NCBI RefSeq assembly: GCF_000526495.1
Contig: NZ_JAGE01000001.1
Location: 2,662,001-2,726,000, forward strand
Origin: Ruminiclostridium josui JCM 17888
GTDB lineage: Bacteria; Bacillota; Clostridia; Acetivibrionales; DSM-1351
Reading direction: 5' to 3'
Length of the DNA: 64,000 bases
Shown: positions 1-64,000 of the stretch, one piece after another
Layout: each line of letters begins with the position of its first letter
Numbering within the stretch: position 1 is the stretch's first letter
Notes under the pieces: generated by a model
What the model saw: the letters and a program-made list of their open reading frames with translations, nothing else
Told to the model about the DNA's origin: nothing
Database searches by the model: none
Position numbers and translations under genes: made by a program

Positions 1-384
1 TTGAGCAGGTCAGGCCCCAAAAGGTTTATACTTCGTGTAGTTCCGTTTGTGGTTGGTTTACTGCTGATTTTAATTGCATTTACGGATAAATTCATACTTA
101 CAGGTCTGGCTCTTGCTGTGACAGGTTTTTTCTTTGTTATGTTTAGCTCAAGTTCCAACTCTGCATTACAGCTTAATACTGATAATGAATACAGGGGAAG
201 AGTAATGAGTGTTTACACCTTGGTTTTTGCAGGGTCAACACCAATCGGAAATTTATTTGCAGGAGCAATGACAGAAGCATTTAGCGCCAGAATGGGGTTT
301 GTTTCTTGCGGTGCAGCTATAGTCATATTAATGATTCCTATAATTATGTTATTGAAAGGAGCAAAGCTCTTTGTAAAACAATAA
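1..384 (+). CDS. MFS transporter, C-terminal part (5' end outside window)
   Basis: This is the last ~127 residues of a major facilitator superfamily permease; the reading frame is open at base 1, so the gene starts upstream of the window. Three to four hydrophobic segments are visible, and a charged loop with an NEYRGRVMS motif matches the conserved loop of MFS_3 (enterobactin-exporter-like) efflux proteins. The substrate cannot be told from this fragment. It ends 290 bases before speA and is probably an independent unit. Confidence 0.75.
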   Translation: MSRSGPKRFILRVVPFVVGLLLILIAFTDKFILTGLALAVTGFFFVMFSSSSNSALQLNTDNEYRGRVMSVYTLVFAGSTPIGNLFAGAMTEAFSARMGFVSCGAAIVILMIPIIMLLKGAKLFVKQ

Positions 385-531
385 CGCTAATTATAACAAT
401 TTTAATTTTTCTTAAGTCTTGTACAATTGTATCTGCAGATTTCCAATATGTTTGGGAATGTTGAGTGTTTTTTGCTTCAGCGTGTATAGTTTAAGATTGG
501 TTAGGAATATTTACAAGTATAACGTATTATA

Positions 532-561
532 TTGACAATACTCCTTTAAATATGGTATTGT
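532..561 (+). promoter_or_regulatory. Putative sigma-A promoter of speA
   Basis: A perfect TTGACA (532-537) is followed after 18 bases by TATTGT (556-561). The leader before speA is about 100 bases and holds a palindrome with 7-base arms, CTTGAAA-T-TTTCAAG (606-620). I recognise no riboswitch in it. Confidence 0.5.
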
Positions 562-674
562 CTGCTTTTAGAAAAAAATTTTTGACTCTTACCTTTGTGA
601 AGTACCTTGAAATTTTCAAGAATAATCCGTTAGTTAGGTAGAGAACAAATTGTTATATGGAAAGGAAGAGGGCC

Positions 675-2594
675 ATGAATAAAGCAGAGCTTTTAGGCAG
701 ATGGACAAAAGAAAAGTCCGAAGAACTTTATGGAATTAAAAACTGGGGAGCCGGCTATTTTTCTATATCTGACAATGGAGAGGTGTTGGTGAATCCTTAT
801 AAAGATAACGGCCCTGCGGCTGTAAGCTTGATGGATATAATATCGGGGGTTCGGGAACGTGGATTGGACATGCCTGTACTTTTGCGTTTTGAAAATTTGC
901 TGGACTCACAGATTTCATTTTTAAATAATTCATTTAGTGAAGCAATGCACAAGCTTAACTATAAAGGTGAGTACCGCGGTGTTTACCCTATAAAGGTAAA
1001 TCAGCAGCAGCAGGTAGTAGAGGAAGTAACAAGGTTCGGACAGAGATATCACCACGGACTTGAAGTGGGTAGTAAGGCTGAACTTGTTGCAGCACTTTCA
1101 GTAATGAAAGATAAAGAAGCCTGTCTTATATGTAATGGTTACAAAGATGAAGAATTTATAGATTTGGGCCTTTATGCAGTAAAAATGGGCTTTAAGTGCT
1201 TTTTTGTAATAGAAATACCCGGGGAACTGGATATTGTTCTTGAACGTTCAAGAGCATTGGGAGTAAAACCTAATATTGGTATACGCATAAAGCTCTCGGC
1301 AAAAGCTGGGGGACACTGGACTGAATCCGGTGGGGACAGAAGTATATTCGGCTTGAATATGTCCCAAGTAATTTCTATGGTTGATACTTTGAAAGCAGAG
1401 GGAATGCTTGAATCTCTTAAATTATTGCACTATCATTTGGGCTCACAGATACCGAATATCAGGGATATTCGTTCGGCAGTTCTGGAAGCAGCTCGTGTTT
1501 ATGCTGAGCTCGTAAAAGAAGGTGCGCCAATGGGATACCTTGATTTGGGTGGTGGATTGGCAGTAGACTATGACGGTTCAAATACAAATTACACTAACAG
1601 CCGAAACTACTCCGTTGAGGAATACTGCATGGATATTGTAGAGGCTGTTATGACTACTCTTGATTCAAGTGACGTACCTCACCCTGTAATTGTTACAGAA
1701 TCAGGGCGTACAACAGTTGCATATCATTCAGTGCTTATATTCAATGTACTGGATACTGAAAAATTTGAAGAACATGATATACCGGACAAGCTTGACGAAA
1801 ATACGTCAGAGCAGATAAAAAACCTATTTGATGTAAATAAGAATATAACCCTTAAAAATATTCAGGAGTGCTATAACGATGCCCTATACTACAGAGATGA
1901 AATTCGTGACATGTTCAAGCATGGACGTATTAGCCTCCGTGAGCGTGCATTTTCCGAAAGAATATTTTGGAATACCATAAACCAGATAGCAAAGGAAAAG
2001 CAAAAGTTGAAAAATGCTCCCCCTGACTTGGAGGATATAGAAAGTGCAATTGCTGATATTTATTATTGTAATTTTTCGCTATTTCAGTCAATACCTGACA
2101 GCTGGGCTATAGATCAGCTTTTCCCCATAATGCCTTTGCACAGATTGCTTGAATTGCCAAAAAGAAATGCAGTAATAGCAGATATAACTTGCGACTGTGA
2201 CGGAAAAATAGATCATTTTATCGATTTACACGATGTAAGGAGTACACTGCCGTTGCACGAGTTTAAAAGTGACCAAGATTATTACCTTGGAGTTTTTTTG
2301 GTGGGTGCATATCAGGAGACACTTGGGGACCTTCACAATTTATTTGGAGATACAAATATTGTTAGCGTAAAGATAAACGGTGACGGTACCTATGACCTTG
2401 TTAAAGAGATTCATGGTGATAGTGTTTCGGATGTTCTTTCATATGTAGAATTTGATCCAAAAGACATGCTGGTAAGCTTCCGTGAAAAAGCTGAGCAGGC
2501 AATTCATGAAGGATTAATAAGTGCAAGTGAAAGACCTGAAATAATGCGTGCATATGACAATGGGCTGAGAGGATACACCTATTACGAAAGATAA
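675..2594 (+). CDS. speA: Biosynthetic arginine decarboxylase
   Basis: Pyridoxal-phosphate enzyme that converts arginine to agmatine and CO2, the entry step of polyamine synthesis. At 639 residues it has the length of the SpeA (fold-III) family. The PLP-binding lysine is K107 in VYPIKVNQQ; the glycine-rich phosphate loop LDLGGGLAVDYDG and the ESGR motif follow. I chose the ATG at 675 because AGGAAG lies 6 bases before it; an in-frame ATG at 657 lacks such a site. No agmatinase or agmatine deiminase gene is in the window. A carboxyspermidine-type dehydrogenase and decarboxylase lie at 7849-10308, so agmatine may feed that route. Confidence 0.96.
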   Translation: MNKAELLGRWTKEKSEELYGIKNWGAGYFSISDNGEVLVNPYKDNGPAAVSLMDIISGVRERGLDMPVLLRFENLLDSQISFLNNSFSEAMHKLNYKGEYRGVYPIKVNQQQQVVEEVTRFGQRYHHGLEVGSKAELVAALSVMKDKEACLICNGYKDEEFIDLGLYAVKMGFKCFFVIEIPGELDIVLERSRALGVKPNIGIRIKLSAKAGGHWTESGGDRSIFGLNMSQVISMVDTLKAEGMLESLKLLHYHLGSQIPNIRDIRSAVLEAARVYAELVKEGAPMGYLDLGGGLAVDYDGSNTNYTNSRNYSVEEYCMDIVEAVMTTLDSSDVPHPVIVTESGRTTVAYHSVLIFNVLDTEKFEEHDIPDKLDENTSEQIKNLFDVNKNITLKNIQECYNDALYYRDEIRDMFKHGRISLRERAFSERIFWNTINQIAKEKQKLKNAPPDLEDIESAIADIYYCNFSLFQSIPDSWAIDQLFPIMPLHRLLELPKRNAVIADITCDCDGKIDHFIDLHDVRSTLPLHEFKSDQDYYLGVFLVGAYQETLGDLHNLFGDTNIVSVKINGDGTYDLVKEIHGDSVSDVLSYVEFDPKDMLVSFREKAEQAIHEGLISASERPEIMRAYDNGLRGYTYYER

Positions 2595-2623
2595 AAAAGT
2601 GGTATAACGTAAGATTGAACTGT

Positions 2624-2676
2624 AAAAAGGTTTGAGGCAAATGGGATTAAAAGTCTTAAAATGCCTGAACCTTTTT
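2624..2676. terminator. Terminator between convergent genes
   Basis: AAAAGGTTTGAGGCA pairs with TGCCTGAACCTTTTT across a ~23-base loop, with A-rich and T-rich flanks on the two sides. It fits the 3' ends of speA (+) and of the DUF4363 gene (-). Confidence 0.7.
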
Positions 2677-2725
2677 ATTTGTACCAGAAAAAATTATAGC
2701 AGACCATTTTTTAACACAAAAACCC

Positions 2726-3091
2726 CTACTTCCCAAGATCCTCCCAGTGTTCATATGCTTCATAGAGTTCTGTAAAGGCTCCCGCTTTGTCTTTTGCAAG
2801 TATTGAACCGCGTAGTCGTGCCAGATTAATACTGAATGCATTAATTTCATCACGTTCTGAGCTGAACTGAACCATTCTGACAATTTTCTTCCATACTTCA
2901 GATAAATGATTAGTATCTTGGACGGCTTTATCCCAATCATCCATTTGGATGTCATTAATAACGGCATTTATTGATTCAGATATACTGTCATTCTTTCCAA
3001 GGGATCTTTTTAAAAAAATATCGCTTTCCATTACAAAAATAAATAAAATCAGTGTAATTATAGGAATGGTTATAACCAGAAATTTTCTCAT
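2726..3091 (-). CDS. DUF4363-like small membrane-anchored protein
   Basis: A 121-residue protein with an N-terminal hydrophobic segment (about residues 4-21), then a helical domain with two Trp-Asp/Trp-Glu stretches, resembling the DUF4363 family of Clostridia. Function unknown; it is probably held on the outer face of the membrane. The ATG at 3091 is preceded by GGAGTG, while the longer reading frame starting at 3130 lacks a ribosome site. It begins 13 bases after the DUF421 gene, so the two are almost certainly one transcript; this pairing is common in Clostridia (family knowledge). Confidence 0.75.
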   Translation of the reverse strand: MRKFLVITIPIITLILFIFVMESDIFLKRSLGKNDSISESINAVINDIQMDDWDKAVQDTNHLSEVWKKIVRMVQFSSERDEINAFSINLARLRGSILAKDKAGAFTELYEAYEHWEDLGK

Positions 3092-3104
3092 TTGATTCAC
3101 TCCG

Positions 3105-3833
3105 TTAATATGGTCCTTTATAATCACCAATGTCAGTGATTTTAGTCATGTGGTCATGGTACAAATCAATATAAAGAGAACCAGATGGGTCAAGGGTTGC
3201 AATAAAAACATCCGAAATATTTGAAATTCCCTGCTTTTTTAGCTCATTTAGAAGCCAGGTTTTATCCTTACCCAGTTGCTTTAGATTTTCTTCTATTAAT
3301 ATTCCGTCATAAATCAGTTCACTGCTTATGCCTGTTTGTTTTTTCTGAATATTCATGTCTTTTGGTGTAAGGTTCTGAAATTCGGGCTTTTTAAGAACAG
3401 ATAACCGACCATTTGGCTCAATTATTGCAAAATCAACCTCATTCAAATCAAATATATCCTTGTTTCTAAGTAACTCAGTAATATCTGAAACCCTGAACCT
3501 CATTTTTTTCAAAGTTTTCTCCATTATTTTGCCATTCATAATTACTATAGTAGGCTCATCTTCTAAATATTTGGCTATATATCTCCATTTCAAAGTTATA
3601 TATTCTAACAAGAACCCCAAAGCTGCCCATACCAGTAATCCTATCCAATGAGGCCATGAACGGCTGGAAAGGTCTGTTGATAATGTTGCCGCAATGGAGC
3701 CAATTGTTATTCCCAATATATAATCAAAAAATGTTAGTTGGCTTAACTGCTCCTTGCCTAATATTCTGGTAAATATCAGAAGAGAAAAAAAGCTAATAAT
3801 AGATCTGACACACACTACCAGTCCTTCATTCAA
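3105..3833 (-). CDS. DUF421 (YetF-like) membrane protein
   Basis: A 242-residue protein with three N-terminal membrane segments (about residues 5-25, 35-55 and 62-82) followed by a soluble alpha/beta domain, the layout of the DUF421/YetF family. Family members occur in spore formers and no enzyme activity is established. The start is TTG at 3833: GGGAGG (3841-3846) lies 7 bases before it and the protein then begins directly before the first membrane helix. An upstream ATG at 3932 adds 33 residues but has no ribosome site. First gene of a two-gene unit with the DUF4363 protein. Confidence 0.82.
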   Translation of the reverse strand: MNEGLVVCVRSIISFFSLLIFTRILGKEQLSQLTFFDYILGITIGSIAATLSTDLSSRSWPHWIGLLVWAALGFLLEYITLKWRYIAKYLEDEPTIVIMNGKIMEKTLKKMRFRVSDITELLRNKDIFDLNEVDFAIIEPNGRLSVLKKPEFQNLTPKDMNIQKKQTGISSELIYDGILIEENLKQLGKDKTWLLNELKKQGISNISDVFIATLDPSGSLYIDLYHDHMTKITDIGDYKGPY

Positions 3834-3986
3834 TTCAATTCCTCCCGATAACCGATAATAAGTTATTATTCTGTTGTAAATATTTTTTATGCAGTTAAAG
3901 GAGAATAATAAGTGTGGCGGAGTTGGATTCATAATGGAATGTAACTGATTATAGAAAGATGATTTAGAAAAGTATTTTAATAACTA

Positions 3987-4031
3987 TTGTTTTACAATTA
4001 AATATGGTGGTATAATATTACATTATACCAC
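3987..4031 (+). promoter_or_regulatory. Promoter with perfect palindromic operator
   Basis: TTGTTT (3987-3992), 18 bases, TATAAT (4011-4016). The -10 box lies inside a perfect inverted repeat with 10-base arms, GTGGTATAAT (4007-4016) and ATTATACCAC (4022-4031), separated by 5 bases. A repressor bound here would block the promoter; which repressor is unknown. Confidence 0.6.
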
Positions 4032-4055
4032 TGAATTTACATGTGGAGGTTCCAA

Positions 4056-5030
4056 ATGAATGTTAAATATGGTATTATAGGGTTAGGTGGTATAGCTCAG
4101 GTATTTGCCGGAGCATTAAATGCCGTTTCGGATACTGAACTGTTGGCTGTAGCTTCCGGCAGCAGAGAAAGAGCAGAAGCTTTTTCGAAAAAATTCAATG
4201 CATCAAAAATATATGACAGTTACACTGAACTAATACATGATAAGGAAGTAAATGTCGTATACGTCGCACTTACGCACAATTTTCATTATGATTTAGTTAA
4301 AATGTGTCTTGAAAACGGTAAGGCAGTTTTATGTGAAAAACCTCTTACTACAAATAAAAAAGATACGGAAGAGCTGATTGCTCTTGCAAGAAAAAATAGA
4401 GTGCTTTTAATGGAAGCCATGTGGACTCGCTGTCTGCCTTCCTTTCAAAAAGCAAAAGAATGGGTAGCTTCAGGTAGAATTGGCGATGTTAAGTTGATAG
4501 ATGCAAAATTCTGTTTCAACGCACCTTACGATCCTAAACACAGACTGTTTAATCCCAAACTGGCAGGCGGCAGCTTATATGATACCGGGGTATATGTTAT
4601 AGAATTTACCACAGGAATTCTTGGAGAAAAGCCGGAAAAGGTCAGTGGATTTGCAACATTAGCAGAAACAGGTGTAGATGATTTTGCAGTAATAAATATG
4701 AGCTTTAAATCGGGTGCACTGGCCATGTTAAGCTGTGGAACGCGGGCTCACGTGAACAGAGATGCAGGAATTTACGGGACGAATGGAAGAATTGTAGTAT
4801 ATGAGTTTTTCAGTTCAAAGAAATGTGAGCTTTATGACAATAACAATAATCTGATTGAATCTTTTGAAGATGATTGCCAGGAAGGTTTTGTTTATCAAAT
4901 AAGGCATTTTAATAATTTATTTAATAAAGGCAAGCTTGAAAGTGATATAATTCCTCTTGAAGATACTGCAAATTGTGCCGATGTATTTGATAAGCTGATA
5001 AAGCAGTGGGGAATTGAAGAAAACTTATAA
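4056..5030 (+). CDS. Gfo/Idh/MocA family NAD(P)-dependent oxidoreductase
   Basis: A 324-residue cytoplasmic dehydrogenase. The N-terminal Rossmann fold has GLGGIAQ near residue 10, and the family catalytic lysine sits in the CEKPLTT motif (about residue 95). The C-terminal alpha/beta domain is present at full length. The family oxidises or reduces sugars, inositols and trans-dihydrodiols, and the substrate cannot be read from sequence. The ATG at 4056 follows GGAGG (4045-4049) by 6 bases. It is a single-gene unit under a palindromic operator, which suggests induction by a substrate. Confidence 0.88.
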   Translation: MNVKYGIIGLGGIAQVFAGALNAVSDTELLAVASGSRERAEAFSKKFNASKIYDSYTELIHDKEVNVVYVALTHNFHYDLVKMCLENGKAVLCEKPLTTNKKDTEELIALARKNRVLLMEAMWTRCLPSFQKAKEWVASGRIGDVKLIDAKFCFNAPYDPKHRLFNPKLAGGSLYDTGVYVIEFTTGILGEKPEKVSGFATLAETGVDDFAVINMSFKSGALAMLSCGTRAHVNRDAGIYGTNGRIVVYEFFSSKKCELYDNNNNLIESFEDDCQEGFVYQIRHFNNLFNKGKLESDIIPLEDTANCADVFDKLIKQWGIEENL

Positions 5031-5039
5031 AATACGATG

Positions 5040-5475
5040 AGGAATATATTATCAATAAAACTAAAAAATGTTATTTGAATAAATGGCTTTTACAATTCTT
5101 TATGACATCAGCGATGCCGGATGTCCTCTCTAATGACAGTAGTACTCCGGGAGAATATGTAAGAGCCAATAATGAAAGAAAGGTTGTTATTACAAAAGAT
5201 AGTACTTAAATAGTTCTTCAATTAGCCCATAATAAGATGTATGTAAATGGGGTAAAGACAATGAGTGATGCACCTACATGTTAAGTAGACAGAAGAACTG
5301 TTGTACCAATTAAATTTATTGTTGAGAATATGGAATTATTTGCAAATGGAATAGTGATTCACAAGTAGTTGAGATTGAAAATCCTACTCCAATTGTATCG
5401 GCAGAGCCGACAATTACATCTGTGGAACTGACAACTATACCGACAGAGCCAACAATGACTCCGGCAGCACAGTAA
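5040..5475 (+). pseudogene. Decayed stalk-domain (copper amine oxidase N-terminal-like) surface protein
   Basis: Reading through the stops gives a recognisable stalk domain (PF07833 type): NKMYVNGVKTM, then VDRRTVVPIKFIVENM, and in another frame CKWNSDSQVVEIENP followed by a Pro/Thr/Glu-rich tail. In-frame stops lie at 5207-5209 and 5282-5284, and a one-base deletion near 5332 shifts the frame; the tail ends at TAA 5473-5475. The start codon is not identifiable. Intact relatives are extracellular, cell-wall-associated proteins of Clostridia. The gene is dead. Confidence 0.8.
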
Positions 5476-5530
5476 AACAATCACATCAAAACGGATTGTT
5501 CTCTGTTATATTAAGGGGGAGATATATTAA

Positions 5531-5725
5531 TTGGATATACGACAATTATATAACGAGATGGAGACATTGAGAGAAAAACTGAATCTAGAGATGGAAGATT
5601 GCCTTGAAAATGGAGGCATGAGTCTGGAAGTTTTAGATTTGAGTAAAAAACTTGATGAATTAATAGTAGCATATATGAGGCTGGAGAAGTCGGAACCCAA
5701 AACAGAGAGTAATGAAGTTGCCTGA
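5531..5725 (+). CDS. Spo0E-like aspartyl-phosphate phosphatase
   Basis: A 64-residue two-helix protein of the Spo0E family. These small phosphatases remove phosphate from Spo0A~P and so delay sporulation. The helix-turn-helix hairpin and the signature SKKLDELI (family motif SxxxD) are visible around residues 38-45. The start is TTG at 5531, preceded by GGGGGAG (5515-5521). It stands alone, followed by a strong terminator. Confidence 0.85.
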   Translation: MDIRQLYNEMETLREKLNLEMEDCLENGGMSLEVLDLSKKLDELIVAYMRLEKSEPKTESNEVA

Positions 5726-5752
5726 TATAATAACAAATAGCATGTAAATAAA

Positions 5753-5800
5753 CGGAACTTGTATGAATAGATTTTTCTATTAGCAAGTTCCGTTTTGTTT
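5753..5800 (+). terminator. Rho-independent terminator of the Spo0E-like gene
   Basis: CGGAACTTG (5753-5761) pairs perfectly with CAAGTTCCG (5784-5792), followed by TTTTGTTT. Confidence 0.85.
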
Positions 5801-5960
5801 ATAAAAAAACTATTGTATTTTTTATACCAGTTATTTCTATTTGTGTTTAAAATAATCTGTCGTTATAAATGGGGTATTAGCTTTGCCTTTTATTCCACTT
5901 CCTCTCTTTTCGAGTAGTTTATGAGTAATAATTGCAATACTACCAGATTATGGGTATGAA

Positions 5961-6739
5961 ATGGTACAACTATATTTTCATATCATAATTAATATAAGTG
6001 GAGGTCAGCTTACCCAGACTGAGGACGCAGAAGAATACTTGGAACAGGCAGTTAGACTTTGCCGGGATAAAGGAGTACTATTGGTTGCAGCCGCCGGAAA
6101 TGATGGATGTGATTGCATTCATATACCCGCCTCCATGCAGTCAGTTCTGGCTGTTGCGCAATGGATAAAAATGGTAATCCGCTTCCATCAAGTAATTGGG
6201 GAGCAGCGTATGGACGACAGGGTATCCTTGCACCTGGAGAAGATATACCTGGTGCGTTGCCTGGGGGCGGAACAGGCAATAAAACTGGCACAAGCTTTTC
6301 CACACCCATTGTTACCGGAGTAATCGGACTCATGCTAAGCATAGCTGAAAAAAAAGGCGTTGCCCTGGACCCATATATGATAAAAGAAATTCTTCTCAAA
6401 ACAGCTAGCCGGTGTGAGGATGTCCAGAGTGGTGATTGCAAAAAAATGTTAGCCGGAAAGTTGAATATTGCAAGTGCCTTGGAGCTGTTGAATCAAGTAA
6501 TTGAAAGTCAAAACAAGATTCCTAAAAATGATTTCAAATATAATAAAATGAAAGGAATTATTAAAAGTATGGAAAACATAAAAAATATGGAAAACAATGA
6601 GAACCAGTTATTAACTGCTTCAATGTCAATTCAGGAGGAAAAAGTCGAAGCTGCTGGATTGCCTGACATTGAAACTACAAATCCTCAGGAAGTTCAAAAC
6701 ATGCTACATGAGAGCAATAGAAGTTGTGTGCATTTTTAA
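5961..6739 (+). pseudogene. Truncated, frameshifted PatA/PatG-like subtilisin protease
   Basis: Two frames together encode the C-terminal half of an S8 (subtilisin) protease of the kind that matures cyanobactin-type peptides. Seen in order: INISGGQL, LLVAAAGNDGC with the oxyanion Asn, a frameshift near 6155, then AMDKNGNPLPSSNWGAAY, ILAPGEDIPG and GTSFSTPIV with the catalytic Ser. The region that should hold the catalytic Asp and His is absent upstream of 5961. One missing base in GTTG(G)CGC at about 6155 explains the shift. The C-terminal extension (from about 6480) is polar and unrecognised. A perfect palindrome (6728-6745) overlaps the stop codon. Confidence 0.8.
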
Positions 6740-6904
6740 ATGCACGCAGCTGCTTATCCTATGTATAGGGTAGTCACCCAAATGCGAGAAGTTTGCTTTT
6801 TATACTTTAGAACTTCATCTGATTGGGAGGGGATGCATATTGAATACATAAAAATGCCTGTACGTTTAATAATAGTCACATCCGGGTTAAAAGGAGGGGG
6901 TTGG

Positions 6905-7697
6905 GTGAAACATCTCCAATACATAAATGAAGTTCTTAGTTCATGGAAAAAGTGCATGAAAATAGGACTTCCCAATAATATTTTATTTCCTGTTTTGTCT
7001 CTGAATCAAAAAGACAAGGAAAAACTTCTGGTCAGAAACTCATTGCTGATTTCAGTATTTGAAGATTGTACAAACATATTTAAAGGCATGCTTCCGGTAG
7101 AGTCCATTTTTATACTGACAGATTCTCATGGAACTATACTAAAAAAAAATAAACCATTGTGGGAAAGCAAGTTTTCCGTTTCTTACTGAAGGAATATCAT
7201 TTTTAGAGGAAAGCATGGGCACAAATTCCGTAGCTATGTCAATAAACCTGAACAAACCAGTATACTCAATTCCTAAGCACCACTACTGTTCATTTCTTAA
7301 TAAGACTTACCTTTTCTGCAAGCCCATGTTTCTTCATGAGAATACCACTGCCTATCTTGTTCTTGCCAATGAAAACAAACCCATTTCAAAAGAGCTGTTT
7401 GCATTGACGGAGCTTCTTTGCTCTCATATATGCAGTGTCTACAAACAAATCAAAAAAGAAAATACAATATGCAAAAATCAGAAAATAAGGTTAAGTCAGA
7501 AAGAAATGTCGATTCTGTTACTTATGGCAGGAGGAAAACCTGACAAGGCTATTGCATTAGAAATGAACCGCTGTATTGATACCATAAAGTTTCATAAAAA
7601 GAATATATTCCGCAAGCTCAATGCCAGTTGTACCATTGAGGCTGTTATTAAAGCATTTAAGGAAAATATCATTACGCTAGATCAGATAGATGTTTAG
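6905..7697 (+). pseudogene. GAF-LuxR transcription regulator split at an A9 run
   Basis: Two overlapping frames form one regulator of about 263 residues. The first (from GTG 6905, with AGGAGG at 6892-6897) encodes an AcoR-like sensor start: SSWKKCMKIGLP and later SIFILTDSHGTILKK. The frame is lost at nine A's (7141-7149) and stops at 7189. The next frame continues the same domain, GISFLEESMGTNSVAMSI (family motif GTNAIG), and ends in a LuxR-type helix-turn-helix, LSQKEMSILLLMAGGKPDKA. Removing one A restores one continuous frame. It is either a mutation, a sequencing error or a slippage site. Confidence 0.72.
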
Positions 7698-7773
7698 ATT
7701 ATTTGAAATTGTCATATAAAGGATAGAAAATTAATGATAATCACATAATATATTCATATGCGTATAAATTATA

Positions 7774-7802
7774 TTGATTTTTGGTATTATTTTCTGTATA
7801 AT
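7774..7802 (+). promoter_or_regulatory. Sigma-A promoter of the polyamine genes
   Basis: TTGATT (7774-7779), exactly 17 bases, then a perfect TATAAT (7797-7802), 46 bases before the start codon of the dehydrogenase gene. Confidence 0.75.
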
Positions 7803-7848
7803 CACCGTGAAGTAATTAAGATATATGTAATCAGGAGGTATTGATGAT

Positions 7849-9048
7849 ATGGGAAAGGCTTTGATAATTGGTGCGGGCGGTGTAGCAAACGTTGTTATCC
7901 ATAAATGCTGTCAGAATCCCGATGTATTTGAAGAAATATGTATAGCCAGCAGAACTTTGGAAAAATGTGAGGCTATAAAAAATAAATTGGCAGGTAGCAA
8001 AACTAAAATTCAAACAGCACAGGTAGATGCTGATAATACTGATATGCTAATCGACCTTATCAATAAATTCAGGCCGGACATTGTTATAAATGTAGCACTT
8101 CCATATCAGGATTTGACTATAATGGATGCGTGTCTTGCAACAGGTGTGGATTACCTTGATACTGCAAACTATGAGCCGCCTGAGATACCAAAGTTTGAAT
8201 ATAAATGGCAATGGGCTTACAGGGACAAATTTGAAAAGGCAGGAATAACCGCACTTTTGGGAAGTGGATTTGACCCAGGTGTAACAAGCGTTTTCTGTGC
8301 ATATGCTCAGAAACATTATTTTGATGAGATACATTATATAGATATAGTGGATGCAAATGCTGGAGACCACGGATATCCCTTTGCTACAAATTTTAATCCT
8401 GAAATAAACATACGTGAAATAACTGCAAAGGGAAGTTATTGGGAAAATGGTCATTGGGTTGAAACAGAACCCCTTGAATTAAAAAGGGTTTACAATCTTC
8501 CGGAAATTGGACCAAAGGATATCTATTTATTACACCACGAGGAGATTGAGTCTTTGGCAATCAATATAAAGGGTGTAAAAAGAATTAGGTTCTGGATGAC
8601 TTTTTCCGAGAAATACCTTACACATTTAAGGGTACTTGAAAATGTAGGTATGACATCCATAGAACCAATTGATTTTGAAGGCCAAAAGATTATTCCTCTG
8701 CAGTTCCTGAAAGCTGTACTTCCAGACCCGGCTTCACTTGGACCAAGAACTAAAGGAAAAACAAATATCGGATGTATTATACAAGGTATTAAAGACGGAA
8801 AGCCAAGAACCTATTATGTTTATAACGTATGTGTGCATGAAGAATGTTATGCGGAAGTAGGTTCACAGGCAATTTCCTATACAACAGGAGTTCCTGCAAT
8901 GATAGGTGCAATGATGCTACTCAAGGGAATTTGGAAAGGACCGGGTGTTTTCAATATAGAGGAATTTGATCCTGATCCCTTTATGGAAGAACTGAACAGG
9001 TGCGGACTTCCTTGGAAAGAGAGCTTTGCACCAGAACTTATAGATTAA
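7849..9048 (+). CDS. Carboxynorspermidine/carboxyspermidine dehydrogenase (saccharopine dehydrogenase family)
   Basis: A 399-residue NADPH-dependent enzyme that condenses aspartate beta-semialdehyde with a diamine or agmatine and reduces the Schiff base, giving carboxynorspermidine, carboxyspermidine or carboxyaminopropylagmatine. The Rossmann motif GAGGVANVV is at residues 8-16; ALLGSGFDPGVTSVF and DANAGDHGYPFATNFNPEI are typical of this subgroup rather than of lysine-pathway saccharopine dehydrogenases. AGGAGG lies 10 bases before the ATG. The decarboxylase nspC follows after a hairpin, which fixes the pathway. Which amine acceptor is used cannot be told from sequence. Confidence 0.92.
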   Translation: MGKALIIGAGGVANVVIHKCCQNPDVFEEICIASRTLEKCEAIKNKLAGSKTKIQTAQVDADNTDMLIDLINKFRPDIVINVALPYQDLTIMDACLATGVDYLDTANYEPPEIPKFEYKWQWAYRDKFEKAGITALLGSGFDPGVTSVFCAYAQKHYFDEIHYIDIVDANAGDHGYPFATNFNPEINIREITAKGSYWENGHWVETEPLELKRVYNLPEIGPKDIYLLHHEEIESLAINIKGVKRIRFWMTFSEKYLTHLRVLENVGMTSIEPIDFEGQKIIPLQFLKAVLPDPASLGPRTKGKTNIGCIIQGIKDGKPRTYYVYNVCVHEECYAEVGSQAISYTTGVPAMIGAMMLLKGIWKGPGVFNIEEFDPDPFMEELNRCGLPWKESFAPELID

Positions 9049-9064
9049 TAAGGTACTTTAAGGG

Positions 9065-9127
9065 GCCGCTGCCAAATGTCAAAACTACGGATATAGTTAG
9101 GGCTGGTGGCGGCTGATTAACTTTTTT
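9065..9127 (+). terminator. Intercistronic hairpin with T tract (attenuator)
   Basis: GCCGCTGCCA (9065-9074) pairs with TGGTGGCGGC (9104-9113) over 10 pairs including two G-U pairs, and TTTTTT follows at 9122-9127. It lies between the two polyamine genes and could lower nspC expression relative to the dehydrogenase or terminate part of the transcripts. Confidence 0.6.
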
Positions 9128-9159
9128 AAATAAATTGGGCTCATGGAGGCTAAAATAAA

Positions 9160-10308
9160 TTGATTAATAACTTAGATATTGATATAAAAAGCTTACCGAC
9201 GCCATGTTATATAGTTGATGAGCGTCTTCTTGTAAAAAATCTTGAAATTTTGGATTCAGTTCAAAAACGTACAGGCTGCAAAATACTTCTGGCACAAAAG
9301 GGTTTTTCAATGCATTCAGTATATCCTCTGATTGGAAAATATTTGGCAGGGGTTACCTCAAGTTCTTTGTTTGAGGCAAGACTGGGCTATGAGAAAATGG
9401 GAAAAGAAGTTCATATCTACGCTCCTGCATATATAGAAGAAGAGTTTGATGAAATAATGAAATACTGTGACCATATAGTATTCAATTCATTTCACCAATG
9501 GATTAAATATAAGGACAAGGTTAAAGCATCAACTAAAAAAATTGGCTGCGGAATTCGTATAAATCCAGAGTATTCTGAATTGGAGCATCCAATATATGAC
9601 CCCTGCTATAAATTCTCAAGATTGGGAGTGACTCTTTCCAACTTCAAACCTGAAGAACTGGAAGGTATTGAAGGACTCCATTTCCATACAATGTGTGAGC
9701 AAAATTCAGATACACTAGAGAGAACAATTAAAGTAGTTGATGAAAAATTCGGACGCTATATAAAGGATATGAAATGGTTGAATTTTGGGGGAGGCCACCA
9801 TATAACCAGACCTGATTATGACATAGAAACACTTGTGCGTTCAATTAAATACTTTCAGGATAAGTACGGAGTTGACGTATATCTGGAACCCGGCGAAGCA
9901 GTTGCATTAAATACTGGCTATCTTGTAGCAAAAGTACTTGATACAGTAGAAAACGGAATGAATATTGCAATATTGGATACATCAGCAGCCTGCCATATGC
10001 CTGATGTATTGGAAATGCCATACAGACCAAATATAATTGGTGCAGGAAAGCCTGATGAAAACCCTGTAACCTACAGACTTGGAGGACATACCTGTCTGGC
10101 AGGGGATATTATAGGAGACTACTCCTTTAAGGAAAATCTGAAGCCTGGTGACAGACTTATTTTCTGTGATATGGCACATTATACAATGGTTAAGAATAAT
10201 ACCTTCAACGGAGTAAACCTTCCGGCCATTGCACTCTATAGTGAGAAGGAAGGAATAAGAATAATAAAGCAGTTCGGCTATGAGGATTTTGAAGGAAGAT
10301 TGTCTTAG
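9160..10308 (+). CDS. nspC: Carboxynorspermidine/carboxyspermidine decarboxylase
   Basis: A 382-residue PLP-dependent fold-III decarboxylase that removes the carboxyl group from the product of the preceding dehydrogenase, giving spermidine, norspermidine or aminopropylagmatine. The PLP lysine is K47 in LLAQKGFS; the phosphate-binding LNFGGGHH and the substrate/PLP motif LEPGEAVAL are present, and CHMPDVLEMPYRP is characteristic of NspC. The start is TTG at 9160 with GGAGG (9145-9149). It shares the promoter at 7774 with the dehydrogenase, subject to the hairpin between them. Confidence 0.93.
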   Translation: MINNLDIDIKSLPTPCYIVDERLLVKNLEILDSVQKRTGCKILLAQKGFSMHSVYPLIGKYLAGVTSSSLFEARLGYEKMGKEVHIYAPAYIEEEFDEIMKYCDHIVFNSFHQWIKYKDKVKASTKKIGCGIRINPEYSELEHPIYDPCYKFSRLGVTLSNFKPEELEGIEGLHFHTMCEQNSDTLERTIKVVDEKFGRYIKDMKWLNFGGGHHITRPDYDIETLVRSIKYFQDKYGVDVYLEPGEAVALNTGYLVAKVLDTVENGMNIAILDTSAACHMPDVLEMPYRPNIIGAGKPDENPVTYRLGGHTCLAGDIIGDYSFKENLKPGDRLIFCDMAHYTMVKNNTFNGVNLPAIALYSEKEGIRIIKQFGYEDFEGRLS

Positions 10309-10354
10309 AATATATGATGTTTGATATAATTTCATATCTTGTTAATCAGTTCAT

Positions 10355-10407
10355 ACGGGAACGTGTTCCAGGTAGTAATAAACCAGGGAACACTTCCCGT
10401 ATTTTTT
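10355..10407 (+). terminator. Terminator after nspC
   Basis: ACGGGAACGTGTTCC (10355-10369) pairs with GGAACACTTCCCGT (10387-10400) with one bulge, followed by six T's. Confidence 0.85.
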
Positions 10408-10582
10408 GATATCGACATAGATTATTTTTCGTATGTTTTCCCTTCGATTATGCAATACTTCTAACTTACTGTAACAAAATTATATAAATGTCACAATTTT
10501 ATATGAAGAAGTAAGTTTTCTAAATTAAAATGCTTTTTTTATCGTGTTAAAATTAGAATATAATAATAAAGGAGGCAAAAAT

Positions 10583-11938
10583 ATGAAAAAAGTTATTGGA
10601 AAAACCCTTTCTGCCGCTTTAGCACTAGCTATGACAGTATCGATTGCGGCTTGTGGTTCAGGGAACCAATCCGAATCATCATCCTCTACGTCAGCAGCAA
10701 GTTCATCAGCGGCTACAACAAGTTCTGTAGCATCAGGCGATCCTGTAAAATTGACTCTGTGGCATATTCAGACAACTGAGCCTATGACATCCAACATTAA
10801 GGCGGATATTGACAGGTTCACTAAGGATAATCCAAAGTATTCAGTAGATGTTGAGGCTATGCAGAATGATGCATACAAAACAAAACTGAAAATTGCATTA
10901 AGTTCAAATACTGCACCTGATATATTCTTTAGCTGGACAGGAGGCCCAATGAATGAATATGTTGATGCAGACAAGATTGTGGATTTAACACCATTCATGG
11001 AAAAAGACAATTATAAGGACCGTTTCATGGATGCAGGTATTAACCAGGCTACATACAAAGATAAAATATGGGGTGTTCCTGTAGAAAACACTTCAGTTGC
11101 AATGTTCTTCTACAACAAAGACTTATTTGCAAAATACAACCTTCAAGTTCCAAAAACTATAAAAGAACTCGAAGCTGTATGTGATACTTTGAAGAAGAAC
11201 GGTATAATCCCATTCTCATTGGCAAACAAGACTCAATGGACAGGTTCAATGTACTATATGTACCTTGCTAACCGTATCGGTGGAGCAGATGCATTCAAGA
11301 ATGCAGCAGCACGTACTGGCTCATTTGAAGATGAATCATTTAAGCAAGCAGGAACTATACTGCAAGAATGGGTTAAGAAAGATTACTTCAATAAAGGCTT
11401 CAACGGTCTTGATGAAGATTCCGGACAATCTCGTACACTTCTGTACACTGAAAAAGCAGCTATGACACTTATGGGTTCATGGTTCCTTTCAACAGCTGCA
11501 GGTGAAAATAAAGACTTTATGTCAAAAGTAGGCTCATTCCCATTCCCAGCTGTTGAAGGCGGTAAGGGTGAACCAGATGCAGTTGTTGGTACAGTTGGAG
11601 ATAATTTCTATCACATTGCAAAGACATGTAAAGACCCTGAAGGTGCATTCAAGGCTATACAGTATATGATAGATGATACAGCAATTCAAAAACGTATCGA
11701 AGCAGGAAGAGTTCCTCCTGTAAAGGGTGTAAAGGTTAGCGATCCTCTTCTCCAGAATGTTTTGGATGCAGTTCAAAAAGCTCCTTCTGTTCAGTTGTGG
11801 TATGACCAATACCTCTCACCTGAATTGAGTGATCTCCACAAGAGTACTACACAGGCTCTGTTTGGATTATCAAAGACTCCTGAACAAGTTGACAAAGAAA
11901 TGGAAGCAAAGGCTAAGGAGTTAGCAGAGAAAAATTAA
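10583..11938 (+). CDS. Sugar ABC transporter substrate-binding lipoprotein
   Basis: A 451-residue extracellular binding protein of the cluster-B (family 1, MalE-like) type. The signal peptide ends in a lipobox with Cys24 (SIAAC), followed by a Ser/Ala/Thr linker. Features of oligosaccharide binders are visible: LTLWHIQT, ENTSVAMFFYNKDLF, and aromatic residues near WTGSMYYMY. The ATG at 10583 follows AGGAGG (10570-10575); the longer frame is unlikely. It heads the uptake operon with two permeases. It is clearly paralogous to the lipoprotein at 13934. The ligand is probably a plant-wall oligosaccharide (inference from the neighbouring glycosidase). Confidence 0.93.
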   Translation: MKKVIGKTLSAALALAMTVSIAACGSGNQSESSSSTSAASSSAATTSSVASGDPVKLTLWHIQTTEPMTSNIKADIDRFTKDNPKYSVDVEAMQNDAYKTKLKIALSSNTAPDIFFSWTGGPMNEYVDADKIVDLTPFMEKDNYKDRFMDAGINQATYKDKIWGVPVENTSVAMFFYNKDLFAKYNLQVPKTIKELEAVCDTLKKNGIIPFSLANKTQWTGSMYYMYLANRIGGADAFKNAAARTGSFEDESFKQAGTILQEWVKKDYFNKGFNGLDEDSGQSRTLLYTEKAAMTLMGSWFLSTAAGENKDFMSKVGSFPFPAVEGGKGEPDAVVGTVGDNFYHIAKTCKDPEGAFKAIQYMIDDTAIQKRIEAGRVPPVKGVKVSDPLLQNVLDAVQKAPSVQLWYDQYLSPELSDLHKSTTQALFGLSKTPEQVDKEMEAKAKELAEKN

Positions 11939-11976
11939 GTATTAGAATGACGTAAAGTAAATTAAGAGTATAAAAT

Positions 11977-12008
11977 GATTGGGTACTTTAACTTACAGGT
12001 ACCCAATC
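11977..12008 (+). promoter_or_regulatory. Intercistronic stem-loop after the binding-protein gene
   Basis: GATTGGGTAC (11977-11986) pairs perfectly with GTACCCAATC (11999-12008) across a 12-base loop, without a proper T tract. Such hairpins after binding-protein genes often stabilise the 5' message or cause partial termination, so that more binding protein than permease is made. Confidence 0.6.
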
Positions 12009-12098
12009 AATTTATACGGCATAGACTTAACGTAAGAAAAAAAGATATATAATCCTTATTTCTCTAAAATTAATGCAATTCAGGAAGGGGAAGATATA

Positions 12099-13001
12099 AT
12101 GCAAGCTACCCGCTCATTATCAGAATACAGAAAAAAGAGTACGTTTATAGCAACAACAGTATTTCTTCTGCCCGTATTCTTTTTTATTCTTATTTTTATT
12201 ATATATCCTATAATAGATTCATTTTGGCTGAGCCTGCATGAATGGAACGGCATAACTTCCGGAAAAACTTTTTTGGGCTTGGAAAACTGGAAGACATTAA
12301 TGGGAGATAAAATCTTTTTCAAAGCTTTTTTGAATAATATGATTATAGTGGTTTTGTCCATTGCAATCCAGCTCCCAATAGCAATGGCTATTGCTTTTCT
12401 TCTTGACACAGGAGGAAAGAAACTTAATTTCTTAAAAATGATATATTTTCTTCCAATGCTAATGTCATCAGTAGCAATTGGATTCTTATTCAAGTATACA
12501 TATGACCCTCAGTTTGGACTAATTAGTGCAGTTGACACTATGTTAGGCGGAGAGGGAATGATTGATGTGCTGGGAGACCCGCGCAGAGCTATTTTTGGTG
12601 TTATAGCAGTTGTATGCTGGCAATTTGTACCTTTTTACATGGTTTACTTTCTGGCAGCATTAAGTTCGTTGCCGGTTGAAATATATGAAGCATCAATTAT
12701 TGATGGCGCATCCTATGGCCAATATTTTTGGAAGGTTGCTTTACCATCCATGAAGGGAACTATTAAAAGTGCAGCGATATTGTCACTCGTAGGTTCTCTC
12801 AAATATTTTGATTTGATTTACGTTATGACACAAGGCGGTCCTGACGGTGCTACAGAGCTTATGGCAACGTACATGTATAAGAACGCATTTACCATAGGTA
12901 AAATGGGATACGGTGCTGCAGTTGCATCCGGAATGTTTATAATAATTACCGTTATTTCCTTGGTAACGCTAAGAGTCATAAACGGGAAAGAGGAGGCCTG
13001 A
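12099..13001 (+). CDS. Sugar ABC transporter permease, MalF/UgpA type
   Basis: A 300-residue inner-membrane protein with six predicted membrane helices. The EAA loop that contacts the ATPase reads EASIIDGASYGQYFWKVALPS (residues ~198-218; family pattern EAAxxDGA). It pairs with the next permease to form the channel. GGAAGGGGA precedes the ATG. No ATPase gene is in the locus, so a shared MsmX-type ATPase encoded elsewhere is likely (known for family-1 importers of Firmicutes). Confidence 0.92.
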   Translation: MQATRSLSEYRKKSTFIATTVFLLPVFFFILIFIIYPIIDSFWLSLHEWNGITSGKTFLGLENWKTLMGDKIFFKAFLNNMIIVVLSIAIQLPIAMAIAFLLDTGGKKLNFLKMIYFLPMLMSSVAIGFLFKYTYDPQFGLISAVDTMLGGEGMIDVLGDPRRAIFGVIAVVCWQFVPFYMVYFLAALSSLPVEIYEASIIDGASYGQYFWKVALPSMKGTIKSAAILSLVGSLKYFDLIYVMTQGGPDGATELMATYMYKNAFTIGKMGYGAAVASGMFIIITVISLVTLRVINGKEEA

Positions 13002-13837
13002 TGCGCATGAAAAAGAAATTTAAAGTCGGAAAAATATTCGTTGCCTTACTGGCATTGATATGGCTTGTAATTGCGGGTGCTCCTTTCTACTTTATGGTGG
13101 CATCAGCCTTTAAAGAGCAGTTTGAGATATTCACTGCAGGGGTTTTCGCAATGCCGAAAGGTCTGTACTTAGAGAATTTCAAAAAGGTTATTGAGAGTGA
13201 TTTTTACAAATACTTATTAAATAGCTTGTTTGTAGTTGGAGTATCATTAATATTAATACTATTTACATCACTGTTTGCTTCATATCCTTTTTCAAGATTC
13301 AAATTTAAACTAAACAAGCCTCTTTTCGGAATAATAGTTGCTGCAATGGCCGTACCAATACATGTAACCTTGATACCTGTATTCCAACTTACACAAAAAT
13401 TGAACCTATACGATACTATATTTGCACTCATAGGCCCATATACCGCTTTTAATCTACCTATATCGGTGTTTATCCTTACAGGATTTATGGCAGAGATTCC
13501 AAAAGAACTTGAAGAATCCGCTGAAATTGACGGATGCGGTAAGTATCGCACATTCTTCAGTATTATAGCTCCACTTTCAAAACCAGGACTTGCAACTCTT
13601 GCTATATATAACAGTGTAAACATGTGGAACGAGTTCAGCTTTGCACTTGTACTTACACAATCAAAAGGAAGCCGTACACTTCCTCTTTCAATATGGGAAT
13701 TCCAGGGCCAGTATAATGCTAACATACCTATGATTATGGCTGTTTTGACATTGTGTGCATTGCCAATGATTCTTGCTTTTGCTATTGGTCAGGAAAAACT
13801 CATAAAAGGAATGATGGCTGGAGCAGTTAAAGGATAA
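13001..13837 (+). CDS. Sugar ABC transporter permease, MalG/UgpE type
   Basis: A 278-residue second permease subunit with six predicted helices and an EAA-type loop ELEESAEIDGCGKYRTFF. Its ATG shares the A of the preceding TGA (TGATG), which indicates translational coupling, with AGGAGG just before it. A second in-frame ATG at 13007 is an alternative start with better spacing. It ends the uptake part of the locus; a small hairpin separates it from the sensor part. Confidence 0.92.
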   Translation: MRMKKKFKVGKIFVALLALIWLVIAGAPFYFMVASAFKEQFEIFTAGVFAMPKGLYLENFKKVIESDFYKYLLNSLFVVGVSLILILFTSLFASYPFSRFKFKLNKPLFGIIVAAMAVPIHVTLIPVFQLTQKLNLYDTIFALIGPYTAFNLPISVFILTGFMAEIPKELEESAEIDGCGKYRTFFSIIAPLSKPGLATLAIYNSVNMWNEFSFALVLTQSKGSRTLPLSIWEFQGQYNANIPMIMAVLTLCALPMILAFAIGQEKLIKGMMAGAVKG

Positions 13838-13865
13838 AGTTAATAATACAAGTTAAAATCTCAGT

Positions 13866-13903
13866 AGTTTTCTACAGACAGAAAACTCCAAATGGTATAT
13901 AAT
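13866..13903 (+). promoter_or_regulatory. Hairpin and possible internal promoter before the sensor genes
   Basis: AGTTTTCT (13866-13873) pairs with AGAAAACT (13880-13887) with no T tract. A TATAAT (13898-13903) follows, with CAGACA 17 bases upstream as a weak -35. The sensor genes could thus be expressed separately at a low level. Confidence 0.35.
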
Positions 13904-13933
13904 AAGGCTATATATTAACTTATGAGGTATAAT

Positions 13934-15232
13934 ATGAAAAAAATATTAAAAGCCATTATTATACTGATGACCGTACTAATTATTTCCGGATGTTTTTATG
14001 GTGGAGATAACGTGATGGTTAATCCAAAGCCTTTAAAAAAGCAATTGACTTTGTATACCATACAGGGAGATTCATCTGTAAATCAGGTAATTGCAGATTC
14101 TGTTTACAGATTTGAAAAGGATAACAGTAGCTTTGAAGTAGTACACGAACTTATTCCAAACGACTTGTACAAGAACAGGCTATCTGTTTGTGTAGCAACT
14201 AATCAAATGCCGGATGTTTTTCCCACCTGGTCCGGAGGCATTTTAAAGCAGTACATAAGTATTGGTGGAGTAGTTAATCTCGAAAAATATATGAAGACTG
14301 ATAATTACAGTCAACGGTTTAATGACAAGGCGTTAAAAATGGTTACTGATGAGAAAGGAATATGGGGCGTTCCTGTTGAAAATATGTCAATCGCTCTTAT
14401 ATTCTATAACAAAGACATTTTTAATGCCTTGAAGTTATCCGAACCAAATACTTTTGACGAACTCAAAGATATAATAATTAAACTAAAACAGCATCACTAT
14501 ATTCCATTTGCCCTTGCAAACAGGACTGCCTGGACAGGGTCAATGTTCTACATGTATTTTGTAGATCGACTTGGAGGGCCTTCAGTTTTTGATAACGCAG
14601 CAAACAGAAAAAATAACGGTTCCTTCGATAACGATGTATTTGTGAAGGCCGGGAAAATGGTGCAACAGCTTGTAAATATGGGAGCTTTTCCGCAAGGCTT
14701 CAACTGGATGGACGAAGATGCTGGAGATTCTAGAAATCTTTTGTATAATAATTCAGCATGTATGACATTGGCTGGTAGTTGGTTTATAAGCAATGTAAGA
14801 TATGAAAAGCCTGAATTTGTGAATAAGGTAGGAGTCTTTCCATTCCCTTCAATTTCAGGAGGAAAAGGTGATTCCCGTAATACTATCGGAACACTGGGGG
14901 ACAATTTTTACTCCGTTGCCAGTTCGTGCGAGTATCCTGATAAAGCCTTTGAGCTTATAAAGTACTTAATTGATGATACTGCTGTAAAAAAACGTATAGA
15001 TGCAGGGAAAATACCGCCTGTCAAGGAGCTGGACATAAAAGATCCTTTGATTAATGAAATATTGGGTTATATAAATCAGTCTCCAAATGTTCAATTCTGG
15101 TATGATCAGTACCTTCCTCCAAAGCTGTCGGAAGCTCACTTATTTCTCTCACGACGTATATTTGGAGGGGAAGACCCAAAAAGAGCAGCTGAACAATTGG
15201 AGAGTATTACGAAACAATACTATAATCAGTAA
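13934..15232 (+). CDS. Second solute-binding lipoprotein, probable sugar co-sensor
   Basis: A 432-residue lipoprotein (lipobox Cys20 in LIISGC) paralogous to the protein at 10583 along its whole length; for example both have GDNFY and, near the end, QxWYDQYL. It lies 11 bases before the sensor-kinase gene, not with the permeases. In the cellulose-utilisation locus of Ruminiclostridium cellulolyticum (from memory) a binding protein encoded with a YesM/YesN pair acts as sugar sensor rather than transporter, and the same role is inferred here. The ATG at 13934 was chosen over 13922 because GAGG lies just upstream. Confidence 0.88.
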   Translation: MKKILKAIIILMTVLIISGCFYGGDNVMVNPKPLKKQLTLYTIQGDSSVNQVIADSVYRFEKDNSSFEVVHELIPNDLYKNRLSVCVATNQMPDVFPTWSGGILKQYISIGGVVNLEKYMKTDNYSQRFNDKALKMVTDEKGIWGVPVENMSIALIFYNKDIFNALKLSEPNTFDELKDIIIKLKQHHYIPFALANRTAWTGSMFYMYFVDRLGGPSVFDNAANRKNNGSFDNDVFVKAGKMVQQLVNMGAFPQGFNWMDEDAGDSRNLLYNNSACMTLAGSWFISNVRYEKPEFVNKVGVFPFPSISGGKGDSRNTIGTLGDNFYSVASSCEYPDKAFELIKYLIDDTAVKKRIDAGKIPPVKELDIKDPLINEILGYINQSPNVQFWYDQYLPPKLSEAHLFLSRRIFGGEDPKRAAEQLESITKQYYNQ

Positions 15233-15243
15233 CAGGTGAGGAT

Positions 15244-17052
15244 ATGAAAAATTGGTTATTACAGTCGCTGAAAAAAACAATAAGAAATTTGACATTCCGA
15301 TCAAAGATTACGTATTTTCTTGTAATAACGATTTGCATCACTGTATTGATTGTAGTAGCTTGCTCATACACAATTACAAGCCGATCTATAAAAGAGCAGG
15401 CGAAGAACATGACAATGCAACAACTGGAACAGAACACACTGAATCTGGAGGACTATCTCAAAAATATTGAGAGTACTCCGGATAATATCATAAATGATAA
15501 AAGTCTTCAAGAATACCTTTCAAATCCCGATGCAGACAATTTTGAGTTTACTGCTAAAGTTGACGATGTATATAAATTAATGTCCAACATACTTGGATCA
15601 AAAAGAAATATATTATATGTATATGTTTACAAACTTCTCAACGGAAAGGAACTGTATCTGGGGCCCACAAAAGCCGGAAACAATTCGGACTTTTCAACGG
15701 GAGTGGGTTATATTTCTAAAAACAATATAACCGGCAGTCCTATAAGAACAAGTTTTAGGAAAGACCCTGTTATAAATAAGGAATATACCCTATCAATTTA
15801 TCGACCTATATTTGATGTATATAGAATAAGAAAGCCTATAGGTATTTTGGGAATATCCGTTTCAGAGGATGTCGTTGCTAGATTCTATTCACATACAAAT
15901 ACGAATCTTCCTTTGGAAACTTTTATTATGGATTCTAACGGCAAGGTAATATCACACATAAATAAAAGCAGGATATATGCTGATGCTGGGCTTAAAAACA
16001 TAGTACATAAGCAGGATGGTTCTCAGGAGATAAACGGGAAGTTAGTTGTTTACAAATACGTAAAAGATTGGGACTGGTATGTTGTAGGTACATTGCCTAT
16101 CAATTATCTCCTTAGAGATAATAATGTTATGCTTTTGGCAATTTTAATAATAGTCATAATAACACTTATAGTTGGTATTTTTATCTCTTACGGATTTAGC
16201 AAACATTTGTTTAAACCCTTTGATGAGCTTATATATAGAATGTCTAGGGTGTCAACTGGAGATATGGAAACGAGAATAAGTTTGCCTACTTATGGGCCTG
16301 ATTTTCAACAGGTTTCACAGGGATTTAATATAATGGTTGAGCATATAGATGAATTAATGAAAAAGATATATGAGGAACAGAGACAACTCAAGGAAATAGA
16401 GTTTAAGGCTCTACAGTCCCAGATTAATCCTCATTTTCTTTACAATACGTTAGAGTCAATTCATTGGCAGGCACTATTATGCGGACATCATGAAATCTCT
16501 ACTATGGTGAAGGCGTTAGCGGGTTTCTATAGGATTAGCCTTAGTAAGGGAGAGGCTATTATTCCTTTGAAAAATGAAGCAGAGCATGTTGAAAATTATA
16601 TGACCATACAGGAAATACGATATAAGGATAAAATGGAAAGCTATATTGATATTTCTGAGGAATTTTATAATGTGAAGATTCCAAAAATGACTTTGCAGCC
16701 ATTGGTTGAGAATGCTATATATCATGGATTAAGAGGAAGGGAAGCAAAGGGATTTATAAAAATAACAGCTGAAAGAGACGGGGACGATATTATTGTTAAA
16801 ACCATTGATAATGGTATCGGAATGACAGCAGAGCAAATAAGTAAGTTGAATCAGACCTTAGAGGATAATGATCCAAGCGTGGGTTATGGTGTCAGGAACG
16901 TGCATCAGAGAATAAAATTATTTCTTGGTAGCCCTTATGGGTTGTATTACGAAAGTAATGAGTATGGCGGAGTAACCGTTAACGTCAGACTCCGCAGTGA
17001 AATACAAAGAACGGTAGGTGAGGAATTTGTACAAAGTGTTGATTGTAGATGA
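15244..17052 (+). CDS. YesM-type sensor histidine kinase
   Basis: A 602-residue membrane kinase. Helix 1 is at about residues 24-46; an extracellular sensing domain follows (~50-295, Cache-like by position); helix 2 is at ~297-320, then a HAMP region, and a His_kinase domain with the phospho-acceptor His397 in QSQINPHFLYNTLE. The ATP-binding N-box reads PLVENAIYHGL, with DNGIGM following. It probably listens to the lipoprotein encoded just before it and phosphorylates the regulator that overlaps its 3' end by 35 bases. Confidence 0.93.
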   Translation: MKNWLLQSLKKTIRNLTFRSKITYFLVITICITVLIVVACSYTITSRSIKEQAKNMTMQQLEQNTLNLEDYLKNIESTPDNIINDKSLQEYLSNPDADNFEFTAKVDDVYKLMSNILGSKRNILYVYVYKLLNGKELYLGPTKAGNNSDFSTGVGYISKNNITGSPIRTSFRKDPVINKEYTLSIYRPIFDVYRIRKPIGILGISVSEDVVARFYSHTNTNLPLETFIMDSNGKVISHINKSRIYADAGLKNIVHKQDGSQEINGKLVVYKYVKDWDWYVVGTLPINYLLRDNNVMLLAILIIVIITLIVGIFISYGFSKHLFKPFDELIYRMSRVSTGDMETRISLPTYGPDFQQVSQGFNIMVEHIDELMKKIYEEQRQLKEIEFKALQSQINPHFLYNTLESIHWQALLCGHHEISTMVKALAGFYRISLSKGEAIIPLKNEAEHVENYMTIQEIRYKDKMESYIDISEEFYNVKIPKMTLQPLVENAIYHGLRGREAKGFIKITAERDGDDIIVKTIDNGIGMTAEQISKLNQTLEDNDPSVGYGVRNVHQRIKLFLGSPYGLYYESNEYGGVTVNVRLRSEIQRTVGEEFVQSVDCR

Positions 17053-18589
17053 CGAAAGTATAATCCGCAATGGTCTTTACAATATGATACCATGGTCAAA
17101 TTTAGGAGTAAGCGAAGTTTTGACAGCATCATGTGCAAAGGAAGCACTGAAAATTGTACAGGATACCAAGCCGGATATAATGCTTACGGATATTTGTATG
17201 CCTGAAATGGATGGGCTGGAAATGACAAAAATTATGCTTGAAAAATTGCCTGACTTGAAAGTAATTGTCCTAACAGGCTATGATGATTTTAAATATGCTC
17301 AGAAAAGCTGCTCCCTTGGAGTTAAGGATTTTATACTAAAGCCGGTAGACGAAAGTAGCCTTACTAAATGTATTAAGCTGCAAATAGACCATATTCAGTC
17401 CGAAATACAATCTGCAGTTGAAAATAGCATTATGAGCCGTAAAAGGATGATTGAAAACCAGAGAGAGTTTGAAAAATCACTTATAAAGCTTACTGAAAAA
17501 GCTGTGGACCACGCCGATGCCATTGAAGTACCGGAAGGTATAAAATTTGCAGACAACTGTGAATATCAGGTTGCTGTACTGACGCCTGAAATAGCTGAGA
17601 ACAGTATATGGAATCAACATAGAAATTTGCTTATGATGTCAGTAAAAAGTTTTTTTATTGATATGGTGGATGCACAAAATTCAGGCTGGACTTTTCAGAA
17701 TTCTGCTGGGGATATAGTTGTTATATTTTATGTAGATAAAAAATCTGAAAATGCCGAAGAGCAGATATCAAAACTGCAGGAAATTATAAATGTGGAATTT
17801 GATGTAGAAATGAGGATTGGAATAGGCCCTGTTGTTCCCAATATGTCCCGTATAAAATATTCTTATAGAAATGCACGTGAAAAGTGCGGCTGTAAAGAAG
17901 TATCTGTGGATACAGGTAAGAATAAGCTTGAAAATGATTATGTAACCAAAAAAGATAAACTTTTATTTTTGAAAGAAAAGATACTTGCTAGCTTTCATGA
18001 TACTGAAGCAGCAAAGGAATATCTAAAAAAATACATAAATGAAGTCAAAACTTCGGGAGTAACAAAGTCCGTAGCAGAACAGAAGTTTTACGATTTGGCT
18101 TCGGCCTTTTACTGGGAATATCTTAAAACAACTGGAAATCCGGCAGACGGCAGGTTGGAAACATTGATTACAACTCTTCAAACCAACGATTTGGAAAATT
18201 GCTGTGTATTTACTGAAATGTTTATTGTAAAACTAATGTATACTAATAAGAAGCAAATGCATGAGATAATAGAGGCGGCAACTGTATTTATTAACCAAAG
18301 ACTAACGGAAGATTTGACAGTTTTTACCTTGGCAGAACAGTTTCATGTAGCAAGAAATTATTTTTCAAGACTTTTCAAAAAGGAAATGGGAGAGGGCTGC
18401 AACGAATATATTACTCGTAAGCGTATTGAAAAAGCAAAACACTTACTGACTGTTTCCAGACTTAAAACCTATGAAGTAGCGCAACAGGTAGGCTATCATG
18501 ACACAAATTATTTTTCTCTGGCATTTAAAAAGAATACAGGAATGTCCCCTACAGAGTTTAGGGACAGGCAGAACAACCCTGAGATTTAG
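17018..18589 (+). CDS. YesN-type response regulator with AraC DNA-binding domain
   Basis: A 523-residue regulator: receiver domain (residues 1-125; phospho-acceptor Asp58 in LTDICMPEMDG, conserved Lys in FILKPVDE), a long middle region, and an AraC-type double helix-turn-helix at the C-terminus (NYFSRLFKKEMG and TNYFSLAFKKNTGMSPTEFR). It should activate the transport and glycosidase genes on sugar binding. The start is uncertain: GTG 17018, or TTG 17027 giving MYKVLIVDDE. It overlaps the kinase gene, so the two are translated together. Confidence 0.92.
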   Translation: MRNLYKVLIVDDESIIRNGLYNMIPWSNLGVSEVLTASCAKEALKIVQDTKPDIMLTDICMPEMDGLEMTKIMLEKLPDLKVIVLTGYDDFKYAQKSCSLGVKDFILKPVDESSLTKCIKLQIDHIQSEIQSAVENSIMSRKRMIENQREFEKSLIKLTEKAVDHADAIEVPEGIKFADNCEYQVAVLTPEIAENSIWNQHRNLLMMSVKSFFIDMVDAQNSGWTFQNSAGDIVVIFYVDKKSENAEEQISKLQEIINVEFDVEMRIGIGPVVPNMSRIKYSYRNAREKCGCKEVSVDTGKNKLENDYVTKKDKLLFLKEKILASFHDTEAAKEYLKKYINEVKTSGVTKSVAEQKFYDLASAFYWEYLKTTGNPADGRLETLITTLQTNDLENCCVFTEMFIVKLMYTNKKQMHEIIEAATVFINQRLTEDLTVFTLAEQFHVARNYFSRLFKKEMGEGCNEYITRKRIEKAKHLLTVSRLKTYEVAQQVGYHDTNYFSLAFKKNTGMSPTEFRDRQNNPEI

Positions 18590-18633
18590 TACCTTATACA
18601 TTACAATACATAACACATAAATGGAGATTGACT

Positions 18634-19653
18634 ATGCAGAAAACAAGATTGGGACGTACAGATTTAATGGTAACTAGGAGTAGTTTTGGTGCACTTCCTA
18701 TACAGAGAATTTCATTTGATGACGCAAAAAAAATTCTTTTAAAGGCTTATAACAGCGGTATTAATTTTTATGATACTGCTCGTATGTATACAGATAGTGA
18801 GGAAAAGCTGGGATATGCTTTTTCTGATATAAGAAAGGACATAATAATTGCAACCAAAAGCGTTGCAACTGACAAGAAGACATTACTTGAGCATTTGGAA
18901 ACCAGCTTAAGAAATTTGAAAACAGATTATGTTGATATACTTCAGCTTCATAATCCCGATGTCTTGCCTGACCCGGATGATCCTGAAAGTTCATACGCAG
19001 GCTTGATGGAAGCTAAGAAGAAGGGAATAGTGAGGTTTGCAGGAATTACAAATCACAGAATAAAAACTGCTGTAGAGGCAGTGGAATCTGGTCTGTATGA
19101 TACAATGCAGTTTCCCTTAAATTCTCTTTCCTCAGATATGGACCTTGAAATTATTGGGTTGTGCAGAAAAAAGGATGTTGGTTTAATAGCCATGAAAGCC
19201 ATGTCAGGTGGGTTAATTACAAATGCAGCGTCCACTTTTGCTTTTTTAAGACAGTTTGATAATGTTGTTCCAATTTGGGGCATACAAAGAGAAACTGAAC
19301 TTGATGAATTTCTTGAATTAGAAAATAACCCTCCTGTTCTGAATGATGAATTATGGGAGGTTATAAAGAGAGACCGCACAGAACTAGCAGGAAATTTCTG
19401 CAGGGGCTGCGGTTACTGTATGCCTTGTCCTGCAGAAATTGAGATTCCTACTCAGGCACGTATATCCCTGCTTTTACGAAGAGCACCGTATGAGCAGTAT
19501 TTGAGTGATGAGTTTAAAGAAAAAATGGAACTTATAAATAAGTGTATTGAATGTGGCAGTTGCAAGAATCACTGTCCATATGGTATTGATACTCCAAATC
19601 TTCTTAAAGCACAGCTTCAGGATTATAATGAGTTTTATGCTACACATAAATAA
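18634..19653 (+). CDS. Aldo/keto reductase with 4Fe-4S domain
   Basis: A 339-residue protein: NAD(P)H-dependent aldo/keto reductase barrel (FYDTARMYTDSEEKLG holds the catalytic Asp and Tyr) followed by a C-terminal ferredoxin-like domain with cysteine groups CRGCGYCMPCP and CIECGSCKNHCP. This fused class is common in anaerobes; substrates are mostly unknown. The ATG at 18634 has GGAG 7 bases before it. It lies 45 bases after the regulator and 52 bases before the GH3 gene, so it is probably part of the same sugar-induced unit. Confidence 0.88.
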   Translation: MQKTRLGRTDLMVTRSSFGALPIQRISFDDAKKILLKAYNSGINFYDTARMYTDSEEKLGYAFSDIRKDIIIATKSVATDKKTLLEHLETSLRNLKTDYVDILQLHNPDVLPDPDDPESSYAGLMEAKKKGIVRFAGITNHRIKTAVEAVESGLYDTMQFPLNSLSSDMDLEIIGLCRKKDVGLIAMKAMSGGLITNAASTFAFLRQFDNVVPIWGIQRETELDEFLELENNPPVLNDELWEVIKRDRTELAGNFCRGCGYCMPCPAEIEIPTQARISLLLRRAPYEQYLSDEFKEKMELINKCIECGSCKNHCPYGIDTPNLLKAQLQDYNEFYATHK

Positions 19654-19705
19654 GAATAAACATTACATTCGCAGTAAACATTATTATAAAAAAGGAGATG
19701 TAACT

Positions 19706-21880
19706 ATGGCTGTTAACACTCGAATTTTTCACTGTGATGAATACTTTCGACTCTCAAGGGAAGAAAAAAAGGAATTTGAAAGTATTATCAAAAAGGAGTT
19801 AGAGGAAAACCCAATAAAACATCTGGATACAGAATGGGGTCGTTTTGAAAATCTTCCTGAAATGACAGAGGAAGAAATTGATAAGTTGGCAGAAGATGTT
19901 TTATCTGAAATGACTTTGGAGCAAAAAGTTTACCAGATGTCATGTGACAATGATGCACGATATGCTCCTTTAAATCCTCCAAGATATAATTTTATTCCTT
20001 ACTACGCTGGTGAAGACTTGGAATTGAACATACCAGCCGTTAAATTTACAGACGGACCTACAGGTATTGTTATGGGCTACAACGCTACGGCTTTTCCAGT
20101 ATCAATAGCTCGTGGTTCAACCTGGGATACAGAACTTGAGGAGCGTGTGGGAAATGTAATAGGTATAGAAGGTCGTTCTGGAGGAGCAAACTTTTTTGCA
20201 GGAGTATGTATAAACCTCCTTCGGCATCCTGCATGGGGACGTGCTCAGGAAACATATGGTGAAGATACTGTTCTTTTAGGCAAAATGGGTGCGGCATTAA
20301 CAAAGGGCGTTCAAAAGCATATGATGGCATGTATAAAGCACTATGCTGCCAACAGTATGGAAAATGCACGTTTTAAAGTCAACGTTGAAATGGATGAAAG
20401 AACTTTACGTGAAATATATCTTCCACATTTCAAAAAATGTGTAGATGCGGGCGCGGCAGCAATTATGAGTTCATATAACCGCGTTAGAGGCGAGTGGTGT
20501 GGTCACCATGATTACTTACTGAATCAGATTTTAAATGGAGAATGGGGTTTCAAAGGATTTGTAATGTCCGACTTTATATGGGGCGTTAGAGATACTGTAG
20601 ACGCAGCAAACGGCGGACAATGCATGGAGATGTATGCAACTCAGTTCTTTGGAAAAAGGCTCGTTGAAGCTGTCAAAGATGGCAAAGTAGATGAAAGTAA
20701 AATAGATGCAGCAGTAAAGAGAATATTAAGACAGAAAATCAGATTCTCCTTTGTTGGAGACAAGTCACAATATTCTCCTGAGAAAATGGGCAGCAAGGAA
20801 CATGCCCAGTTGGCTCGAGAGGTTTCTGAAAAATCAACTGTACTTCTTAAAAACGAAGGTATACTTCCCCTTGATAAAGATAAAATTAAGAAAATTACGG
20901 TTGTCGGAAGGCTGGCAGTTGAGCCTAATACAGGGGATTTAAAGGGAAGCAGTGCAGTATTTCCTCCTTATGTCATAACACCGCTTCAGGGTATTATAAA
21001 TGAGGCAGGAAGCGGAATAGAAATAAAGTATGTAGATGGAAGAATACCACATCAGGCTCAAGAATTATCAAAGGATGCAGATGCCGTTGTAATTGTAGCA
21101 GGATTAACCTCTCTTGATGAGGGAGAATTTATTACAAACGGCGGTGATGTGGGAGGCGACAGGAGATACCTGGGTTTGCATGCCGAAGATGAGGATATTA
21201 TTGAGACTGTATCAAAGGTAAACAAAAATGTAATTGTTGTATTGCAGGGTGGAAGTACTATTATAGTTGAACCATGGAAGAATTTCGCTAAGGCCATTCT
21301 TATCCAATGGTATCCCGGTATGGAAGGCGGAACTGCACTGGCAAATATACTTTTCGGAAAAGTAAATCCTTCTGCCAAGCTGCCTGTTACAGTACCTGCA
21401 ACTCCGCAACAATTGCCTTACTACGATATTGACGTAACTTCTATTGTATATGACTATTATCATGGTTATTTTCTTGCAGATAAGAATAAGTACCCTGTTT
21501 CATATCCCTTTGGATTTGGACTTAGTTATACAACTTATAGCTACGACAATCCAAAAGTATCAAAGAACGGTGACACAATTTCTGTTTCAGTTGATGTATT
21601 TAATACTGGAAAAATGTCCGGAGATGAAGTTGTGCAATTATATATAGGTTACAAAGACTCAAAGGTTGAACGTCACATAAAAGACCTCAAAGGTTTTACC
21701 AAAATACATCTGGAGCCTGGAGAGAAAAAGACTGCGGTAATTGATATAAATAAAGAGGACCTTGCATACTATTGTCCTGAATCAAAGCAGTGGGTGGTTG
21801 AGGATATAGGGTATGTTGCATTAATAGGTGCATCTTCTGCTTGCAAGGATTTACTTAAAGTTGATTTTGATTTGAAATAA
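19706..21880 (+). CDS. Glycoside hydrolase family 3 (intracellular beta-glycosidase)
   Basis: A 724-residue glycosidase without a signal peptide, so it acts on imported oligosaccharides. The N-terminal barrel contains KHYAANS and the catalytic nucleophile Asp289 in GFVMSDFIWG; the alpha/beta sandwich domain (~400-570) and a C-terminal fibronectin-III-like domain (SYPFGFGLSYTTY, then VVQLYIGY) follow. Specificity (glucosidase, xylosidase or other) cannot be fixed from the sequence. AAGGAGATG precedes the ATG at 19706; the longer frame overlapping the reductase gene is not used. It presumably hydrolyses the sugar taken up by the transporter of this locus. Confidence 0.92.
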   Translation: MAVNTRIFHCDEYFRLSREEKKEFESIIKKELEENPIKHLDTEWGRFENLPEMTEEEIDKLAEDVLSEMTLEQKVYQMSCDNDARYAPLNPPRYNFIPYYAGEDLELNIPAVKFTDGPTGIVMGYNATAFPVSIARGSTWDTELEERVGNVIGIEGRSGGANFFAGVCINLLRHPAWGRAQETYGEDTVLLGKMGAALTKGVQKHMMACIKHYAANSMENARFKVNVEMDERTLREIYLPHFKKCVDAGAAAIMSSYNRVRGEWCGHHDYLLNQILNGEWGFKGFVMSDFIWGVRDTVDAANGGQCMEMYATQFFGKRLVEAVKDGKVDESKIDAAVKRILRQKIRFSFVGDKSQYSPEKMGSKEHAQLAREVSEKSTVLLKNEGILPLDKDKIKKITVVGRLAVEPNTGDLKGSSAVFPPYVITPLQGIINEAGSGIEIKYVDGRIPHQAQELSKDADAVVIVAGLTSLDEGEFITNGGDVGGDRRYLGLHAEDEDIIETVSKVNKNVIVVLQGGSTIIVEPWKNFAKAILIQWYPGMEGGTALANILFGKVNPSAKLPVTVPATPQQLPYYDIDVTSIVYDYYHGYFLADKNKYPVSYPFGFGLSYTTYSYDNPKVSKNGDTISVSVDVFNTGKMSGDEVVQLYIGYKDSKVERHIKDLKGFTKIHLEPGEKKTAVIDINKEDLAYYCPESKQWVVEDIGYVALIGASSACKDLLKVDFDLK

Positions 21881-21881
21881 A

Positions 21882-22385
21882 ATGAAAAAGATATATTTTT
21901 TTGAAACACAAATAGGGCCAATAGGCATTGCAGAGGAAGGGAGCAGAATAACCAACGTATTTTTTGAAACAGATTTTAATGTGGATACTGTTTCAGAGAG
22001 AGAGAAGATTCTGCAGCAATCAGGGTATTATGTTAAAGAAACAGCACTTTTGATAGAAGCGGGTAAGCAGCTAGGTGAATATCTGAAAGGTAAAAGGATA
22101 GCCTTTGAATTGCCGCTGGCTCCTATAGGAACAGATTTTATGAAAACTGTTTGGAATTGTCTAAATAAAATACCATATGGGGAGACAAGAAGCTATAAAC
22201 AGATAGCAGAAGCCGTAGGAAACCCAAAGGCATGCCGAGCAGTAGGAATGGCTAACAATAAAAACCCAATCCCAATATTTATACCATGTCATCGTGTAGT
22301 TGGAGCAAAGGGAGCTTTGACAGGATATAGAGGCGGCTTAGAAATAAAGCAAAAGCTTCTTGAAATAGAAAAATTAAAAATTTGA
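21882..22385 (+). CDS. ogt: Methylated-DNA--protein-cysteine methyltransferase
   Basis: A 167-residue suicide repair protein that moves methyl groups from O6-methylguanine to its own cysteine. The active site IPCHRVVG is present with Cys136, preceded by the DNA-recognition helix containing ACRAVGMANNKNP. The N-terminal domain is the short Ogt type. It starts one base after the GH3 stop codon with only a weak ribosome site, so translation is probably coupled; no functional link with GH3 is evident. Confidence 0.93.
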   Translation: MKKIYFFETQIGPIGIAEEGSRITNVFFETDFNVDTVSEREKILQQSGYYVKETALLIEAGKQLGEYLKGKRIAFELPLAPIGTDFMKTVWNCLNKIPYGETRSYKQIAEAVGNPKACRAVGMANNKNPIPIFIPCHRVVGAKGALTGYRGGLEIKQKLLEIEKLKI

Positions 22386-22455
22386 ATTTAATCACATAAA
22401 CTAGGTAAACCTATTTAATAATTAATATTAAATATTAAAAGAGGGGATACTTATT

Positions 22456-22695
22456 ATGGGAAGATTCGAAGGTGCTGAAAAAGTTGGGATTAGGGATAAG
22501 GAGACCAGAAAGCTTCTTGCTGTATATCCCTATAAAATTGACGGTACAGATGAAGAAATTGAGAAAACCGTTAAAGACTGGTATTACAAGCAAAGCTGCA
22601 TATCAGAAGAATTTCTTTTAAGGTCCTATGTTGATGAGCTTACAGAACATGAATTAAAATCACATAAAAATGATGATACAAAAAAAGTATATTAA
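22456..22695 (+). CDS. Conserved small protein of unknown function
   Basis: A 79-residue charged soluble protein with no membrane segment or signal peptide, preceded by GAGGGG and followed by a perfect terminator, so it is very likely a real gene. I do not recognise its family. It has an N-terminal beta-rich part (ETRKLLAVYPYKI) and a helical C-terminal part ending in a basic/acidic tail. Confidence 0.65.
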   Translation: MGRFEGAEKVGIRDKETRKLLAVYPYKIDGTDEEIEKTVKDWYYKQSCISEEFLLRSYVDELTEHELKSHKNDDTKKVY

Positions 22696-22707
22696 AGTAT
22701 ATTAACG

Positions 22708-22747
22708 AAAAGGGTAAATCCATTATAAGAGTGGATTTACCCTTTTT
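22708..22747 (+). terminator. Strong terminator
   Basis: AAAAGGGTAAATCCA (22708-22722) pairs with TGGATTTACCCTTTTT (22732-22747); the stem is perfect over 13 or more pairs and runs into the T tract. Confidence 0.9.
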
Positions 22748-22847
22748 GTTTTACTTGTGCTTAGACAAAATGAGAACTCATACGTAATATATAATATTAA
22801 TTTTGATATAAATCCCTATAAATTATATGAAGGTCAAGGTACTAAAC

Positions 22848-23954
22848 ATGGAAAAAATAATCAAAGTAAGTAATCTGGTAAAAAACTACGGAGCTGTTGA
22901 AGCAGTAAAGAATATATCTTTTGAGGTTGAAAAAGGAAGTTTGTTTGCTTTTTTAGGTACGAATGGAGCAGGTAAATCCACTACAATAGATATATTATCT
23001 ACACTAATAACAAAGAATTCCGGCAGTGTTGTTATTAATGGGTGGGAACTGGGAAAAGATGATAAAAAAATCCGAGAGGATATTGGGATTGTATTCCAAA
23101 ATAGCGTTTTAGATAATCTACTTACAGTAAGAGAGAATCTGTCTATAAGGGGTTCATTTTACGGACTGAGAGGCTCTGCATTAAAGAAGTTGCAGGTAGA
23201 CTCCGTAAATCAGCAAACAAATGGAGTGCTTAATGGGGACAAGCTGTCATATCTTATAAATAGCTGGATTTTAGGAGGATTGTTGTCAATTACTACATTG
23301 ACAAGTACATTAGGGGCATTAGGAGCAATGGTAAATGATCGGTATAACAGAATTATCATGGATTTTAAAAGTTCTCCCATTTCAGCGATGATATATCCTA
23401 TTTCATGTGTAATAACGTCTTTTATAGTGGGAACTATCATAAGTGTTATATCTTTTGTGGTTTATGGAGGGTACATTTATTTTAGTACAGGATATTTCTT
23501 CAGTATTGGAATGATTTTAAAATGTCTTGGACTGATTTGCCTGTCTGCTATGATGAGTGCTGCATTAATGGGTTTTATGGTGTCATTCTTTTCAACAATC
23601 AGTGCTTATTCATCCGCTAGTCTTATAGTAGGAACAACAATAGGATTTTTAAATGGGCTTTATGTACCTATGGGAGCATTGCCCGAAACTATTCAAAGTG
23701 TAATAAAATGTTTGCCTTTTGGACATGTCGCTTCACTCTTCAGACGTGTACTTATGCAAGAGTCACTTGATTTGTGTTTTAAAAATGCTCCTATATCGGT
23801 ACGTGATAGTTACACCCGTGATTTTGGGGTGATTCTGGACTGGAATGGAAGCGAAATCAGTTCATACACTTCAATAGCATTTACTTTAGGAGTATTACTG
23901 ATTTCATTATTACTGTTTTTTATAAATTTCAGACGCAAAAAACAAGAAATATAG
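22848..23954 (+). pseudogene. ABC exporter ATPase-permease deletion fusion
   Basis: One 368-codon frame joins the first half of an ABC ATPase to most of an ABC-2 type permease. Residues ~1-114 carry the Walker A motif GTNGAGKST and the Q-loop (IGIVFQNSVLD), but the signature motif, Walker B and H-loop are missing. From LQVDSVNQQTNG (base ~23190) the sequence is a permease with about five membrane segments, lacking its first helix and extracellular loop start. The simplest origin is one in-frame deletion across two adjacent genes. The ATPase half cannot hydrolyse ATP as it stands, so the product is probably non-functional. Confidence 0.78.
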
Positions 23955-24000
23955 TCTTGGGATTGGAAATCAAGTACAGTGAGAGAGCAGAGTTTATTGA

Positions 24001-24145
24001 AGTTGCGGTGGTTGTTGCAAAACAGAAAGTTTTGATTTAATACCTGTACTTCCGTATAAATTGTATCAATGATTGCTTTCGTTGATGCAATTTATACTTA
24101 CGTAGGGCTAGAAAAGATAAAAATTAAGTTATGCGACCTTTCCAA
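24001..24145 (+). repeat. Foldback repeat, short degenerate copy (copy A)
   Basis: It shares TTGCAAAACAGAAA, the CCTGTACTTCCGTATAAATT stretch and TATCAATGATTGCTT with the two longer copies, then jumps directly to the right arm GATGCAATTTATACTTACGTA. The internal ~180 bases are missing. It lies between the convergent ABC-fusion and ArsR genes. Confidence 0.65.
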
Positions 24146-24176
24146 AAAACATTAATAAATGTATTTTATTCAGCTG

Positions 24177-24467
24177 CTAGCTGTTTTGAATTTCATCTTT
24201 AAGAAGAATTTTTACAATGTCTATAATCTCCTTATCAATTACATGATAGCAGATTTCAAGCCCTTTTCGCTCTCCATCGATTATACCTGCCGACTTGAGC
24301 TTCGCAAGATGCTGTGATACCGTAGACTGGGGGAGGCCAAGACATTCCTGTATCTTGGTTACGTTACAACCCCCTTCTAATAATCCTTTTACAATGCACA
24401 GTCGTTGAGGATGAGCCAGTGCCTTTATTTTATCAGCTTTCTTTTCATAAATTTTTAAATCTATCAA
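24177..24467 (-). CDS. ArsR/SmtB-family transcription repressor
   Basis: A 96-residue winged-helix protein: LAHPQRLCIVKGLLEGG is the typical first helix pair and LGLPQSTVSQHLAKLKSAG the recognition helix. Cysteines occur in helix 2 and the turn (C-N-V and Q-E-C), but the classical CxC metal site is absent, so the inducer is unknown; thiol sensing is possible. I chose the TTG at 24467, which has AAAGGAGA 8 bases before it, over the ATG at 24491. No obvious target gene is adjacent. Confidence 0.83.
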   Translation of the reverse strand: MIDLKIYEKKADKIKALAHPQRLCIVKGLLEGGCNVTKIQECLGLPQSTVSQHLAKLKSAGIIDGERKGLEICYHVIDKEIIDIVKILLKDEIQNS

Positions 24468-24677
24468 AATCGTAATCTCCTTTTTAAACATTCTCTTAGC
24501 ACGAATTTACTTATATACCATTTATAGCCTCTTAACTGCAGCTATGCTCATATATCATTACATTGAGATAATACGATATAAGTTTATCTTCTGTCAATAA
24601 ATTATAAGAATATAAAAGTATATTACAGGTAAAATAACTATATATAATTTTAAAAATAGGTATAAGGAGCGCATTTT

Positions 24678-24815
24678 ATGAGCAGCAATAAAAAAAATAA
24701 GAAAAGCAATAAGCAGAATGAAGACGGTGCTTTCCACTCAAAAAATATAAAACATGATCCTCAAGCGGAAAGTGCCAGAGCAAAATTCGGTAAGGATACT
24801 CCTGCATCGGAGTAA
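24678..24815 (+). CDS. 45-residue CPC_1213-like small protein
   Basis: A short basic protein beginning MSSNKKNKKSNKQNEDGAF and continuing with NIKHDPQAESARAKFGKDT. The HDPQxESARAKxG motif recalls the CPC_1213 family of tiny clostridial proteins (from memory). It has AAGGAG 8 bases before its ATG and is followed by a structured repeat that could end transcription. Function unknown. Confidence 0.7.
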   Translation: MSSNKKNKKSNKQNEDGAFHSKNIKHDPQAESARAKFGKDTPASE

Positions 24816-24840
24816 TGATTATTAGATAGTATGAGATTTT

Positions 24841-25154
24841 AAAAAGATGCTGTTGCAAAACAGAAATACTTACTGCTTTAACACTAGTACTTCCGTATAA
24901 AATTATATCAATGATTGCTTCCAAGATATTTGCATGAGTTTCTAGCGGCTCAATATAAGATATTTTACCGTCGCGCACATTCATCGTCCATGATTCATTG
25001 TGTCGCTAAAACCTACATCCTGTAGGTTTTCCGGTAAAATATCTATCTTTCGCCGACAAACATCTGCAAATATCTTTAACCAAGCTTCCATTGATACAAT
25101 TTATACTCACGTACAGGTTAAAAGGTAAGAAGTAGTTTTGTAACAGCTTCTTTT
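24841..25154 (+). repeat. Foldback repeat, full copy (copy B)
   Basis: A nested palindrome of about 314 bases. Outer arms: AAAAAGATGCTGTTGCAAAAC with GTTTTGTAACAGCTTCTTTT. Middle arms: CCGTATAAAATTATATCAATG with the right-arm ATTGATACAATTTATACTC. Inner arms: GATATTTTACCG with CGGTAAAATATC. An apical hairpin reads AAAACCTACA-TCC-TGTAGGTTTT. No frame of useful length. It ends 13 bases beyond the stop codon of uppP. Confidence 0.8.
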
Positions 25155-25167
25155 AATCTGTCAATAT

Positions 25168-26013
25168 TTAAAAGAATCCCATAAATCCTGCTATTAATAC
25201 TACAACTGCGAAAATCATTCTGTATATTGCAAAGGATTTGAGAGGCTTTCTTTTCAGATATGAAATAAACTGACTTATTACAGCTACTGCGACTATAAAT
25301 GCTACTACAAACCCAACTGCAAGGGAGATTAGTTCGGCAGCCGGAAGTGAAGTAAGGCCTCCGATTTTAATTATTTCCAAAAGGCTATAGCCAAACATTA
25401 CCGGAATGGCAAGGAAGAATGAAAACTCTGCTCCTATGACAGTAGAAAGACCTGCAACCCATCCACCTATAATTGTAGAGGCTGAACGGGACATACCCGG
25501 AATTATTGCAAGACACTGGAAAGCACCGATTATTAAGGCTTGCTTTGGAGTTACACTCAGCTTTTGCTTACCGAGATTGTTTTTTCTGAATTTCTTTTCA
25601 GCATATATCATCCACAAACCGCCAAGTATAAGTACAATAGCAACTGTTACAGGGGTCATAAGATATTTTTCAACAGGCTTATCCAGTAGAAGTTTTACAG
25701 CTGCCCCAGGGAGACAGGCTATAAAAATCATAAACCAGAATTTGAAACCGGATTTTTCATACCCAACCTTTTGAGGAAAGAAATTAATAAGAGTATCTTT
25801 TATCTTTCTCCAATATAGCAGAACAACTGCCAATATGGCACCTAACTGAATTACGTATGTATACATTTCAACATAGTTCGGACTGGCACTTTTAAATCCC
25901 ATTATATTTTCAAAAATAATCAAATGCCCTGTTGAAGAAATAGGGAGAAACTCAGTAACGCCTTCAACAATTCCCAGAACTATTGATTTAAGCACAAATA
26001 ATAAAGTATCCAT
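25168..26013 (-). CDS. uppP: Undecaprenyl-diphosphate phosphatase (BacA/UppP)
   Basis: A 281-residue integral membrane enzyme that dephosphorylates undecaprenyl diphosphate to recycle the peptidoglycan lipid carrier; extra copies give bacitracin resistance. Both family signatures are present: EGVTEFLPISSTGHLI near the N-terminus and PGMSRSASTIIGGWVAGLS near residue 170. About eight membrane segments. AGGTGG precedes the ATG. It is a single gene with a foldback repeat just beyond its 3' end. Confidence 0.96.
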   Translation of the reverse strand: MDTLLFVLKSIVLGIVEGVTEFLPISSTGHLIIFENIMGFKSASPNYVEMYTYVIQLGAILAVVLLYWRKIKDTLINFFPQKVGYEKSGFKFWFMIFIACLPGAAVKLLLDKPVEKYLMTPVTVAIVLILGGLWMIYAEKKFRKNNLGKQKLSVTPKQALIIGAFQCLAIIPGMSRSASTIIGGWVAGLSTVIGAEFSFFLAIPVMFGYSLLEIIKIGGLTSLPAAELISLAVGFVVAFIVAVAVISQFISYLKRKPLKSFAIYRMIFAVVVLIAGFMGFF

Positions 26014-26307
26014 TTCCTACCACCTTTTTTAGATTAATTTTAGTTATGTATTTCCAGCTTACAACCTTTTGTATATAGGTTACTTAAATACTCAAAGTTA
26101 GTCAAGAAAACTTTGATACCGGGCAATAACACTAATTTTACGATTTTAGACACCCCATTGTCTGAAATGTTTTCAAAGAGAACGAAATAGGAAATATCAA
26201 AATTTAGCTTATTTATGGCATAATGGGTATAAATTATTATGGACAGGGTGGTGTGCGGACTGTAAAATATTTTTATATATTTATTTTATTTAACGGGAGT
26301 GTATACT

Positions 26308-27015
26308 GTGAGGCTTAGAAGAAAACCATGGGCAAGACCTGAACTGGCAGCATGTGATTTTTATGTTAAGGATCCGCCCAGTTATAAAGGAAAATGGAGA
26401 GAGTTTTTTGGTAATAACAATCCGATACATCTGGAACTGGGGTGCGGCAAGGGAGGCTTTATATCTAAACTTGCTGCTGATAATCAAAACATAAACTATA
26501 TAGCTGTAGATATAAAAAGTGAAGTTCTAGGACTTGCAAAACGAAAGATTGAGAAGGAATATAATGAAAGAGGCATTGAAATAAAGAATATCAGGCTTAT
26601 GTCTCAGAATATTGAGTTGATTGACAATATGTTGTCACCTGAAGATTCTATTGACAAGATATATATTAACTTCTGCAATCCGTGGCCTAAGACTCCGTAC
26701 AAGAAAAAAAGACTGACACACGGTAAACAGCTTATAAAATATAAGAAATTTATGGCGTCAGGTGCGGAAATATGGTTTAAGACTGATGATGATGGTCTTT
26801 TTAAAGATTCAGTAAAATATTTTGAAGAAAATGGGTTTATAATAAAATATAAAACATTTAATTTACATGAAAGCGGCTTTGAGGAAAATATTCTAACTGA
26901 GCATGAGATTATGTTCTCCGAAGAAGGAATTCCAATTAAATTTTTGATTGCAGAATATAGAATAGAACTACCAGAAGCTGCTTGCAATGGTACAAAAGCA
27001 AAAGAGGATAATTAA
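26308..27015 (+). CDS. trmB: tRNA (guanine-N7-)-methyltransferase
   Basis: A 235-residue SAM-dependent enzyme that makes m7G46 in the variable loop of tRNAs. SAM motif [11 protein letters not shown], the TrmB-specific NFCNPWPK and [13 protein letters not shown] are all present. GTG at 26308 gives the usual [12 protein letters not shown] start and has GGGAGTG 6 bases upstream; an earlier GTG at 26299 overlaps that ribosome site. The methyltransferase gene that follows starts 2 bases after its stop. Confidence 0.95.
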
Positions 27016-27017
27016 CT

Positions 27018-27743
27018 ATGTCATTTTATCAAAAGATTTCTAAATATTACGATTACATTTTTCCAACGGGAAAAGAGCAGATTGATTTCCTTAGGGAAAT
27101 TGCGGGTGAACCACCAAAATCCATACTAGATATAGCCTGTGGTACAGGGGGATATTCTCTTGAACTGGAAAGACAGGGCTACAATGTAACAGCTGTGGAT
27201 TTAGACAAAGAAATGATAAATCGCCTTGAAATTAAAGCAAAAGAAAATAATCAATCAGTAAGGTTTATGCAGGGAAATATGCTTGAACTGGGGAATAAGA
27301 TTTCTGATAGCTTTGATTTGGTTTTTTGTATTGGAAACTCCATAGTACATCTTGAAAACTTGGAGCAGATAAGGGATTTTATAAAGACTACAAAACAGCT
27401 GACGGGTAAAGATGGCAACCTTGTGCTGCAGATAATAAACTTTGACAGAATAATACTGAGGGATATAAAGAGTCTGCCTACTATTGAAAACAAAGAAATG
27501 GGACTTACTTTTGAGAGAAATTACAGATACGACAAGAACTGCAACAGGATATATTTTAATACTTGTCTTAGTGTTGACGGAGAAGTATATAAAAATGAAA
27601 TACCTCTTTATCCCCTTAGGGAGGACGAACTAGTAGAAGCGGTTTCGGAGTCAGGGTTCAAAAGAGTAAAACTTTTTTCAGATTTTAACGGAAATGAGTT
27701 TGACAAATACAACTCATTTATGTTAGTACTTTGGGCAAGATAG
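27018..27743 (+). CDS. Class I SAM-dependent methyltransferase
   Basis: A 241-residue protein with methyltransferase motif I (SILDIACGTGGYSLEL), the motif II acidic residue (VTAVDLDKEM) and motif IV (FDLVFCIGNSIVHL). The substrate is unknown; the type resembles small-molecule methyltransferases often annotated as UbiE-like. It is translationally coupled to trmB (2-base gap). Confidence 0.88.
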   Translation: MSFYQKISKYYDYIFPTGKEQIDFLREIAGEPPKSILDIACGTGGYSLELERQGYNVTAVDLDKEMINRLEIKAKENNQSVRFMQGNMLELGNKISDSFDLVFCIGNSIVHLENLEQIRDFIKTTKQLTGKDGNLVLQIINFDRIILRDIKSLPTIENKEMGLTFERNYRYDKNCNRIYFNTCLSVDGEVYKNEIPLYPLREDELVEAVSESGFKRVKLFSDFNGNEFDKYNSFMLVLWAR

Positions 27744-27792
27744 CATGTCTTTAGAACAGTAATGTAATTAGATGGGGAAGGGATTGTAATTT

Positions 27793-28485
27793 ATGAGTAG
27801 AATAGGCCAAGACATAAATAAGGTGAGGCTAAAAAAAGGAATGACTCCAAAGCAGCTTGCAAAAGCACTGGGAGTTTCAGAAAGATATATACTGGATATT
27901 GAATCCGGCAAAAAAATAGTTAGTGATGACATGATTGGGAGAATATCGAAGGCACTTGACTTTGAACTTGGGCCTATAGGGCTTTTTGCTTCAGATGATA
28001 AGTTTGCACCGGATATTAGAAAGGATGAAAATGTACGTTCCGTTAAAAAAGTGGCACCGGTTGCTTCTGACGGGCCTGTACAGCAGGTATGGGATGATGC
28101 TTTCGGAAATATTTTAAAAACTGTACCGGTTTATGGCTACAAGATGGACAGGATTATTGACAAAAAACTGCTTCCTATCGAAAAAAACAAGGTGGAGGGT
28201 TACGCAAAAGAAAAGGTTTTCTATTTGATTATAGAAGACACTGATATGGCCGGTTTCAGAATATTTAAAGGGGACAGGGCCTTTGGAGTTCTTGAAAATC
28301 AGATAGACAAGGACGGCTTTTTTCTTATTGAATACAATGGTGAAAGAGTTGTAAGGCAGGTAAAAAAACTTCAGGGGGACAAGCTTCTTCTGGTATACAA
28401 TAGAGGAACCCTTATAACAGAAACTGTAAGTACCAAGGAAATCAAGGTAATTGCTAGACTGGTAAAGCTGGAAGTAATTCTTTAA
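27793..28485 (+). CDS. XRE regulator with S24-like domain lacking the protease Ser/Lys
   Basis: A 230-residue protein. Residues ~5-60 form a helix-turn-helix (TPKQLAKALGVSERYILDIE). Residues ~140-225 look like the LexA/CI-type S24 domain: EDTDMAGFRIFKGDRAF aligns with the usual DSMxP...GD segment, and GERVVRQVKKL with the segment that carries the catalytic Lys. The Ser is replaced by Asp/Thr and the Lys position reads Arg, so self-cleavage seems impossible. It may bind DNA as a dimer through the S24 fold without SOS inactivation. It lies 50 bases after the methyltransferase gene. Confidence 0.75.
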   Translation: MSRIGQDINKVRLKKGMTPKQLAKALGVSERYILDIESGKKIVSDDMIGRISKALDFELGPIGLFASDDKFAPDIRKDENVRSVKKVAPVASDGPVQQVWDDAFGNILKTVPVYGYKMDRIIDKKLLPIEKNKVEGYAKEKVFYLIIEDTDMAGFRIFKGDRAFGVLENQIDKDGFFLIEYNGERVVRQVKKLQGDKLLLVYNRGTLITETVSTKEIKVIARLVKLEVIL

Positions 28486-28545
28486 GAAAAGTTTTAGTAA
28501 GTAGAATACAGAAATTTATAATATAAAAAAACAGGAGATTACATA

Positions 28546-29679
28546 ATGATGGCAAATGGAGCATACTATACACAAGCATATCCGGATTTATTTTCTGAAA
28601 TAGGTATTTCCAGTGAATTAATCAAAAAAAAGATAGATGAAACTTTCAATACCATGTTTTTTGACCCGGAGGAGAAGATTTATTTTGAAATGGGTAACGA
28701 CATGGGATATATATTGGATACAGGTAATAACGATGCACGAACCGAGGGAATGAGCTACGGTATGATGATGGCTGTTCAGATGGACCGAAAGGACATATTT
28801 GACAGGCTGTGGCTTTTTTCAAAAACATATATGCAGCATACCAAAGGTAAATATCAGGGCTATTTTGCATGGTCAGTGGCACCTGACGGTACAAAGAATT
28901 ATGATGGCCCCGCACCCGACGGTGAAGAGTATTTTGCAATGGCGCTTTTCTTTGCCAGCAGCAGATGGGGAGACGGGATTCCGCCTTTTAACTACAGTAC
29001 TCAGGCAAAAGAAATTTTAAGACACTGCTTGCATCAACCGGAAATTGTTAAAGGCGGAAAAGCCATGTGGGACAAATCAAACTACTATATAAAATTTGTT
29101 CCCGAAGCAGCTTATTCAGACCCGTCATACCATTTACCTCATTTTTATGAACTGTTTGCACTAAAGGCATATGAAGAGGACAGGCCTTTTTGGAAAAAAG
29201 CTGCAGAGGAAAGCAGAAAGTATCTTCATTTGTCATGTAACAAAGATACTGGAATGGCACCTGAATATGCAAATTTTGACGGTACTCCCAAGTTGTTGTT
29301 CAGGGATTATGAATTCTATTCAGATGCATACAGAGTAGCTATGAATATAGGATTGGATGCAGCTTGGTTTAACAAGGATGAGTCTCTGGGAGAGATAGTA
29401 GATAAATTACAGGCATTTTTCAGTGAAAATACCGAACTGGGCGAATACAAGGCCTATACTATTAAAGGAGAACCCTTTGATGAGCCTGCTATGCACCCGG
29501 TTGCAATAATTGCAACCAATGCAGCTGGTTCATTGGCAGCAAAAGGAAAATACCGAAAGCAGTGGGTCAAGGATTTCTGGGAACTCCCATTAAGAAAAGG
29601 AGAACGCAGGTATTACGATAACTGTCTTTATTTTTTCAGTTTGCTGATGTTGGCGGGTGAATACAGAATATACATGTAG
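28546..29679 (+). CDS. GH8 reducing-end xylose-releasing exo-oligoxylanase (Rex type)
   Basis: A 377-residue glycoside hydrolase family 8 enzyme without a signal peptide, hence cytoplasmic. Length and motifs match Rex enzymes, which remove xylose from the reducing end of xylo-oligosaccharides. NDARTEGMSYGMM holds the general acid Glu67, and YSDAYRVAMN holds the likely base Asp260. ACAGGAGA precedes the ATG pair at 28546/28549. It indicates that the cell imports and digests xylan fragments inside. It is not next to a transporter, and a foldback repeat follows. Confidence 0.92.
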   Translation: MMANGAYYTQAYPDLFSEIGISSELIKKKIDETFNTMFFDPEEKIYFEMGNDMGYILDTGNNDARTEGMSYGMMMAVQMDRKDIFDRLWLFSKTYMQHTKGKYQGYFAWSVAPDGTKNYDGPAPDGEEYFAMALFFASSRWGDGIPPFNYSTQAKEILRHCLHQPEIVKGGKAMWDKSNYYIKFVPEAAYSDPSYHLPHFYELFALKAYEEDRPFWKKAAEESRKYLHLSCNKDTGMAPEYANFDGTPKLLFRDYEFYSDAYRVAMNIGLDAAWFNKDESLGEIVDKLQAFFSENTELGEYKAYTIKGEPFDEPAMHPVAIIATNAAGSLAAKGKYRKQWVKDFWELPLRKGERRYYDNCLYFFSLLMLAGEYRIYM

Positions 29680-29686
29680 TTTATTA

Positions 29687-30018
29687 AAAAAAGTGCAGAT
29701 GGGGTACTTGCAAAACAGAAATGTTTTTGTTTTAACACCTGTACGCCGTATAAATTATATCAATGATTGCTTCCAAGATATTTGCAATAGTTTCTAACGG
29801 CTCGTCATAGGATATTTTACCGTCGCTCACATTCATCATCCATGATTCATTGTGTCGCTAAAACCTTCGTCGTGAAGGTTTTCCGGTAAAATATCCTTGC
29901 TTCGCCGATAAACTAGTGAAAATATCTTTAACCAAGCTTCCATTGATATAATTTATACTCTATGTACAGGTTTAACAAAATACAATTTTGATTTTGCGAT
30001 AACCCACTGCACTTTTTT
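29687..30018 (+). repeat. Foldback repeat, full copy (copy C)
   Basis: About 332 bases, same orientation as copy B and very similar in the core. Outer arms: AAAAAAGTGCAG with CTGCACTTTTTT. Middle arms: CCGTATAAATTATATCAATG with CATTGATATAATTTATACTC. Inner arms: GGATATTTTACCG with CGGTAAAATATCC. An apical hairpin reads AAAACCTTC-GTCGT-GAAGGTTTT. The outer and apical stems differ from copy B in sequence but keep pairing. It fills the gap between the GH8 and ABC genes; the remaining ~150 bases hold no gene. Confidence 0.82.
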
Positions 30019-30171
30019 ATTTTTACCTTACAGATTTGTAATTTTAAAATTTATGCAATTGTAATTTTTACTCCGTATAATCTTGTGTATGAAAGATAAT
30101 CATCGCAGCAGATTACTTTTAAAATATTAACTATTAGTTCAAATATACTAAGGATTTATGGAGGTAATAAA

Positions 30172-30858
30172 ATGAAAGAAGTTTTAAGAATTGAAAATTT
30201 AACAAAGAAATATGGTAAAGGACAAAATGAGGTAACTGCAGTTGACAATATTAGTTTTTCAGTTGGAAAAGGTGAGTTTGTTGCAATTATAGGGCCAAGC
30301 GGCTCCGGTAAAAGTACATTGCTGCATTTAATCGGAGGAGTTGATAAACCCACATCGGGTAAAGTATATATTGACGACGAGGATATTTATGGCCTTAGGG
30401 AAAAGGATTTATCCATATTAAGAAGAAGAAAAGTGGGCTTTGTATTTCAAGCATATAACCTTATCCCAGTATTAACAGCAGAAGAGAATATTCTCATGCC
30501 TCTGCTTCTGGACAACAGGAAGGAAGATAAGCAATACATTGACGAACTACTAAAAATACTTGATTTAAAAGATAGAAGAAAGCACCTACCATCAGAACTT
30601 TCAGGAGGGCAGCAGCAGCGAGTTTCAATAGGTAGGGCACTTGCAAACAAACCATCAATAATTTTAGCTGATGAGCCTACAGGAAACCTTGATACAAAAA
30701 ACTCCAGAGAAGTTCTGGAATTGTTAAAATACTCCGCAAAAAAATATAATCAGACTCTTATACTCATTTCACATGATATGAATATAGCAAGTATGGCGGA
30801 CAGGGTTATAAGTATTGTGGACGGTAAAATTTCTTCCGATGAGGTGGTGAGACAATGA
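30172..30858 (+). CDS. ABC transporter ATPase, MacB/LolD type
   Basis: A 228-residue ATPase with Walker A GPSGSGKST, Q-loop GFVFQAYNL, signature LSGGQQQRVSIGRAL and Walker B IILADEPTGNLD, all typical of the MacB/LolD/SalX group that drives FtsX-type permeases. GGAGG precedes the ATG. Its stop overlaps the permease start (ATGA). Likely role: export of, or resistance to, a peptide or lipid. Confidence 0.93.
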   Translation: MKEVLRIENLTKKYGKGQNEVTAVDNISFSVGKGEFVAIIGPSGSGKSTLLHLIGGVDKPTSGKVYIDDEDIYGLREKDLSILRRRKVGFVFQAYNLIPVLTAEENILMPLLLDNRKEDKQYIDELLKILDLKDRRKHLPSELSGGQQQRVSIGRALANKPSIILADEPTGNLDTKNSREVLELLKYSAKKYNQTLILISHDMNIASMADRVISIVDGKISSDEVVRQ

Positions 30859-33356
30859 AAAACTATTCAGTACTTACCTCACGGTATTTAAAAAAACATA
30901 GGGGAAGAACCATACTTACTCTTATAGGGATTATTATAGCCATAGCAATGTTTACGGCTATAGGAACTATTTACTACAGTGCCATTGCCAGTGAAATAAA
31001 AAATGCAAAGGCAAACGGTGATTATCAAGTTTACTTCTACGATTTGGGAAAGGAAAATGTCAATACTTTATATTCCAATGCCGAGTTTAAAAATGGTGGA
31101 GCAATAAGACAGGAAGGCACATATAAGTTTGAAAATGATAAATTGACAGAATCTTTGAGGACAATTGACATAAAAAGCTATGACGCTGCAGCATTTAAAG
31201 ATATATTCAATGTTAAGCTAATAGAAGGGCGACTCCCTAAAAATAGTTCTGAAATATTAATAGACAAAAAAATGAATGCTGTTTTAAAGGACAAAAAGAT
31301 AAGCAATGTATTAAATGGTACTTTGACAGGAAGCGGTAAATCATCAAGTGCCAAAGAGTATACTATTGTTGGGGTATACGACAGTAACTATGTAACCAAT
31401 ACTGCATTAAGCTATCTGGATATCAAGACTTCCTCCGATTCAAAGGATTATATCTTTTATGCAAATATGAAAAGCGAAAAGAATATAGTAGATAATGCAC
31501 AAAAAATAGCAAAAGCAAATAATGTAAAACTTGATATAAACACACGACTTTTATATCTTATGGGAGAAGGACCGGACAAAGCCAGAAACGATGGCATGGA
31601 AGAGATATTTGCTATAATTGCAGGATTTGTTGTTGTCTGCACAGTGGTAGTTATATATAATGCATTTAATATATCAGTAATGGAGAGAATCAAGCATTTC
31701 GGTATACTCCGAAGCATTGGAGCAACAAAAACTCAGATAAGAAGGTTGGTATTCAAAGAAGCTGCAATAATGAGTGCAATATCTATACCTATTGGTATTG
31801 CTTCAGGCTTTGCTGGAATATTTATCACTTTTAAACTCTTTATAAATGGTTTCCTTGGAGCTTTTGAAATTGGTTTCTATCCACAGGTAATTATTGTTGC
31901 TGCCCTTTTAGGAATTTTTACAGTATTTATTTCTGCATTTTTCCCGGCAAGAACAGCGTCAAAGGTTTCTCCAATAGATGCAATAAGGGGTACTGTAGTT
32001 GTAAAAGGAGACAAGGCGAAAAGAAGAGGAGGCCGTTGGGCCAGACTGCTTTTCAGTTTTGAAGGTCAGGTTGCATACAAGAATATCAAGAGAAACAGAA
32101 AGAGATTTTATATTACTTGTATATCACTTATGATATCCATTGTTATGTTTGTATTTTTCTCTAACTTTATTGATATATTTGTACAGAGCAGTAAAATAGC
32201 AACGCAAGCTGTAAAGGTTGAAGGTACTTTTATTAATAACGACAATGTGAATCTTGAAAACCTGACTAAACAGGTTAAGGAATTGAAGGGAATCAAAGAA
32301 ACATACGAAATTACTAACAAGTATATACCCTATACCCTTGATAAAAATATGCTTTCAGAAAAATTTGCTGATTCTCTAATTAATAATGAAAAGCCAGAAG
32401 AATATGGTCAAAACTATTTTATAAACAGTGTTAATATGATATGTTACGATGAAAATTGTCTCAAACTCTTAAACAAAGAAAACAAAACAAATATTGACTA
32501 TGAAAGCTTTAAAAATAATAACGAGGTAATCATAGTAAACAAGGCAAGAGGCCGTATGAATAATACTACAATATTTGACAGTTTTACCAAATATAAAGTA
32601 GGGGACGAAATAAAGTTGCCTGTTTTAAACAGCAACTATTTGAAAACTAAGGATACAGAAGAACTGAAGCGTCTTATAGATAATGGCAAAACCCTTACTT
32701 TTAAGGTAGCAGGGGTAGTTGAATATGAGACGGTATTACAAAATATTCCATACAACAGCTTTGGAATAATAATGTCCCATGACAGTTATAAGAGGTTGAC
32801 AGGAACAAATGAATTAACAATACTGGCATTAAATTTCGATTCACCGGAACATGCTGATAATAACTATGAAAAGCTCAATATGCTTGCTGATGAAAACAAT
32901 GCTCAGTACATTGACGTATATAAACAGAAAAAAGAATTTGACGATCTAATGAATCAGATGATGATTCTAGTTTACGGATTTATTAGCCTTATAATACTTA
33001 TATCTACTGTAAATATAATTAATACTGTAACTATCAATCTTCTTGTGAAAAAGAGAGAGTACGCTACTTTTAAGGCTATTGGTATGACAAAGGGACAATT
33101 CCAGAAATTGGTTCTTTTAGAAGGAGGCTTATTTGGAATAATTGCATGTATAATTGGGCTGCCTATTGCCTTCCTTCTTACCTATTTTGGAATAATCGTT
33201 AACAATCCTGTTGGAGATATTGGGTATCAAGCGGCTTGGTGGCCGTATATATACGGTGGCCTGGGAATGATTGCAATTACTTTGCTGGCCGCATTGTTCC
33301 CGTTGAGTAAATTAAACGATATGAACATTGTGGAATCACTTCGTGTTGAGGAGTAA
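30855..33356 (+). CDS. FtsX/MacB-type ABC permease, two-module
   Basis: An 833-residue membrane protein made of two similar modules, each with one helix, a large extracellular domain and a three-helix FtsX domain. Helices are near residues 19-41, 258-280, 305-330 and 345-368 in module 1, and near 412-432, 694-716, 748-770 and 795-818 in module 2. Both FtsX domains show the family motif (GILRSIGATKTQIRRLVFKE; YATFKAIGMTKGQFQKLVLLE). It lacks the single large loop of BceB transporters. Substrate unknown. Coupled to the ATPase by a 4-base overlap. Confidence 0.9.
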   Translation: MKNYSVLTSRYLKKHRGRTILTLIGIIIAIAMFTAIGTIYYSAIASEIKNAKANGDYQVYFYDLGKENVNTLYSNAEFKNGGAIRQEGTYKFENDKLTESLRTIDIKSYDAAAFKDIFNVKLIEGRLPKNSSEILIDKKMNAVLKDKKISNVLNGTLTGSGKSSSAKEYTIVGVYDSNYVTNTALSYLDIKTSSDSKDYIFYANMKSEKNIVDNAQKIAKANNVKLDINTRLLYLMGEGPDKARNDGMEEIFAIIAGFVVVCTVVVIYNAFNISVMERIKHFGILRSIGATKTQIRRLVFKEAAIMSAISIPIGIASGFAGIFITFKLFINGFLGAFEIGFYPQVIIVAALLGIFTVFISAFFPARTASKVSPIDAIRGTVVVKGDKAKRRGGRWARLLFSFEGQVAYKNIKRNRKRFYITCISLMISIVMFVFFSNFIDIFVQSSKIATQAVKVEGTFINNDNVNLENLTKQVKELKGIKETYEITNKYIPYTLDKNMLSEKFADSLINNEKPEEYGQNYFINSVNMICYDENCLKLLNKENKTNIDYESFKNNNEVIIVNKARGRMNNTTIFDSFTKYKVGDEIKLPVLNSNYLKTKDTEELKRLIDNGKTLTFKVAGVVEYETVLQNIPYNSFGIIMSHDSYKRLTGTNELTILALNFDSPEHADNNYEKLNMLADENNAQYIDVYKQKKEFDDLMNQMMILVYGFISLIILISTVNIINTVTINLLVKKREYATFKAIGMTKGQFQKLVLLEGGLFGIIACIIGLPIAFLLTYFGIIVNNPVGDIGYQAAWWPYIYGGLGMIAITLLAALFPLSKLNDMNIVESLRVEE

Positions 33357-33383
33357 AGTTTTGGAGTCTTAATCAGTATTAAT

Positions 33384-33411
33384 ATAGCCTGTCGGATTCC
33401 CGGCAGGCTAT
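33384..33411 (+). terminator. Hairpin after the ABC operon
   Basis: ATAGCCTGTCGG (33384-33395) pairs with CCGGCAGGCTAT (33400-33411), 12 pairs including one G-U, with a 4-base loop. The following T tract is poor (GTATTTGTG). Confidence 0.6.
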
Positions 33412-33547
33412 GTATTTGTGTAATGACACGTTCTACGGGCAATGAAATACCTTGCCGAGTTTCAGAAATAGCTTGTTTAGAGACTATTGGAAGCTTAATG
33501 ATTCTTATATAATAGATTTAAGTGAAACTCTAGCTTTCATTATATGT

Positions 33548-33583
33548 ACCTCGCAATCAAATAGTTATATTCAATTGCGAGGT
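33548..33583 (+). terminator. Second hairpin in the gene-free stretch
   Basis: ACCTCGCAAT (33548-33557) pairs perfectly with ATTGCGAGGT (33574-33583), followed by AGCTTTTGG. No gene directly precedes it; it may be a leftover terminator. Confidence 0.45.
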
Positions 33584-33672
33584 AGCTTTTGGAGTTACCT
33601 TGTCAAGCATTTATTGATATTTATTGAATTTTCCTTAAGTTGACGACATTGCCCGTTTACGGGTGAGCAAGC

Positions 33673-33830
33673 ATGGTTTACCGCTTATTATCAAATTGTT
33701 TATTTAATATCTATTTTTGGAGGGTAAACCATTAATACTAAAAAGTTTCAAGATCGAATTATCAAACAAGGAATACATTAATATGCTAAGTATAAAACCA
33801 TTATTTCAGGAAAACACAAGACTACTTGAA
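33673..33830 (+). pseudogene. Relic of a small gene, bordered by a 10-base inverted repeat
   Basis: ATGGTTTACC (33673-33682) and GGTAAACCAT (33723-33732) form an inverted repeat. The second arm overlaps a ribosome-site-like GGAGGG, and 6 bases on an ATT codon (33731) stands where a start codon should be. The frame then reads INTKKFQDRIIKQGIH, a stop at 33779-33781, then YAKYKTIISGKHKTT and another stop. Family not recognised. The rest of the 33357-34091 gap shows no convincing gene. Confidence 0.35.
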
Positions 33831-33953
33831 GTACAGTGCACTTACCTCTTTTGCAATTAATATTTCAGAGGAGGTTTTGGTATAAAAAAACACTCAATGA
33901 TTTTCTAAAAAAAGAGTTGAAGATAAAAGTGAATGGACAATAAGGAATATGAC

Positions 33954-33991
33954 AAAAAAAGACCTGACACCCACTAAGGAAAGGCGTCAGG
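33954..33991 (-). terminator. Terminator of the secreted-protein gene
   Basis: On the minus strand CCTGACGCC pairs with GGTGTCAGG, followed by TCTTTTTTT. It lies about 100 bases beyond the stop codon of the minus-strand gene at 34092-34616. Confidence 0.75.
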
Positions 33992-34091
33992 CTGAATAAT
34001 GTAGAATCTTGCAATAGTAATTATGAATAAATGTGTTAATTACTTGGATTAGTACACACTGAATAACATTTTTTAGATAAAAGAATTTTCA

Positions 34092-34616
34092 TTATAAGTA
34101 TACTACTTTTAAATAAGTATTACGAGTAGGTTCTTTTGCTGTAGTACTATAATTGCTTACAGTTGTTTGAACGGGAGCATTATGATATGGGGCAGTGGAG
34201 TAGGTAACCTTTACTGAGAAATCCTGCCAATAAAAATCTGAATAAAACCCTAATTTACTGTATGTAGAAGAATTTGCAGGAAGGGTAATAGCTACTGTAT
34301 AAGAAGTTGTATATGACCCAGTTAAGCTAAATGAGGATTTAAGAAGACCTTTAATAGTATCAGATATATTCCCAGTGAAACCAATAGTTGCAATATTGGC
34401 TTTTGACCAAGTATATGATGATGCATATGCCCAACTTTCTGTTAAGTATCTTACAAATTGTTGACTATGTAACACTTTACTTGACGTATCAGTCATCTCG
34501 TACGTATAAGTACCAATAATATCAGACTTAGTGGTAGTGACAGTATGCGCAAAAGCCCCTGTAGTTGTTATTACAATAAGTGAAACAATTAAAATAAAAC
34601 CAATGAGTTTTTTCAT
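34092..34616 (-). CDS. Secreted protein of unknown function
   Basis: A 174-residue protein with a clear signal peptide (MKKLIGFILIVSLIVITTTG, cleavage likely after AFA near residue 24) and a mature part rich in Ser, Thr and Tyr that alternates like a beta-sandwich. No cysteines, no anchor. GGAGG precedes the ATG at 34616 and a terminator follows, so it is a real single gene. I do not recognise the family. It is divergent from the anchored protein at 34753 in an AT-rich patch. Confidence 0.75.
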   Translation of the reverse strand: MKKLIGFILIVSLIVITTTGAFAHTVTTTKSDIIGTYTYEMTDTSSKVLHSQQFVRYLTESWAYASSYTWSKANIATIGFTGNISDTIKGLLKSSFSLTGSYTTSYTVAITLPANSSTYSKLGFYSDFYWQDFSVKVTYSTAPYHNAPVQTTVSNYSTTAKEPTRNTYLKVVYL

Positions 34617-34752
34617 TAAAATTACCTCCAAAGTTTAATAATTTAAATTACTTAAAGCATTATGCATATATAACAATATATGTCAATTATTTACTTGAAA
34701 AAAATAGAAGTAATGTAATAATATGCATATAAAAAGATACAGGAGTGTTAAA

Positions 34753-35568
34753 ATGAAAAAATTTAGAACTTTATCAATTTGTGTGGTGACTATCTTTCTT
34801 ATAGGGCTTTTATTAGTAATTTTGTTTTTTCAAAGAACAAATTTTAAAGGTAATGGTTATCATTTTATACAATTTAATTCTTCCTTCGCGGCCGAACAAC
34901 ATTCTAATTATGTAATAGATTTACCTTATTTTATTAAATCAAGTAACAAGGACATTTTATTAAAGGACAATATTCTTAATATTAGGTTTAAAAATTCTTC
35001 CTTAACTGAAGTTGAAAAATTTGATTTAAAGTTCGGAGATAAACTCAGGAATTATGTGACTAAAACGGTATCTTTGACTACTAAATTTATTAAGTCCGGT
35101 AAGGAGAATATAAAATATATTGAAGTAACTTTAAAAGATGGTAAAAAAATTAATTTTTATATTGGAAATTGGTATTTTGAGGTGATAGAAAAATCGGATG
35201 AAAAGGGCTATCTAGATATAGGTAAATCGGTATCTGTAATGGCTAACTATTTTACTGATTTACCTATGTCTTTACATAATAATAGTAAGTATGACATTAA
35301 AATAAGAAATATAAAAACTAATATACCGGATATCAAAGTAGAAACCGGCTCAGTAATATTAAAACCAGGAGAGTATGTTGATAAGGTACTAAAAATAAAT
35401 AGGTTAAACAATCTTTATGACAAGCAAGTTTTTTGGTTGATAAGGCCTCTTATAACATATACATTGGGTGAAAAAGAATATAATTTTGTACCACCTGCAA
35501 TCTACTATGGTATATTGGGGCTTAATGATAACAGAATTCAGGAAGAGCTTAATAAAGGTGACTTTTGA
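34753..35568 (+). CDS. Membrane-anchored extracellular protein of unknown function
   Basis: A 271-residue protein with an N-terminal anchor (about residues 8-28) and a ~240-residue Lys/Asn/Ile-rich outer part of predicted beta strands. The ATG at 34753 follows AGGAGTG; the earlier ATG at 34723 lacks a site. Family not recognised. Codon use is strongly AT-biased compared with the flanks. It is followed 44 bases later by the PyrR-like gene, so they may share a transcript. Confidence 0.7.
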   Translation: MKKFRTLSICVVTIFLIGLLLVILFFQRTNFKGNGYHFIQFNSSFAAEQHSNYVIDLPYFIKSSNKDILLKDNILNIRFKNSSLTEVEKFDLKFGDKLRNYVTKTVSLTTKFIKSGKENIKYIEVTLKDGKKINFYIGNWYFEVIEKSDEKGYLDIGKSVSVMANYFTDLPMSLHNNSKYDIKIRNIKTNIPDIKVETGSVILKPGEYVDKVLKINRLNNLYDKQVFWLIRPLITYTLGEKEYNFVPPAIYYGILGLNDNRIQEELNKGDF

Positions 35569-35612
35569 TTGTTTACACATAAAAATTAGTTAATGTATAT
35601 GGAATTGGTGAT

Positions 35613-36131
35613 ATGATGCGCTTAGAGAAAATCTTTCTAGACGAAATAGAAATAAACAGGATAATAAAGAGAATGACATACGAAATATACGAAAAAAATT
35701 ATGATACTGAAGATATAGTTTTAATTGGGGTAAATCAAAGAGGCTATATATTAGCTCAACGTATCTCGAACATTGCCCGAAATCATAAAAATAAAAATTT
35801 TTCTACTGGGAAAGTGGAAGTATATTTTTGTAATGGTATATTTGATATTCAAAATAGTTTATTAAATCTAAAGATAGAAATAAATAATAAAGTAGTTATA
35901 CTTATAACTGATGTATTTTTAACAGGTAGAATATCCTCCGCTGCAATTTCATCTATTTTCTTTCATGGATGTCCTAAAGTTATACAATTTGCGACACTTA
36001 TAAGTGGTGGACATCGTCAATTTCCTTTAGTGCCAAACTTTACGGGGAAAAACATTCCAACTACAGAAAACCAAAAAGTAACTCTAAAGCTTCGAGAAAC
36101 GGATAATGTTGAATGTGTAATATTAATGTAG
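35613..36131 (+). CDS. PyrR-like phosphoribosyltransferase-fold protein, degenerate
   Basis: A 172-residue protein aligning with PyrR over its length: IVLIGVNQRGYILAQRI near residue 35, VVILITDVFLTGRISSAAI at the PRPP loop, and GGHRQFPLVPNFTGKNIPT near the C-terminus. In active enzymes the PRPP loop has two adjacent acidic residues (DD) and the later motif reads DRGHRELP; here the first acid is Thr and the Arg is lost. Catalysis is therefore doubtful. No pyr genes are nearby, so it is unlikely to be the pyrimidine attenuator. It could be a regulator or nucleotide sensor. Confidence 0.72.
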   Translation: MMRLEKIFLDEIEINRIIKRMTYEIYEKNYDTEDIVLIGVNQRGYILAQRISNIARNHKNKNFSTGKVEVYFCNGIFDIQNSLLNLKIEINNKVVILITDVFLTGRISSAAISSIFFHGCPKVIQFATLISGGHRQFPLVPNFTGKNIPTTENQKVTLKLRETDNVECVILM

Positions 36132-36166
36132 TAGGTATAAAATAGACCGCAAATCAACCGTATCAC

Positions 36167-36355
36167 ATGTATTCAGATAAATACGGGATAGACATTTTAG
36201 TGAACGGTATTTTATATAAATACAGTAGGAAAAATAAAAATAGAATTCCCAAATGTATACTAAACCAACTACAGAATGATATAGGAAGTAATCAAATGAG
36301 ATTGCTAGAATATATTAACGCGTTTACGGTAGAAGCAGTAAAGAAAGGCAAATAA
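36167..36355 (+). CDS. Small hypothetical protein
   Basis: A 62-codon basic protein 35 bases after the PyrR-like gene. There is no clear ribosome site, so it may be translated by coupling or be spurious. A perfect hairpin CAGCCC-TTTAAG-GGGCTG (36359-36376) follows its stop, though its T tract lies on the minus-strand side. Family not recognised. Confidence 0.4.
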   Translation: MYSDKYGIDILVNGILYKYSRKNKNRIPKCILNQLQNDIGSNQMRLLEYINAFTVEAVKKGK

Positions 36356-36539
36356 AAACAGCCCTTTAAGGGGCTGCCTATGAAATAAATGTGGTTGGTG
36401 GATAATTCAATATGTCTTTATACATAGCAAGTAACACGCCCGTATAGTGCTAGAGCTGCCAAACATTCTACGTGTTGTTATGACACTAATAGTGTATAAT
36501 TATACTAATATCCTAATGTATAAAAGGAGGCAACAATCC

Positions 36540-37211
36540 ATGAATATATTACTTGTGGAAGACGATGCACCCCTTGCTATGGGGATTGAATATGCATTGA
36601 AAAAGCAGGATTTTGCGGTATCAATAGCAAAGAATATTAAAGATGCTTACCGGTTGTTTAATGAAGACATTCAATTAATTCTGCTGGATGTTACTCTTCC
36701 TGACGGAAACGGGTATGATTTTTGCAAGGAAATACGCCAGACCAGCAATGTACCCATAATTTTTATGACAGCCCTTGATGATGAGCCTAATGTAGTATTT
36801 GGACTTGATATAGGCGGTGATGACTACATTTCAAAGCCTGTAAGAACCAGCGAATTGATATCCAGGATAAATGCCATTATGAGAAGGCAGAAGCAGGCTG
36901 AGAGCGTAGATACAGGCAAAATCATCAGTGGAAATGTAGTGGTTGAACCATTAAAATGTAAGGTTTATGTAAATAAAGAAGAAGTTTTTCTCACTGCTGT
37001 TGAATACAAACTATTGCTTGTGCTGCTTGAAAATAAAGGGAATGTATTAAGCAGAAACACTATTATTGAAAAACTATGGGACATTGACAGTAATTTTGTT
37101 GACTATAATACTCTCAATGTATATATGAAAAGACTTCGTGAAAAGATTGAAGTTGGAGATGAAAAGCACATAGAGACAGTGAGAGGACTCGGATATGTGT
37201 GGAAAGACTGA
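36540..37211 (+). CDS. OmpR-family response regulator
   Basis: A 223-residue regulator: receiver domain with phospho-acceptor Asp50 (ILLDVTLPDGNG) and Lys in YISKPV, then a winged-helix DNA-binding domain (LTAVEYKLLLVLLENKG, VYMKRLREKI, TVRGLGYVWK). AAGGAGG precedes the ATG at 36540; the upstream extension of the frame has no start context. Upstream is a TATAAT embedded in the palindrome GTATAATTATAC (36494-36505). It forms a pair with the overlapping kinase gene. The adjacent downstream gene is a zinc-type binding protein, but that is a separate unit. Confidence 0.92.
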   Translation: MNILLVEDDAPLAMGIEYALKKQDFAVSIAKNIKDAYRLFNEDIQLILLDVTLPDGNGYDFCKEIRQTSNVPIIFMTALDDEPNVVFGLDIGGDDYISKPVRTSELISRINAIMRRQKQAESVDTGKIISGNVVVEPLKCKVYVNKEEVFLTAVEYKLLLVLLENKGNVLSRNTIIEKLWDIDSNFVDYNTLNVYMKRLREKIEVGDEKHIETVRGLGYVWKD

Positions 37212-37234
37212 TAGTATACACATGGAGGTTAATA

Positions 37235-38479
37235 TTGAAGCTTCTGAAAAATAAAGAAATCCAGCTTGTTATTGTGATAATCACAGCTTTACTTCTGGCT
37301 TTTGGTGCTGTTACTTATTATACTGTAAAAAACTTTGCAGATTCCGTAAATAAAGTACAAATACAGCAGAATACTGCTACTATAGGTGCCATTGTAAAAC
37401 AATATCCTAAGTTGGAAAGTGATATTGTTAAGAACTATACAAAGGGTTTTAAGAAAGACTACGAGTATGGAAAATCAATTTTAAATAAATATTCTTATGA
37501 TGAAAATCTCAAGGTAGAAAATAATTATATGCTTGCAGATACCCTTAGAAAAGCAAATGCCAGAATTGGAGTAACTTTTGTATTGTTTGGGGCAGCTTTG
37601 CTTTTATTATGCGTCTTTTGCTTTAATAGGATTTTCTCAAAAATAAGAAAGATTAGTGTCAGTGCCGAAGCCATTGTAGAAGGAAATTACGATTCAATAA
37701 AAGGGGATACTCAAGAAGGTGATATCGGATATCTGATATATCAGATAAATTGCATGAGTGAACGTTTAAGTGAAAATGTTCATGCTTTGGAAAATGAAAA
37801 GATTACATTAAAACGAATCATGGCCGACATATCCCATCAGCTTAAAACACCACTTGCTTCGCTTATAATGTTTAACGACATAATGAAAAATGACAGCACC
37901 CTTTCTGAAGAGGAACGGGCAGATTTTGTTCTAGAGAGCAAGAATCAACTGGATAGGATGGAATGGCTCATAAAAAACATACTCAAAATGGCAAAACTTG
38001 AAGCAGGAGTTGTTGAGTTTACTATGGAGGAAGCAGATATTTCCGAAACGCTTCAAAGAAGCCTTTCACCACTTAAAGCAATTGCTTCTGAAAAAAATGT
38101 GGATGTAAGGCTCAATGGTTCTTCAAATATTATAGTAAAGCATGATATAAACTGGACTACAGAAGCATTTTCAAACATTATTAAAAATTGTATAGAGCAT
38201 AGTAATATGGGAGGAGATATTAATATATCCTGGGATGAAAATAATGTTTTTGTACAAATAATAATAGAGGACGAGGGTGAGGGAATTCCCAAGGATGAGA
38301 TCCCAAAAATATTTGATAGATTTTATAAAGGCTCTTACAGTTGCAATCCAACAAATATCGGAATAGGACTATACATTACCAAGTCTATTGTAGAAGGTCA
38401 GAATGGGTCAATATACGTAAGTAGTACTTTGGGAAAAGGCACCAGGTTTACGGTAAGGCTTATGAAGAAACCACTTTAA
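37235..38479 (+). CDS. Sensor histidine kinase (HAMP, HisKA, HATPase)
   Basis: A 414-residue kinase with two membrane helices (about 8-30 and 112-134) around a short ~80-residue extracellular loop, a HAMP domain, the phospho-acceptor His in ADISHQLKTPLASL, and ATP-site motifs NCIEHS, DEGEGIP and GIGLYITKSI. The short loop suggests sensing in or near the membrane, as in antibiotic-sensing kinases. I chose TTG 37235, with GGAGG 6 bases before it, over GTG 37199, which overlaps the regulator gene and lacks a site. Confidence 0.9.
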   Translation: MKLLKNKEIQLVIVIITALLLAFGAVTYYTVKNFADSVNKVQIQQNTATIGAIVKQYPKLESDIVKNYTKGFKKDYEYGKSILNKYSYDENLKVENNYMLADTLRKANARIGVTFVLFGAALLLLCVFCFNRIFSKIRKISVSAEAIVEGNYDSIKGDTQEGDIGYLIYQINCMSERLSENVHALENEKITLKRIMADISHQLKTPLASLIMFNDIMKNDSTLSEEERADFVLESKNQLDRMEWLIKNILKMAKLEAGVVEFTMEEADISETLQRSLSPLKAIASEKNVDVRLNGSSNIIVKHDINWTTEAFSNIIKNCIEHSNMGGDINISWDENNVFVQIIIEDEGEGIPKDEIPKIFDRFYKGSYSCNPTNIGIGLYITKSIVEGQNGSIYVSSTLGKGTRFTVRLMKKPL

Positions 38480-38495
38480 ATTTATAGTTTTATAA

Positions 38496-38516
38496 ACCAT
38501 AATAATGGTATATAAT
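38496..38516 (+). promoter_or_regulatory. Possible operator/-10 before the zinc-type binding protein
   Basis: ACCAT-AATA-ATGGT (38496-38509) is an inverted repeat immediately before TATAAT (38511-38516). A metal-responsive repressor is possible but the repeat does not match the Zur consensus I know. Confidence 0.3.
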
Positions 38517-38561
38517 ATAAATGCGAACAATTCCCATTTAACACTGGCGGAGGTAATTTAG

Positions 38562-39473
38562 TTGAAACAAGGTAAACTCTTAAGGACGCTGTTAATAGCG
38601 TTGGCGTTCTCATTTATATTAGTCGGCTGTTCCAACGGGACGGAAAATACTGCAGAAAAAGCAGAAACTACAATAGTTACTTCATTTTATCCCATGTATA
38701 TTTTAACTCAAAACATTGTAAAGGATATACCAGGTATAAAGGTTTTAAACATGACGGAACCTCAGCAAGGCTGTCTACATGATTATCAGATGGTTCCTGC
38801 GGATTTAAAAACTCTTGAGAAAGCAGACATATTTGTAATTAACGGGGCAGGGATGGAAGCTTTTATGGACAAGGTAATCAAGCAGAGGCCCTCCCTTAAA
38901 ATAGTTGAAGCCTCAAAAGATATGGAGCTACTAAAGGATGCCAACGGAGAAGATAATGCACATGTCTGGGTAGGTATTTCAGGTGCAATACAAGAAGTCA
39001 AAAATATTTCTGAAGGACTTGCAAAGGCAGATTTAAAGAATGCTGAAGCCTATAGGAAAAATGCTTCTGAATATGTAAAGCAGCTTGAGGCTCAGAAAGA
39101 TAAAATGCACAAAGAACTTGATGAGTTTAAAAATAAGAACGTTATAACTTTCCATGAGGCTTTTCCTTATTTTGCCAAGGAATTTGGACTGAATATAGTG
39201 TCTGTGGTAGAGCGTGAGCCCGGAACAGAGCCTAGTGCCGGAGAACTGGCAGAGTTGATAGACAAGATAAAAAGTTCAAATGTAAAAATACTGTTTGCAG
39301 AACCTCAGTATTCTGCAAAAGCGGCGTATTCAATTGCAAAACAAACAGGTGCAAAAGTATATCTTCTTGACCCTGTTGTAACAGGTGAGAAAAATGCACC
39401 TGCAGACAGCTATATTAAGACAATGGATGAGAATCTGAAAGTTTTGGTTAAGGCTTTTAAGGAGAATCAGTAG
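38562..39473 (+). CDS. Zinc/manganese-type ABC substrate-binding lipoprotein (ZnuA/AdcA-like), orphan
   Basis: A 303-residue lipoprotein (lipobox LVGC near residue 23) of the cluster-A binding-protein family for Zn or Mn. Likely ligands are the His in GCLHDYQM, in NAHVWVG and in TFHEAFPYFAKEFG, plus an acidic residue near the C-terminus. The His-rich loop of many zinc binders is absent. The TTG start at 38562 follows GGAGG. No permease or ATPase gene adjoins, so it must work with subunits encoded elsewhere or only bind metal. Confidence 0.87.
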   Translation: MKQGKLLRTLLIALAFSFILVGCSNGTENTAEKAETTIVTSFYPMYILTQNIVKDIPGIKVLNMTEPQQGCLHDYQMVPADLKTLEKADIFVINGAGMEAFMDKVIKQRPSLKIVEASKDMELLKDANGEDNAHVWVGISGAIQEVKNISEGLAKADLKNAEAYRKNASEYVKQLEAQKDKMHKELDEFKNKNVITFHEAFPYFAKEFGLNIVSVVEREPGTEPSAGELAELIDKIKSSNVKILFAEPQYSAKAAYSIAKQTGAKVYLLDPVVTGEKNAPADSYIKTMDENLKVLVKAFKENQ

Positions 39474-39672
39474 GACATTAAGTATCCGTCCAACATAATT
39501 GAAATTATTTTGAATATTCTTATTGAAACGCGTATATAATACATAATATACGTGTTTTGTGTTTATTTTGCACAATAATTTACTATAAATAGCAAATGTA
39601 CTATAATAAGAACGTATATATTGTTTATTGTGTGATGATATGCTAAAATACTGCTTAGTGGAGGATATTTAT

Positions 39673-40902
39673 ATGTTATTAAGATATAAAGTGAAAAATT
39701 TTTGTTCATTTAAAGATGAAGTAGTTTTTTCTATGAAACCTGGTAAAGTAATTAGTAGATTTGAAGATAATGTTGTATATATTAATCCAAGATTGAAAAT
39801 TTTGAAAGCCGCAGTTATAGAGGGAGAAAATGCAGGCGGCAAAACCAATTTTATGAAAAGTCTAGAATTTCTGAAATATTTGTTTGAATCAGATTCAAAC
39901 CCACGGATATATAATAAATTGGCATTTAAATATAATACTAACGAGACACAATTTTTCGAAATATCAGTTCTAGCTAGTAATAATATGATATATACCTATT
40001 CACTAACTCTTGATAGTTATTCTCCTGTTGAAGAAAGTTTATACATTAGAACTGCTAGTCAGGATGAAACTAATAACAAAAGGATATTTATATCTCAAAG
40101 AAGCGATTTTAAAAAACATGAAAAAGACAATGCTGAAAGGCTGAAAATTACTTATAATATTGATATAGATTATAAGTATATCGATAAAGAATTAAAAAGT
40201 ATTATAGAAGCAAGAGTTGGCGTTACTCAAGCCGGAATAGGACTAGTCTTAAAATATTTATCATTGATAGGGGTAAGTATTGTTTTACCTTTGACAGAAT
40301 GGATTAGCAATTCATTGATTTTGAATTTGCCCCAGGACCATTCCTTAAATTTTTACAAGCAGATTCTAAAGGAAGAGGAAGATTTATCTATAATTAAAGA
40401 AGAAGGATTCTTGGAAATTTTCAGGTTGGTAGATTCAGCTATAACAAAAATAGAAGTTAATGATGAAGAACCTTTTGAAAAAACAATCATAGTCCGTAAA
40501 ACTGAAGAGAATAGTGAATTTCGAATTGAACTCCAAAATGAATCTTCTGGAACTAGAGAATTTTTTGCATGGTCTATTCAATTATGGAAAGTCTTAAACA
40601 AAAATATTGTTCTATTTGCCGATGAGATTGACAAAGTACTAAATTCTATATTGTCCGAGAAGATTATTAGTCTAATACAGGGTTCAGACCATAGAGGCCA
40701 GTTTATTTTTTCAACCCATAATGTTATGCATTTAAATACAAACATTTTTATGAAGGAACAGCTTAATTTTATTTCAAAGAAAAAAGAAACCCTTTCTTCT
40801 GAATTATACTCTTTGGCTGACTTTAAGGAGTACAGGTATGATAAAGCCGATGTTTATGATTTATACTTGAAGGGTATCCTTGGAGGTGTTCCTAATGACT
40901 AG
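39673..40902 (+). CDS. RloA/AbiLi-like AAA ATPase (ABC-type, OLD-like)
   Basis: A 409-residue ATPase of the AAA_15/AAA_21 group: an N-terminal RYKVKNFCSFKDEV start typical of RecF/OLD-like proteins, Walker A GENAGGKTN (~residue 48), signature-like NESSGTREFFAW (~residue 300), Walker B NIVLFADEID (~residue 322), and an H-loop FSTHN. No TOPRIM domain is fused; instead the next gene supplies it. The ATG at 39673 has GGAGG upstream. With the RloB-like gene it forms a two-gene unit resembling AbiL-type abortive-infection systems. Confidence 0.85.
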   Translation: MLLRYKVKNFCSFKDEVVFSMKPGKVISRFEDNVVYINPRLKILKAAVIEGENAGGKTNFMKSLEFLKYLFESDSNPRIYNKLAFKYNTNETQFFEISVLASNNMIYTYSLTLDSYSPVEESLYIRTASQDETNNKRIFISQRSDFKKHEKDNAERLKITYNIDIDYKYIDKELKSIIEARVGVTQAGIGLVLKYLSLIGVSIVLPLTEWISNSLILNLPQDHSLNFYKQILKEEEDLSIIKEEGFLEIFRLVDSAITKIEVNDEEPFEKTIIVRKTEENSEFRIELQNESSGTREFFAWSIQLWKVLNKNIVLFADEIDKVLNSILSEKIISLIQGSDHRGQFIFSTHNVMHLNTNIFMKEQLNFISKKKETLSSELYSLADFKEYRYDKADVYDLYLKGILGGVPND

Positions 40903-41545
40903 AGAAGGAAAATTACGAATAAAATTATTTGTCGAAGGGTATACAGAGGAAAATTATTTTAAGAATCTTCGTAAGAGTAATAATGTTGAAATATCATATA
41001 GGGAAGTTAATATGAGGGGCGGGGGATATACAAGCTTTTTAAATGAAGTAAGAAAATCTCCTGATTCTGGATTTATAGCTGTTTTTATAGTTGTAGATCT
41101 TGACAAATTTATTCAAGAACCTGACCAGGATGAACCTTTTAAAAAGTTACTAAGGCATTGCAAAAACAAGAATAAGAGTGGTAAGATACCATATTTCTTA
41201 ATTGTATCAAATAAAGATTTTGAATATTTTGCATGTTGTCATTGCTTAAATTATAAAAATACAGATACAACTGCCTATATAACCAAAAAATTTAAATATA
41301 AAAGCCTAGAAGAATTTAAAGAAGATGAAAAGGTGTACAACTTCTTAAACAGTAATTCCCGCTCGTATACTAATGCACTTAGAAAAATCAGATCTCAAAA
41401 ACCATACATAAGTAATGAATATAAAAAGGAAGTTAAAGGACTTGATATAAATATAAAAATAAAAAGAACTGAAATTGAGAGTGAGGCTCTAAATTACTGT
41501 CATTCAAATATTTATGAGTTATTTGAAATTATTGGTGTAAACTAG
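40895..41545 (+). CDS. RloB/AbiLii-like TOPRIM-fold protein
   Basis: A 216-residue protein of the RloB family (PF13707 type). The likely metal-binding acids of the TOPRIM fold are the Glu in FVEGYTEENYF near the start and the Asp pair in IVVDLDKF (~residue 70); SNKDFEYFACCH is a further family motif. The C-terminal part is helical and basic. The ATG overlaps the ATPase gene by 8 bases and has GGAGGTG before it, so production is coupled. A presumed nuclease or RNA-targeting effector gated by the ATPase (inference). Confidence 0.83.
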   Translation: MTREGKLRIKLFVEGYTEENYFKNLRKSNNVEISYREVNMRGGGYTSFLNEVRKSPDSGFIAVFIVVDLDKFIQEPDQDEPFKKLLRHCKNKNKSGKIPYFLIVSNKDFEYFACCHCLNYKNTDTTAYITKKFKYKSLEEFKEDEKVYNFLNSNSRSYTNALRKIRSQKPYISNEYKKEVKGLDINIKIKRTEIESEALNYCHSNIYELFEIIGVN

Positions 41546-41588
41546 TTCTGAAACTGTTTAAAGTGAGGCAAGTTTTGCATATGAGTTG

Positions 41589-41623
41589 TTGAACCGGTAT
41601 TTATGATTAAAATACCGGTTCAA
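41589..41623. terminator. Strong bidirectional hairpin
   Basis: TTGAACCGGTATTT (41589-41602) pairs perfectly with AAATACCGGTTCAA (41610-41623). It lies between the convergent RloB-like and pyruvate:ferredoxin oxidoreductase genes; the T tract is weak. Confidence 0.7.
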
Positions 41624-41673
41624 CTTATGAGAAAATACCATTTAGTTTTGAATATTGACTTATGACTCCAACT

Positions 41674-44600
41674 TTATTGTTCCGCCATTCGCTTCAAACG
41701 CTGGTACTTATCTTTTGCATGTTCTTCTGCAAGAGTAAACAGTTCTTCCGCCTCTTCAGGGAACATCTTGGCAAGGGATGAATACCTAACCTGAGACATC
41801 ATGAAATCCTTGAAGCTTTCCTTAGGTTCTTTGGAATCCAGTATAAATGGATTCTTTCCTTCTTTCTTTAAATCAGGGTTATACCTGAACAAATGCCAGT
41901 ACCCCGCTGATACAGCAGCTGCTGAATTCGCTATGCTTCTTCCCATACCGTCTTTGATTCCGTGACTTATACAAGGAGAATATGCAATAATTATTGACGG
42001 TCCCTTGTATGCTTCTGCTTCAGCAATAGCCTTGAGCAACTGATTTCTGTCTGCACCTATACCCACCTGTGCTACATAGACATTACCGTAGGTCATCATT
42101 TGTGCGGCAAGATCCTTTTTAGCTTGTTTCTTACCGGAAGAAGCAAACTTTGCAATAGCGGCTGTAGGAGTTGATTTGGAGGCCTGACCGCCTGTATTTG
42201 AATAAATTTCAGTATCAAATACAAGGATGTTGATATCATCCCCAGTAGAGAGAACATGGTCAAGTCCGCCGTAGCCTATATCATAAGCCCAACCGTCTCC
42301 GCCTACTATCCATATTGAACGTTTAACAAGGTAATCCTTCTTCTCAAGGAGTTCCTTAACCAATTTCATTTGATTCTGGTCATTATTTGAATAGCTCTGT
42401 AAAGCATTAATTAAATCTTCACTGGCTTCTTTGGAAGTTGCACCGTCTTCAACGCTTTCTATCCATTTTGATAATAAAGTCTTCAAACCTTCTTCAACAT
42501 CAAGCTCCAAAAGTTGATTAGCAACATCTCTGAGGCGTTCCCTAATTTGCTTTACGCCTAGATACATACCGTAACCAAATTCGGCATTATCTTCAAATAA
42601 GGAATTTGCCCAAGCAGGGCCCTTACCTTCATGGTTTACCGTATATGCGCTTGTAGGATATGAGGCAGCCCATATGGATGAACATCCAGTAGCATTTGCA
42701 ATCATCATCCTGTCACCGTAAAGCTGTGTTATAAGTTTAATATATGGTGTTTCACCACAGCCTGCACATGCCCCGGAGAATTCCATTAAAGGCTTTCTGA
42801 ACTGACTGTCCTTAATGGTCTTATTTCCAAAGTTACCACCTTTATAACTGATTTTTCTGGTTGCAAAGTCATAGTTAGGTATTTCACGTTCAGTCTGGGT
42901 ACTAAGCTTTTTCATAACCAGAGCTTTTGGCTTAGCCGGACATACGTCAGCACAGTTGCCGCATCCTGTACAGTCCATAGGACTTATCTGTATTCTGAAC
43001 TGGTAGCCTTCTGTACCCTTACCCACAGCATTTTTGGTAATAAATGATTCTGGTGCATCCTTTAACTCTTCTTCGGTAGCAAGAGTAGGCCTGATAACTG
43101 CATGAGGACATACCAGAGAGCATATATTACATTGAATACAACTTTCAGGTATCCATTCTGGAACGTTAACAGCAATACCTCTTTTTTCATAAGCTGAGGT
43201 TCCGTTTGGAAGAGTTCCGTCTTCAATACCTTTAAATGCACTGACAGGAAGATCTTCACCCTTCATTGCGTTCATAGGTCTCATTATTTCACTTATAAAG
43301 GCAGGCTCTTTAATATCTGTGTTTGAAGTATCTTGTGCGTCTTTCCAGCTGTCAGGAACATTTATTTTGACTAAGGCATTAATACCCTTGTCAATTGCTT
43401 CATGGTTAACCTTAACGATATTTTCGCCCTTCTTGCCATAGCTTTTCACAACGGCTTCTTTGAGATACTTGACAGCATCATCAAGAGGGATAATATTGGC
43501 AAGCTTAAAGAAAGCAGCCTGCATTATCATGTTTATCCTGTTTCCAAGTCCTATTGATTCAGCAATTTTTGTTGCATTAACTGTATAGAACTGTATATTG
43601 TTTCTGGAAATCTGTCGCTTTATTTCAGCAGGAAGATGCTCTTCCAACTCTTTTTCATCCCAAAGACAATTCAAAACAAATGTACCGCCTTTTTTAATAC
43701 CCTTCAGCAAATCGTATTGGTTCACGTAGGATTGATTATGGCAGGCAATGTAATCAGCCTCATTTATAAGGTAAGCAGATTTTATACGTTCATCTCCGAA
43801 CCTTAGATGGGACATGGTAACTCCGCCTGATTTCTTTGAGTCATAAGCAAAGTAGCCCTGAGCAAATTTCTCAGTATGGTCGCCGATAATCTTTATTGCT
43901 TGTTTATTTGCCCCTACTGTACCATCTGAGCCAAGTCCCCAGAATTTGCATCGTATTGTTGACTTTGGTTCTGCATTGATTTTTTCACTTATTGTCAGTG
44001 ATGTATGAGTAACGTCATCATCTATACCAATGGTGAATTGGTTTTTAGGATTTTCTTGTTCCAGATTGTCATATACAGCCTTGATATCTGAAGGGGTAGT
44101 ATCCTTTGAAGCAAGACCAAATCTTCCTCCTACAATAACAGGAGCATTTGGAACGTCGTAAAATGCGGTTTTAACATCAAGATATAAAGGTTCTCCAACA
44201 GAACCCGGTTCCTTTGTTCTATCCAGAACAGCAATTTTTTTAACTGATTTAGGGATTGCATTAAGCAGGTGCTTTACAGAAAATGGTCTGTAAAGGTGAA
44301 CCTTCACCAGTCCGTACTTTTTACCCTGATTGTTCATGTAGTCGATTGTTTCTTCAATGACATCGGTAATTGAACCCATTGCAACAATTATATGTTCTGC
44401 ATCAGGTGCTCCGTAATAATCAAAAAGGCCATGTTTGCGGCCTGTGAGAGCCCCTACTTTATTCATGTAATCCTCAACAATAGCAACAATATCGTTATAA
44501 AAAGGATTGGATGCTTCACGACCCTGAAAATAGACATCAGGATTTTGAGCCGTACCTCTTGTAACGGGATGATTAGGAGACAAGGCTCTGTTTCTGAATT

Positions 44601-45204
44601 CTTTAACTGCTTCATAATCAACCAGACTTGCCAAATCATCATATTCAAGAGCTTCTACTTTTTGTATTTCGTGAGATGTTCTGAATCCGTCAAAGAAATG
44701 AAGGAAAGGAAGTCTTCCTTTAATTGCAGCCAAATGAGCTACAGGTGCTAAGTCCATTATTTCCTGAACTGAGCCTGAAGCCAACATAACTACACCGGTT
44801 TGTCTTGCTGCCATTACATCCTGATGATCTCCGAAGATGGAGAGTGCATGGGTTGCAATAGCTCTTGCACTGACATGGAAAACAGCAGGAAGAAGTTCTC
44901 CTGCAACCTTGTACATATTCGGAATCATCAATAATAAGCCTTGGGAAGCCGTAAATGTAGTAGTAAGAGCACCTGCCTGAAGAGAACCATGAAGGGCACC
45001 TGCTGCTCCTGCTTCTGACTGCATTTCAACTACCCGTACTTTTTGCCCGAAAATATTTTTTTTGCCTTTGGAAGCCCATTCGTCAACTGATTCTGCCATG
45101 TTTGATGATGGTGTTATGGGATAGATTGCAGCGACATCAGTAAAGGCATAGGATACATATGCAGCTGCAGTATTACCGTCAACAGTCATTTTGATTTTTG
45201 ACAT
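41674..45204 (-). CDS. nifJ: Pyruvate:ferredoxin (flavodoxin) oxidoreductase
   Basis: A 1176-residue single-chain enzyme that converts pyruvate and CoA to acetyl-CoA, CO2 and reduced ferredoxin, the central step of clostridial fermentation. Domains in order: pyruvate-binding (YPITPSSNMAE at the start), transketolase-like middle domains, two 4Fe-4S clusters (CIQCNICSLVCPHAV and CTGCGNCADVCPAKP, about residues 690-750), the extra cluster cysteine region CAGCGETPY, and the TPP-binding domain with GGDGWAYDIG. The ATG at 45204 is preferred to an overlapping GTG at 45216. A small spore-surface-type gene precedes it in the same unit. Confidence 0.97.
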   Translation of the reverse strand: MSKIKMTVDGNTAAAYVSYAFTDVAAIYPITPSSNMAESVDEWASKGKKNIFGQKVRVVEMQSEAGAAGALHGSLQAGALTTTFTASQGLLLMIPNMYKVAGELLPAVFHVSARAIATHALSIFGDHQDVMAARQTGVVMLASGSVQEIMDLAPVAHLAAIKGRLPFLHFFDGFRTSHEIQKVEALEYDDLASLVDYEAVKEFRNRALSPNHPVTRGTAQNPDVYFQGREASNPFYNDIVAIVEDYMNKVGALTGRKHGLFDYYGAPDAEHIIVAMGSITDVIEETIDYMNNQGKKYGLVKVHLYRPFSVKHLLNAIPKSVKKIAVLDRTKEPGSVGEPLYLDVKTAFYDVPNAPVIVGGRFGLASKDTTPSDIKAVYDNLEQENPKNQFTIGIDDDVTHTSLTISEKINAEPKSTIRCKFWGLGSDGTVGANKQAIKIIGDHTEKFAQGYFAYDSKKSGGVTMSHLRFGDERIKSAYLINEADYIACHNQSYVNQYDLLKGIKKGGTFVLNCLWDEKELEEHLPAEIKRQISRNNIQFYTVNATKIAESIGLGNRINMIMQAAFFKLANIIPLDDAVKYLKEAVVKSYGKKGENIVKVNHEAIDKGINALVKINVPDSWKDAQDTSNTDIKEPAFISEIMRPMNAMKGEDLPVSAFKGIEDGTLPNGTSAYEKRGIAVNVPEWIPESCIQCNICSLVCPHAVIRPTLATEEELKDAPESFITKNAVGKGTEGYQFRIQISPMDCTGCGNCADVCPAKPKALVMKKLSTQTEREIPNYDFATRKISYKGGNFGNKTIKDSQFRKPLMEFSGACAGCGETPYIKLITQLYGDRMMIANATGCSSIWAASYPTSAYTVNHEGKGPAWANSLFEDNAEFGYGMYLGVKQIRERLRDVANQLLELDVEEGLKTLLSKWIESVEDGATSKEASEDLINALQSYSNNDQNQMKLVKELLEKKDYLVKRSIWIVGGDGWAYDIGYGGLDHVLSTGDDINILVFDTEIYSNTGGQASKSTPTAAIAKFASSGKKQAKKDLAAQMMTYGNVYVAQVGIGADRNQLLKAIAEAEAYKGPSIIIAYSPCISHGIKDGMGRSIANSAAAVSAGYWHLFRYNPDLKKEGKNPFILDSKEPKESFKDFMMSQVRYSSLAKMFPEEAEELFTLAEEHAKDKYQRLKRMAEQ

Positions 45205-45225
45205 TAATAAAAACACCCCCTGTAA

Positions 45226-45417
45226 TTAAAGTTTACTTCCATTATCTACCCAATCTTTTGCTTCTGAAACACTTTCAATTTTAGGAATTACAACATTAGT
45301 GTCCTTTTGTTTTGTTGCTTCATTTGTCCAGGCAGCTGTTCCCTCATTGTCTGTGGGTCTGTAAGCTGTCCTTCGCCTGTTATCACGTCCGTCTAATTGT
45401 GCATCTTTTTTGTTCAT
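45226..45417 (-). CDS. DUF3787-like (CDIF630_02480-type) small spore-surface protein
   Basis: A 63-residue polar protein with TAAWTNEATKQ and a C-terminal VSEAKDWVDNGSKL, which I recognise as the DUF3787 family, later named for a Clostridioides spore-surface protein (from memory). GGAGGTAAAC precedes the ATG at 45417. Only 21 bases separate it from the oxidoreductase gene, so the two are probably co-transcribed, an odd pairing with no known functional reason. Confidence 0.72.
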   Translation of the reverse strand: MNKKDAQLDGRDNRRRTAYRPTDNEGTAAWTNEATKQKDTNVVIPKIESVSEAKDWVDNGSKL

Positions 45418-45548
45418 GTTTACCTCCAAATATAATAATTATTTTTATGAAAAAAGAAATATTAACCCTATAAAAAATATAAGACATAAAAATTATTTGC
45501 TTTATTAAATTTTTTATTCGGAAAAGAAGGTATTTAAACAATAAAAAG

Positions 45549-45582
45549 GTCCGGCTAAGAAGTTACAACTTCTTAACCGGAC
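45549..45582 (-). terminator. Terminator of the beta-helix-like gene
   Basis: GTCCGGCTAAGAAGT pairs with ACTTCTTAACCGGAC (one mismatch); on the minus strand CTTTTTATTG follows. It lies 43 bases past the minus-strand stop at 45625. Confidence 0.8.
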
Positions 45583-45624
45583 GATATTTTTACCAGGTAT
45601 TTTGGAACTAATCAAAATCATAAG

Positions 45625-46449
45625 TTAAGCCAATGAAAAAGAAGATGAAATAGTACTATGCGTAAAAAACGAATTAACAATTTCGTATTGATTTTTTACT
45701 ATAACAACATTTTCAATAGCATCATATTTCTTACTTATACCATTATGTAGTAATGCACCCTTTTTTATGTAACTGGATTCTCCAATGTAAAATGAATGCT
45801 TAGATTTACCCCAATTATTAAAAGCCATAACTCCACCTCGTACTGTACCATTGTTTATTATAATATTTGCTGCGTCTAGATATGATATTCCGTACCAACT
45901 GCCTATCAACGTTCCGCCGTTCATTATTACAAAAGGCGCGGGAGTATTACTCCAATTGTATAATGCACTATAGCCTTTTATTGTTCCACCTTCAAGTTTA
46001 AGAACACCGGATCTATCAAAATAGATTCCCATACCTTTTGGATATAAATTTTCAATTACGCCAGTTTCCTTTTCACTGGAGTCTTTTATAGTTAATGCAC
46101 CTTCCAAATATATTGTACCATCTAAATTCCTACTGGTGATTTTATAACCTGCTAAATCAAGGACTATATTAGTATTAGTACCAAGTTTCAGGGTAGATTC
46201 ACCAAGGTCCACATCTGAGAGCAGAGTGATAGTAGTTTCTTCGGGACTATCTATGGAATTAAGTGCTTCTTCCAGTGTAGGAAACGCTAGATTGCCTATT
46301 TTTGCCTGATTGCAAGTTTCACATATGGTGATTTCGTCATCCGGCAAAATGGTGACAACCTTAAAATTTACACTAGGTCTTAACCGTAGTTTCTTAATTC
46401 TATCCAATTTGCCTCGCCTCTTTGTCTGAAATTTTGCTGTAAACACCAT
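45625..46449 (-). CDS. Beta-helix-like repeat protein without signal peptide
   Basis: A 274-residue protein. The first ~35 residues are strongly basic; CETC occurs near residue 45. From ~residue 70 it shows short repeats of strand-forming residues typical of a right-handed beta-helix (ITLLSDVDLGESTLKLG, IVLDLAGYKITSR, FVIMNGGTLIGSWYGI, IIINNGTVRGGVM). Such folds occur in adhesins and polysaccharide lyases, but no export signal or catalytic motif is evident. It could be a cytoplasmic or spore-located structural protein. It has its own terminator and a hairpin over its ribosome site. Confidence 0.65.
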   Translation of the reverse strand: MVFTAKFQTKRRGKLDRIKKLRLRPSVNFKVVTILPDDEITICETCNQAKIGNLAFPTLEEALNSIDSPEETTITLLSDVDLGESTLKLGTNTNIVLDLAGYKITSRNLDGTIYLEGALTIKDSSEKETGVIENLYPKGMGIYFDRSGVLKLEGGTIKGYSALYNWSNTPAPFVIMNGGTLIGSWYGISYLDAANIIINNGTVRGGVMAFNNWGKSKHSFYIGESSYIKKGALLHNGISKKYDAIENVVIVKNQYEIVNSFFTHSTISSSFSLA

Positions 46450-46456
46450 TAATACT

Positions 46457-46488
46457 CTTTAAGTAAAAACATTTAGATTTACTTAAAG
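46457..46488 (-). promoter_or_regulatory. Leader hairpin covering the ribosome site
   Basis: On the minus strand CTTTAAGTAAA (46488-46478) pairs perfectly with TTTACTTAAAG (46467-46457); the second arm runs into AAAGAG, the only plausible ribosome site before the ATG at 46449. Folding would hide it. Confidence 0.45.
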
Positions 46489-46621
46489 AAAGCTTTTAAA
46501 TAAGGTAACTATATGCATAATGATAATTATTGATTAGTTTTTCTTTACAACATCCCCTTCATACCCGTTTTTCTTATCAAGGCTAATCATACCAGTATTT
46601 TTGACAAAAGTGAAGTAATAT

Positions 46622-46682
46622 GTGCAATTCGACGGCAAAAAGTGCAATACGATTGAAAAAAGCAGATATTTCATGTTATAAT
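46622..46682 (+). promoter_or_regulatory. Promoter of the LytTR regulator with upstream direct repeats
   Basis: GTGCAATTCGA (46622-46632) and GTGCAATACGA (46642-46652) are direct repeats with a 20-base period, just before TTGAAA (46653-46658), 18 bases and TATAAT (46677-46682). LytTR proteins bind pairs of direct repeats about two turns apart, so self-activation is plausible. Confidence 0.5.
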
Positions 46683-46720
46683 TTTACAGGAAGGATATAC
46701 CATTTCTTAGGAAGGTTACG

Positions 46721-47458
46721 ATGAAAATAGCTATTTGTGACGATTTAAGATTTGATCGTACATTGCTGTGCGAGTACATACTGCAGTATGCAAAAAATAA
46801 TTTTATAAATATTGAAGTTGTTGAGTTTGACAGTGGTGAAGAAATGCTGTCGTCTTTTTTAGAGGAAAAATATAAAATTGTATTTCTTGACATATATATG
46901 AAGGGTATTGACGGAGTTGAAGTTGCTGAAAAAATACGAGAAACTGATGAGGACTGCAAAATTATTTTCACCACCTCCAGCGTGGACCACAAAGGTGAAG
47001 GATTTGAGGTTGCAGCGACACATTATCTGATTAAGCCTATTACCTACAAACGTGTTGAACAGGCATTAAACCGCTGTAAGAAGGTTTTAGCTTTTGATGC
47101 ACAATACGTAGAGCTGCCCTTGGGGAAAGAGACTGTAAAAATCAATCTCAGAGACATTCTATATGTTGAAGCAGTCCGAAATGGTGTTGTGATAAATACT
47201 GAATATGAAGAATACAAAATACATATGCCCATGGCAAAGATTTGTAATATTATTACGGACAAGAGATTTTTAAGATCTCATCGCGGGTTTATTGTAAATA
47301 TGCAGCATATAATTGCAGTCAAAGAAAATGAGTTTGTTTTGAAAAACAATTCTGCAGTTCCAATACGACAGTCAGGCAGAAAAGAGATAAAATGTGCCTA
47401 CATGCATTATGTAATAGAAAGCCAAAAAGAAATTCAAAGTACTAATGCTCTTGTCTAA
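46721..47458 (+). CDS. LytTR-family response regulator, orphan
   Basis: A 245-residue regulator: receiver domain with phospho-acceptor Asp57 (VFLDIYMKGIDG) and Lys in YLIKPI, then a LytTR DNA-binding domain (LYVEAVRNGVVINTE, FLRSHRGFIVNMQHI). The layout is that of AgrA/VirR regulators, which often control peptide-signalling, toxin or bacteriocin genes. No AgrC-type kinase or peptide gene adjoins, so its partner must lie elsewhere. Confidence 0.88.
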   Translation: MKIAICDDLRFDRTLLCEYILQYAKNNFINIEVVEFDSGEEMLSSFLEEKYKIVFLDIYMKGIDGVEVAEKIRETDEDCKIIFTTSSVDHKGEGFEVAATHYLIKPITYKRVEQALNRCKKVLAFDAQYVELPLGKETVKINLRDILYVEAVRNGVVINTEYEEYKIHMPMAKICNIITDKRFLRSHRGFIVNMQHIIAVKENEFVLKNNSAVPIRQSGRKEIKCAYMHYVIESQKEIQSTNALV

Positions 47459-47660
47459 TTTGTCATTAATAAATTATTAACTAACGGGAATATCTATCTC
47501 GGATGTTCAGTATCCATTCTGACAGGATTGTTGCCGTAATATGTAACTTAATGTTTATTGTTCTTGATTCTACAACTGTGATTACTATAAGGAAACATTC
47601 CCATAGAACTTTCATAACATGTAATATGGGATTTATGTTAATCATATAGGAGGTAGAATT

Positions 47661-48371
47661 GTGCATAATTACGGAAATTGGCCATATGTAAGTAGTAATA
47701 TGATGGTTCCGGGACATTCAAATAGAAAAGTCGATTTTGGAATGACTAACCCCTTGATTATGCCGCCCAACATTAGCTCGGATTTACAGCCGGGATATAC
47801 ACCACATTCAAACCATGAAGATATGCAGCAAGAAACGGGTTCGGAGATGATGCAGCAGAGTATGGGACTGAATATCATGCAGCCTGGAATGGGTTCTGAG
47901 ATAATGGAGCAGGGCATGGGTCAGAATATAATGCAACATGAAAAAGCGAATGCAGATATGTCAGAGGCACTTGATTTAATTAAAGAGGCAATAAAAGGTG
48001 AAACACAAGACAAATTATTCTATCAGTACCTTTTAGACAATGCCCCAGCGTTGTTGGACAAGGAAATCATAGAAGAGATAATGGACAATGAAATGAAACA
48101 TGCAAAGCTATTCAGACAGCTCTATTTCGAACTTACCGGTGAGACAATAAAACCTGATGAAAATGTTACCTTTGAAAAACCAAAAACATATTGTGACGGG
48201 CTTAGAGGGGCACTTATGGGTGAAACTAATGCGGTAAAAAATTACCGCAGGATTTTAGCAGCAATGAAGAGCAGAAAACACATAAATATGCTGGTGGAAA
48301 TAATTACAGATGAACTAAGGCATGGATCTCTTTACACCCTTCTAATTCATAATAATGATTGCAAATATTAA
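47661..48371 (+). CDS. Ferritin-like (rubrerythrin-like) protein with Met/Gln nonapeptide repeats
   Basis: A 236-residue protein. The N-terminal ~95 residues are low-complexity, including four 9-residue units of the type GSEMMQQSM, GLNIMQPGM, GSEIMEQGM and GQNIMQHEK. Residues ~100-230 form a four-helix bundle with ferritin-like pairs (EEIMDNEMKHAKLF, MGETNAVKNYR, EIITDELRHGSLY), a possible di-metal site. Similar proteins are annotated as spore-coat or manganese-catalase-like proteins. The GTG start follows AGGAGG. It is followed by a terminator, so it is a single gene. Confidence 0.75.
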   Translation: MHNYGNWPYVSSNMMVPGHSNRKVDFGMTNPLIMPPNISSDLQPGYTPHSNHEDMQQETGSEMMQQSMGLNIMQPGMGSEIMEQGMGQNIMQHEKANADMSEALDLIKEAIKGETQDKLFYQYLLDNAPALLDKEIIEEIMDNEMKHAKLFRQLYFELTGETIKPDENVTFEKPKTYCDGLRGALMGETNAVKNYRRILAAMKSRKHINMLVEIITDELRHGSLYTLLIHNNDCKY

Positions 48372-48385
48372 TATCAGTGAAAAAA

Positions 48386-48427
48386 TAGAACCGAGTAGCT
48401 TCTAGTCAGCTGCCCGGTTCTATTTTA
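48386..48427 (+). terminator. Terminator after the ferritin-like gene
   Basis: TAGAACCG (48386-48393) pairs with CGGTTCTA (48415-48422), with a further stem (AGCT elements) inside, followed by TTTTAG. Confidence 0.75.
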
Positions 48428-48537
48428 GTCAAAAATAAAGAAATTTTAAAAAATTTGTATACATGAACAGACTTTTGGGTTAAATTTAAGTATATTGTAT
48501 AAAGTAGTAAATAAAAAACAAACGTAAAGAGGTATGA

Positions 48538-49185
48538 ATGGATATTATTGTATGGTTTTTTGATTTTGTAATTCATTTGGATGAAAATTTAACCCAATTA
48601 GCTAATGATTTCGGGGTTTGGACCTATGTAATTTTATTTGCTATAGTTTTTTGTGAGACGGGTCTTGTTGTAACTCCTTTTCTTCCAGGAGATTCAATGA
48701 TTTTTGTGGTAGGGGCACTTTCAGCAAGCGGGGAACTTAATTTGAAGGTTATTGCAATAGTATTGATAGCTGCGGCTATTCTTGGAGATACCTGTAATTA
48801 TCATTTAGGGAAATTGTTTGGACCTATGGTATTTAGAAAAGACAATGTTAGGTTTCTTAAAAAAGAGCATTTGGAAAAAACTCATAACTTTTATGAAAAG
48901 CATGGAGGCAAGACAATAATCCTTGCAAGATTTATACCCATAATTAGAACCTTTGCGCCTTTTGTGGCAGGGATGGGCTCCATGAGTTATATGAAATTTA
49001 TAAGCTACAATATAATAGGTGGTATTTCATGGGTATTACTGTTCCTTACAGCAGGATACTTTTTCGGAAATGTTCCTGTTGTTCAGGATAACTTCACACT
49101 TGTAATATTAGCCATAATTGCAATATCTGTTCTGCCTGGTTTTGTGACATACTTAAAAAATAAAAAAACAGGCTCAACAGATTAA
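48538..49185 (+). CDS. DedA-family membrane protein
   Basis: A 215-residue integral membrane protein with family motifs ETGLVVTPFLPGDSMIF, GDTCNYHLGK and ARFIPIIRTFAPFVAG. Proteins of this family act as lipid scramblases/flippases, including undecaprenyl-phosphate or phosphatidylethanolamine carriers in some bacteria. About five membrane segments. AAAGAGG precedes the ATG. It is a single-gene unit. Confidence 0.92.
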   Translation: MDIIVWFFDFVIHLDENLTQLANDFGVWTYVILFAIVFCETGLVVTPFLPGDSMIFVVGALSASGELNLKVIAIVLIAAAILGDTCNYHLGKLFGPMVFRKDNVRFLKKEHLEKTHNFYEKHGGKTIILARFIPIIRTFAPFVAGMGSMSYMKFISYNIIGGISWVLLFLTAGYFFGNVPVVQDNFTLVILAIIAISVLPGFVTYLKNKKTGSTD

Positions 49186-49371
49186 TCAGTATTGTTGCTA
49201 CAAATTAATATAATACTCAGAAATTTCAAATTATTAATATAAATTACTCCAATTGGGTACGATACTATATGTTTATACGTAAATTACAATGGTTTTAGTA
49301 GTCTATGTATAATAGCCATGACAAGGGGCTCTTGTACCTTGTACGTTATGTATCCAAAGGAGGTGATAGTA

Positions 49372-49872
49372 GTGAAAAAGATTAAAGTTCTTGTTGCTAT
49401 TGCATTTTTAATTTCAATACTATCTTCTAATGTCTTTGCAGTTAAGTCCGACATAGGTTCAAAATCACAAGACGGTGCAGTTGATCAACATAAAGAAGAG
49501 ATTAAGGACCGAGACAAATGTCATAAGTGTCGTAAGGATCCCATTAAATATCTTGAAGATAAGAAGCAAAGAATAGAAGAAGACTTGAAAGAAGGGCGTA
49601 TTTCCAAGGAAGAGGCTGACGAAAAGATAAAGGAAATCGACCAGCGCTTACAGAAAATCAAGGAGTTCAACAGTTTGTCCCTTCCTGAAAAGAAAGAAAA
49701 AATTTATAGCAGATTCCAGAAACACATTGATAAAAAGGTTTCAGAAGGGAAATTAACAAAGGAAGAAGGCCAAAAGTTTCTGACAGAGTTCAAAGAGGAG
49801 CTCGATAAGTGGGATGGCAAAGATTTTCCTAAATTTAAGATGGACAAGATGAAAAATAAAAAACATGATTAG
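49372..49872 (+). CDS. Secreted helical protein, DUF2680-like
   Basis: A 166-residue exported protein: signal peptide from the GTG at 49372 (KKIKVLVAIAFLISILSS, likely cut after NVFA), a short acidic stretch, a CHKC motif, then a long charged helical region in which EDLKEGRISKEEADEKIKEI and VSEGKLTKEEGQKFLTEF are two versions of the same motif, as in DUF2680 proteins. AAAGGAGGTGAT lies directly upstream, an unusually complete ribosome site. Function unknown. Confidence 0.75.
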   Translation: MKKIKVLVAIAFLISILSSNVFAVKSDIGSKSQDGAVDQHKEEIKDRDKCHKCRKDPIKYLEDKKQRIEEDLKEGRISKEEADEKIKEIDQRLQKIKEFNSLSLPEKKEKIYSRFQKHIDKKVSEGKLTKEEGQKFLTEFKEELDKWDGKDFPKFKMDKMKNKKHD

Positions 49873-49887
49873 TTTGATATGACAAGA

Positions 49888-49920
49888 AAGGACGCATAAT
49901 TATAAAAGTGCGTCCTTTTA
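49888..49920. terminator. Bidirectional terminator
   Basis: AAGGACGCA (49888-49896) pairs perfectly with TGCGTCCTT (49909-49917), followed by TTA; A's precede it. It serves the + strand DUF2680-like gene and the convergent transporter gene, whose stop directly abuts it. Confidence 0.8.
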
Positions 49921-50841
49921 TCATGCCTTTGTTGTAATACGTAGTTTCAATGACTGTATTGAAAAGGTTTTGCCTTTATTAAATGCTGAAACAATTATTG
50001 TAACCAATATAATCACACAGCCAATAATAGGGAGAACTCCTGTAAATCTTTCACCAAGAAGCAGTATACCCAGAGCTGCAGTAACTACAGGCTCTAGAGC
50101 ATATGTAATGGCTGCATTTTCAGGCCGTACAAACTTGATTGCAGAGCTTTGAAACAGAGAAGTAAAAATAGTAACAGCAGCATTAAGGCAAATAAGAAAT
50201 AAGAATATCGGATTTACAACATTTGAAAATGTTACCTTACCTGTTTCAAATACCAGAGCTAGAATCAAAAAGCAAACTATGTTTGTACTATGCTGTATAA
50301 ATGTAAACTGTACTGCGGTAAATACATTTGAAAACTTGTTTTGTAGTGCTATAAACAAGGAGAAGAAAATCGCATTACATAATGCAAAAATATCTCCTAT
50401 ATTTACACTAAAACCCTTTCCTGCAAAAGTAATAAAGTAAATGCCTACCATTGCTGTCATTGCCAGAAGGATTGTTTTCCGAGAGGGTGATTTTCTTTCT
50501 AGAACAGCCATTATTACGGGTGTTATTACAATTGACAGCTGTACTATAAATGCCGTATTTGAACCTGTGGTTTTCTTCAGAGCAAGCATGCAAAAGGTGT
50601 TGCTTACAACTGAAATCAGGCTTATAAGTACACATGTGACAACAATTTTTTTATTAAAGCCATGCAGTTTTTTTCTGAATATTATGGCTGTGGAACAAAA
50701 CCCTAATACGGCACATATAAAGAGTATAGAGAACTGGGGGAGAAAGCCCAAAAGCATTTTGGACCATATATAAGATGAACCCCAAAGTATGGCATTTAAA
50801 ATAAGAAATATTTGAGCGTTACTTTTTGTAATAATGTTCAT
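49921..50841 (-). CDS. EamA-family (DMT) transporter
   Basis: A 306-residue protein with ten predicted membrane helices in two repeats of five (ending ~residues 145 and 290); LNAILWGSSYIWSK and the second-repeat EPVVTAALGILLLGERF are typical EamA motifs. The family exports amino acids, metabolites or drugs. It is divergent from the AraC-type regulator gene at 51024, which is the likely controller. Confidence 0.9.
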   Translation of the reverse strand: MNIITKSNAQIFLILNAILWGSSYIWSKMLLGFLPQFSILFICAVLGFCSTAIIFRKKLHGFNKKIVVTCVLISLISVVSNTFCMLALKKTTGSNTAFIVQLSIVITPVIMAVLERKSPSRKTILLAMTAMVGIYFITFAGKGFSVNIGDIFALCNAIFFSLFIALQNKFSNVFTAVQFTFIQHSTNIVCFLILALVFETGKVTFSNVVNPIFLFLICLNAAVTIFTSLFQSSAIKFVRPENAAITYALEPVVTAALGILLLGERFTGVLPIIGCVIILVTIIVSAFNKGKTFSIQSLKLRITTKA

Positions 50842-51023
50842 AATATGTACCCACCAGAATTAATTAGTTTACATATTACATTATATTCTAATTTTTATCC
50901 AAGATTATTGCATAAACTGTTTAAAAATTTGCAAAAAATGCTTTTTGTCCATTTATTTTTTTTGATACATATAATAGAATAGTACTACTATGTAATATGA
51001 AAAGCTGTGAAAGGATTGTTAAT

Positions 51024-51908
51024 ATGGAAAAGGAACCAGGTATTAAAAGAGGCTATCTAGAGGATGATTTTAAATTTTTCCACTTGAAGGACAGAAAGAA
51101 TATTCAGTTTGAACACCATTACCACGATTTTAATAAAATAATAATATTCTTACTTGGTGACGTTATATACAATATAGAAGGCAAAAACTATAAGCTCAAA
51201 CCATGGGATGTTCTTTTTGTTCCGGGAAACCAAGTACATAAGCCAATAATAGCACCTGATCGTGACTATGAAAGAATAGTTATATGGATAAACAACAGAT
51301 TTTTAGAGGAACATGGGAATTGCGATAACGATCTTTTGACTTGCTTTAATCTTGCCAGAGAAAAAAAGCATTTGGTAAGGCTGGGTGCTAATTCACTCAA
51401 TAATATAAAGCCTATACTGGGGAATCTTGAAAGAGAGCTTAAAAACGCTACATTTGGTTCAGGTATCCTTGCAAATGCACTTTTTGTACAATTCATGGTC
51501 TACATAAACAGATTATATCTAAAACCAGATAAACAAGTAGAAGATATAGAGGTAGAGTTTGACGAACAGATTCAGCAAATAATTCACTATATTAATGGGA
51601 ACCTGTCGGGAGATTTGAGCATAACGGCATTATCCGAAAAGTTCTACATTAACAAGTATTATCTTATGCATAAGTTTAAGGCAAACACAGGGTTCTCAAT
51701 CCATAGTTATGTAAATAACAAGAGGCTTCAAAAAAGTGCGGCCCTTATAAAAGAGGGAAAGTCCCCCTCTGATGCAGCAGGGGAATGTGGTTTTAATGAT
51801 TATTCCAACTTTGTACGCACTTTTTCAAAAATGTATGGTATGTCTCCAAGAAAATATTGCAAGTCTGCTCTAGAACACCCTGTTAACAGCTTTCAGGTTG
51901 AAGGATGA
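51024..51908 (+). CDS. AraC-family regulator with cupin-type sensor
   Basis: A 294-residue regulator. N-terminal cupin-like domain: FEHHYHDFNKIIIFLLGD and WDVLFVPGNQVHKP, the pattern of sugar-responsive AraC regulators. C-terminal double helix-turn-helix: ALSEKFYINKYYLMHKFKANTG and GFNDYSNFVRTFSKMYGMSP. The ATG at 51024 has AAAGGA upstream. Divergent from the EamA gene and convergent with the SDR gene, with only 7 bases between the stops. Confidence 0.9.
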   Translation: MEKEPGIKRGYLEDDFKFFHLKDRKNIQFEHHYHDFNKIIIFLLGDVIYNIEGKNYKLKPWDVLFVPGNQVHKPIIAPDRDYERIVIWINNRFLEEHGNCDNDLLTCFNLAREKKHLVRLGANSLNNIKPILGNLERELKNATFGSGILANALFVQFMVYINRLYLKPDKQVEDIEVEFDEQIQQIIHYINGNLSGDLSITALSEKFYINKYYLMHKFKANTGFSIHSYVNNKRLQKSAALIKEGKSPSDAAGECGFNDYSNFVRTFSKMYGMSPRKYCKSALEHPVNSFQVEG

Positions 51909-51915
51909 CTGTAGA

Positions 51916-52686
51916 CTAAACGTAAATCATTTTTTTAGTCATTCCGCCGTCTACAGTTATGTTTTCACCTGTTATAAAGCCGGATTTGTCGGATGCCAGA
52001 AACAGACATACCTCGGCTATGTCATCGGGAACACCTACTCTTCCGGCTGGATGCTGGGTATGATCTTCTATTGATAAAATGTCTTGACATGCAACAGAAC
52101 TTTTTTTCCAGGACGAAACATCTATCCACCCTGGACTGATGGAATTAACTCGTATACCATATTTACCAAGAGAGATTGCCAGAGCGTGAGTTAATGAAAT
52201 AATTCCTCCCTTGGAGGCAGAGTACGGCTCTGTATCTGGCTCGGACATAAATGCCCTTGTTGAGGCCATATTGATTATGCATCCGCTGTTTTGGTTTTTC
52301 ATAAATCCGGCACAGAATTTTGAACAATAATATACGCCTGAAAGGTTTACGGCAATAGCCTTGTCCCATTCTTCTACAGTTGTTTCAAATATATTGCCAA
52401 AGCCGGTGATAGCCGCATTGTTTACCAATACGTCGATTCTGCCATATTTTTTATACGTATAATTAACCATAGCTTCTACAGAGGCTGGGTCTGTAACGTC
52501 AGTTTTTATAAAAATGGCTTCATGACCTTCATTTTTTATTTGTTTTTCGTTCTCCATTCCTGCTTCCTGGTCAATATCAGCAATTACAACTTGAGCCCCT
52601 TCTTGGGCGAATTTTCTTGATATGGCCCTTCCTATACCTTGGCCTGCTCCTGTTATAATTATGGCTTTATTTGTAAATTGTGACAT
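51916..52686 (-). CDS. Short-chain dehydrogenase/reductase
   Basis: A 256-residue NAD(P)-dependent enzyme of the classical SDR type: TGAGQGIGRAIS cofactor loop, VNNAA, the catalytic Ser in INMAST and the YSASK catalytic Tyr/Lys, then SPGWIDV. The acidic residue after strand 2 (VVIADID) favours NAD. Resembles glucose-1-dehydrogenase-like or 3-oxoacyl reductases; substrate unknown. The ATG at 52686 is preferred to a TTG at 52695 because AAAGGAGG would lie too close to the latter. Confidence 0.9.
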   Translation of the reverse strand: MSQFTNKAIIITGAGQGIGRAISRKFAQEGAQVVIADIDQEAGMENEKQIKNEGHEAIFIKTDVTDPASVEAMVNYTYKKYGRIDVLVNNAAITGFGNIFETTVEEWDKAIAVNLSGVYYCSKFCAGFMKNQNSGCIINMASTRAFMSEPDTEPYSASKGGIISLTHALAISLGKYGIRVNSISPGWIDVSSWKKSSVACQDILSIEDHTQHPAGRVGVPDDIAEVCLFLASDKSGFITGENITVDGGMTKKMIYV

Positions 52687-52811
52687 ATATTTCAAAACCT
52701 CCTTTATTTTTAGTACAATATCTAGAGTATATCAAAAACACGGATAAAATGCATAAACTGTGAAGCCTATGAATAAGTAGCAGTATAGCTTATTGAACAG
52801 GGGAGATAAAA

Positions 52812-54758
52812 ATGAGGTATAAAAGTCAGACTTTATTAGCAATAGCAGCCATAATTATATTAGTTTTCCTATTCTCAAAAACATATGCATTTCAGGAAAC
52901 AGAGGAGATTAAAATACTATTTACTCATGATATGCATGATCACTTGCTGGCAAACAAGGGAGAATATAACGGCAACACTGTTTGGACTGGTGGATATTCA
53001 AGATTGAAAACGGCAATTGACAAGGAAAAAGCAGACAGTAAAAATACAGTTCTGGTAGATGCCGGAGACTATTCTATGGGAGATTTATTTCAATCATTGT
53101 TTTCAACAGATGCACCGGAGTTAAGGATTATGGGGCAAATGGGATATGATGTAACTACATTTGGCAATCATGAATTTGAATTTAAAGATATGGGTCTTGC
53201 AAGACATTTATATGCTGCAAAGAACAGCGGTGACAAGCTTCCACAGATAGTCAGCTCAAATATAGTATTTCCGGATATGAAAAAAATGACTAAATCCTCT
53301 TATGAACTGCAGCAGTCAATGAAAGCATATGGAGTCAAAGAATACACCATAATCAACAAAGGAGGAATCAGAATTGGAGTATTCGGTCTTATGGGGAAGG
53401 ATGCTGACAATTGTATAACAACTACAGAGGTTTCCTTTGATAACATTGTAGAAAGTTCAAAGAGGGTGGTAAAAAAGCTCAAACAGGAAGGGGTAGACCT
53501 TATAGTATGTTTGTCTCACTCTGGTACGGGGGAAAAGGCATCAAAATCAGAAGACGAAATACTTGCAAAGAAGGTTACGGACATTGATGTTATAGTAAGC
53601 GGACATACTCATACTCTTTTGAATAAGCCAATTATACATGGGAATACGATAATTGGTTCCTGCGGCGAATACGGAAATAATATGGGGGTTATTGAACTTA
53701 TAAAAGATCCAGGCAAAAGATGGTATCTTAAGGATTATCATTTAGTGAAAATTGAGCAATCAATTGATGAGGATTTAAAAATTTCCAAAACCATAAGTAA
53801 TTTCAAGGATATGGTTCAGAAGAAGTATCTTAATTATTTTGGTTTGGGGTTTGATGAGGTTTTATGTCGGTCCCCCTTTAGCTTTATTGCTACTGATCAA
53901 ATAGGCAAAAAATTGCAGGAGGACACTTTGGGCAACCTAATCTCTGACGGATATATATATTCGGTTAAACAGGCGGAAGGCAAAAATTATGAACCTGTAT
54001 CAGTTGCTATTGTACCTGTAGGAACAATGAGGGGTTCATTTGTGGAAGGTGATATAACTGTACAGGATGCATTTATTTCAAGCTGCCTTGGAATCGGGCC
54101 CGATAATATATCCGGATATCCTCTTATATCAGCATATCTTACAGGAAAAGAACTGAAAAATTTGTGCGAACTGGACGTTTCTATATCTCCTATGCTGAAT
54201 TATGCCCAACTGTACATGTCAGGAATCAGCTATACCTATAACCCAATTAGAATGATACTAAACAGGGTTACTGAGGTGCACCTGCAGAAGCCTGACGGGA
54301 CAAAGGAAAAAATAGATGACAAAAAGCTCTATAGGGTAGTAAGCGGATTGTATAATGCACAAATGCTCTCTACTGTAGGAGCTAAGTCTTTAGGTCTTTT
54401 GTCGGTTACACCAAAAACCAAGGAGGGAAAACCTATTAAGGATTTTGATTCTCATATAATTTACTCAAAGTCAGGTGGGCATACCACTGAACTAAAGGAA
54501 TGGCTTGCCACTGCCAAATATCTTCAATCTTTTCCGAAAGTTGAGGGTGTACCCCAAATCCCATACTATTACAATGGCTTACAGGGAAGAAAAATTATTG
54601 ATAATAGAAAGAGTCTCTCAGCTATTTTGGGTAACCCCAATAGTATAGCAGTAACGATATACTTGGTTGTATTAGCTGTAGTTGTAGTTATAACAGCTAC
54701 AATTGTAATTATAGTAAGGCTAGTTAGGAAGAAGCAAAGAAATAATGTGACTGTGTAG
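52812..54758 (+). CDS. Surface-anchored 5'-nucleotidase / 2',3'-cyclic phosphodiesterase
   Basis: A 648-residue extracellular metallophosphatase of the UshA/YfkN family. N-terminal signal or anchor helix (8-24), metallophosphatase domain with FTHDMHDHL, DAGDYSMGD, GNHEFEF, CLSHSGT and SGHTHTL as metal ligands, then the 5'-nucleotidase C-terminal domain (~375-570), and a C-terminal membrane helix with a basic tail (RLVRKKQRN). It would recover nucleosides and phosphate outside the cell. GGGGAGAT precedes the ATG. Single gene. Confidence 0.92.
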   Translation: MRYKSQTLLAIAAIIILVFLFSKTYAFQETEEIKILFTHDMHDHLLANKGEYNGNTVWTGGYSRLKTAIDKEKADSKNTVLVDAGDYSMGDLFQSLFSTDAPELRIMGQMGYDVTTFGNHEFEFKDMGLARHLYAAKNSGDKLPQIVSSNIVFPDMKKMTKSSYELQQSMKAYGVKEYTIINKGGIRIGVFGLMGKDADNCITTTEVSFDNIVESSKRVVKKLKQEGVDLIVCLSHSGTGEKASKSEDEILAKKVTDIDVIVSGHTHTLLNKPIIHGNTIIGSCGEYGNNMGVIELIKDPGKRWYLKDYHLVKIEQSIDEDLKISKTISNFKDMVQKKYLNYFGLGFDEVLCRSPFSFIATDQIGKKLQEDTLGNLISDGYIYSVKQAEGKNYEPVSVAIVPVGTMRGSFVEGDITVQDAFISSCLGIGPDNISGYPLISAYLTGKELKNLCELDVSISPMLNYAQLYMSGISYTYNPIRMILNRVTEVHLQKPDGTKEKIDDKKLYRVVSGLYNAQMLSTVGAKSLGLLSVTPKTKEGKPIKDFDSHIIYSKSGGHTTELKEWLATAKYLQSFPKVEGVPQIPYYYNGLQGRKIIDNRKSLSAILGNPNSIAVTIYLVVLAVVVVITATIVIIVRLVRKKQRNNVTV

Positions 54759-54961
54759 GAGACGATAGAAAGATAAATATTTCGACGAAAGACACCAGTT
54801 GAAGTTCATGCAGAAGGTGCGGCGTAGAAGTCGCACTTTCGGTGTCCGCTATGTTGACTTAGAAGTGTATTACTACAATGTAGATATTGTAGACATAAAA
54901 TAGGCAAGGTGATATAATACATAATTAGTTCCATTCAAACGTTTTCTCAAATTCAGATTAG

Positions 54962-55087
54962 AAAATCACTTCCCTTGAAACAATCAGTAAGAACAGAGAA
55001 GAGTTCATATCATATATTGTTCGCATAAATGGCGATGTAGCTGATATTATAGAAGAGAGAAAAGTTAAAGAGTGGTATAAGAAGTGA
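54962..55087 (+). pseudogene. 3' remnant of an unrecognised gene
   Basis: A 41-codon open stretch after a TAG (54959-54961) encodes ETISKNREEFISYIVRINGD and on to EERKVKEWYKK and a stop. It has no start codon or ribosome site, so it looks like the tail of a deleted gene. Elsewhere in the 54759-55140 gap there is a compound hairpin (GACACC 54791-54796 with GGTGTC 54841-54846, inner AAGGTGCG with CGCACTTT) and no other gene. Confidence 0.45.
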
Positions 55088-55140
55088 GAACGAGAAGATG
55101 TTTCGCAGATTCACTTTACTATAGAAGGGAGCAATTTATA

Positions 55141-55590
55141 ATGCAAAAAAATAAATTCACTGTAAGCTTGCCAAAAACTTTCTTTTGGTATATGTTATGC
55201 GGGACAGCAATATGTGTGCTTTTACCTGTGCCATTTACAATTTTTCAAGGTGTACAACATGCTGCACTATATATTTTTTGTGGTGCGATTTCAATACCTT
55301 TTATCTGCTATATGATAAAGTCAAAACTATTTAAAATTTCTGTGGATGGGCAAAAAATCACATTAAAAAAAGGATTTGGCTCATATAGTTTTGACGTATC
55401 TGAAATAGAGCAAGTGGATTGGAAAATCACTATAACGAGATTAGGACAAAATGAAAAAATTGCAGTAAGAACTGCATCTAAACGCTTTTCCATTGAAACC
55501 CTTATGGTAGGTTTTGAAAGGATGTCAGAGTACATATCAACCAATGTTGATATTAGTAAAATAAAAACATATAAGAAAGTTATGAATTAA
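55141..55590 (+). CDS. Small two-helix membrane protein of unknown function
   Basis: A 149-residue protein with two membrane segments (about residues 15-35 and 40-60) followed by an ~85-residue soluble beta-rich domain (ISVDGQKITLKKGFGSYSF) that looks like the PH-like domains of YcxB/DUF6560-type proteins; the assignment is tentative. AGGGAGC precedes the ATG at 55141; the in-frame GTG-led extension from 55084 overlaps the gene remnant and is unlikely. Confidence 0.65.
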   Translation: MQKNKFTVSLPKTFFWYMLCGTAICVLLPVPFTIFQGVQHAALYIFCGAISIPFICYMIKSKLFKISVDGQKITLKKGFGSYSFDVSEIEQVDWKITITRLGQNEKIAVRTASKRFSIETLMVGFERMSEYISTNVDISKIKTYKKVMN

Positions 55591-55677
55591 TAAATAGACT
55601 CGATAAATATAGAAAGAGGGGTTACGTGGATTTGCATTTACCCTTTTTAAGCATATTTGATATGATTTATACTAATG

Positions 55678-55709
55678 GCAGTTACCTCAATAGAGTAGCT
55701 GCTTTTTTT
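55678..55709 (+). terminator. Terminator
   Basis: GCAGTTAC (55678-55685) pairs with GTAGCTGC (55695-55702), with one G-U pair, followed by seven T's. Confidence 0.85.
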
Positions 55710-55825
55710 ATGCTTTGTAATAAATAGACATTAAACGATAGTATTCCGGGTATATTGATTAAAAGCGAAAATGTACATTCATTATGTTCATAAATGTTGA
55801 AGAATATTTATTACTAAAATATATC

Positions 55826-55885
55826 TTGACACGTTATATCACGTTATGATATATTATACACATGATATATCACAATGTGATATAT
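55826..55885 (+). promoter_or_regulatory. Promoter and two PadR-type operators
   Basis: TTGACA (55826-55831), 18 bases, TATATT (55850-55855). Operator 1, ATATCA-CGTTA-TGATAT (55836-55852), lies between the two boxes. Operator 2, ATATATCACA-A-TGTGATATAT (55865-55885), a perfect palindrome, lies just downstream. Both share the ATATCAC half-site, so the PadR protein encoded next is the likely repressor. Confidence 0.72.
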
Positions 55886-55902
55886 GTGAAGGAGAAGAGG
55901 GT

Positions 55903-56244
55903 ATGAATGAAAAACTATTAAAATCATATTTACCCATGAGCGAAACCGGTTTTTATATTCTGCTTTCACTCAATGAGCCCAGACACGGATATGGAATTAT
56001 ACTTCATGTTAAGGAGATAACCGATGGTAGGATAATTCTTGGAGCAGGAACCATTTATGGAACCCTTACAAAATTTGAAAAGGATAGCCTAATTGAGCCA
56101 GCAGGAGAAGAGGACAGGCGCAAATTATACAGGATAACTGAGAAGGGTAAATGGTTGCTTGAACAGGAAATGGGTCGTATAGACGAAATGTATGTAAACG
56201 GGCACAAAGTTCTGGGGGGATTTAATCATGATCAAGATATTTAA
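55903..56244 (+). CDS. PadR-family transcription repressor
   Basis: A 113-residue winged-helix protein: PRHGYGIILHVKEI, GAGTIYGTLTKFEKDSLI and RKLYRITEKGKWLL are the PadR signatures. AGGAGA precedes the ATG at 55903. It overlaps the DUF2812 gene by 17 bases and heads a four-gene operon with an ABC exporter, so it probably represses the exporter until a drug or envelope stress signal appears. Confidence 0.92.
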   Translation: MNEKLLKSYLPMSETGFYILLSLNEPRHGYGIILHVKEITDGRIILGAGTIYGTLTKFEKDSLIEPAGEEDRRKLYRITEKGKWLLEQEMGRIDEMYVNGHKVLGGFNHDQDI

Positions 56245-56749
56245 ATTTTGGTGGGCATGGGAGCATGAAATGATTGAAAACTGGTTAGAAGAAATGGAGT
56301 TAAATGGTCACAGACTGGTTGAAACAAAAATCAAAGGATTATTATTTTACTTTGAAAGGTGTAACCCTGTTAAAGCAAGATACTGTATTGACTACCAATC
56401 CAAGCTTACCCCGGATTATGTGACACTGCTTAAAGATGATGGATGGGATCTGTATCAGATAGGAATGGGCTGGTACATATTGAGGAAACAGTATGAAGAT
56501 GAGAGACCAGAACTCTACACTGATTTCGAAAGCCTAATTGCCAGAAATAAGGCATTACTTGCAATATTATTGGTTGCTACAATAATGGAGTGTGTTTCAT
56601 TCGGAAATATGATATGGGACACATATAATGACAGCAACAAAGCTATGCTGCCTGTTCTTTGCATAATGGGTTCTGCTATTCTAGCGTTCTTTTCATTTGT
56701 AATTACTAATGTAGTGATGCAAATAACTAAATTCAGAAAGAAACATTAA
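56228..56749 (+). CDS. DUF2812 membrane protein
   Basis: A 173-residue protein: N-terminal soluble DUF2812 domain (FKFWWAWEHEMIENWLEEME, DGWDLYQIGMGWYILRK), then two membrane helices (~110-130 and ~143-165). DUF2812 genes very often follow PadR genes in Firmicutes (family knowledge); the proteins may modulate PadR or the exporter. It overlaps the PadR gene, which supports joint action. Confidence 0.87.
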   Translation: MIKIFKFWWAWEHEMIENWLEEMELNGHRLVETKIKGLLFYFERCNPVKARYCIDYQSKLTPDYVTLLKDDGWDLYQIGMGWYILRKQYEDERPELYTDFESLIARNKALLAILLVATIMECVSFGNMIWDTYNDSNKAMLPVLCIMGSAILAFFSFVITNVVMQITKFRKKH

Positions 56750-56775
56750 AAATTTAAATAAAAGAGGTGGATAAT

Positions 56776-57672
56776 TTGAGTTTAAAAGTTCAAAATGTAT
56801 CAAAAAAGTTTGGTGAAAAGCTTGCTGTCAACGATATTTCCTTTGAAGTAAAGGAACCGGGTGTGTTTGGACTGCTTGGTACAAATGGAGCAGGTAAAAC
56901 CACGACAATAAGGATGATATTGAATATTGTAAAAAAAGATTCGGGAAGCATAATGTGGAATAATAAACCCGTAGAAAGCCAGATTACGAATTTTGGCTAT
57001 CTTCCTGAAGAAAGAGGGTTGTACCCTAAAGTAAAAGTTATGGAGCAGCTAATGTATTTTGCAAGCTTGAGAAGAATAAGTGCTGCTAAGGCAAAAAAAG
57101 ACATAAGCTATTGGTTGGAGAGAATGGAAGCAAGCCAATATGCAAATATGGCTGCAGAAAAGCTTTCCAAAGGGAATCAGCAAAAAATACAGTTTATTGC
57201 ATCTATATTGCATGACCCTGACCTTATATTCATGGACGAGCCCTTCAGCGGATTGGACCCTGTAAACACTGAGTTGTTCAAGGGAGTAATACATGAACTT
57301 ATAAAGAAAGAAAAGTACATAATAATGTCAAGTCACCAAATGTCCACAGTTGAGGAATTTTGCAGGGATATAGTAATTCTTAAAAATGGTAACACCGTTC
57401 TTGACGGAAATCTTAAAAAAATCAAGCACAGCTACGGAAGAAATAATCTGTTAATAAATTCTGAGGGAGATATTATTGAACTTGCTGCACAAGAGGGTAT
57501 TACGAAGGTGAACCGAACTGCAGCAGGCTATGAATTCAAAATTTCAAATGAAGAGCAAGCATACAAGCTACTTGAAAAAATCCTTAGCAAAAGGCTTTTG
57601 CTTGACAAATTTGAGATAAGAGAACCGTCACTTCATGAAATATTTATAGAAAAGGCTGGTGAAGCAAAATGA
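56776..57672 (+). CDS. ABC exporter ATPase, NatA-like
   Basis: A 298-residue ATPase with Walker A GTNGAGKTT, signature LSKGNQQKIQFI, Walker B LIFMDEPFSGLDP and an SSHQM H-loop, plus the ~80-residue C-terminal domain of NatA/YhaQ-type exporters. TTG at 56776 has GAGG 8 bases upstream; a GTG at 56767 is inside that site. Partner of the permease whose start overlaps its stop. Confidence 0.92.
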   Translation: MSLKVQNVSKKFGEKLAVNDISFEVKEPGVFGLLGTNGAGKTTTIRMILNIVKKDSGSIMWNNKPVESQITNFGYLPEERGLYPKVKVMEQLMYFASLRRISAAKAKKDISYWLERMEASQYANMAAEKLSKGNQQKIQFIASILHDPDLIFMDEPFSGLDPVNTELFKGVIHELIKKEKYIIMSSHQMSTVEEFCRDIVILKNGNTVLDGNLKKIKHSYGRNNLLINSEGDIIELAAQEGITKVNRTAAGYEFKISNEEQAYKLLEKILSKRLLLDKFEIREPSLHEIFIEKAGEAK

Positions 57673-58946
57673 AAGAATTTTTAGAAGTTTTCAAGTATAC
57701 TTTTAAAGAAAATGCACGAAAGAAATCATTTATTATATCAACTGTATTGATTCTTGTAATAGTTGTAGCAGCTATGGTAATACCGGCAGCAATTACCAAC
57801 AGTAAAACAGCAGGCGATGATAATCAGAAAGAGCAGACACAGACAGATTCTAAAAACATCAAAACAGTATATTTGGTTGACAAAATAGGAGTTTTTGAAC
57901 AGGGAATAAATGAATTGCAGCAGCAAATGCTGGGATTTAAGCTTGAAAAGGTAACTGCTGACAAAGAGGAAGACCTGAAAGCTGATATAAAGGATAAGGG
58001 TGAGAGCTATATGATAGTTGCTAGCCTGAAGGATAATATTCCAAATGTAGAGTATTTTACAAAACAGTATGGAGACGGCCCGGACCCAGATATAATAAGC
58101 AAGGTATTCAAGAATGTTTACGTGACAACCTTACTAAAAGGGGAAAATGTTTCTGAAGATGTTATTACGAAGACATTAACAGATTTAAATGTTAATGTAA
58201 AAGAATTGGGCAACAGTAAAATCGGAGGATATATTTCCAGCATATTTATAGTTATAATATTATTCTTTGCCATATATTTTTACGGCTATGGAGTATCAAT
58301 GTCTGTCGCATCAGAAAAGACCTCAAGAGTTATGGAGCTGCTCATAACTTCCGTGAAACCTTCAAGAATAATACTAGGAAAAACTGCCGGCATGGGAGCA
58401 TTGGGACTTATACAGCTTGCATTGATTATGGGGGTTGGTGTATTGACATATAGTACAGTTTTTCCATCTGACTTTACTATTGGCGGTATGAAACTGGATT
58501 TATCAGGCTTTACACCTTTTTCACTCGTAATGGTAATAATTTACTTCATACTCGGATACACACTGTATGCACTTATGTATGCTGTTGTTGGTGCAACGGT
58601 AAGCAAGGCAGAAGATGTAAACTCTGCAATGATGCCTATGTCCTTTATAGCACTTATAGCATTTTACTTCTCCTATGGAACATTTGCAGTTCCAAACAGC
58701 ACTGCTGCAAAAGTAGCTTCAATAATACCATTTACATCACCGTTTTCAATACCATCAAGACTGGTTACAACAGATGTTCCATTTTGGCAACTAGGACTAT
58801 CACTGGGAATATTACTCATAACTATAGTTCTTGTGGGAATGATTTCAATAAAGCTCTACTCCTTTGCGGTTCTTCATTATGGAGATAGATTAAAAATAGG
58901 AAAATTGCTGCAGTTTTCAAAAGAAAATAAAGGGGTTAGTAAATAA
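57669..58946 (+). CDS. ABC-2 type exporter permease, NatB-like
   Basis: A 425-residue permease: helix 1 (~20-40), a large extracellular domain (~45-185), then five helices in the second half, the NatB/YhaP layout. ATGA overlap with the ATPase gene. NatAB homologues export sodium or help against envelope-active compounds; the substrate here is unknown. Regulated by PadR as last gene of the operon. Confidence 0.9.
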   Translation: MKEFLEVFKYTFKENARKKSFIISTVLILVIVVAAMVIPAAITNSKTAGDDNQKEQTQTDSKNIKTVYLVDKIGVFEQGINELQQQMLGFKLEKVTADKEEDLKADIKDKGESYMIVASLKDNIPNVEYFTKQYGDGPDPDIISKVFKNVYVTTLLKGENVSEDVITKTLTDLNVNVKELGNSKIGGYISSIFIVIILFFAIYFYGYGVSMSVASEKTSRVMELLITSVKPSRIILGKTAGMGALGLIQLALIMGVGVLTYSTVFPSDFTIGGMKLDLSGFTPFSLVMVIIYFILGYTLYALMYAVVGATVSKAEDVNSAMMPMSFIALIAFYFSYGTFAVPNSTAAKVASIIPFTSPFSIPSRLVTTDVPFWQLGLSLGILLITIVLVGMISIKLYSFAVLHYGDRLKIGKLLQFSKENKGVSK

Positions 58947-59004
58947 AAATATTTAATCACTAAATCATAATACATGGAATAAATTGGATAATATATAAAT
59001 CTAT

Positions 59005-59034
59005 AAATGCCAAATGAAAAATCATTTGGCATTT
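59005..59034. terminator. Perfect hairpin before manA
   Basis: AAATGCCAAATGA (59005-59017) pairs perfectly with TCATTTGGCATTT (59022-59034), 4-base loop, weak T tract. It may end the PadR operon; it lies just 18 bases before the manA start, so it could also affect that gene's translation. Confidence 0.55.
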
Positions 59035-59052
59035 AGTCTGCGAGGACAATTT

Positions 59053-60105
59053 ATGTATTATCCTTTTAAATTTAGACCAATCTACAAAGATTATATCTGG
59101 GGAGGACGATATTTTGAAAAATTGGGCAGAAAGCTCCCCGAAGGGTTAGTTGCAGAAAGCTGGGAGGTGTCCTGTCATAAAAACGGGCTTAGTGTAGTAG
59201 CAAATGGTGAATTTGCAGGACGGACACTTACCGAGCTTATAGAGTCTGATCCGGTAAATATTGTAGGCTTAAATTTTCCTTCAAGGTGCAAAGAAATACC
59301 TATACTGATAAAACTTATAGATGCAAACGACAAATTATCTGTTCAGGTACATCCAGATGATAACTATGCTGCAGTTTTTGAAAATAGCTTGGGAAAAAAT
59401 GAAATGTGGTATATAATAGATACAAAACCAGGAGCAAAACTGGTTGTTGGCCTGAAAAAAGATGTTACCAGAGAAAAATTCTTAAGGGCTGTCAAAGAAA
59501 ATCACTTGGAAGAATGCTTGTTACAAGTAGAGGTTATGCCGGGAGATGTTATAAATATACCTGCAGGAACAATCCATTCTATAGGTGAAGGTATTGTCAT
59601 AGCGGAAATACAACAGACCTCAGATATTACTTACAGACTATTTGACTACAACAGAGTTGACAGAAACGGAGTAGGGCGTCAGCTTCATCTTGACAAAGCC
59701 ATTGATGTAATTAATTTTAAAAATGAAAACCGAAATATAAAATGTGAAGGCGTGAAAGTTAAAGTTAATGAAGCATGTTCTAAGACAGTATTTGTTGCAA
59801 ACAGATATTTTGCATGTGAAAGATATGAATTAAGTGGGGAAGTTGTAGAAAAATGTGATGGAAGTAAATTCTATATTTACATATTTGTGGAAGGTAATGG
59901 GGTGATTAAAGCAGAAAAAGCAAATGTAAAAGTTAACGCTGGAGAAACAGTATATCTGCCTGCCGCCTTGGGCGAATACTCTGTTTCAGGAAAGCTAAAG
60001 GCTTTAAAGGCATATATACCTGACTTAATAAGCGATATTGTAAACCCAATGAGAAATGCAGGATGCGCAAACAGCCAAATTTACAAGTTACTAACTCTTA
60101 GTTAA
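59053..60105 (+). CDS. manA: Mannose-6-phosphate isomerase (class I, short type)
   Basis: A 350-residue zinc enzyme interconverting mannose-6-phosphate and fructose-6-phosphate. IPILIKLIDANDKLSVQVHP holds the first zinc His, NEMWYI the Glu, and PAGTIHSIGEG a further His; a C-terminal cupin domain follows. GAGG precedes the ATG at 59053; the longer frame from 59014 runs into the upstream hairpin and is unlikely. It probably serves mannose or mannan sugar use. Confidence 0.94.
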   Translation: MYYPFKFRPIYKDYIWGGRYFEKLGRKLPEGLVAESWEVSCHKNGLSVVANGEFAGRTLTELIESDPVNIVGLNFPSRCKEIPILIKLIDANDKLSVQVHPDDNYAAVFENSLGKNEMWYIIDTKPGAKLVVGLKKDVTREKFLRAVKENHLEECLLQVEVMPGDVINIPAGTIHSIGEGIVIAEIQQTSDITYRLFDYNRVDRNGVGRQLHLDKAIDVINFKNENRNIKCEGVKVKVNEACSKTVFVANRYFACERYELSGEVVEKCDGSKFYIYIFVEGNGVIKAEKANVKVNAGETVYLPAALGEYSVSGKLKALKAYIPDLISDIVNPMRNAGCANSQIYKLLTLS

Positions 60106-60128
60106 CAATAAAAACATGGAGGGAAAAA

Positions 60129-60839
60129 ATGATTGAAATAAACAATTTGACAAAAAGCTATAGTAAGTTCAAAGCAGTTGATGGAATTTCATTGACAGCA
60201 AAGCCAGGTGAAATAACTATACTTCTAGGACCTAACGGTGCAGGAAAATCTACAACAATTAAGAGCATTGCCGGACTCTTAAAGTTTGATGGTGAAATAA
60301 CAATATGGGGTTTTCCAAATAAAACAGTTGATGCAAAGCAGGTGTTTGGTTATATACCCGAAACGCCTGCTTTGTATGACTTGCTGACTCCCATGGAACA
60401 CGCAGAATTCATTGCTAAGGCCTACAAACTGGAAACAGGATGGGAGGACAAAATAAACGCTATATTTGAAAGACTCGAAATCTTTGATAAAAAGGACAAA
60501 TACGTAAGAGAGCTTTCGAAAGGTATGACCCAGAAGCTTAGTATTGCACTGGCCATGCTTATTGAACCCAAAGCGGTACTTTTTGATGAGCCATTAGTTG
60601 GTCTTGATCCAAAAGCAATAAATGAGGTTTTAAAGATATTCCAAGAGCTTAAAGAACAGGGGAAGAGTGTTCTGGTTAGCACTCACATAATTGATACAAT
60701 AAATGATGTTTGGGATAGAGCATACATAATGAATAAAGGTAAAATAGTTTCAGAGATTACAAAACAGGAGCTAGACGGAAGGGATTTAAAAACAATATTC
60801 TTTGAACTCACCGGGGAGGAAGAAGAATGCAGGCAATAA
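60129..60839 (+). CDS. ABC exporter ATPase
   Basis: A 236-residue ATPase with Walker A GPNGAGKST, signature LSKGMTQKLSIALAM, Walker B VLFDEPLVGLDP and STHI H-loop. Typical of two-gene exporters of the CcmA/YhaQ group. GGAGG precedes the ATG. It overlaps the following permease gene by 13 bases, so both are made together. It begins 23 bases after manA and may be co-transcribed with it. Confidence 0.92.
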   Translation: MIEINNLTKSYSKFKAVDGISLTAKPGEITILLGPNGAGKSTTIKSIAGLLKFDGEITIWGFPNKTVDAKQVFGYIPETPALYDLLTPMEHAEFIAKAYKLETGWEDKINAIFERLEIFDKKDKYVRELSKGMTQKLSIALAMLIEPKAVLFDEPLVGLDPKAINEVLKIFQELKEQGKSVLVSTHIIDTINDVWDRAYIMNKGKIVSEITKQELDGRDLKTIFFELTGEEEECRQ

Positions 60840-62383
60840 TGTATTTAATTAAACGCTCCTATATAAATAAGATGAAACGTTCATTTAAAAGTGTTCCATC
60901 TGCCATTCTGACCATACTAGCTGTGGTTGGATTTATACTTATTTTTATTTCGTCTTTTAAAATGAAAAAGGCTCCGTTTCAGAGTATCTCTACAGAAACA
61001 ATTATTGCAGCAATTGTACTTTTCTTGGGAGTATTATTATACAGTTCGTTTCTTTCAAAAGATACGGGAATATTGACAATGGCAGATGCTAACTTCCTTT
61101 TTACAGGGCCCTTTGAAAAAAGACAGGTACTGATGTATCTTTTGGTTTCTGTAGCACCTGCTTCGCTGATGATGGGTTTCTTTATGTGCTTTTACCTTCC
61201 ATTGTTAATTGGGCCGGCATTGAGTTTTATAAAATATTTGATAACCCTTGTAATTATTAGTCTTTTCCTTGGAGTTATCTTTCTTTCGTATTATTATATT
61301 TACATAGTTGACACTGAGAATGCAGACTTCAAGAAAAATTCAAAGAAGGTTTTCTGGATTTTTATAGGGGTGCTTGCAGCTGTTTTTGCAGTAATGTTCT
61401 TTAATAATGATTTTGAATTAAAGACTACAGTTAAAAATTACTTTGAAAGCTCCTGGTATAATTGGGTACCGCTTTTTGGTTGGACAAAATGGGCTATAAG
61501 TTCACTTTTGACAGGAAATATACTCACCGGATTTGTTCCGGCTGTATGTTTGCTTCTGGCTGTAAATGCCTTTCTTTGCATTATGCTGTATAATGTAAAA
61601 GCTGATTTCTATGAAAAAACTTTAGAAGACTCGATTAATCTCCAAAAGATAATGGATGATATTAAGACATCGGGTAAGGCTGATTCACATGCTTTTTCAA
61701 AGTTAAAAAACAAGTCTGTCTCTGTTAAATTTGGAGTCGGAGCAGCTGCAATATATTCAAAGCAGATGTTGGAAAGCAAAAAACTCGGTTTATTAGCCAG
61801 TACCAGGGAAATATTACTACAATTGTTCTACGTGGCTTTTGGTTTACTTTTTGGATTGGATTTCAGCTTTGTAATGGCAATGGTGGGTTTCGGGGCTTTG
61901 TCCATGTCTCTTAATGATTCATGGCACAAGGATTTTAAGAAACCTTACGTTTTTCTGATTCCAGAAAGCTCATTCAAAAAACTTATTTATTCTGTATTGC
62001 CGGGACTATTTAAAACAATGGTAAACGGTGCAGTAGCTCTTATAATTGCGGCTATAGCTTACAAACTCAGTCTTACCAATGGGATTAATTATGTACTTGT
62101 ATTTTTTAGCTTTGCCATACTTTTTGTTTTTGCAGAGGTCTTTACATACAGGTTAATAGGTTCAAATTCCAATGCAGTAGTAGTTACAATGCTCAGAATG
62201 CTATTTGCAATTGCTGCCTGTATACCTGCCATAATAATATTAGTAGTAATAGCCGTTATTTCAAATGGTATACCAAATGTTATAGAAACATCTATATGCA
62301 TGCTGGCTGTAAATATTGCCATTTCCATATTATTGGCGTATCTTAGCAAAGGTATTTTTGAGCAGAGCGAACTTATGGAATAA
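60827..62383 (+). CDS. ABC exporter permease (putative ABC exporter family)
   Basis: A 518-residue integral membrane protein with about ten to twelve membrane segments and cytoplasmic basic loops (ADANFLFTGPFEKRQVLMYLL near residue 88; a charged region near 260-300). This looks like the PF16962 putative ABC exporter family of Firmicutes, whose substrates are unknown. Coupled to the ATPase gene by overlap. Confidence 0.82.
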   Translation: MQAIMYLIKRSYINKMKRSFKSVPSAILTILAVVGFILIFISSFKMKKAPFQSISTETIIAAIVLFLGVLLYSSFLSKDTGILTMADANFLFTGPFEKRQVLMYLLVSVAPASLMMGFFMCFYLPLLIGPALSFIKYLITLVIISLFLGVIFLSYYYIYIVDTENADFKKNSKKVFWIFIGVLAAVFAVMFFNNDFELKTTVKNYFESSWYNWVPLFGWTKWAISSLLTGNILTGFVPAVCLLLAVNAFLCIMLYNVKADFYEKTLEDSINLQKIMDDIKTSGKADSHAFSKLKNKSVSVKFGVGAAAIYSKQMLESKKLGLLASTREILLQLFYVAFGLLFGLDFSFVMAMVGFGALSMSLNDSWHKDFKKPYVFLIPESSFKKLIYSVLPGLFKTMVNGAVALIIAAIAYKLSLTNGINYVLVFFSFAILFVFAEVFTYRLIGSNSNAVVVTMLRMLFAIAACIPAIIILVVIAVISNGIPNVIETSICMLAVNIAISILLAYLSKGIFEQSELME

Positions 62384-62395
62384 CATGTATTATGT

Positions 62396-62530
62396 TTGAC
62401 ACATAAATTTCTTTATTGTAGAATAGCTATGAAACGAGATCAAGAAGGTCTCCCTGATTAACACTTATTATTTATTTTAAAATTAATTAGACCCAAGAAG
62501 GGCTAGAATTTACATACCCTTATGGGTCTA
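62396..62530 (+). promoter_or_regulatory. Promoter and structured leader of the cobalt/nickel uptake operon
   Basis: A near-perfect promoter: TTGACA (62396-62401), 17 bases, TAGAAT (62419-62424). The leader holds two hairpins with the same AAGAA loop: AGATC-AAGAA-GGTCT, then CCC-AAGAA-GGG (62492-62502). TAGACCC (62488-62494) can instead pair with GGGTCTA (62524-62530), which is followed by TTATTATG. The two pairings exclude each other. It matches neither the cobalamin nor the NiCo riboswitch consensus that I know. Confidence 0.5.
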
Positions 62531-62557
62531 TTATTATGTGAAAGGGGAAGATCAGCA

Positions 62558-63553
62558 ATGCATATGGGAGATTTTATGCTGTCTCCAGCAGTCGGAGGTA
62601 CAATGATGACTGCAGCCGTTGGAACAGCGGCAGTTTCAATAAAAAAAGTAAGGGACATGGATGAGAAAAAGATTCCTTTAATGGGAGTAATGTCCGCTTT
62701 TGTTTTTGCAGCACAAATGATTAATTTTACTATACCGGGAACAGGTTCAAGCGGACACCTTGCGGGGTCAATAATGCTTGCAATTCTGCTAGGGCCATAT
62801 GCCGGATTTTTGTCAATGGCGGCTATTCTTCTTATACAAGCACTGTTTTTTGCTGATGGAGGACTTCTTGCCTACGGCTGTAATGTGATAAATATGGGTT
62901 TTTTTGCCTGTTTTATCGCATATCCGCTGATATACCGTACTATAACAAAAAAAGGGCTGACCAGAACAAGATTAATGACAGGAAGTATTCTGGCCAGTGT
63001 GGCTGCATTACAGATGGGGGCTTTCAGTGTGGTAATTCAAACACTGCTGTCAGGGAAAACAGAGTTGCCATTTACTCAGTTTGCACTTGCCATGCAGGGA
63101 ATTCATCTGGCAATAGGAGCTGTAGAAGGTGTAGTAACAGCCGGGGTAGTATCATTTGTATGGAAGGTAAGACCTGATATAATTAGTACCCAACCTGCTG
63201 AAAAAAGTAAGCAGGGTTATAAGTCTGTGATTGTTGGTTTTCTTGCTGCTGCATTGCTTCTGGCAGGGGGTATATCACTCTTTGCATCTGCAAATCCCGA
63301 TGGCTTGGAGTGGTCAATTGGAAAGGTAGCAGGGGATAAAGAAATAAAAGGGGAAACCAGAGTACACAAATCCCTTGAAAAAGCGCAACAGGATATTGCA
63401 GTGTTGCCGGATTATAGTTTTAAGAAACAGGAAAATGCTGATGAAGCTGTAGGAAAGGTTGTTTCCGGCTTGGTAGGCTCAGGTATTACCGTGGGCTTGG
63501 TACTAGCCGTTGGCTACTTGATAAAGCTGATAAAACGGAAGAAAGCTAAATAA
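62558..63553 (+). CDS. cbiM: Cobalt/nickel ECF transporter S component, CbiM-CbiN type fusion
   Basis: A 331-residue membrane protein. The N-terminus MHMGDFMLSPAVGG carries the His2 metal-binding residue of CbiM/NikM. Residues ~1-215 form the CbiM domain with about six to seven helices (GSSGHLAGSIMLAILLGPYAG; GCNVINMGFFACF). The C-terminal ~100 residues, with ASANPDGLEWSIGKVAG, are the CbiN-like (PDGLE) domain fused in one chain. AAGGGGAA precedes the ATG at 62558. First gene of the uptake operon with cbiQ next. Confidence 0.92.
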   Translation: MHMGDFMLSPAVGGTMMTAAVGTAAVSIKKVRDMDEKKIPLMGVMSAFVFAAQMINFTIPGTGSSGHLAGSIMLAILLGPYAGFLSMAAILLIQALFFADGGLLAYGCNVINMGFFACFIAYPLIYRTITKKGLTRTRLMTGSILASVAALQMGAFSVVIQTLLSGKTELPFTQFALAMQGIHLAIGAVEGVVTAGVVSFVWKVRPDIISTQPAEKSKQGYKSVIVGFLAAALLLAGGISLFASANPDGLEWSIGKVAGDKEIKGETRVHKSLEKAQQDIAVLPDYSFKKQENADEAVGKVVSGLVGSGITVGLVLAVGYLIKLIKRKKAK

Positions 63554-63575
63554 ACAGTTAATTTTGGAGTGTTTT

Positions 63576-64000
63576 ATGACAGATATAGCAGGAGCATTAT
63601 ATGAAATAAAGCATTTGGATGAACTATCTAAAAGAGATAATATAATAAATAATATTCACCCACTGGTAAAACTCATTGTTACTTTGGCTTATATAGGAAT
63701 ACTTGCATCCTTTGATAGATATGAGGTATTTGCACTTGTTCCGTTTATAATGTATCCTGCTGCCGTCATGATTATTTGCGAAATACCTGTGGGTAAGATT
63801 ATCAAAAGGGTTCTGGCTTTAGAACCTTTTATTATTGTGGCCGGAATACTTAATCCCATATTGGATAAAAATACCATTTATATTGGAACTGTATCCATTT
63901 CAAGTGGATGGCTGACACTAATTTCCCTTATAATAAAAAGTACACTTATGGTCTCGGCGGGCTTTCTGCTAATTGCATCTACAGGAATTGATGATATAGC
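63576..64000 (+). CDS. cbiQ: ECF transporter T component CbiQ, N-terminal part (runs off the window)
   Basis: The frame from the ATG at 63576 (TTTTGGAGTG upstream) is open to the window end, about 141 codons. It begins TDIAGALYEIKHLDELSKRD and then INNIHPLVKLIVTLAYIG, typical of CbiQ/NikQ, followed by membrane helices. It couples the CbiM component to the ATPase CbiO, expected just beyond the edge. Confidence 0.88.
   Translation, partial: MTDIAGALYEIKHLDELSKRDNIINNIHPLVKLIVTLAYIGILASFDRYEVFALVPFIMYPAAVMIICEIPVGKIIKRVLALEPFIIVAGILNPILDKNTIYIGTVSISSGWLTLISLIIKSTLMVSAGFLLIASTGIDDI

Follow-up and report, generated by a model that had tools for sequence, protein, structure and literature searches.

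The insertion sequence IS1272, of the IS1182 family, moves by inverted-repeat-replacing transposition (Furi 2016, PMC4923244; Wan 2017, PMC5678879). These two papers describe full insertion sequences of staphylococci with 16-bp terminal repeats, which target hairpins, terminators among them, without a sequence consensus, delete the stem-loop without duplicating the target and can occupy one target in both orientations. The element described here, present three times in a 64,000-nt stretch of the Ruminiclostridium josui JCM 17888 genome (hereafter the window), resembles IS1272 in its hairpin targets and in its terminal repeats of about 15 nt, but differs in being a gene-less palindrome of 300 nt, with tens of copies per genome and, in part of the genomes, a complete IS1182-family element beside it. 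The YPAL element of Yersinia is said, in work of De Gregorio from 2006, to favour gene 3′ ends and terminators. Delihas (2007, PMC2229807) presents YPAL/RU-2 as a palindromic miniature element located at or beside dyad symmetries, with sites that are filled in one relative and empty in another, as in our case; it gives target duplications of 3-26 bp and lists YPAL without terminal inverted repeats. In contrast, the Ruminiclostridium palindrome replaces the hairpin, and no target duplication was visible by eye at the compared sites. It also differs from REPs, which are far shorter, by its length of about 300 nt and its IS1182-type ends. REPs are linked to RAYT transposases, and IS1397 is, besides ISPpu9, another insertion sequence that targets the loops of REP/BIME palindromes. 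PMC1525189 describes such intergenic palindromes as preferred targets of insertion sequences, e.g., ISPpu9, and the Ruminiclostridium palindrome likewise hosts an IS3-family element in its apical loop. Small interspersed repeats are also known from Streptococcus pneumoniae (SPRITE, BOX and RUP), and one of these resembles a terminator; terminator replacement is not mentioned in the available part of PMC10969869. No paper describing the element itself was found in a literature search that covered few subscription journals, and the words Term-seq, repetitive, transposon, palindrom and mobile are all absent from a study of the terminators of these clostridia (PMC9045158).

The original prediction placed three copies in the window (A, B and C), in a single orientation and each just past a gene 3′ end, and the window sequence bears this out (Table 1). 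The 45-codon ORF beside copy B (24678-24815) was read by eye, and copy C sits between tandem ORFs.

Table 1. Features of the three copies of the palindromic element. Positions are those of the window; coordinates 2686008-2686022 of the R. josui genome (G000) correspond to window 24008-24022.
Feature	Position	Strand	Evidence or context
Copy A, internally deleted element	24001..24145	+	two convergent ORFs flank copy A
Copy A, left terminal repeat, GTGGTTGTTGCAAAA	24008..24022	+	end match at G000:C1:2686008-2686022
Copy B, full-length element	24846..25150	+	45-codon ORF on one side, convergent ORF 25168-26013 on the other
Copy B, left terminal repeat	24846..24860	+	read against consensus
Copy B, right terminal repeat	25136..25150	-	read against consensus
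Copy B, apical stem-loop, AAAACCTACA/TGTAGGTTTT	25008..25030	.	covarying part
Host terminator lower stem, left half (A-tract + GTGCAGAT), kept at copy C	29687..29700	.	G006 and G007 sites without element
Copy C, full-length element	29701..30005	+	window copy and relatives' sites
Copy C, apical stem-loop, AAAACCTTC/GAAGGTTTT	29860..29882	.	covariation
Host terminator lower stem, right half + T-tract, kept at copy C	30006..30018	.	G006 and G007 sites without element

A genome search retrieved the palindrome (~300 nt) at 40 merged sites in G000, 20 per strand, half of them (20/40) matched over at least 200 nt, and the reading as a mere local duplication falls. In our own genome searches, which extended to the class (two candidates scored per genome), the palindrome was found solely in the genus Ruminiclostridium, whose members degrade cellulose, and full and shortened copies are known from five sequenced species. 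Most of 73 copies (53/73) have an ORF 3′ end on either side, and 15 are flanked by a 3′ end on one side and a 5′ end on the other. The claim that the element has no coding capacity is confirmed by the lack of a codon signal in these 73 copies. On its minus strand, the element has two small ORFs that overlap and looked protein-like at first but were rejected as coding; they have no Pfam and no plasmid match, the 73-copy consensus (AAAAAAGGGGTTGTTGCAAAAC...TTTTGCGACAACCCCTTTTTTT) has stops within both frames, and their synonymous shares (0.27 and 0.29; expectation 0.23 and 0.25) are similar to those of the other frames. The suggestion of a MITE-like mobile unit is likewise supported: non-coding copies are dispersed over both strands, share terminal repeats with an autonomous IS1182-family element and alternate with empty sites in relatives. 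The element is best described as a non-coding palindromic MITE. Among 31 copy pairs at sites common to two species, 9 show greater similarity than 95% of unrelated pairs and 22 do not, so that part of the same-site copies appears to be inherited; recurrent insertion or homogenisation may account for others.

The sites without the element carry a terminator in its place. Nineteen of 21 prepared sites went into the query of the relatives, the intervals being fetched for a short gap and not for the presence of a hairpin. Of 47 alleles without the element, from 20 sites, 44 have an intrinsic-terminator hairpin that lies past the 5th percentile of their shuffled versions (single letters, three shuffles per allele), the alleles of one site being homologous and the 47 therefore not independent. 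Among the 47, the hairpins of L118 and L124 are weaker, and L216, the G000 allele of the L183 site, has neither the element nor a hairpin worth naming. The mini-hairpins L154, L209 and L213 stand outside this count, as do L227 and L226, the fetched region of the latter not including the site. A search of 32 filled alleles of 19 sites for the unsplit hairpin core of the relatives, with up to 20% errors allowed (maximum 6), found no match; split arms were judged by eye alone. The hairpins of the relatives, together with the absence of their core from the filled alleles, indicate that the element replaces the hairpin without a visible target duplication, i.e., hairpin removal of the IS1182 type. 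L227 does not fit: at the L171 site, G007 retains a remnant of the right end of the element with a separate plain terminator just beyond, which plain replacement does not explain. In a tree of one 2.2-kb region, G002 falls outside G000 and G005-G007, and the plain terminator is therefore ancestral at L002, L010, L019, L025 and L028. The copy C site of the relatives G006 and G007, without the element, is an ordinary terminator (in G007, GTGCAGATGATTATTTTAAAAATAGTCTTCTGCACTTTTTT). The paired difference in the outer arms of C, AAAAAAGTGCAG/CTGCACTTTTTT, originally read as covariation, is therefore the lower stem of the host terminator and not part of the element.

The terminal repeats of the palindrome, of about 15 nt, are close to GGGGYTGTYGCAAAA. 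The IS1182-family element is 1.87 kb long and is bounded by GGGGCTGTTGCACAA, of which G000 and G008 have variants, and by GGGAGTGTCGCAAAA; its transposase in G000, the one protein covered by the NCBIfam comparison, matches NF033551 with 381.7 bits (cut-off 270). In a PF05598 search that followed reading on IS1272, both ends were present at 10 of 21 loci (in G000, G005, G007 and G008), in all 10 copies with at most two mismatches from GGGGYTGTYRCAAAA, and one copy, in G000, has an open 533-codon gene; the other 11 loci did not show both ends. The matching IS1182 type thus occurs in three palindrome-bearing genomes (G000, G005 and G007), and PF05598 gave no match at E ≤ 1e-5 in G002, G003, G004 and G006. 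G002 and G006 have many copies of the palindrome and yet no PF05598 match, and G008 has the IS1182-family element but not the palindrome, so mobilisation would be past or due to another enzyme. Five of the ten IS1182-family sites were compared in relatives; four yielded alleles without the insertion sequence, all four with terminator hairpins, in agreement with the palindrome sites, and the L230 site gave no informative allele. At the L240 site, G005 carries the insertion sequence and G002 a mini-hairpin with the ends of the palindrome. Beyond the ends, palindrome and IS1182-family element share one 14-nt match only, and the palindrome is therefore not a plain deletion of the insertion sequence. 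We infer that the IS1182-family element is the likely mobiliser of the palindrome. L095, an IS3-family-like element with the end GGGGTTGTCCCAAAA, was the first parent candidate and was set aside for its poorer end fit.

We consider it very probable that the palindrome is a MITE which an IS1182-family transposase mobilises in trans; the palindrome would replace terminator hairpins, provide a new bidirectional terminator and then be trimmed at its apex. The transposase mobilising this non-autonomous transposon would target DNA hairpins, chiefly intrinsic terminators, and insertion would remove the hairpin without duplicating the target. Since the element folds back and ends with GGGG...CCCC between the host A-tract and T-tract, the folded copy would form a new bidirectional terminator, and the insertion would be tolerated, the old terminator being exchanged for the new one. 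Consensus and placement fit an intrinsic terminator, as a T-run comes after a G+C-rich stem and the copies sit at the 3′ ends of genes; the position of the element and its standing in place of terminators strongly suggest that it acts as a bidirectional terminator, one of the roles originally envisaged. Inserted copies would be eroded inwards, starting at the apex, and may end as short, often perfect hairpins. Shortened forms are observed, and L113, L140, L154 and L209 show perfect fold-back derivatives. The repeated hairpin correction proposed at the outset is seen in single copies (L113, and by eye L140 and L154) but does not generalise, distinct left and right types being kept in 73 of 77 arm pairs; among the four exceptions L113 is a clear mirror copy, and a single-base change in a left arm may explain each of copy A and L171. 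Individual copies often have an imperfect outer stem. The ends are more variable than the interior of the 73-copy consensus, which is unusual in a young MITE and counts against the proposed mechanism.

Ordinary insertion into terminator loops, with later loss of the host stem, would account for C, L010, L012 and L028, where both flanks retain the lower host stem (by eye), but is improbable, the upper hairpin being absent at the compared sites, four IS1182-family sites included, and L234 showing a clean 22-nt gap between the retained arms AAAACAA/TTGTTTT. Terminators could also be spread without a transposase, by ectopic copying through template switching or gene conversion via the A- and T-tracts. 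Such copying would agree with a replacement between the A-tract and the T-tract without visible duplication, and the perfect fold-backs show that template switching occurs; we give it a very slim chance, however, as the tracts are also lost at L019, an autonomous element with nearly identical ends occupies terminators likewise, and IS1272 does the same in the papers cited above.

The last alternative, a structured RNA family, was among the original suggestions; it would work within transcripts as a regulatory or mRNA-stabilising 3′ element, its spread being secondary. Its stable fold is real: copy B and copy C (host stem included) are far more stable than their dinucleotide shuffles (z -14.9 and -14.0, respectively). 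In our own tree-aware covariation test (118 pairs, 30 null alignments), the only pairs below E 0.05 are 175:193 (E 2e-4; 57 AT, 8 CG, 4 TA, 1 AC) and 180:188 (E 0.009; 66 AT, 5 TA), both in the apical stem, where the predicted paired changes thus hold; no outer-arm pair reaches E<0.05. The neighbouring pairs 177:191, 178:190 and 181:187 do have mismatched forms. The inner helices are almost invariant and therefore uninformative on RNA selection, and the outer helices vary without significant covariation. Over all 73 copies in element orientation, 150 G-U face 203 A-C (p 0.006, uncorrected for relatedness), whereas an RNA signal on this strand would run the other way. Location at gene 3′ ends and the many interior columns at least 97% identical, even poorly pairing ones, would suit an RNA function as well as the fold and the two apical pairs do. 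On the other side, covariation is confined to 2 of 118 pairs, both apical, which change by double transversions with hardly any intermediate; the transcribed strand of the 16 copies with one defined direction shows no significant G-U excess (52 G-U against 40 A-C, p 0.25); both orientations occur; and the 64-kb window has no Rfam match at gathering thresholds. We thus regard an RNA family as very improbable.

The palindrome is itself a target. In G007, all four IS3-family copies lie in the apical loop, at the apex equivalent to the apical stem-loop of copy B, with TCG, TCG and TAG read by eye as short duplications in three of them and CGA/CCA in the fourth; palindrome-loop insertion with a short duplication is of the IS1397 kind. 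For two more distant relatives in G004 (63% and 50%), no palindrome was clearly matched. The palindromes of G007 offer a set of natural targets for an IS3-family element with loop specificity.

The proposed terminator replacement by an IS1182-mobilised MITE joins two separate ideas, the hairpin-erasing insertion sequences of staphylococci and the terminator-associated palindromic repeats. If it is right, the target of the transposon is one whose loss the transposon itself repairs, which would explain how gene ends can harbour tens of copies harmlessly, and one sees a route by which a mobile element becomes an ordinary regulatory signal. We tentatively suggest, as a real possibility, that terminator replacement continually supplies the genus with new terminators, the palindrome being swapped in, acting at once and being trimmed to native-like hairpins, with the same sites rewritten repeatedly. 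Part of the terminator repertoire would then consist of domesticated transposons, and this route can be measured in the series that runs from full to shortened copies across five sequenced species.

The three repeat copies of the window belong to one family, as the original prediction had proposed, and a search of the genome itself (G000; 4.47 Mb in two contigs) extends this family to 40 merged sites, 20 per strand. Matches at least 200 nt long were obtained at 20 of the 40 sites, and even shorter hairpins were recovered by a pattern search with the element ends. At E<=1e-5, matches are present in 9 of the 11 genomes of the genus comparison. Among 291 genomes drawn from the class, with two candidates scored per genome, the five that match all belong to the same genus, and an exact-pattern scan of a contig collection retrieved, apart from one match that looks unrelated, seven stretches from Ruminiclostridium papyrosolvens C7. 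The search of the window against Rfam gave no match. In the diverged copies L200 (G003) and L201 (G004), the interior is recognisable and the outer ends are unlike those of other species.

Element copies in the window and IS1182-family element copies in the compared genomes
Feature	Position in window	Remarks
Copy A	24001-24145	same family as B and C
Copy B	24846-25150	same family as A and C
Copy C	29701-30005	enclosed by host stem 29687-30018
IS1182-family element		L229 (G000); L230, L234, L239, L243, L246 (G007); L231, L235, L240 (G005); L228 (G008)

The consensus (324 positions, from 73 non-redundant copies of G000, G002, G005, G006 and G007) starts with AAAAAAGGGGTTGTTGCAAAAC, continues as a long imperfect palindrome and terminates with TTTTGCGACAACCCCTTTTTTT; conservation is highest in the interior and the ends are more variable. 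A poorly pairing stretch around positions 136-171 ranks among the most conserved parts. The fold z-scores of copies B and C are -14.9 and -14.0, respectively, and the coding test gave no sign of coding capacity. According to mechanical ORF calls, 53 of the 73 copies are flanked by ORF 3′ ends on both sides, 15 by one 3′ end and one 5′ end, and one adjoins a 3′ end only; four were not placed (two with insufficient flank, one with a short ORF ignored by the script and one with 5′ calls on either side).

Our main result is that the element occupies positions held by a terminator in relatives. Flanking sequences of 19 own copies and of 16 from other genomes, joined across the element, served to locate orthologous sites, and short-gap intervals were retrieved for inspection together with the region syntenic to the window. 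In 44 of the 47 element-free alleles (20 sites), a hairpin passes the 5th-percentile limit set by shuffled sequence, e.g., AAAAAGGCTGCCCTAAAAGGGCAACCTTTTT at the site of the own copy L002 and AAAAACCGGCGATTAGCCGGTTTTT at L019; the exceptions are L118 and L124, with weaker hairpins, and L216 (G000, L183 site), with no hairpin worth the name. The hairpin core of the relatives was not found in 32 filled alleles at 19 sites (allowing up to 20% errors, at most 6). Host remnants at filled sites consist of an A-tract and a T-tract, and the lower host stem is left over at copy C, L010, L012 and L028; at L019 even both tracts are gone. No target duplication was seen at the compared sites. At the copy C site, G006 and G007 carry a terminator whose lower stem corresponds to the outer arms of copy C, so that the covariation originally read into these arms does not hold.

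Simple replacement fails to explain L227 (G007, L171 site), a right-end remnant of the element adjoining a separate plain terminator. Copy C and the shortened G005 copy L113 occupy the same terminator in opposite orientations, as do L006 and L054 in different species; either inversion or a second hit would account for these pairs.

In a tree built from a single 2.2-kb region and rooted with four genomes as outgroup, G002 branches first, then G000, followed by G006, G005 and G007 (supports 0.997 and 0.984). At L002, L010 (for which only one flank was obtained from G006), L019, L025 and L028, a plain terminator is present in the sister species and also in the more distant G002, which places the gain of the element at these sites on the G000 branch.

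The 1.87-kb IS1182-family element is the likely mover of the palindrome. PF05598 matches 21 loci in 6 of the 11 genomes, and ten of these loci sit in this element (one in G000, three in G005, five in G007 and one in G008), the transposase of the G000 copy scoring 381.7 bits for the IS1182 family (cut-off 270). Its left end is GGGGCTGTTGCACAA, with variants GCGGCTGTTGCACAA (G000) and GGGGCTGTTGCAAAA (G008), and its right end GGGAGTGTCGCAAAA; both fold back as hairpins (-31.4 and -22.1 kcal/mol, 50 nt each), and the flanks are A-rich upstream and T-rich downstream. Five of the ten sites were looked up in relatives, and the IS-free alleles obtained for four of them are all terminator hairpins; in one case, G006 carries TTAAAAAACAAGAACCCTGCTACTGCTGGGTTCTTGTTTTTTTAG and G007 lacks 22 nt of its upper hairpin. 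At one such target terminator, G002 presents a mini-hairpin bearing the palindrome's ends. Two published reports describe IS1272, of the same family, as targeting hairpins, with loss of the stem-loop, no duplication and both orientations (PMC4923244, PMC5678879), features that are likewise observed here. Several observations count against this mover: palindromes are numerous in G002 and G006, yet these genomes have no PF05598 match; G008 contains the IS and lacks the palindrome; and similarity between the two beyond the ends is limited to a single 14-nt stretch. The solo hairpins L096 and L109 (G000), whose start resembles one end of the IS1182-family element, could be either leftovers of such ends or the smallest form able to move.

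The paired changes originally noted in the apical stem proved significant at positions 175:193 and 180:188, the top two of all column pairs. Both are double transversions with intermediates nearly absent, and adjacent apical pairs include mismatched forms; either fold-back correction or inherited variants could lie behind them. The apex is targeted by an IS3-family element (NF033516) with ends TGATATGCTCCC...GGGAGCATATCA. All four G007 copies (L085-L088; E<=1e-60) are located in the apical loop of a palindrome, in both orientations; by eye, three are flanked by a 3-nt duplication and one by a mismatch. Locus L090 (G007) combines a palindrome apex with a short hairpin of just the two ends of this IS3-family element, that is, a deleted copy of it. 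No clear palindrome surrounds the two more distant relatives in G004. IS1397 is an insertion sequence of REP palindromes and is comparable to the G007 element. The location inside the palindrome apex resembles that of the REP-inserted insertion sequences described in PMC1525189.

The copies also bear traces of decay and repair. One site exists in two lengths, as an 83-nt form in G000 (L092) and as a long copy in G007, and shorter hairpins with element ends were detected at L097 (44 nt) and L100 (20 nt, perhaps a chance match) and, in relatives, at L154, L209 and L213. In L113 and L140 (the latter judged by eye), one arm now mirrors the opposite arm after being rebuilt, as would be expected from fold-back template switching; of the 77 arm pairs, 73 maintain two distinct types. 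In copy B, the left flank of a copy located behind a short ORF meets the right flank adjoining ORF 25168-26013. In G006, these two flanks, and with them two terminator sites, are separated by a 371-codon gene; it is missing from the window (24816-25167) and was likely deleted by recombination between two element copies.

Judged from these genome comparisons, the most fitting reading of the palindrome family is a MITE using hairpin-replacing transposition and so swapping terminators. The combination of MITE, hairpin replacement and terminator swap was not found in the literature searched. A known parallel exists for each single part of this picture.
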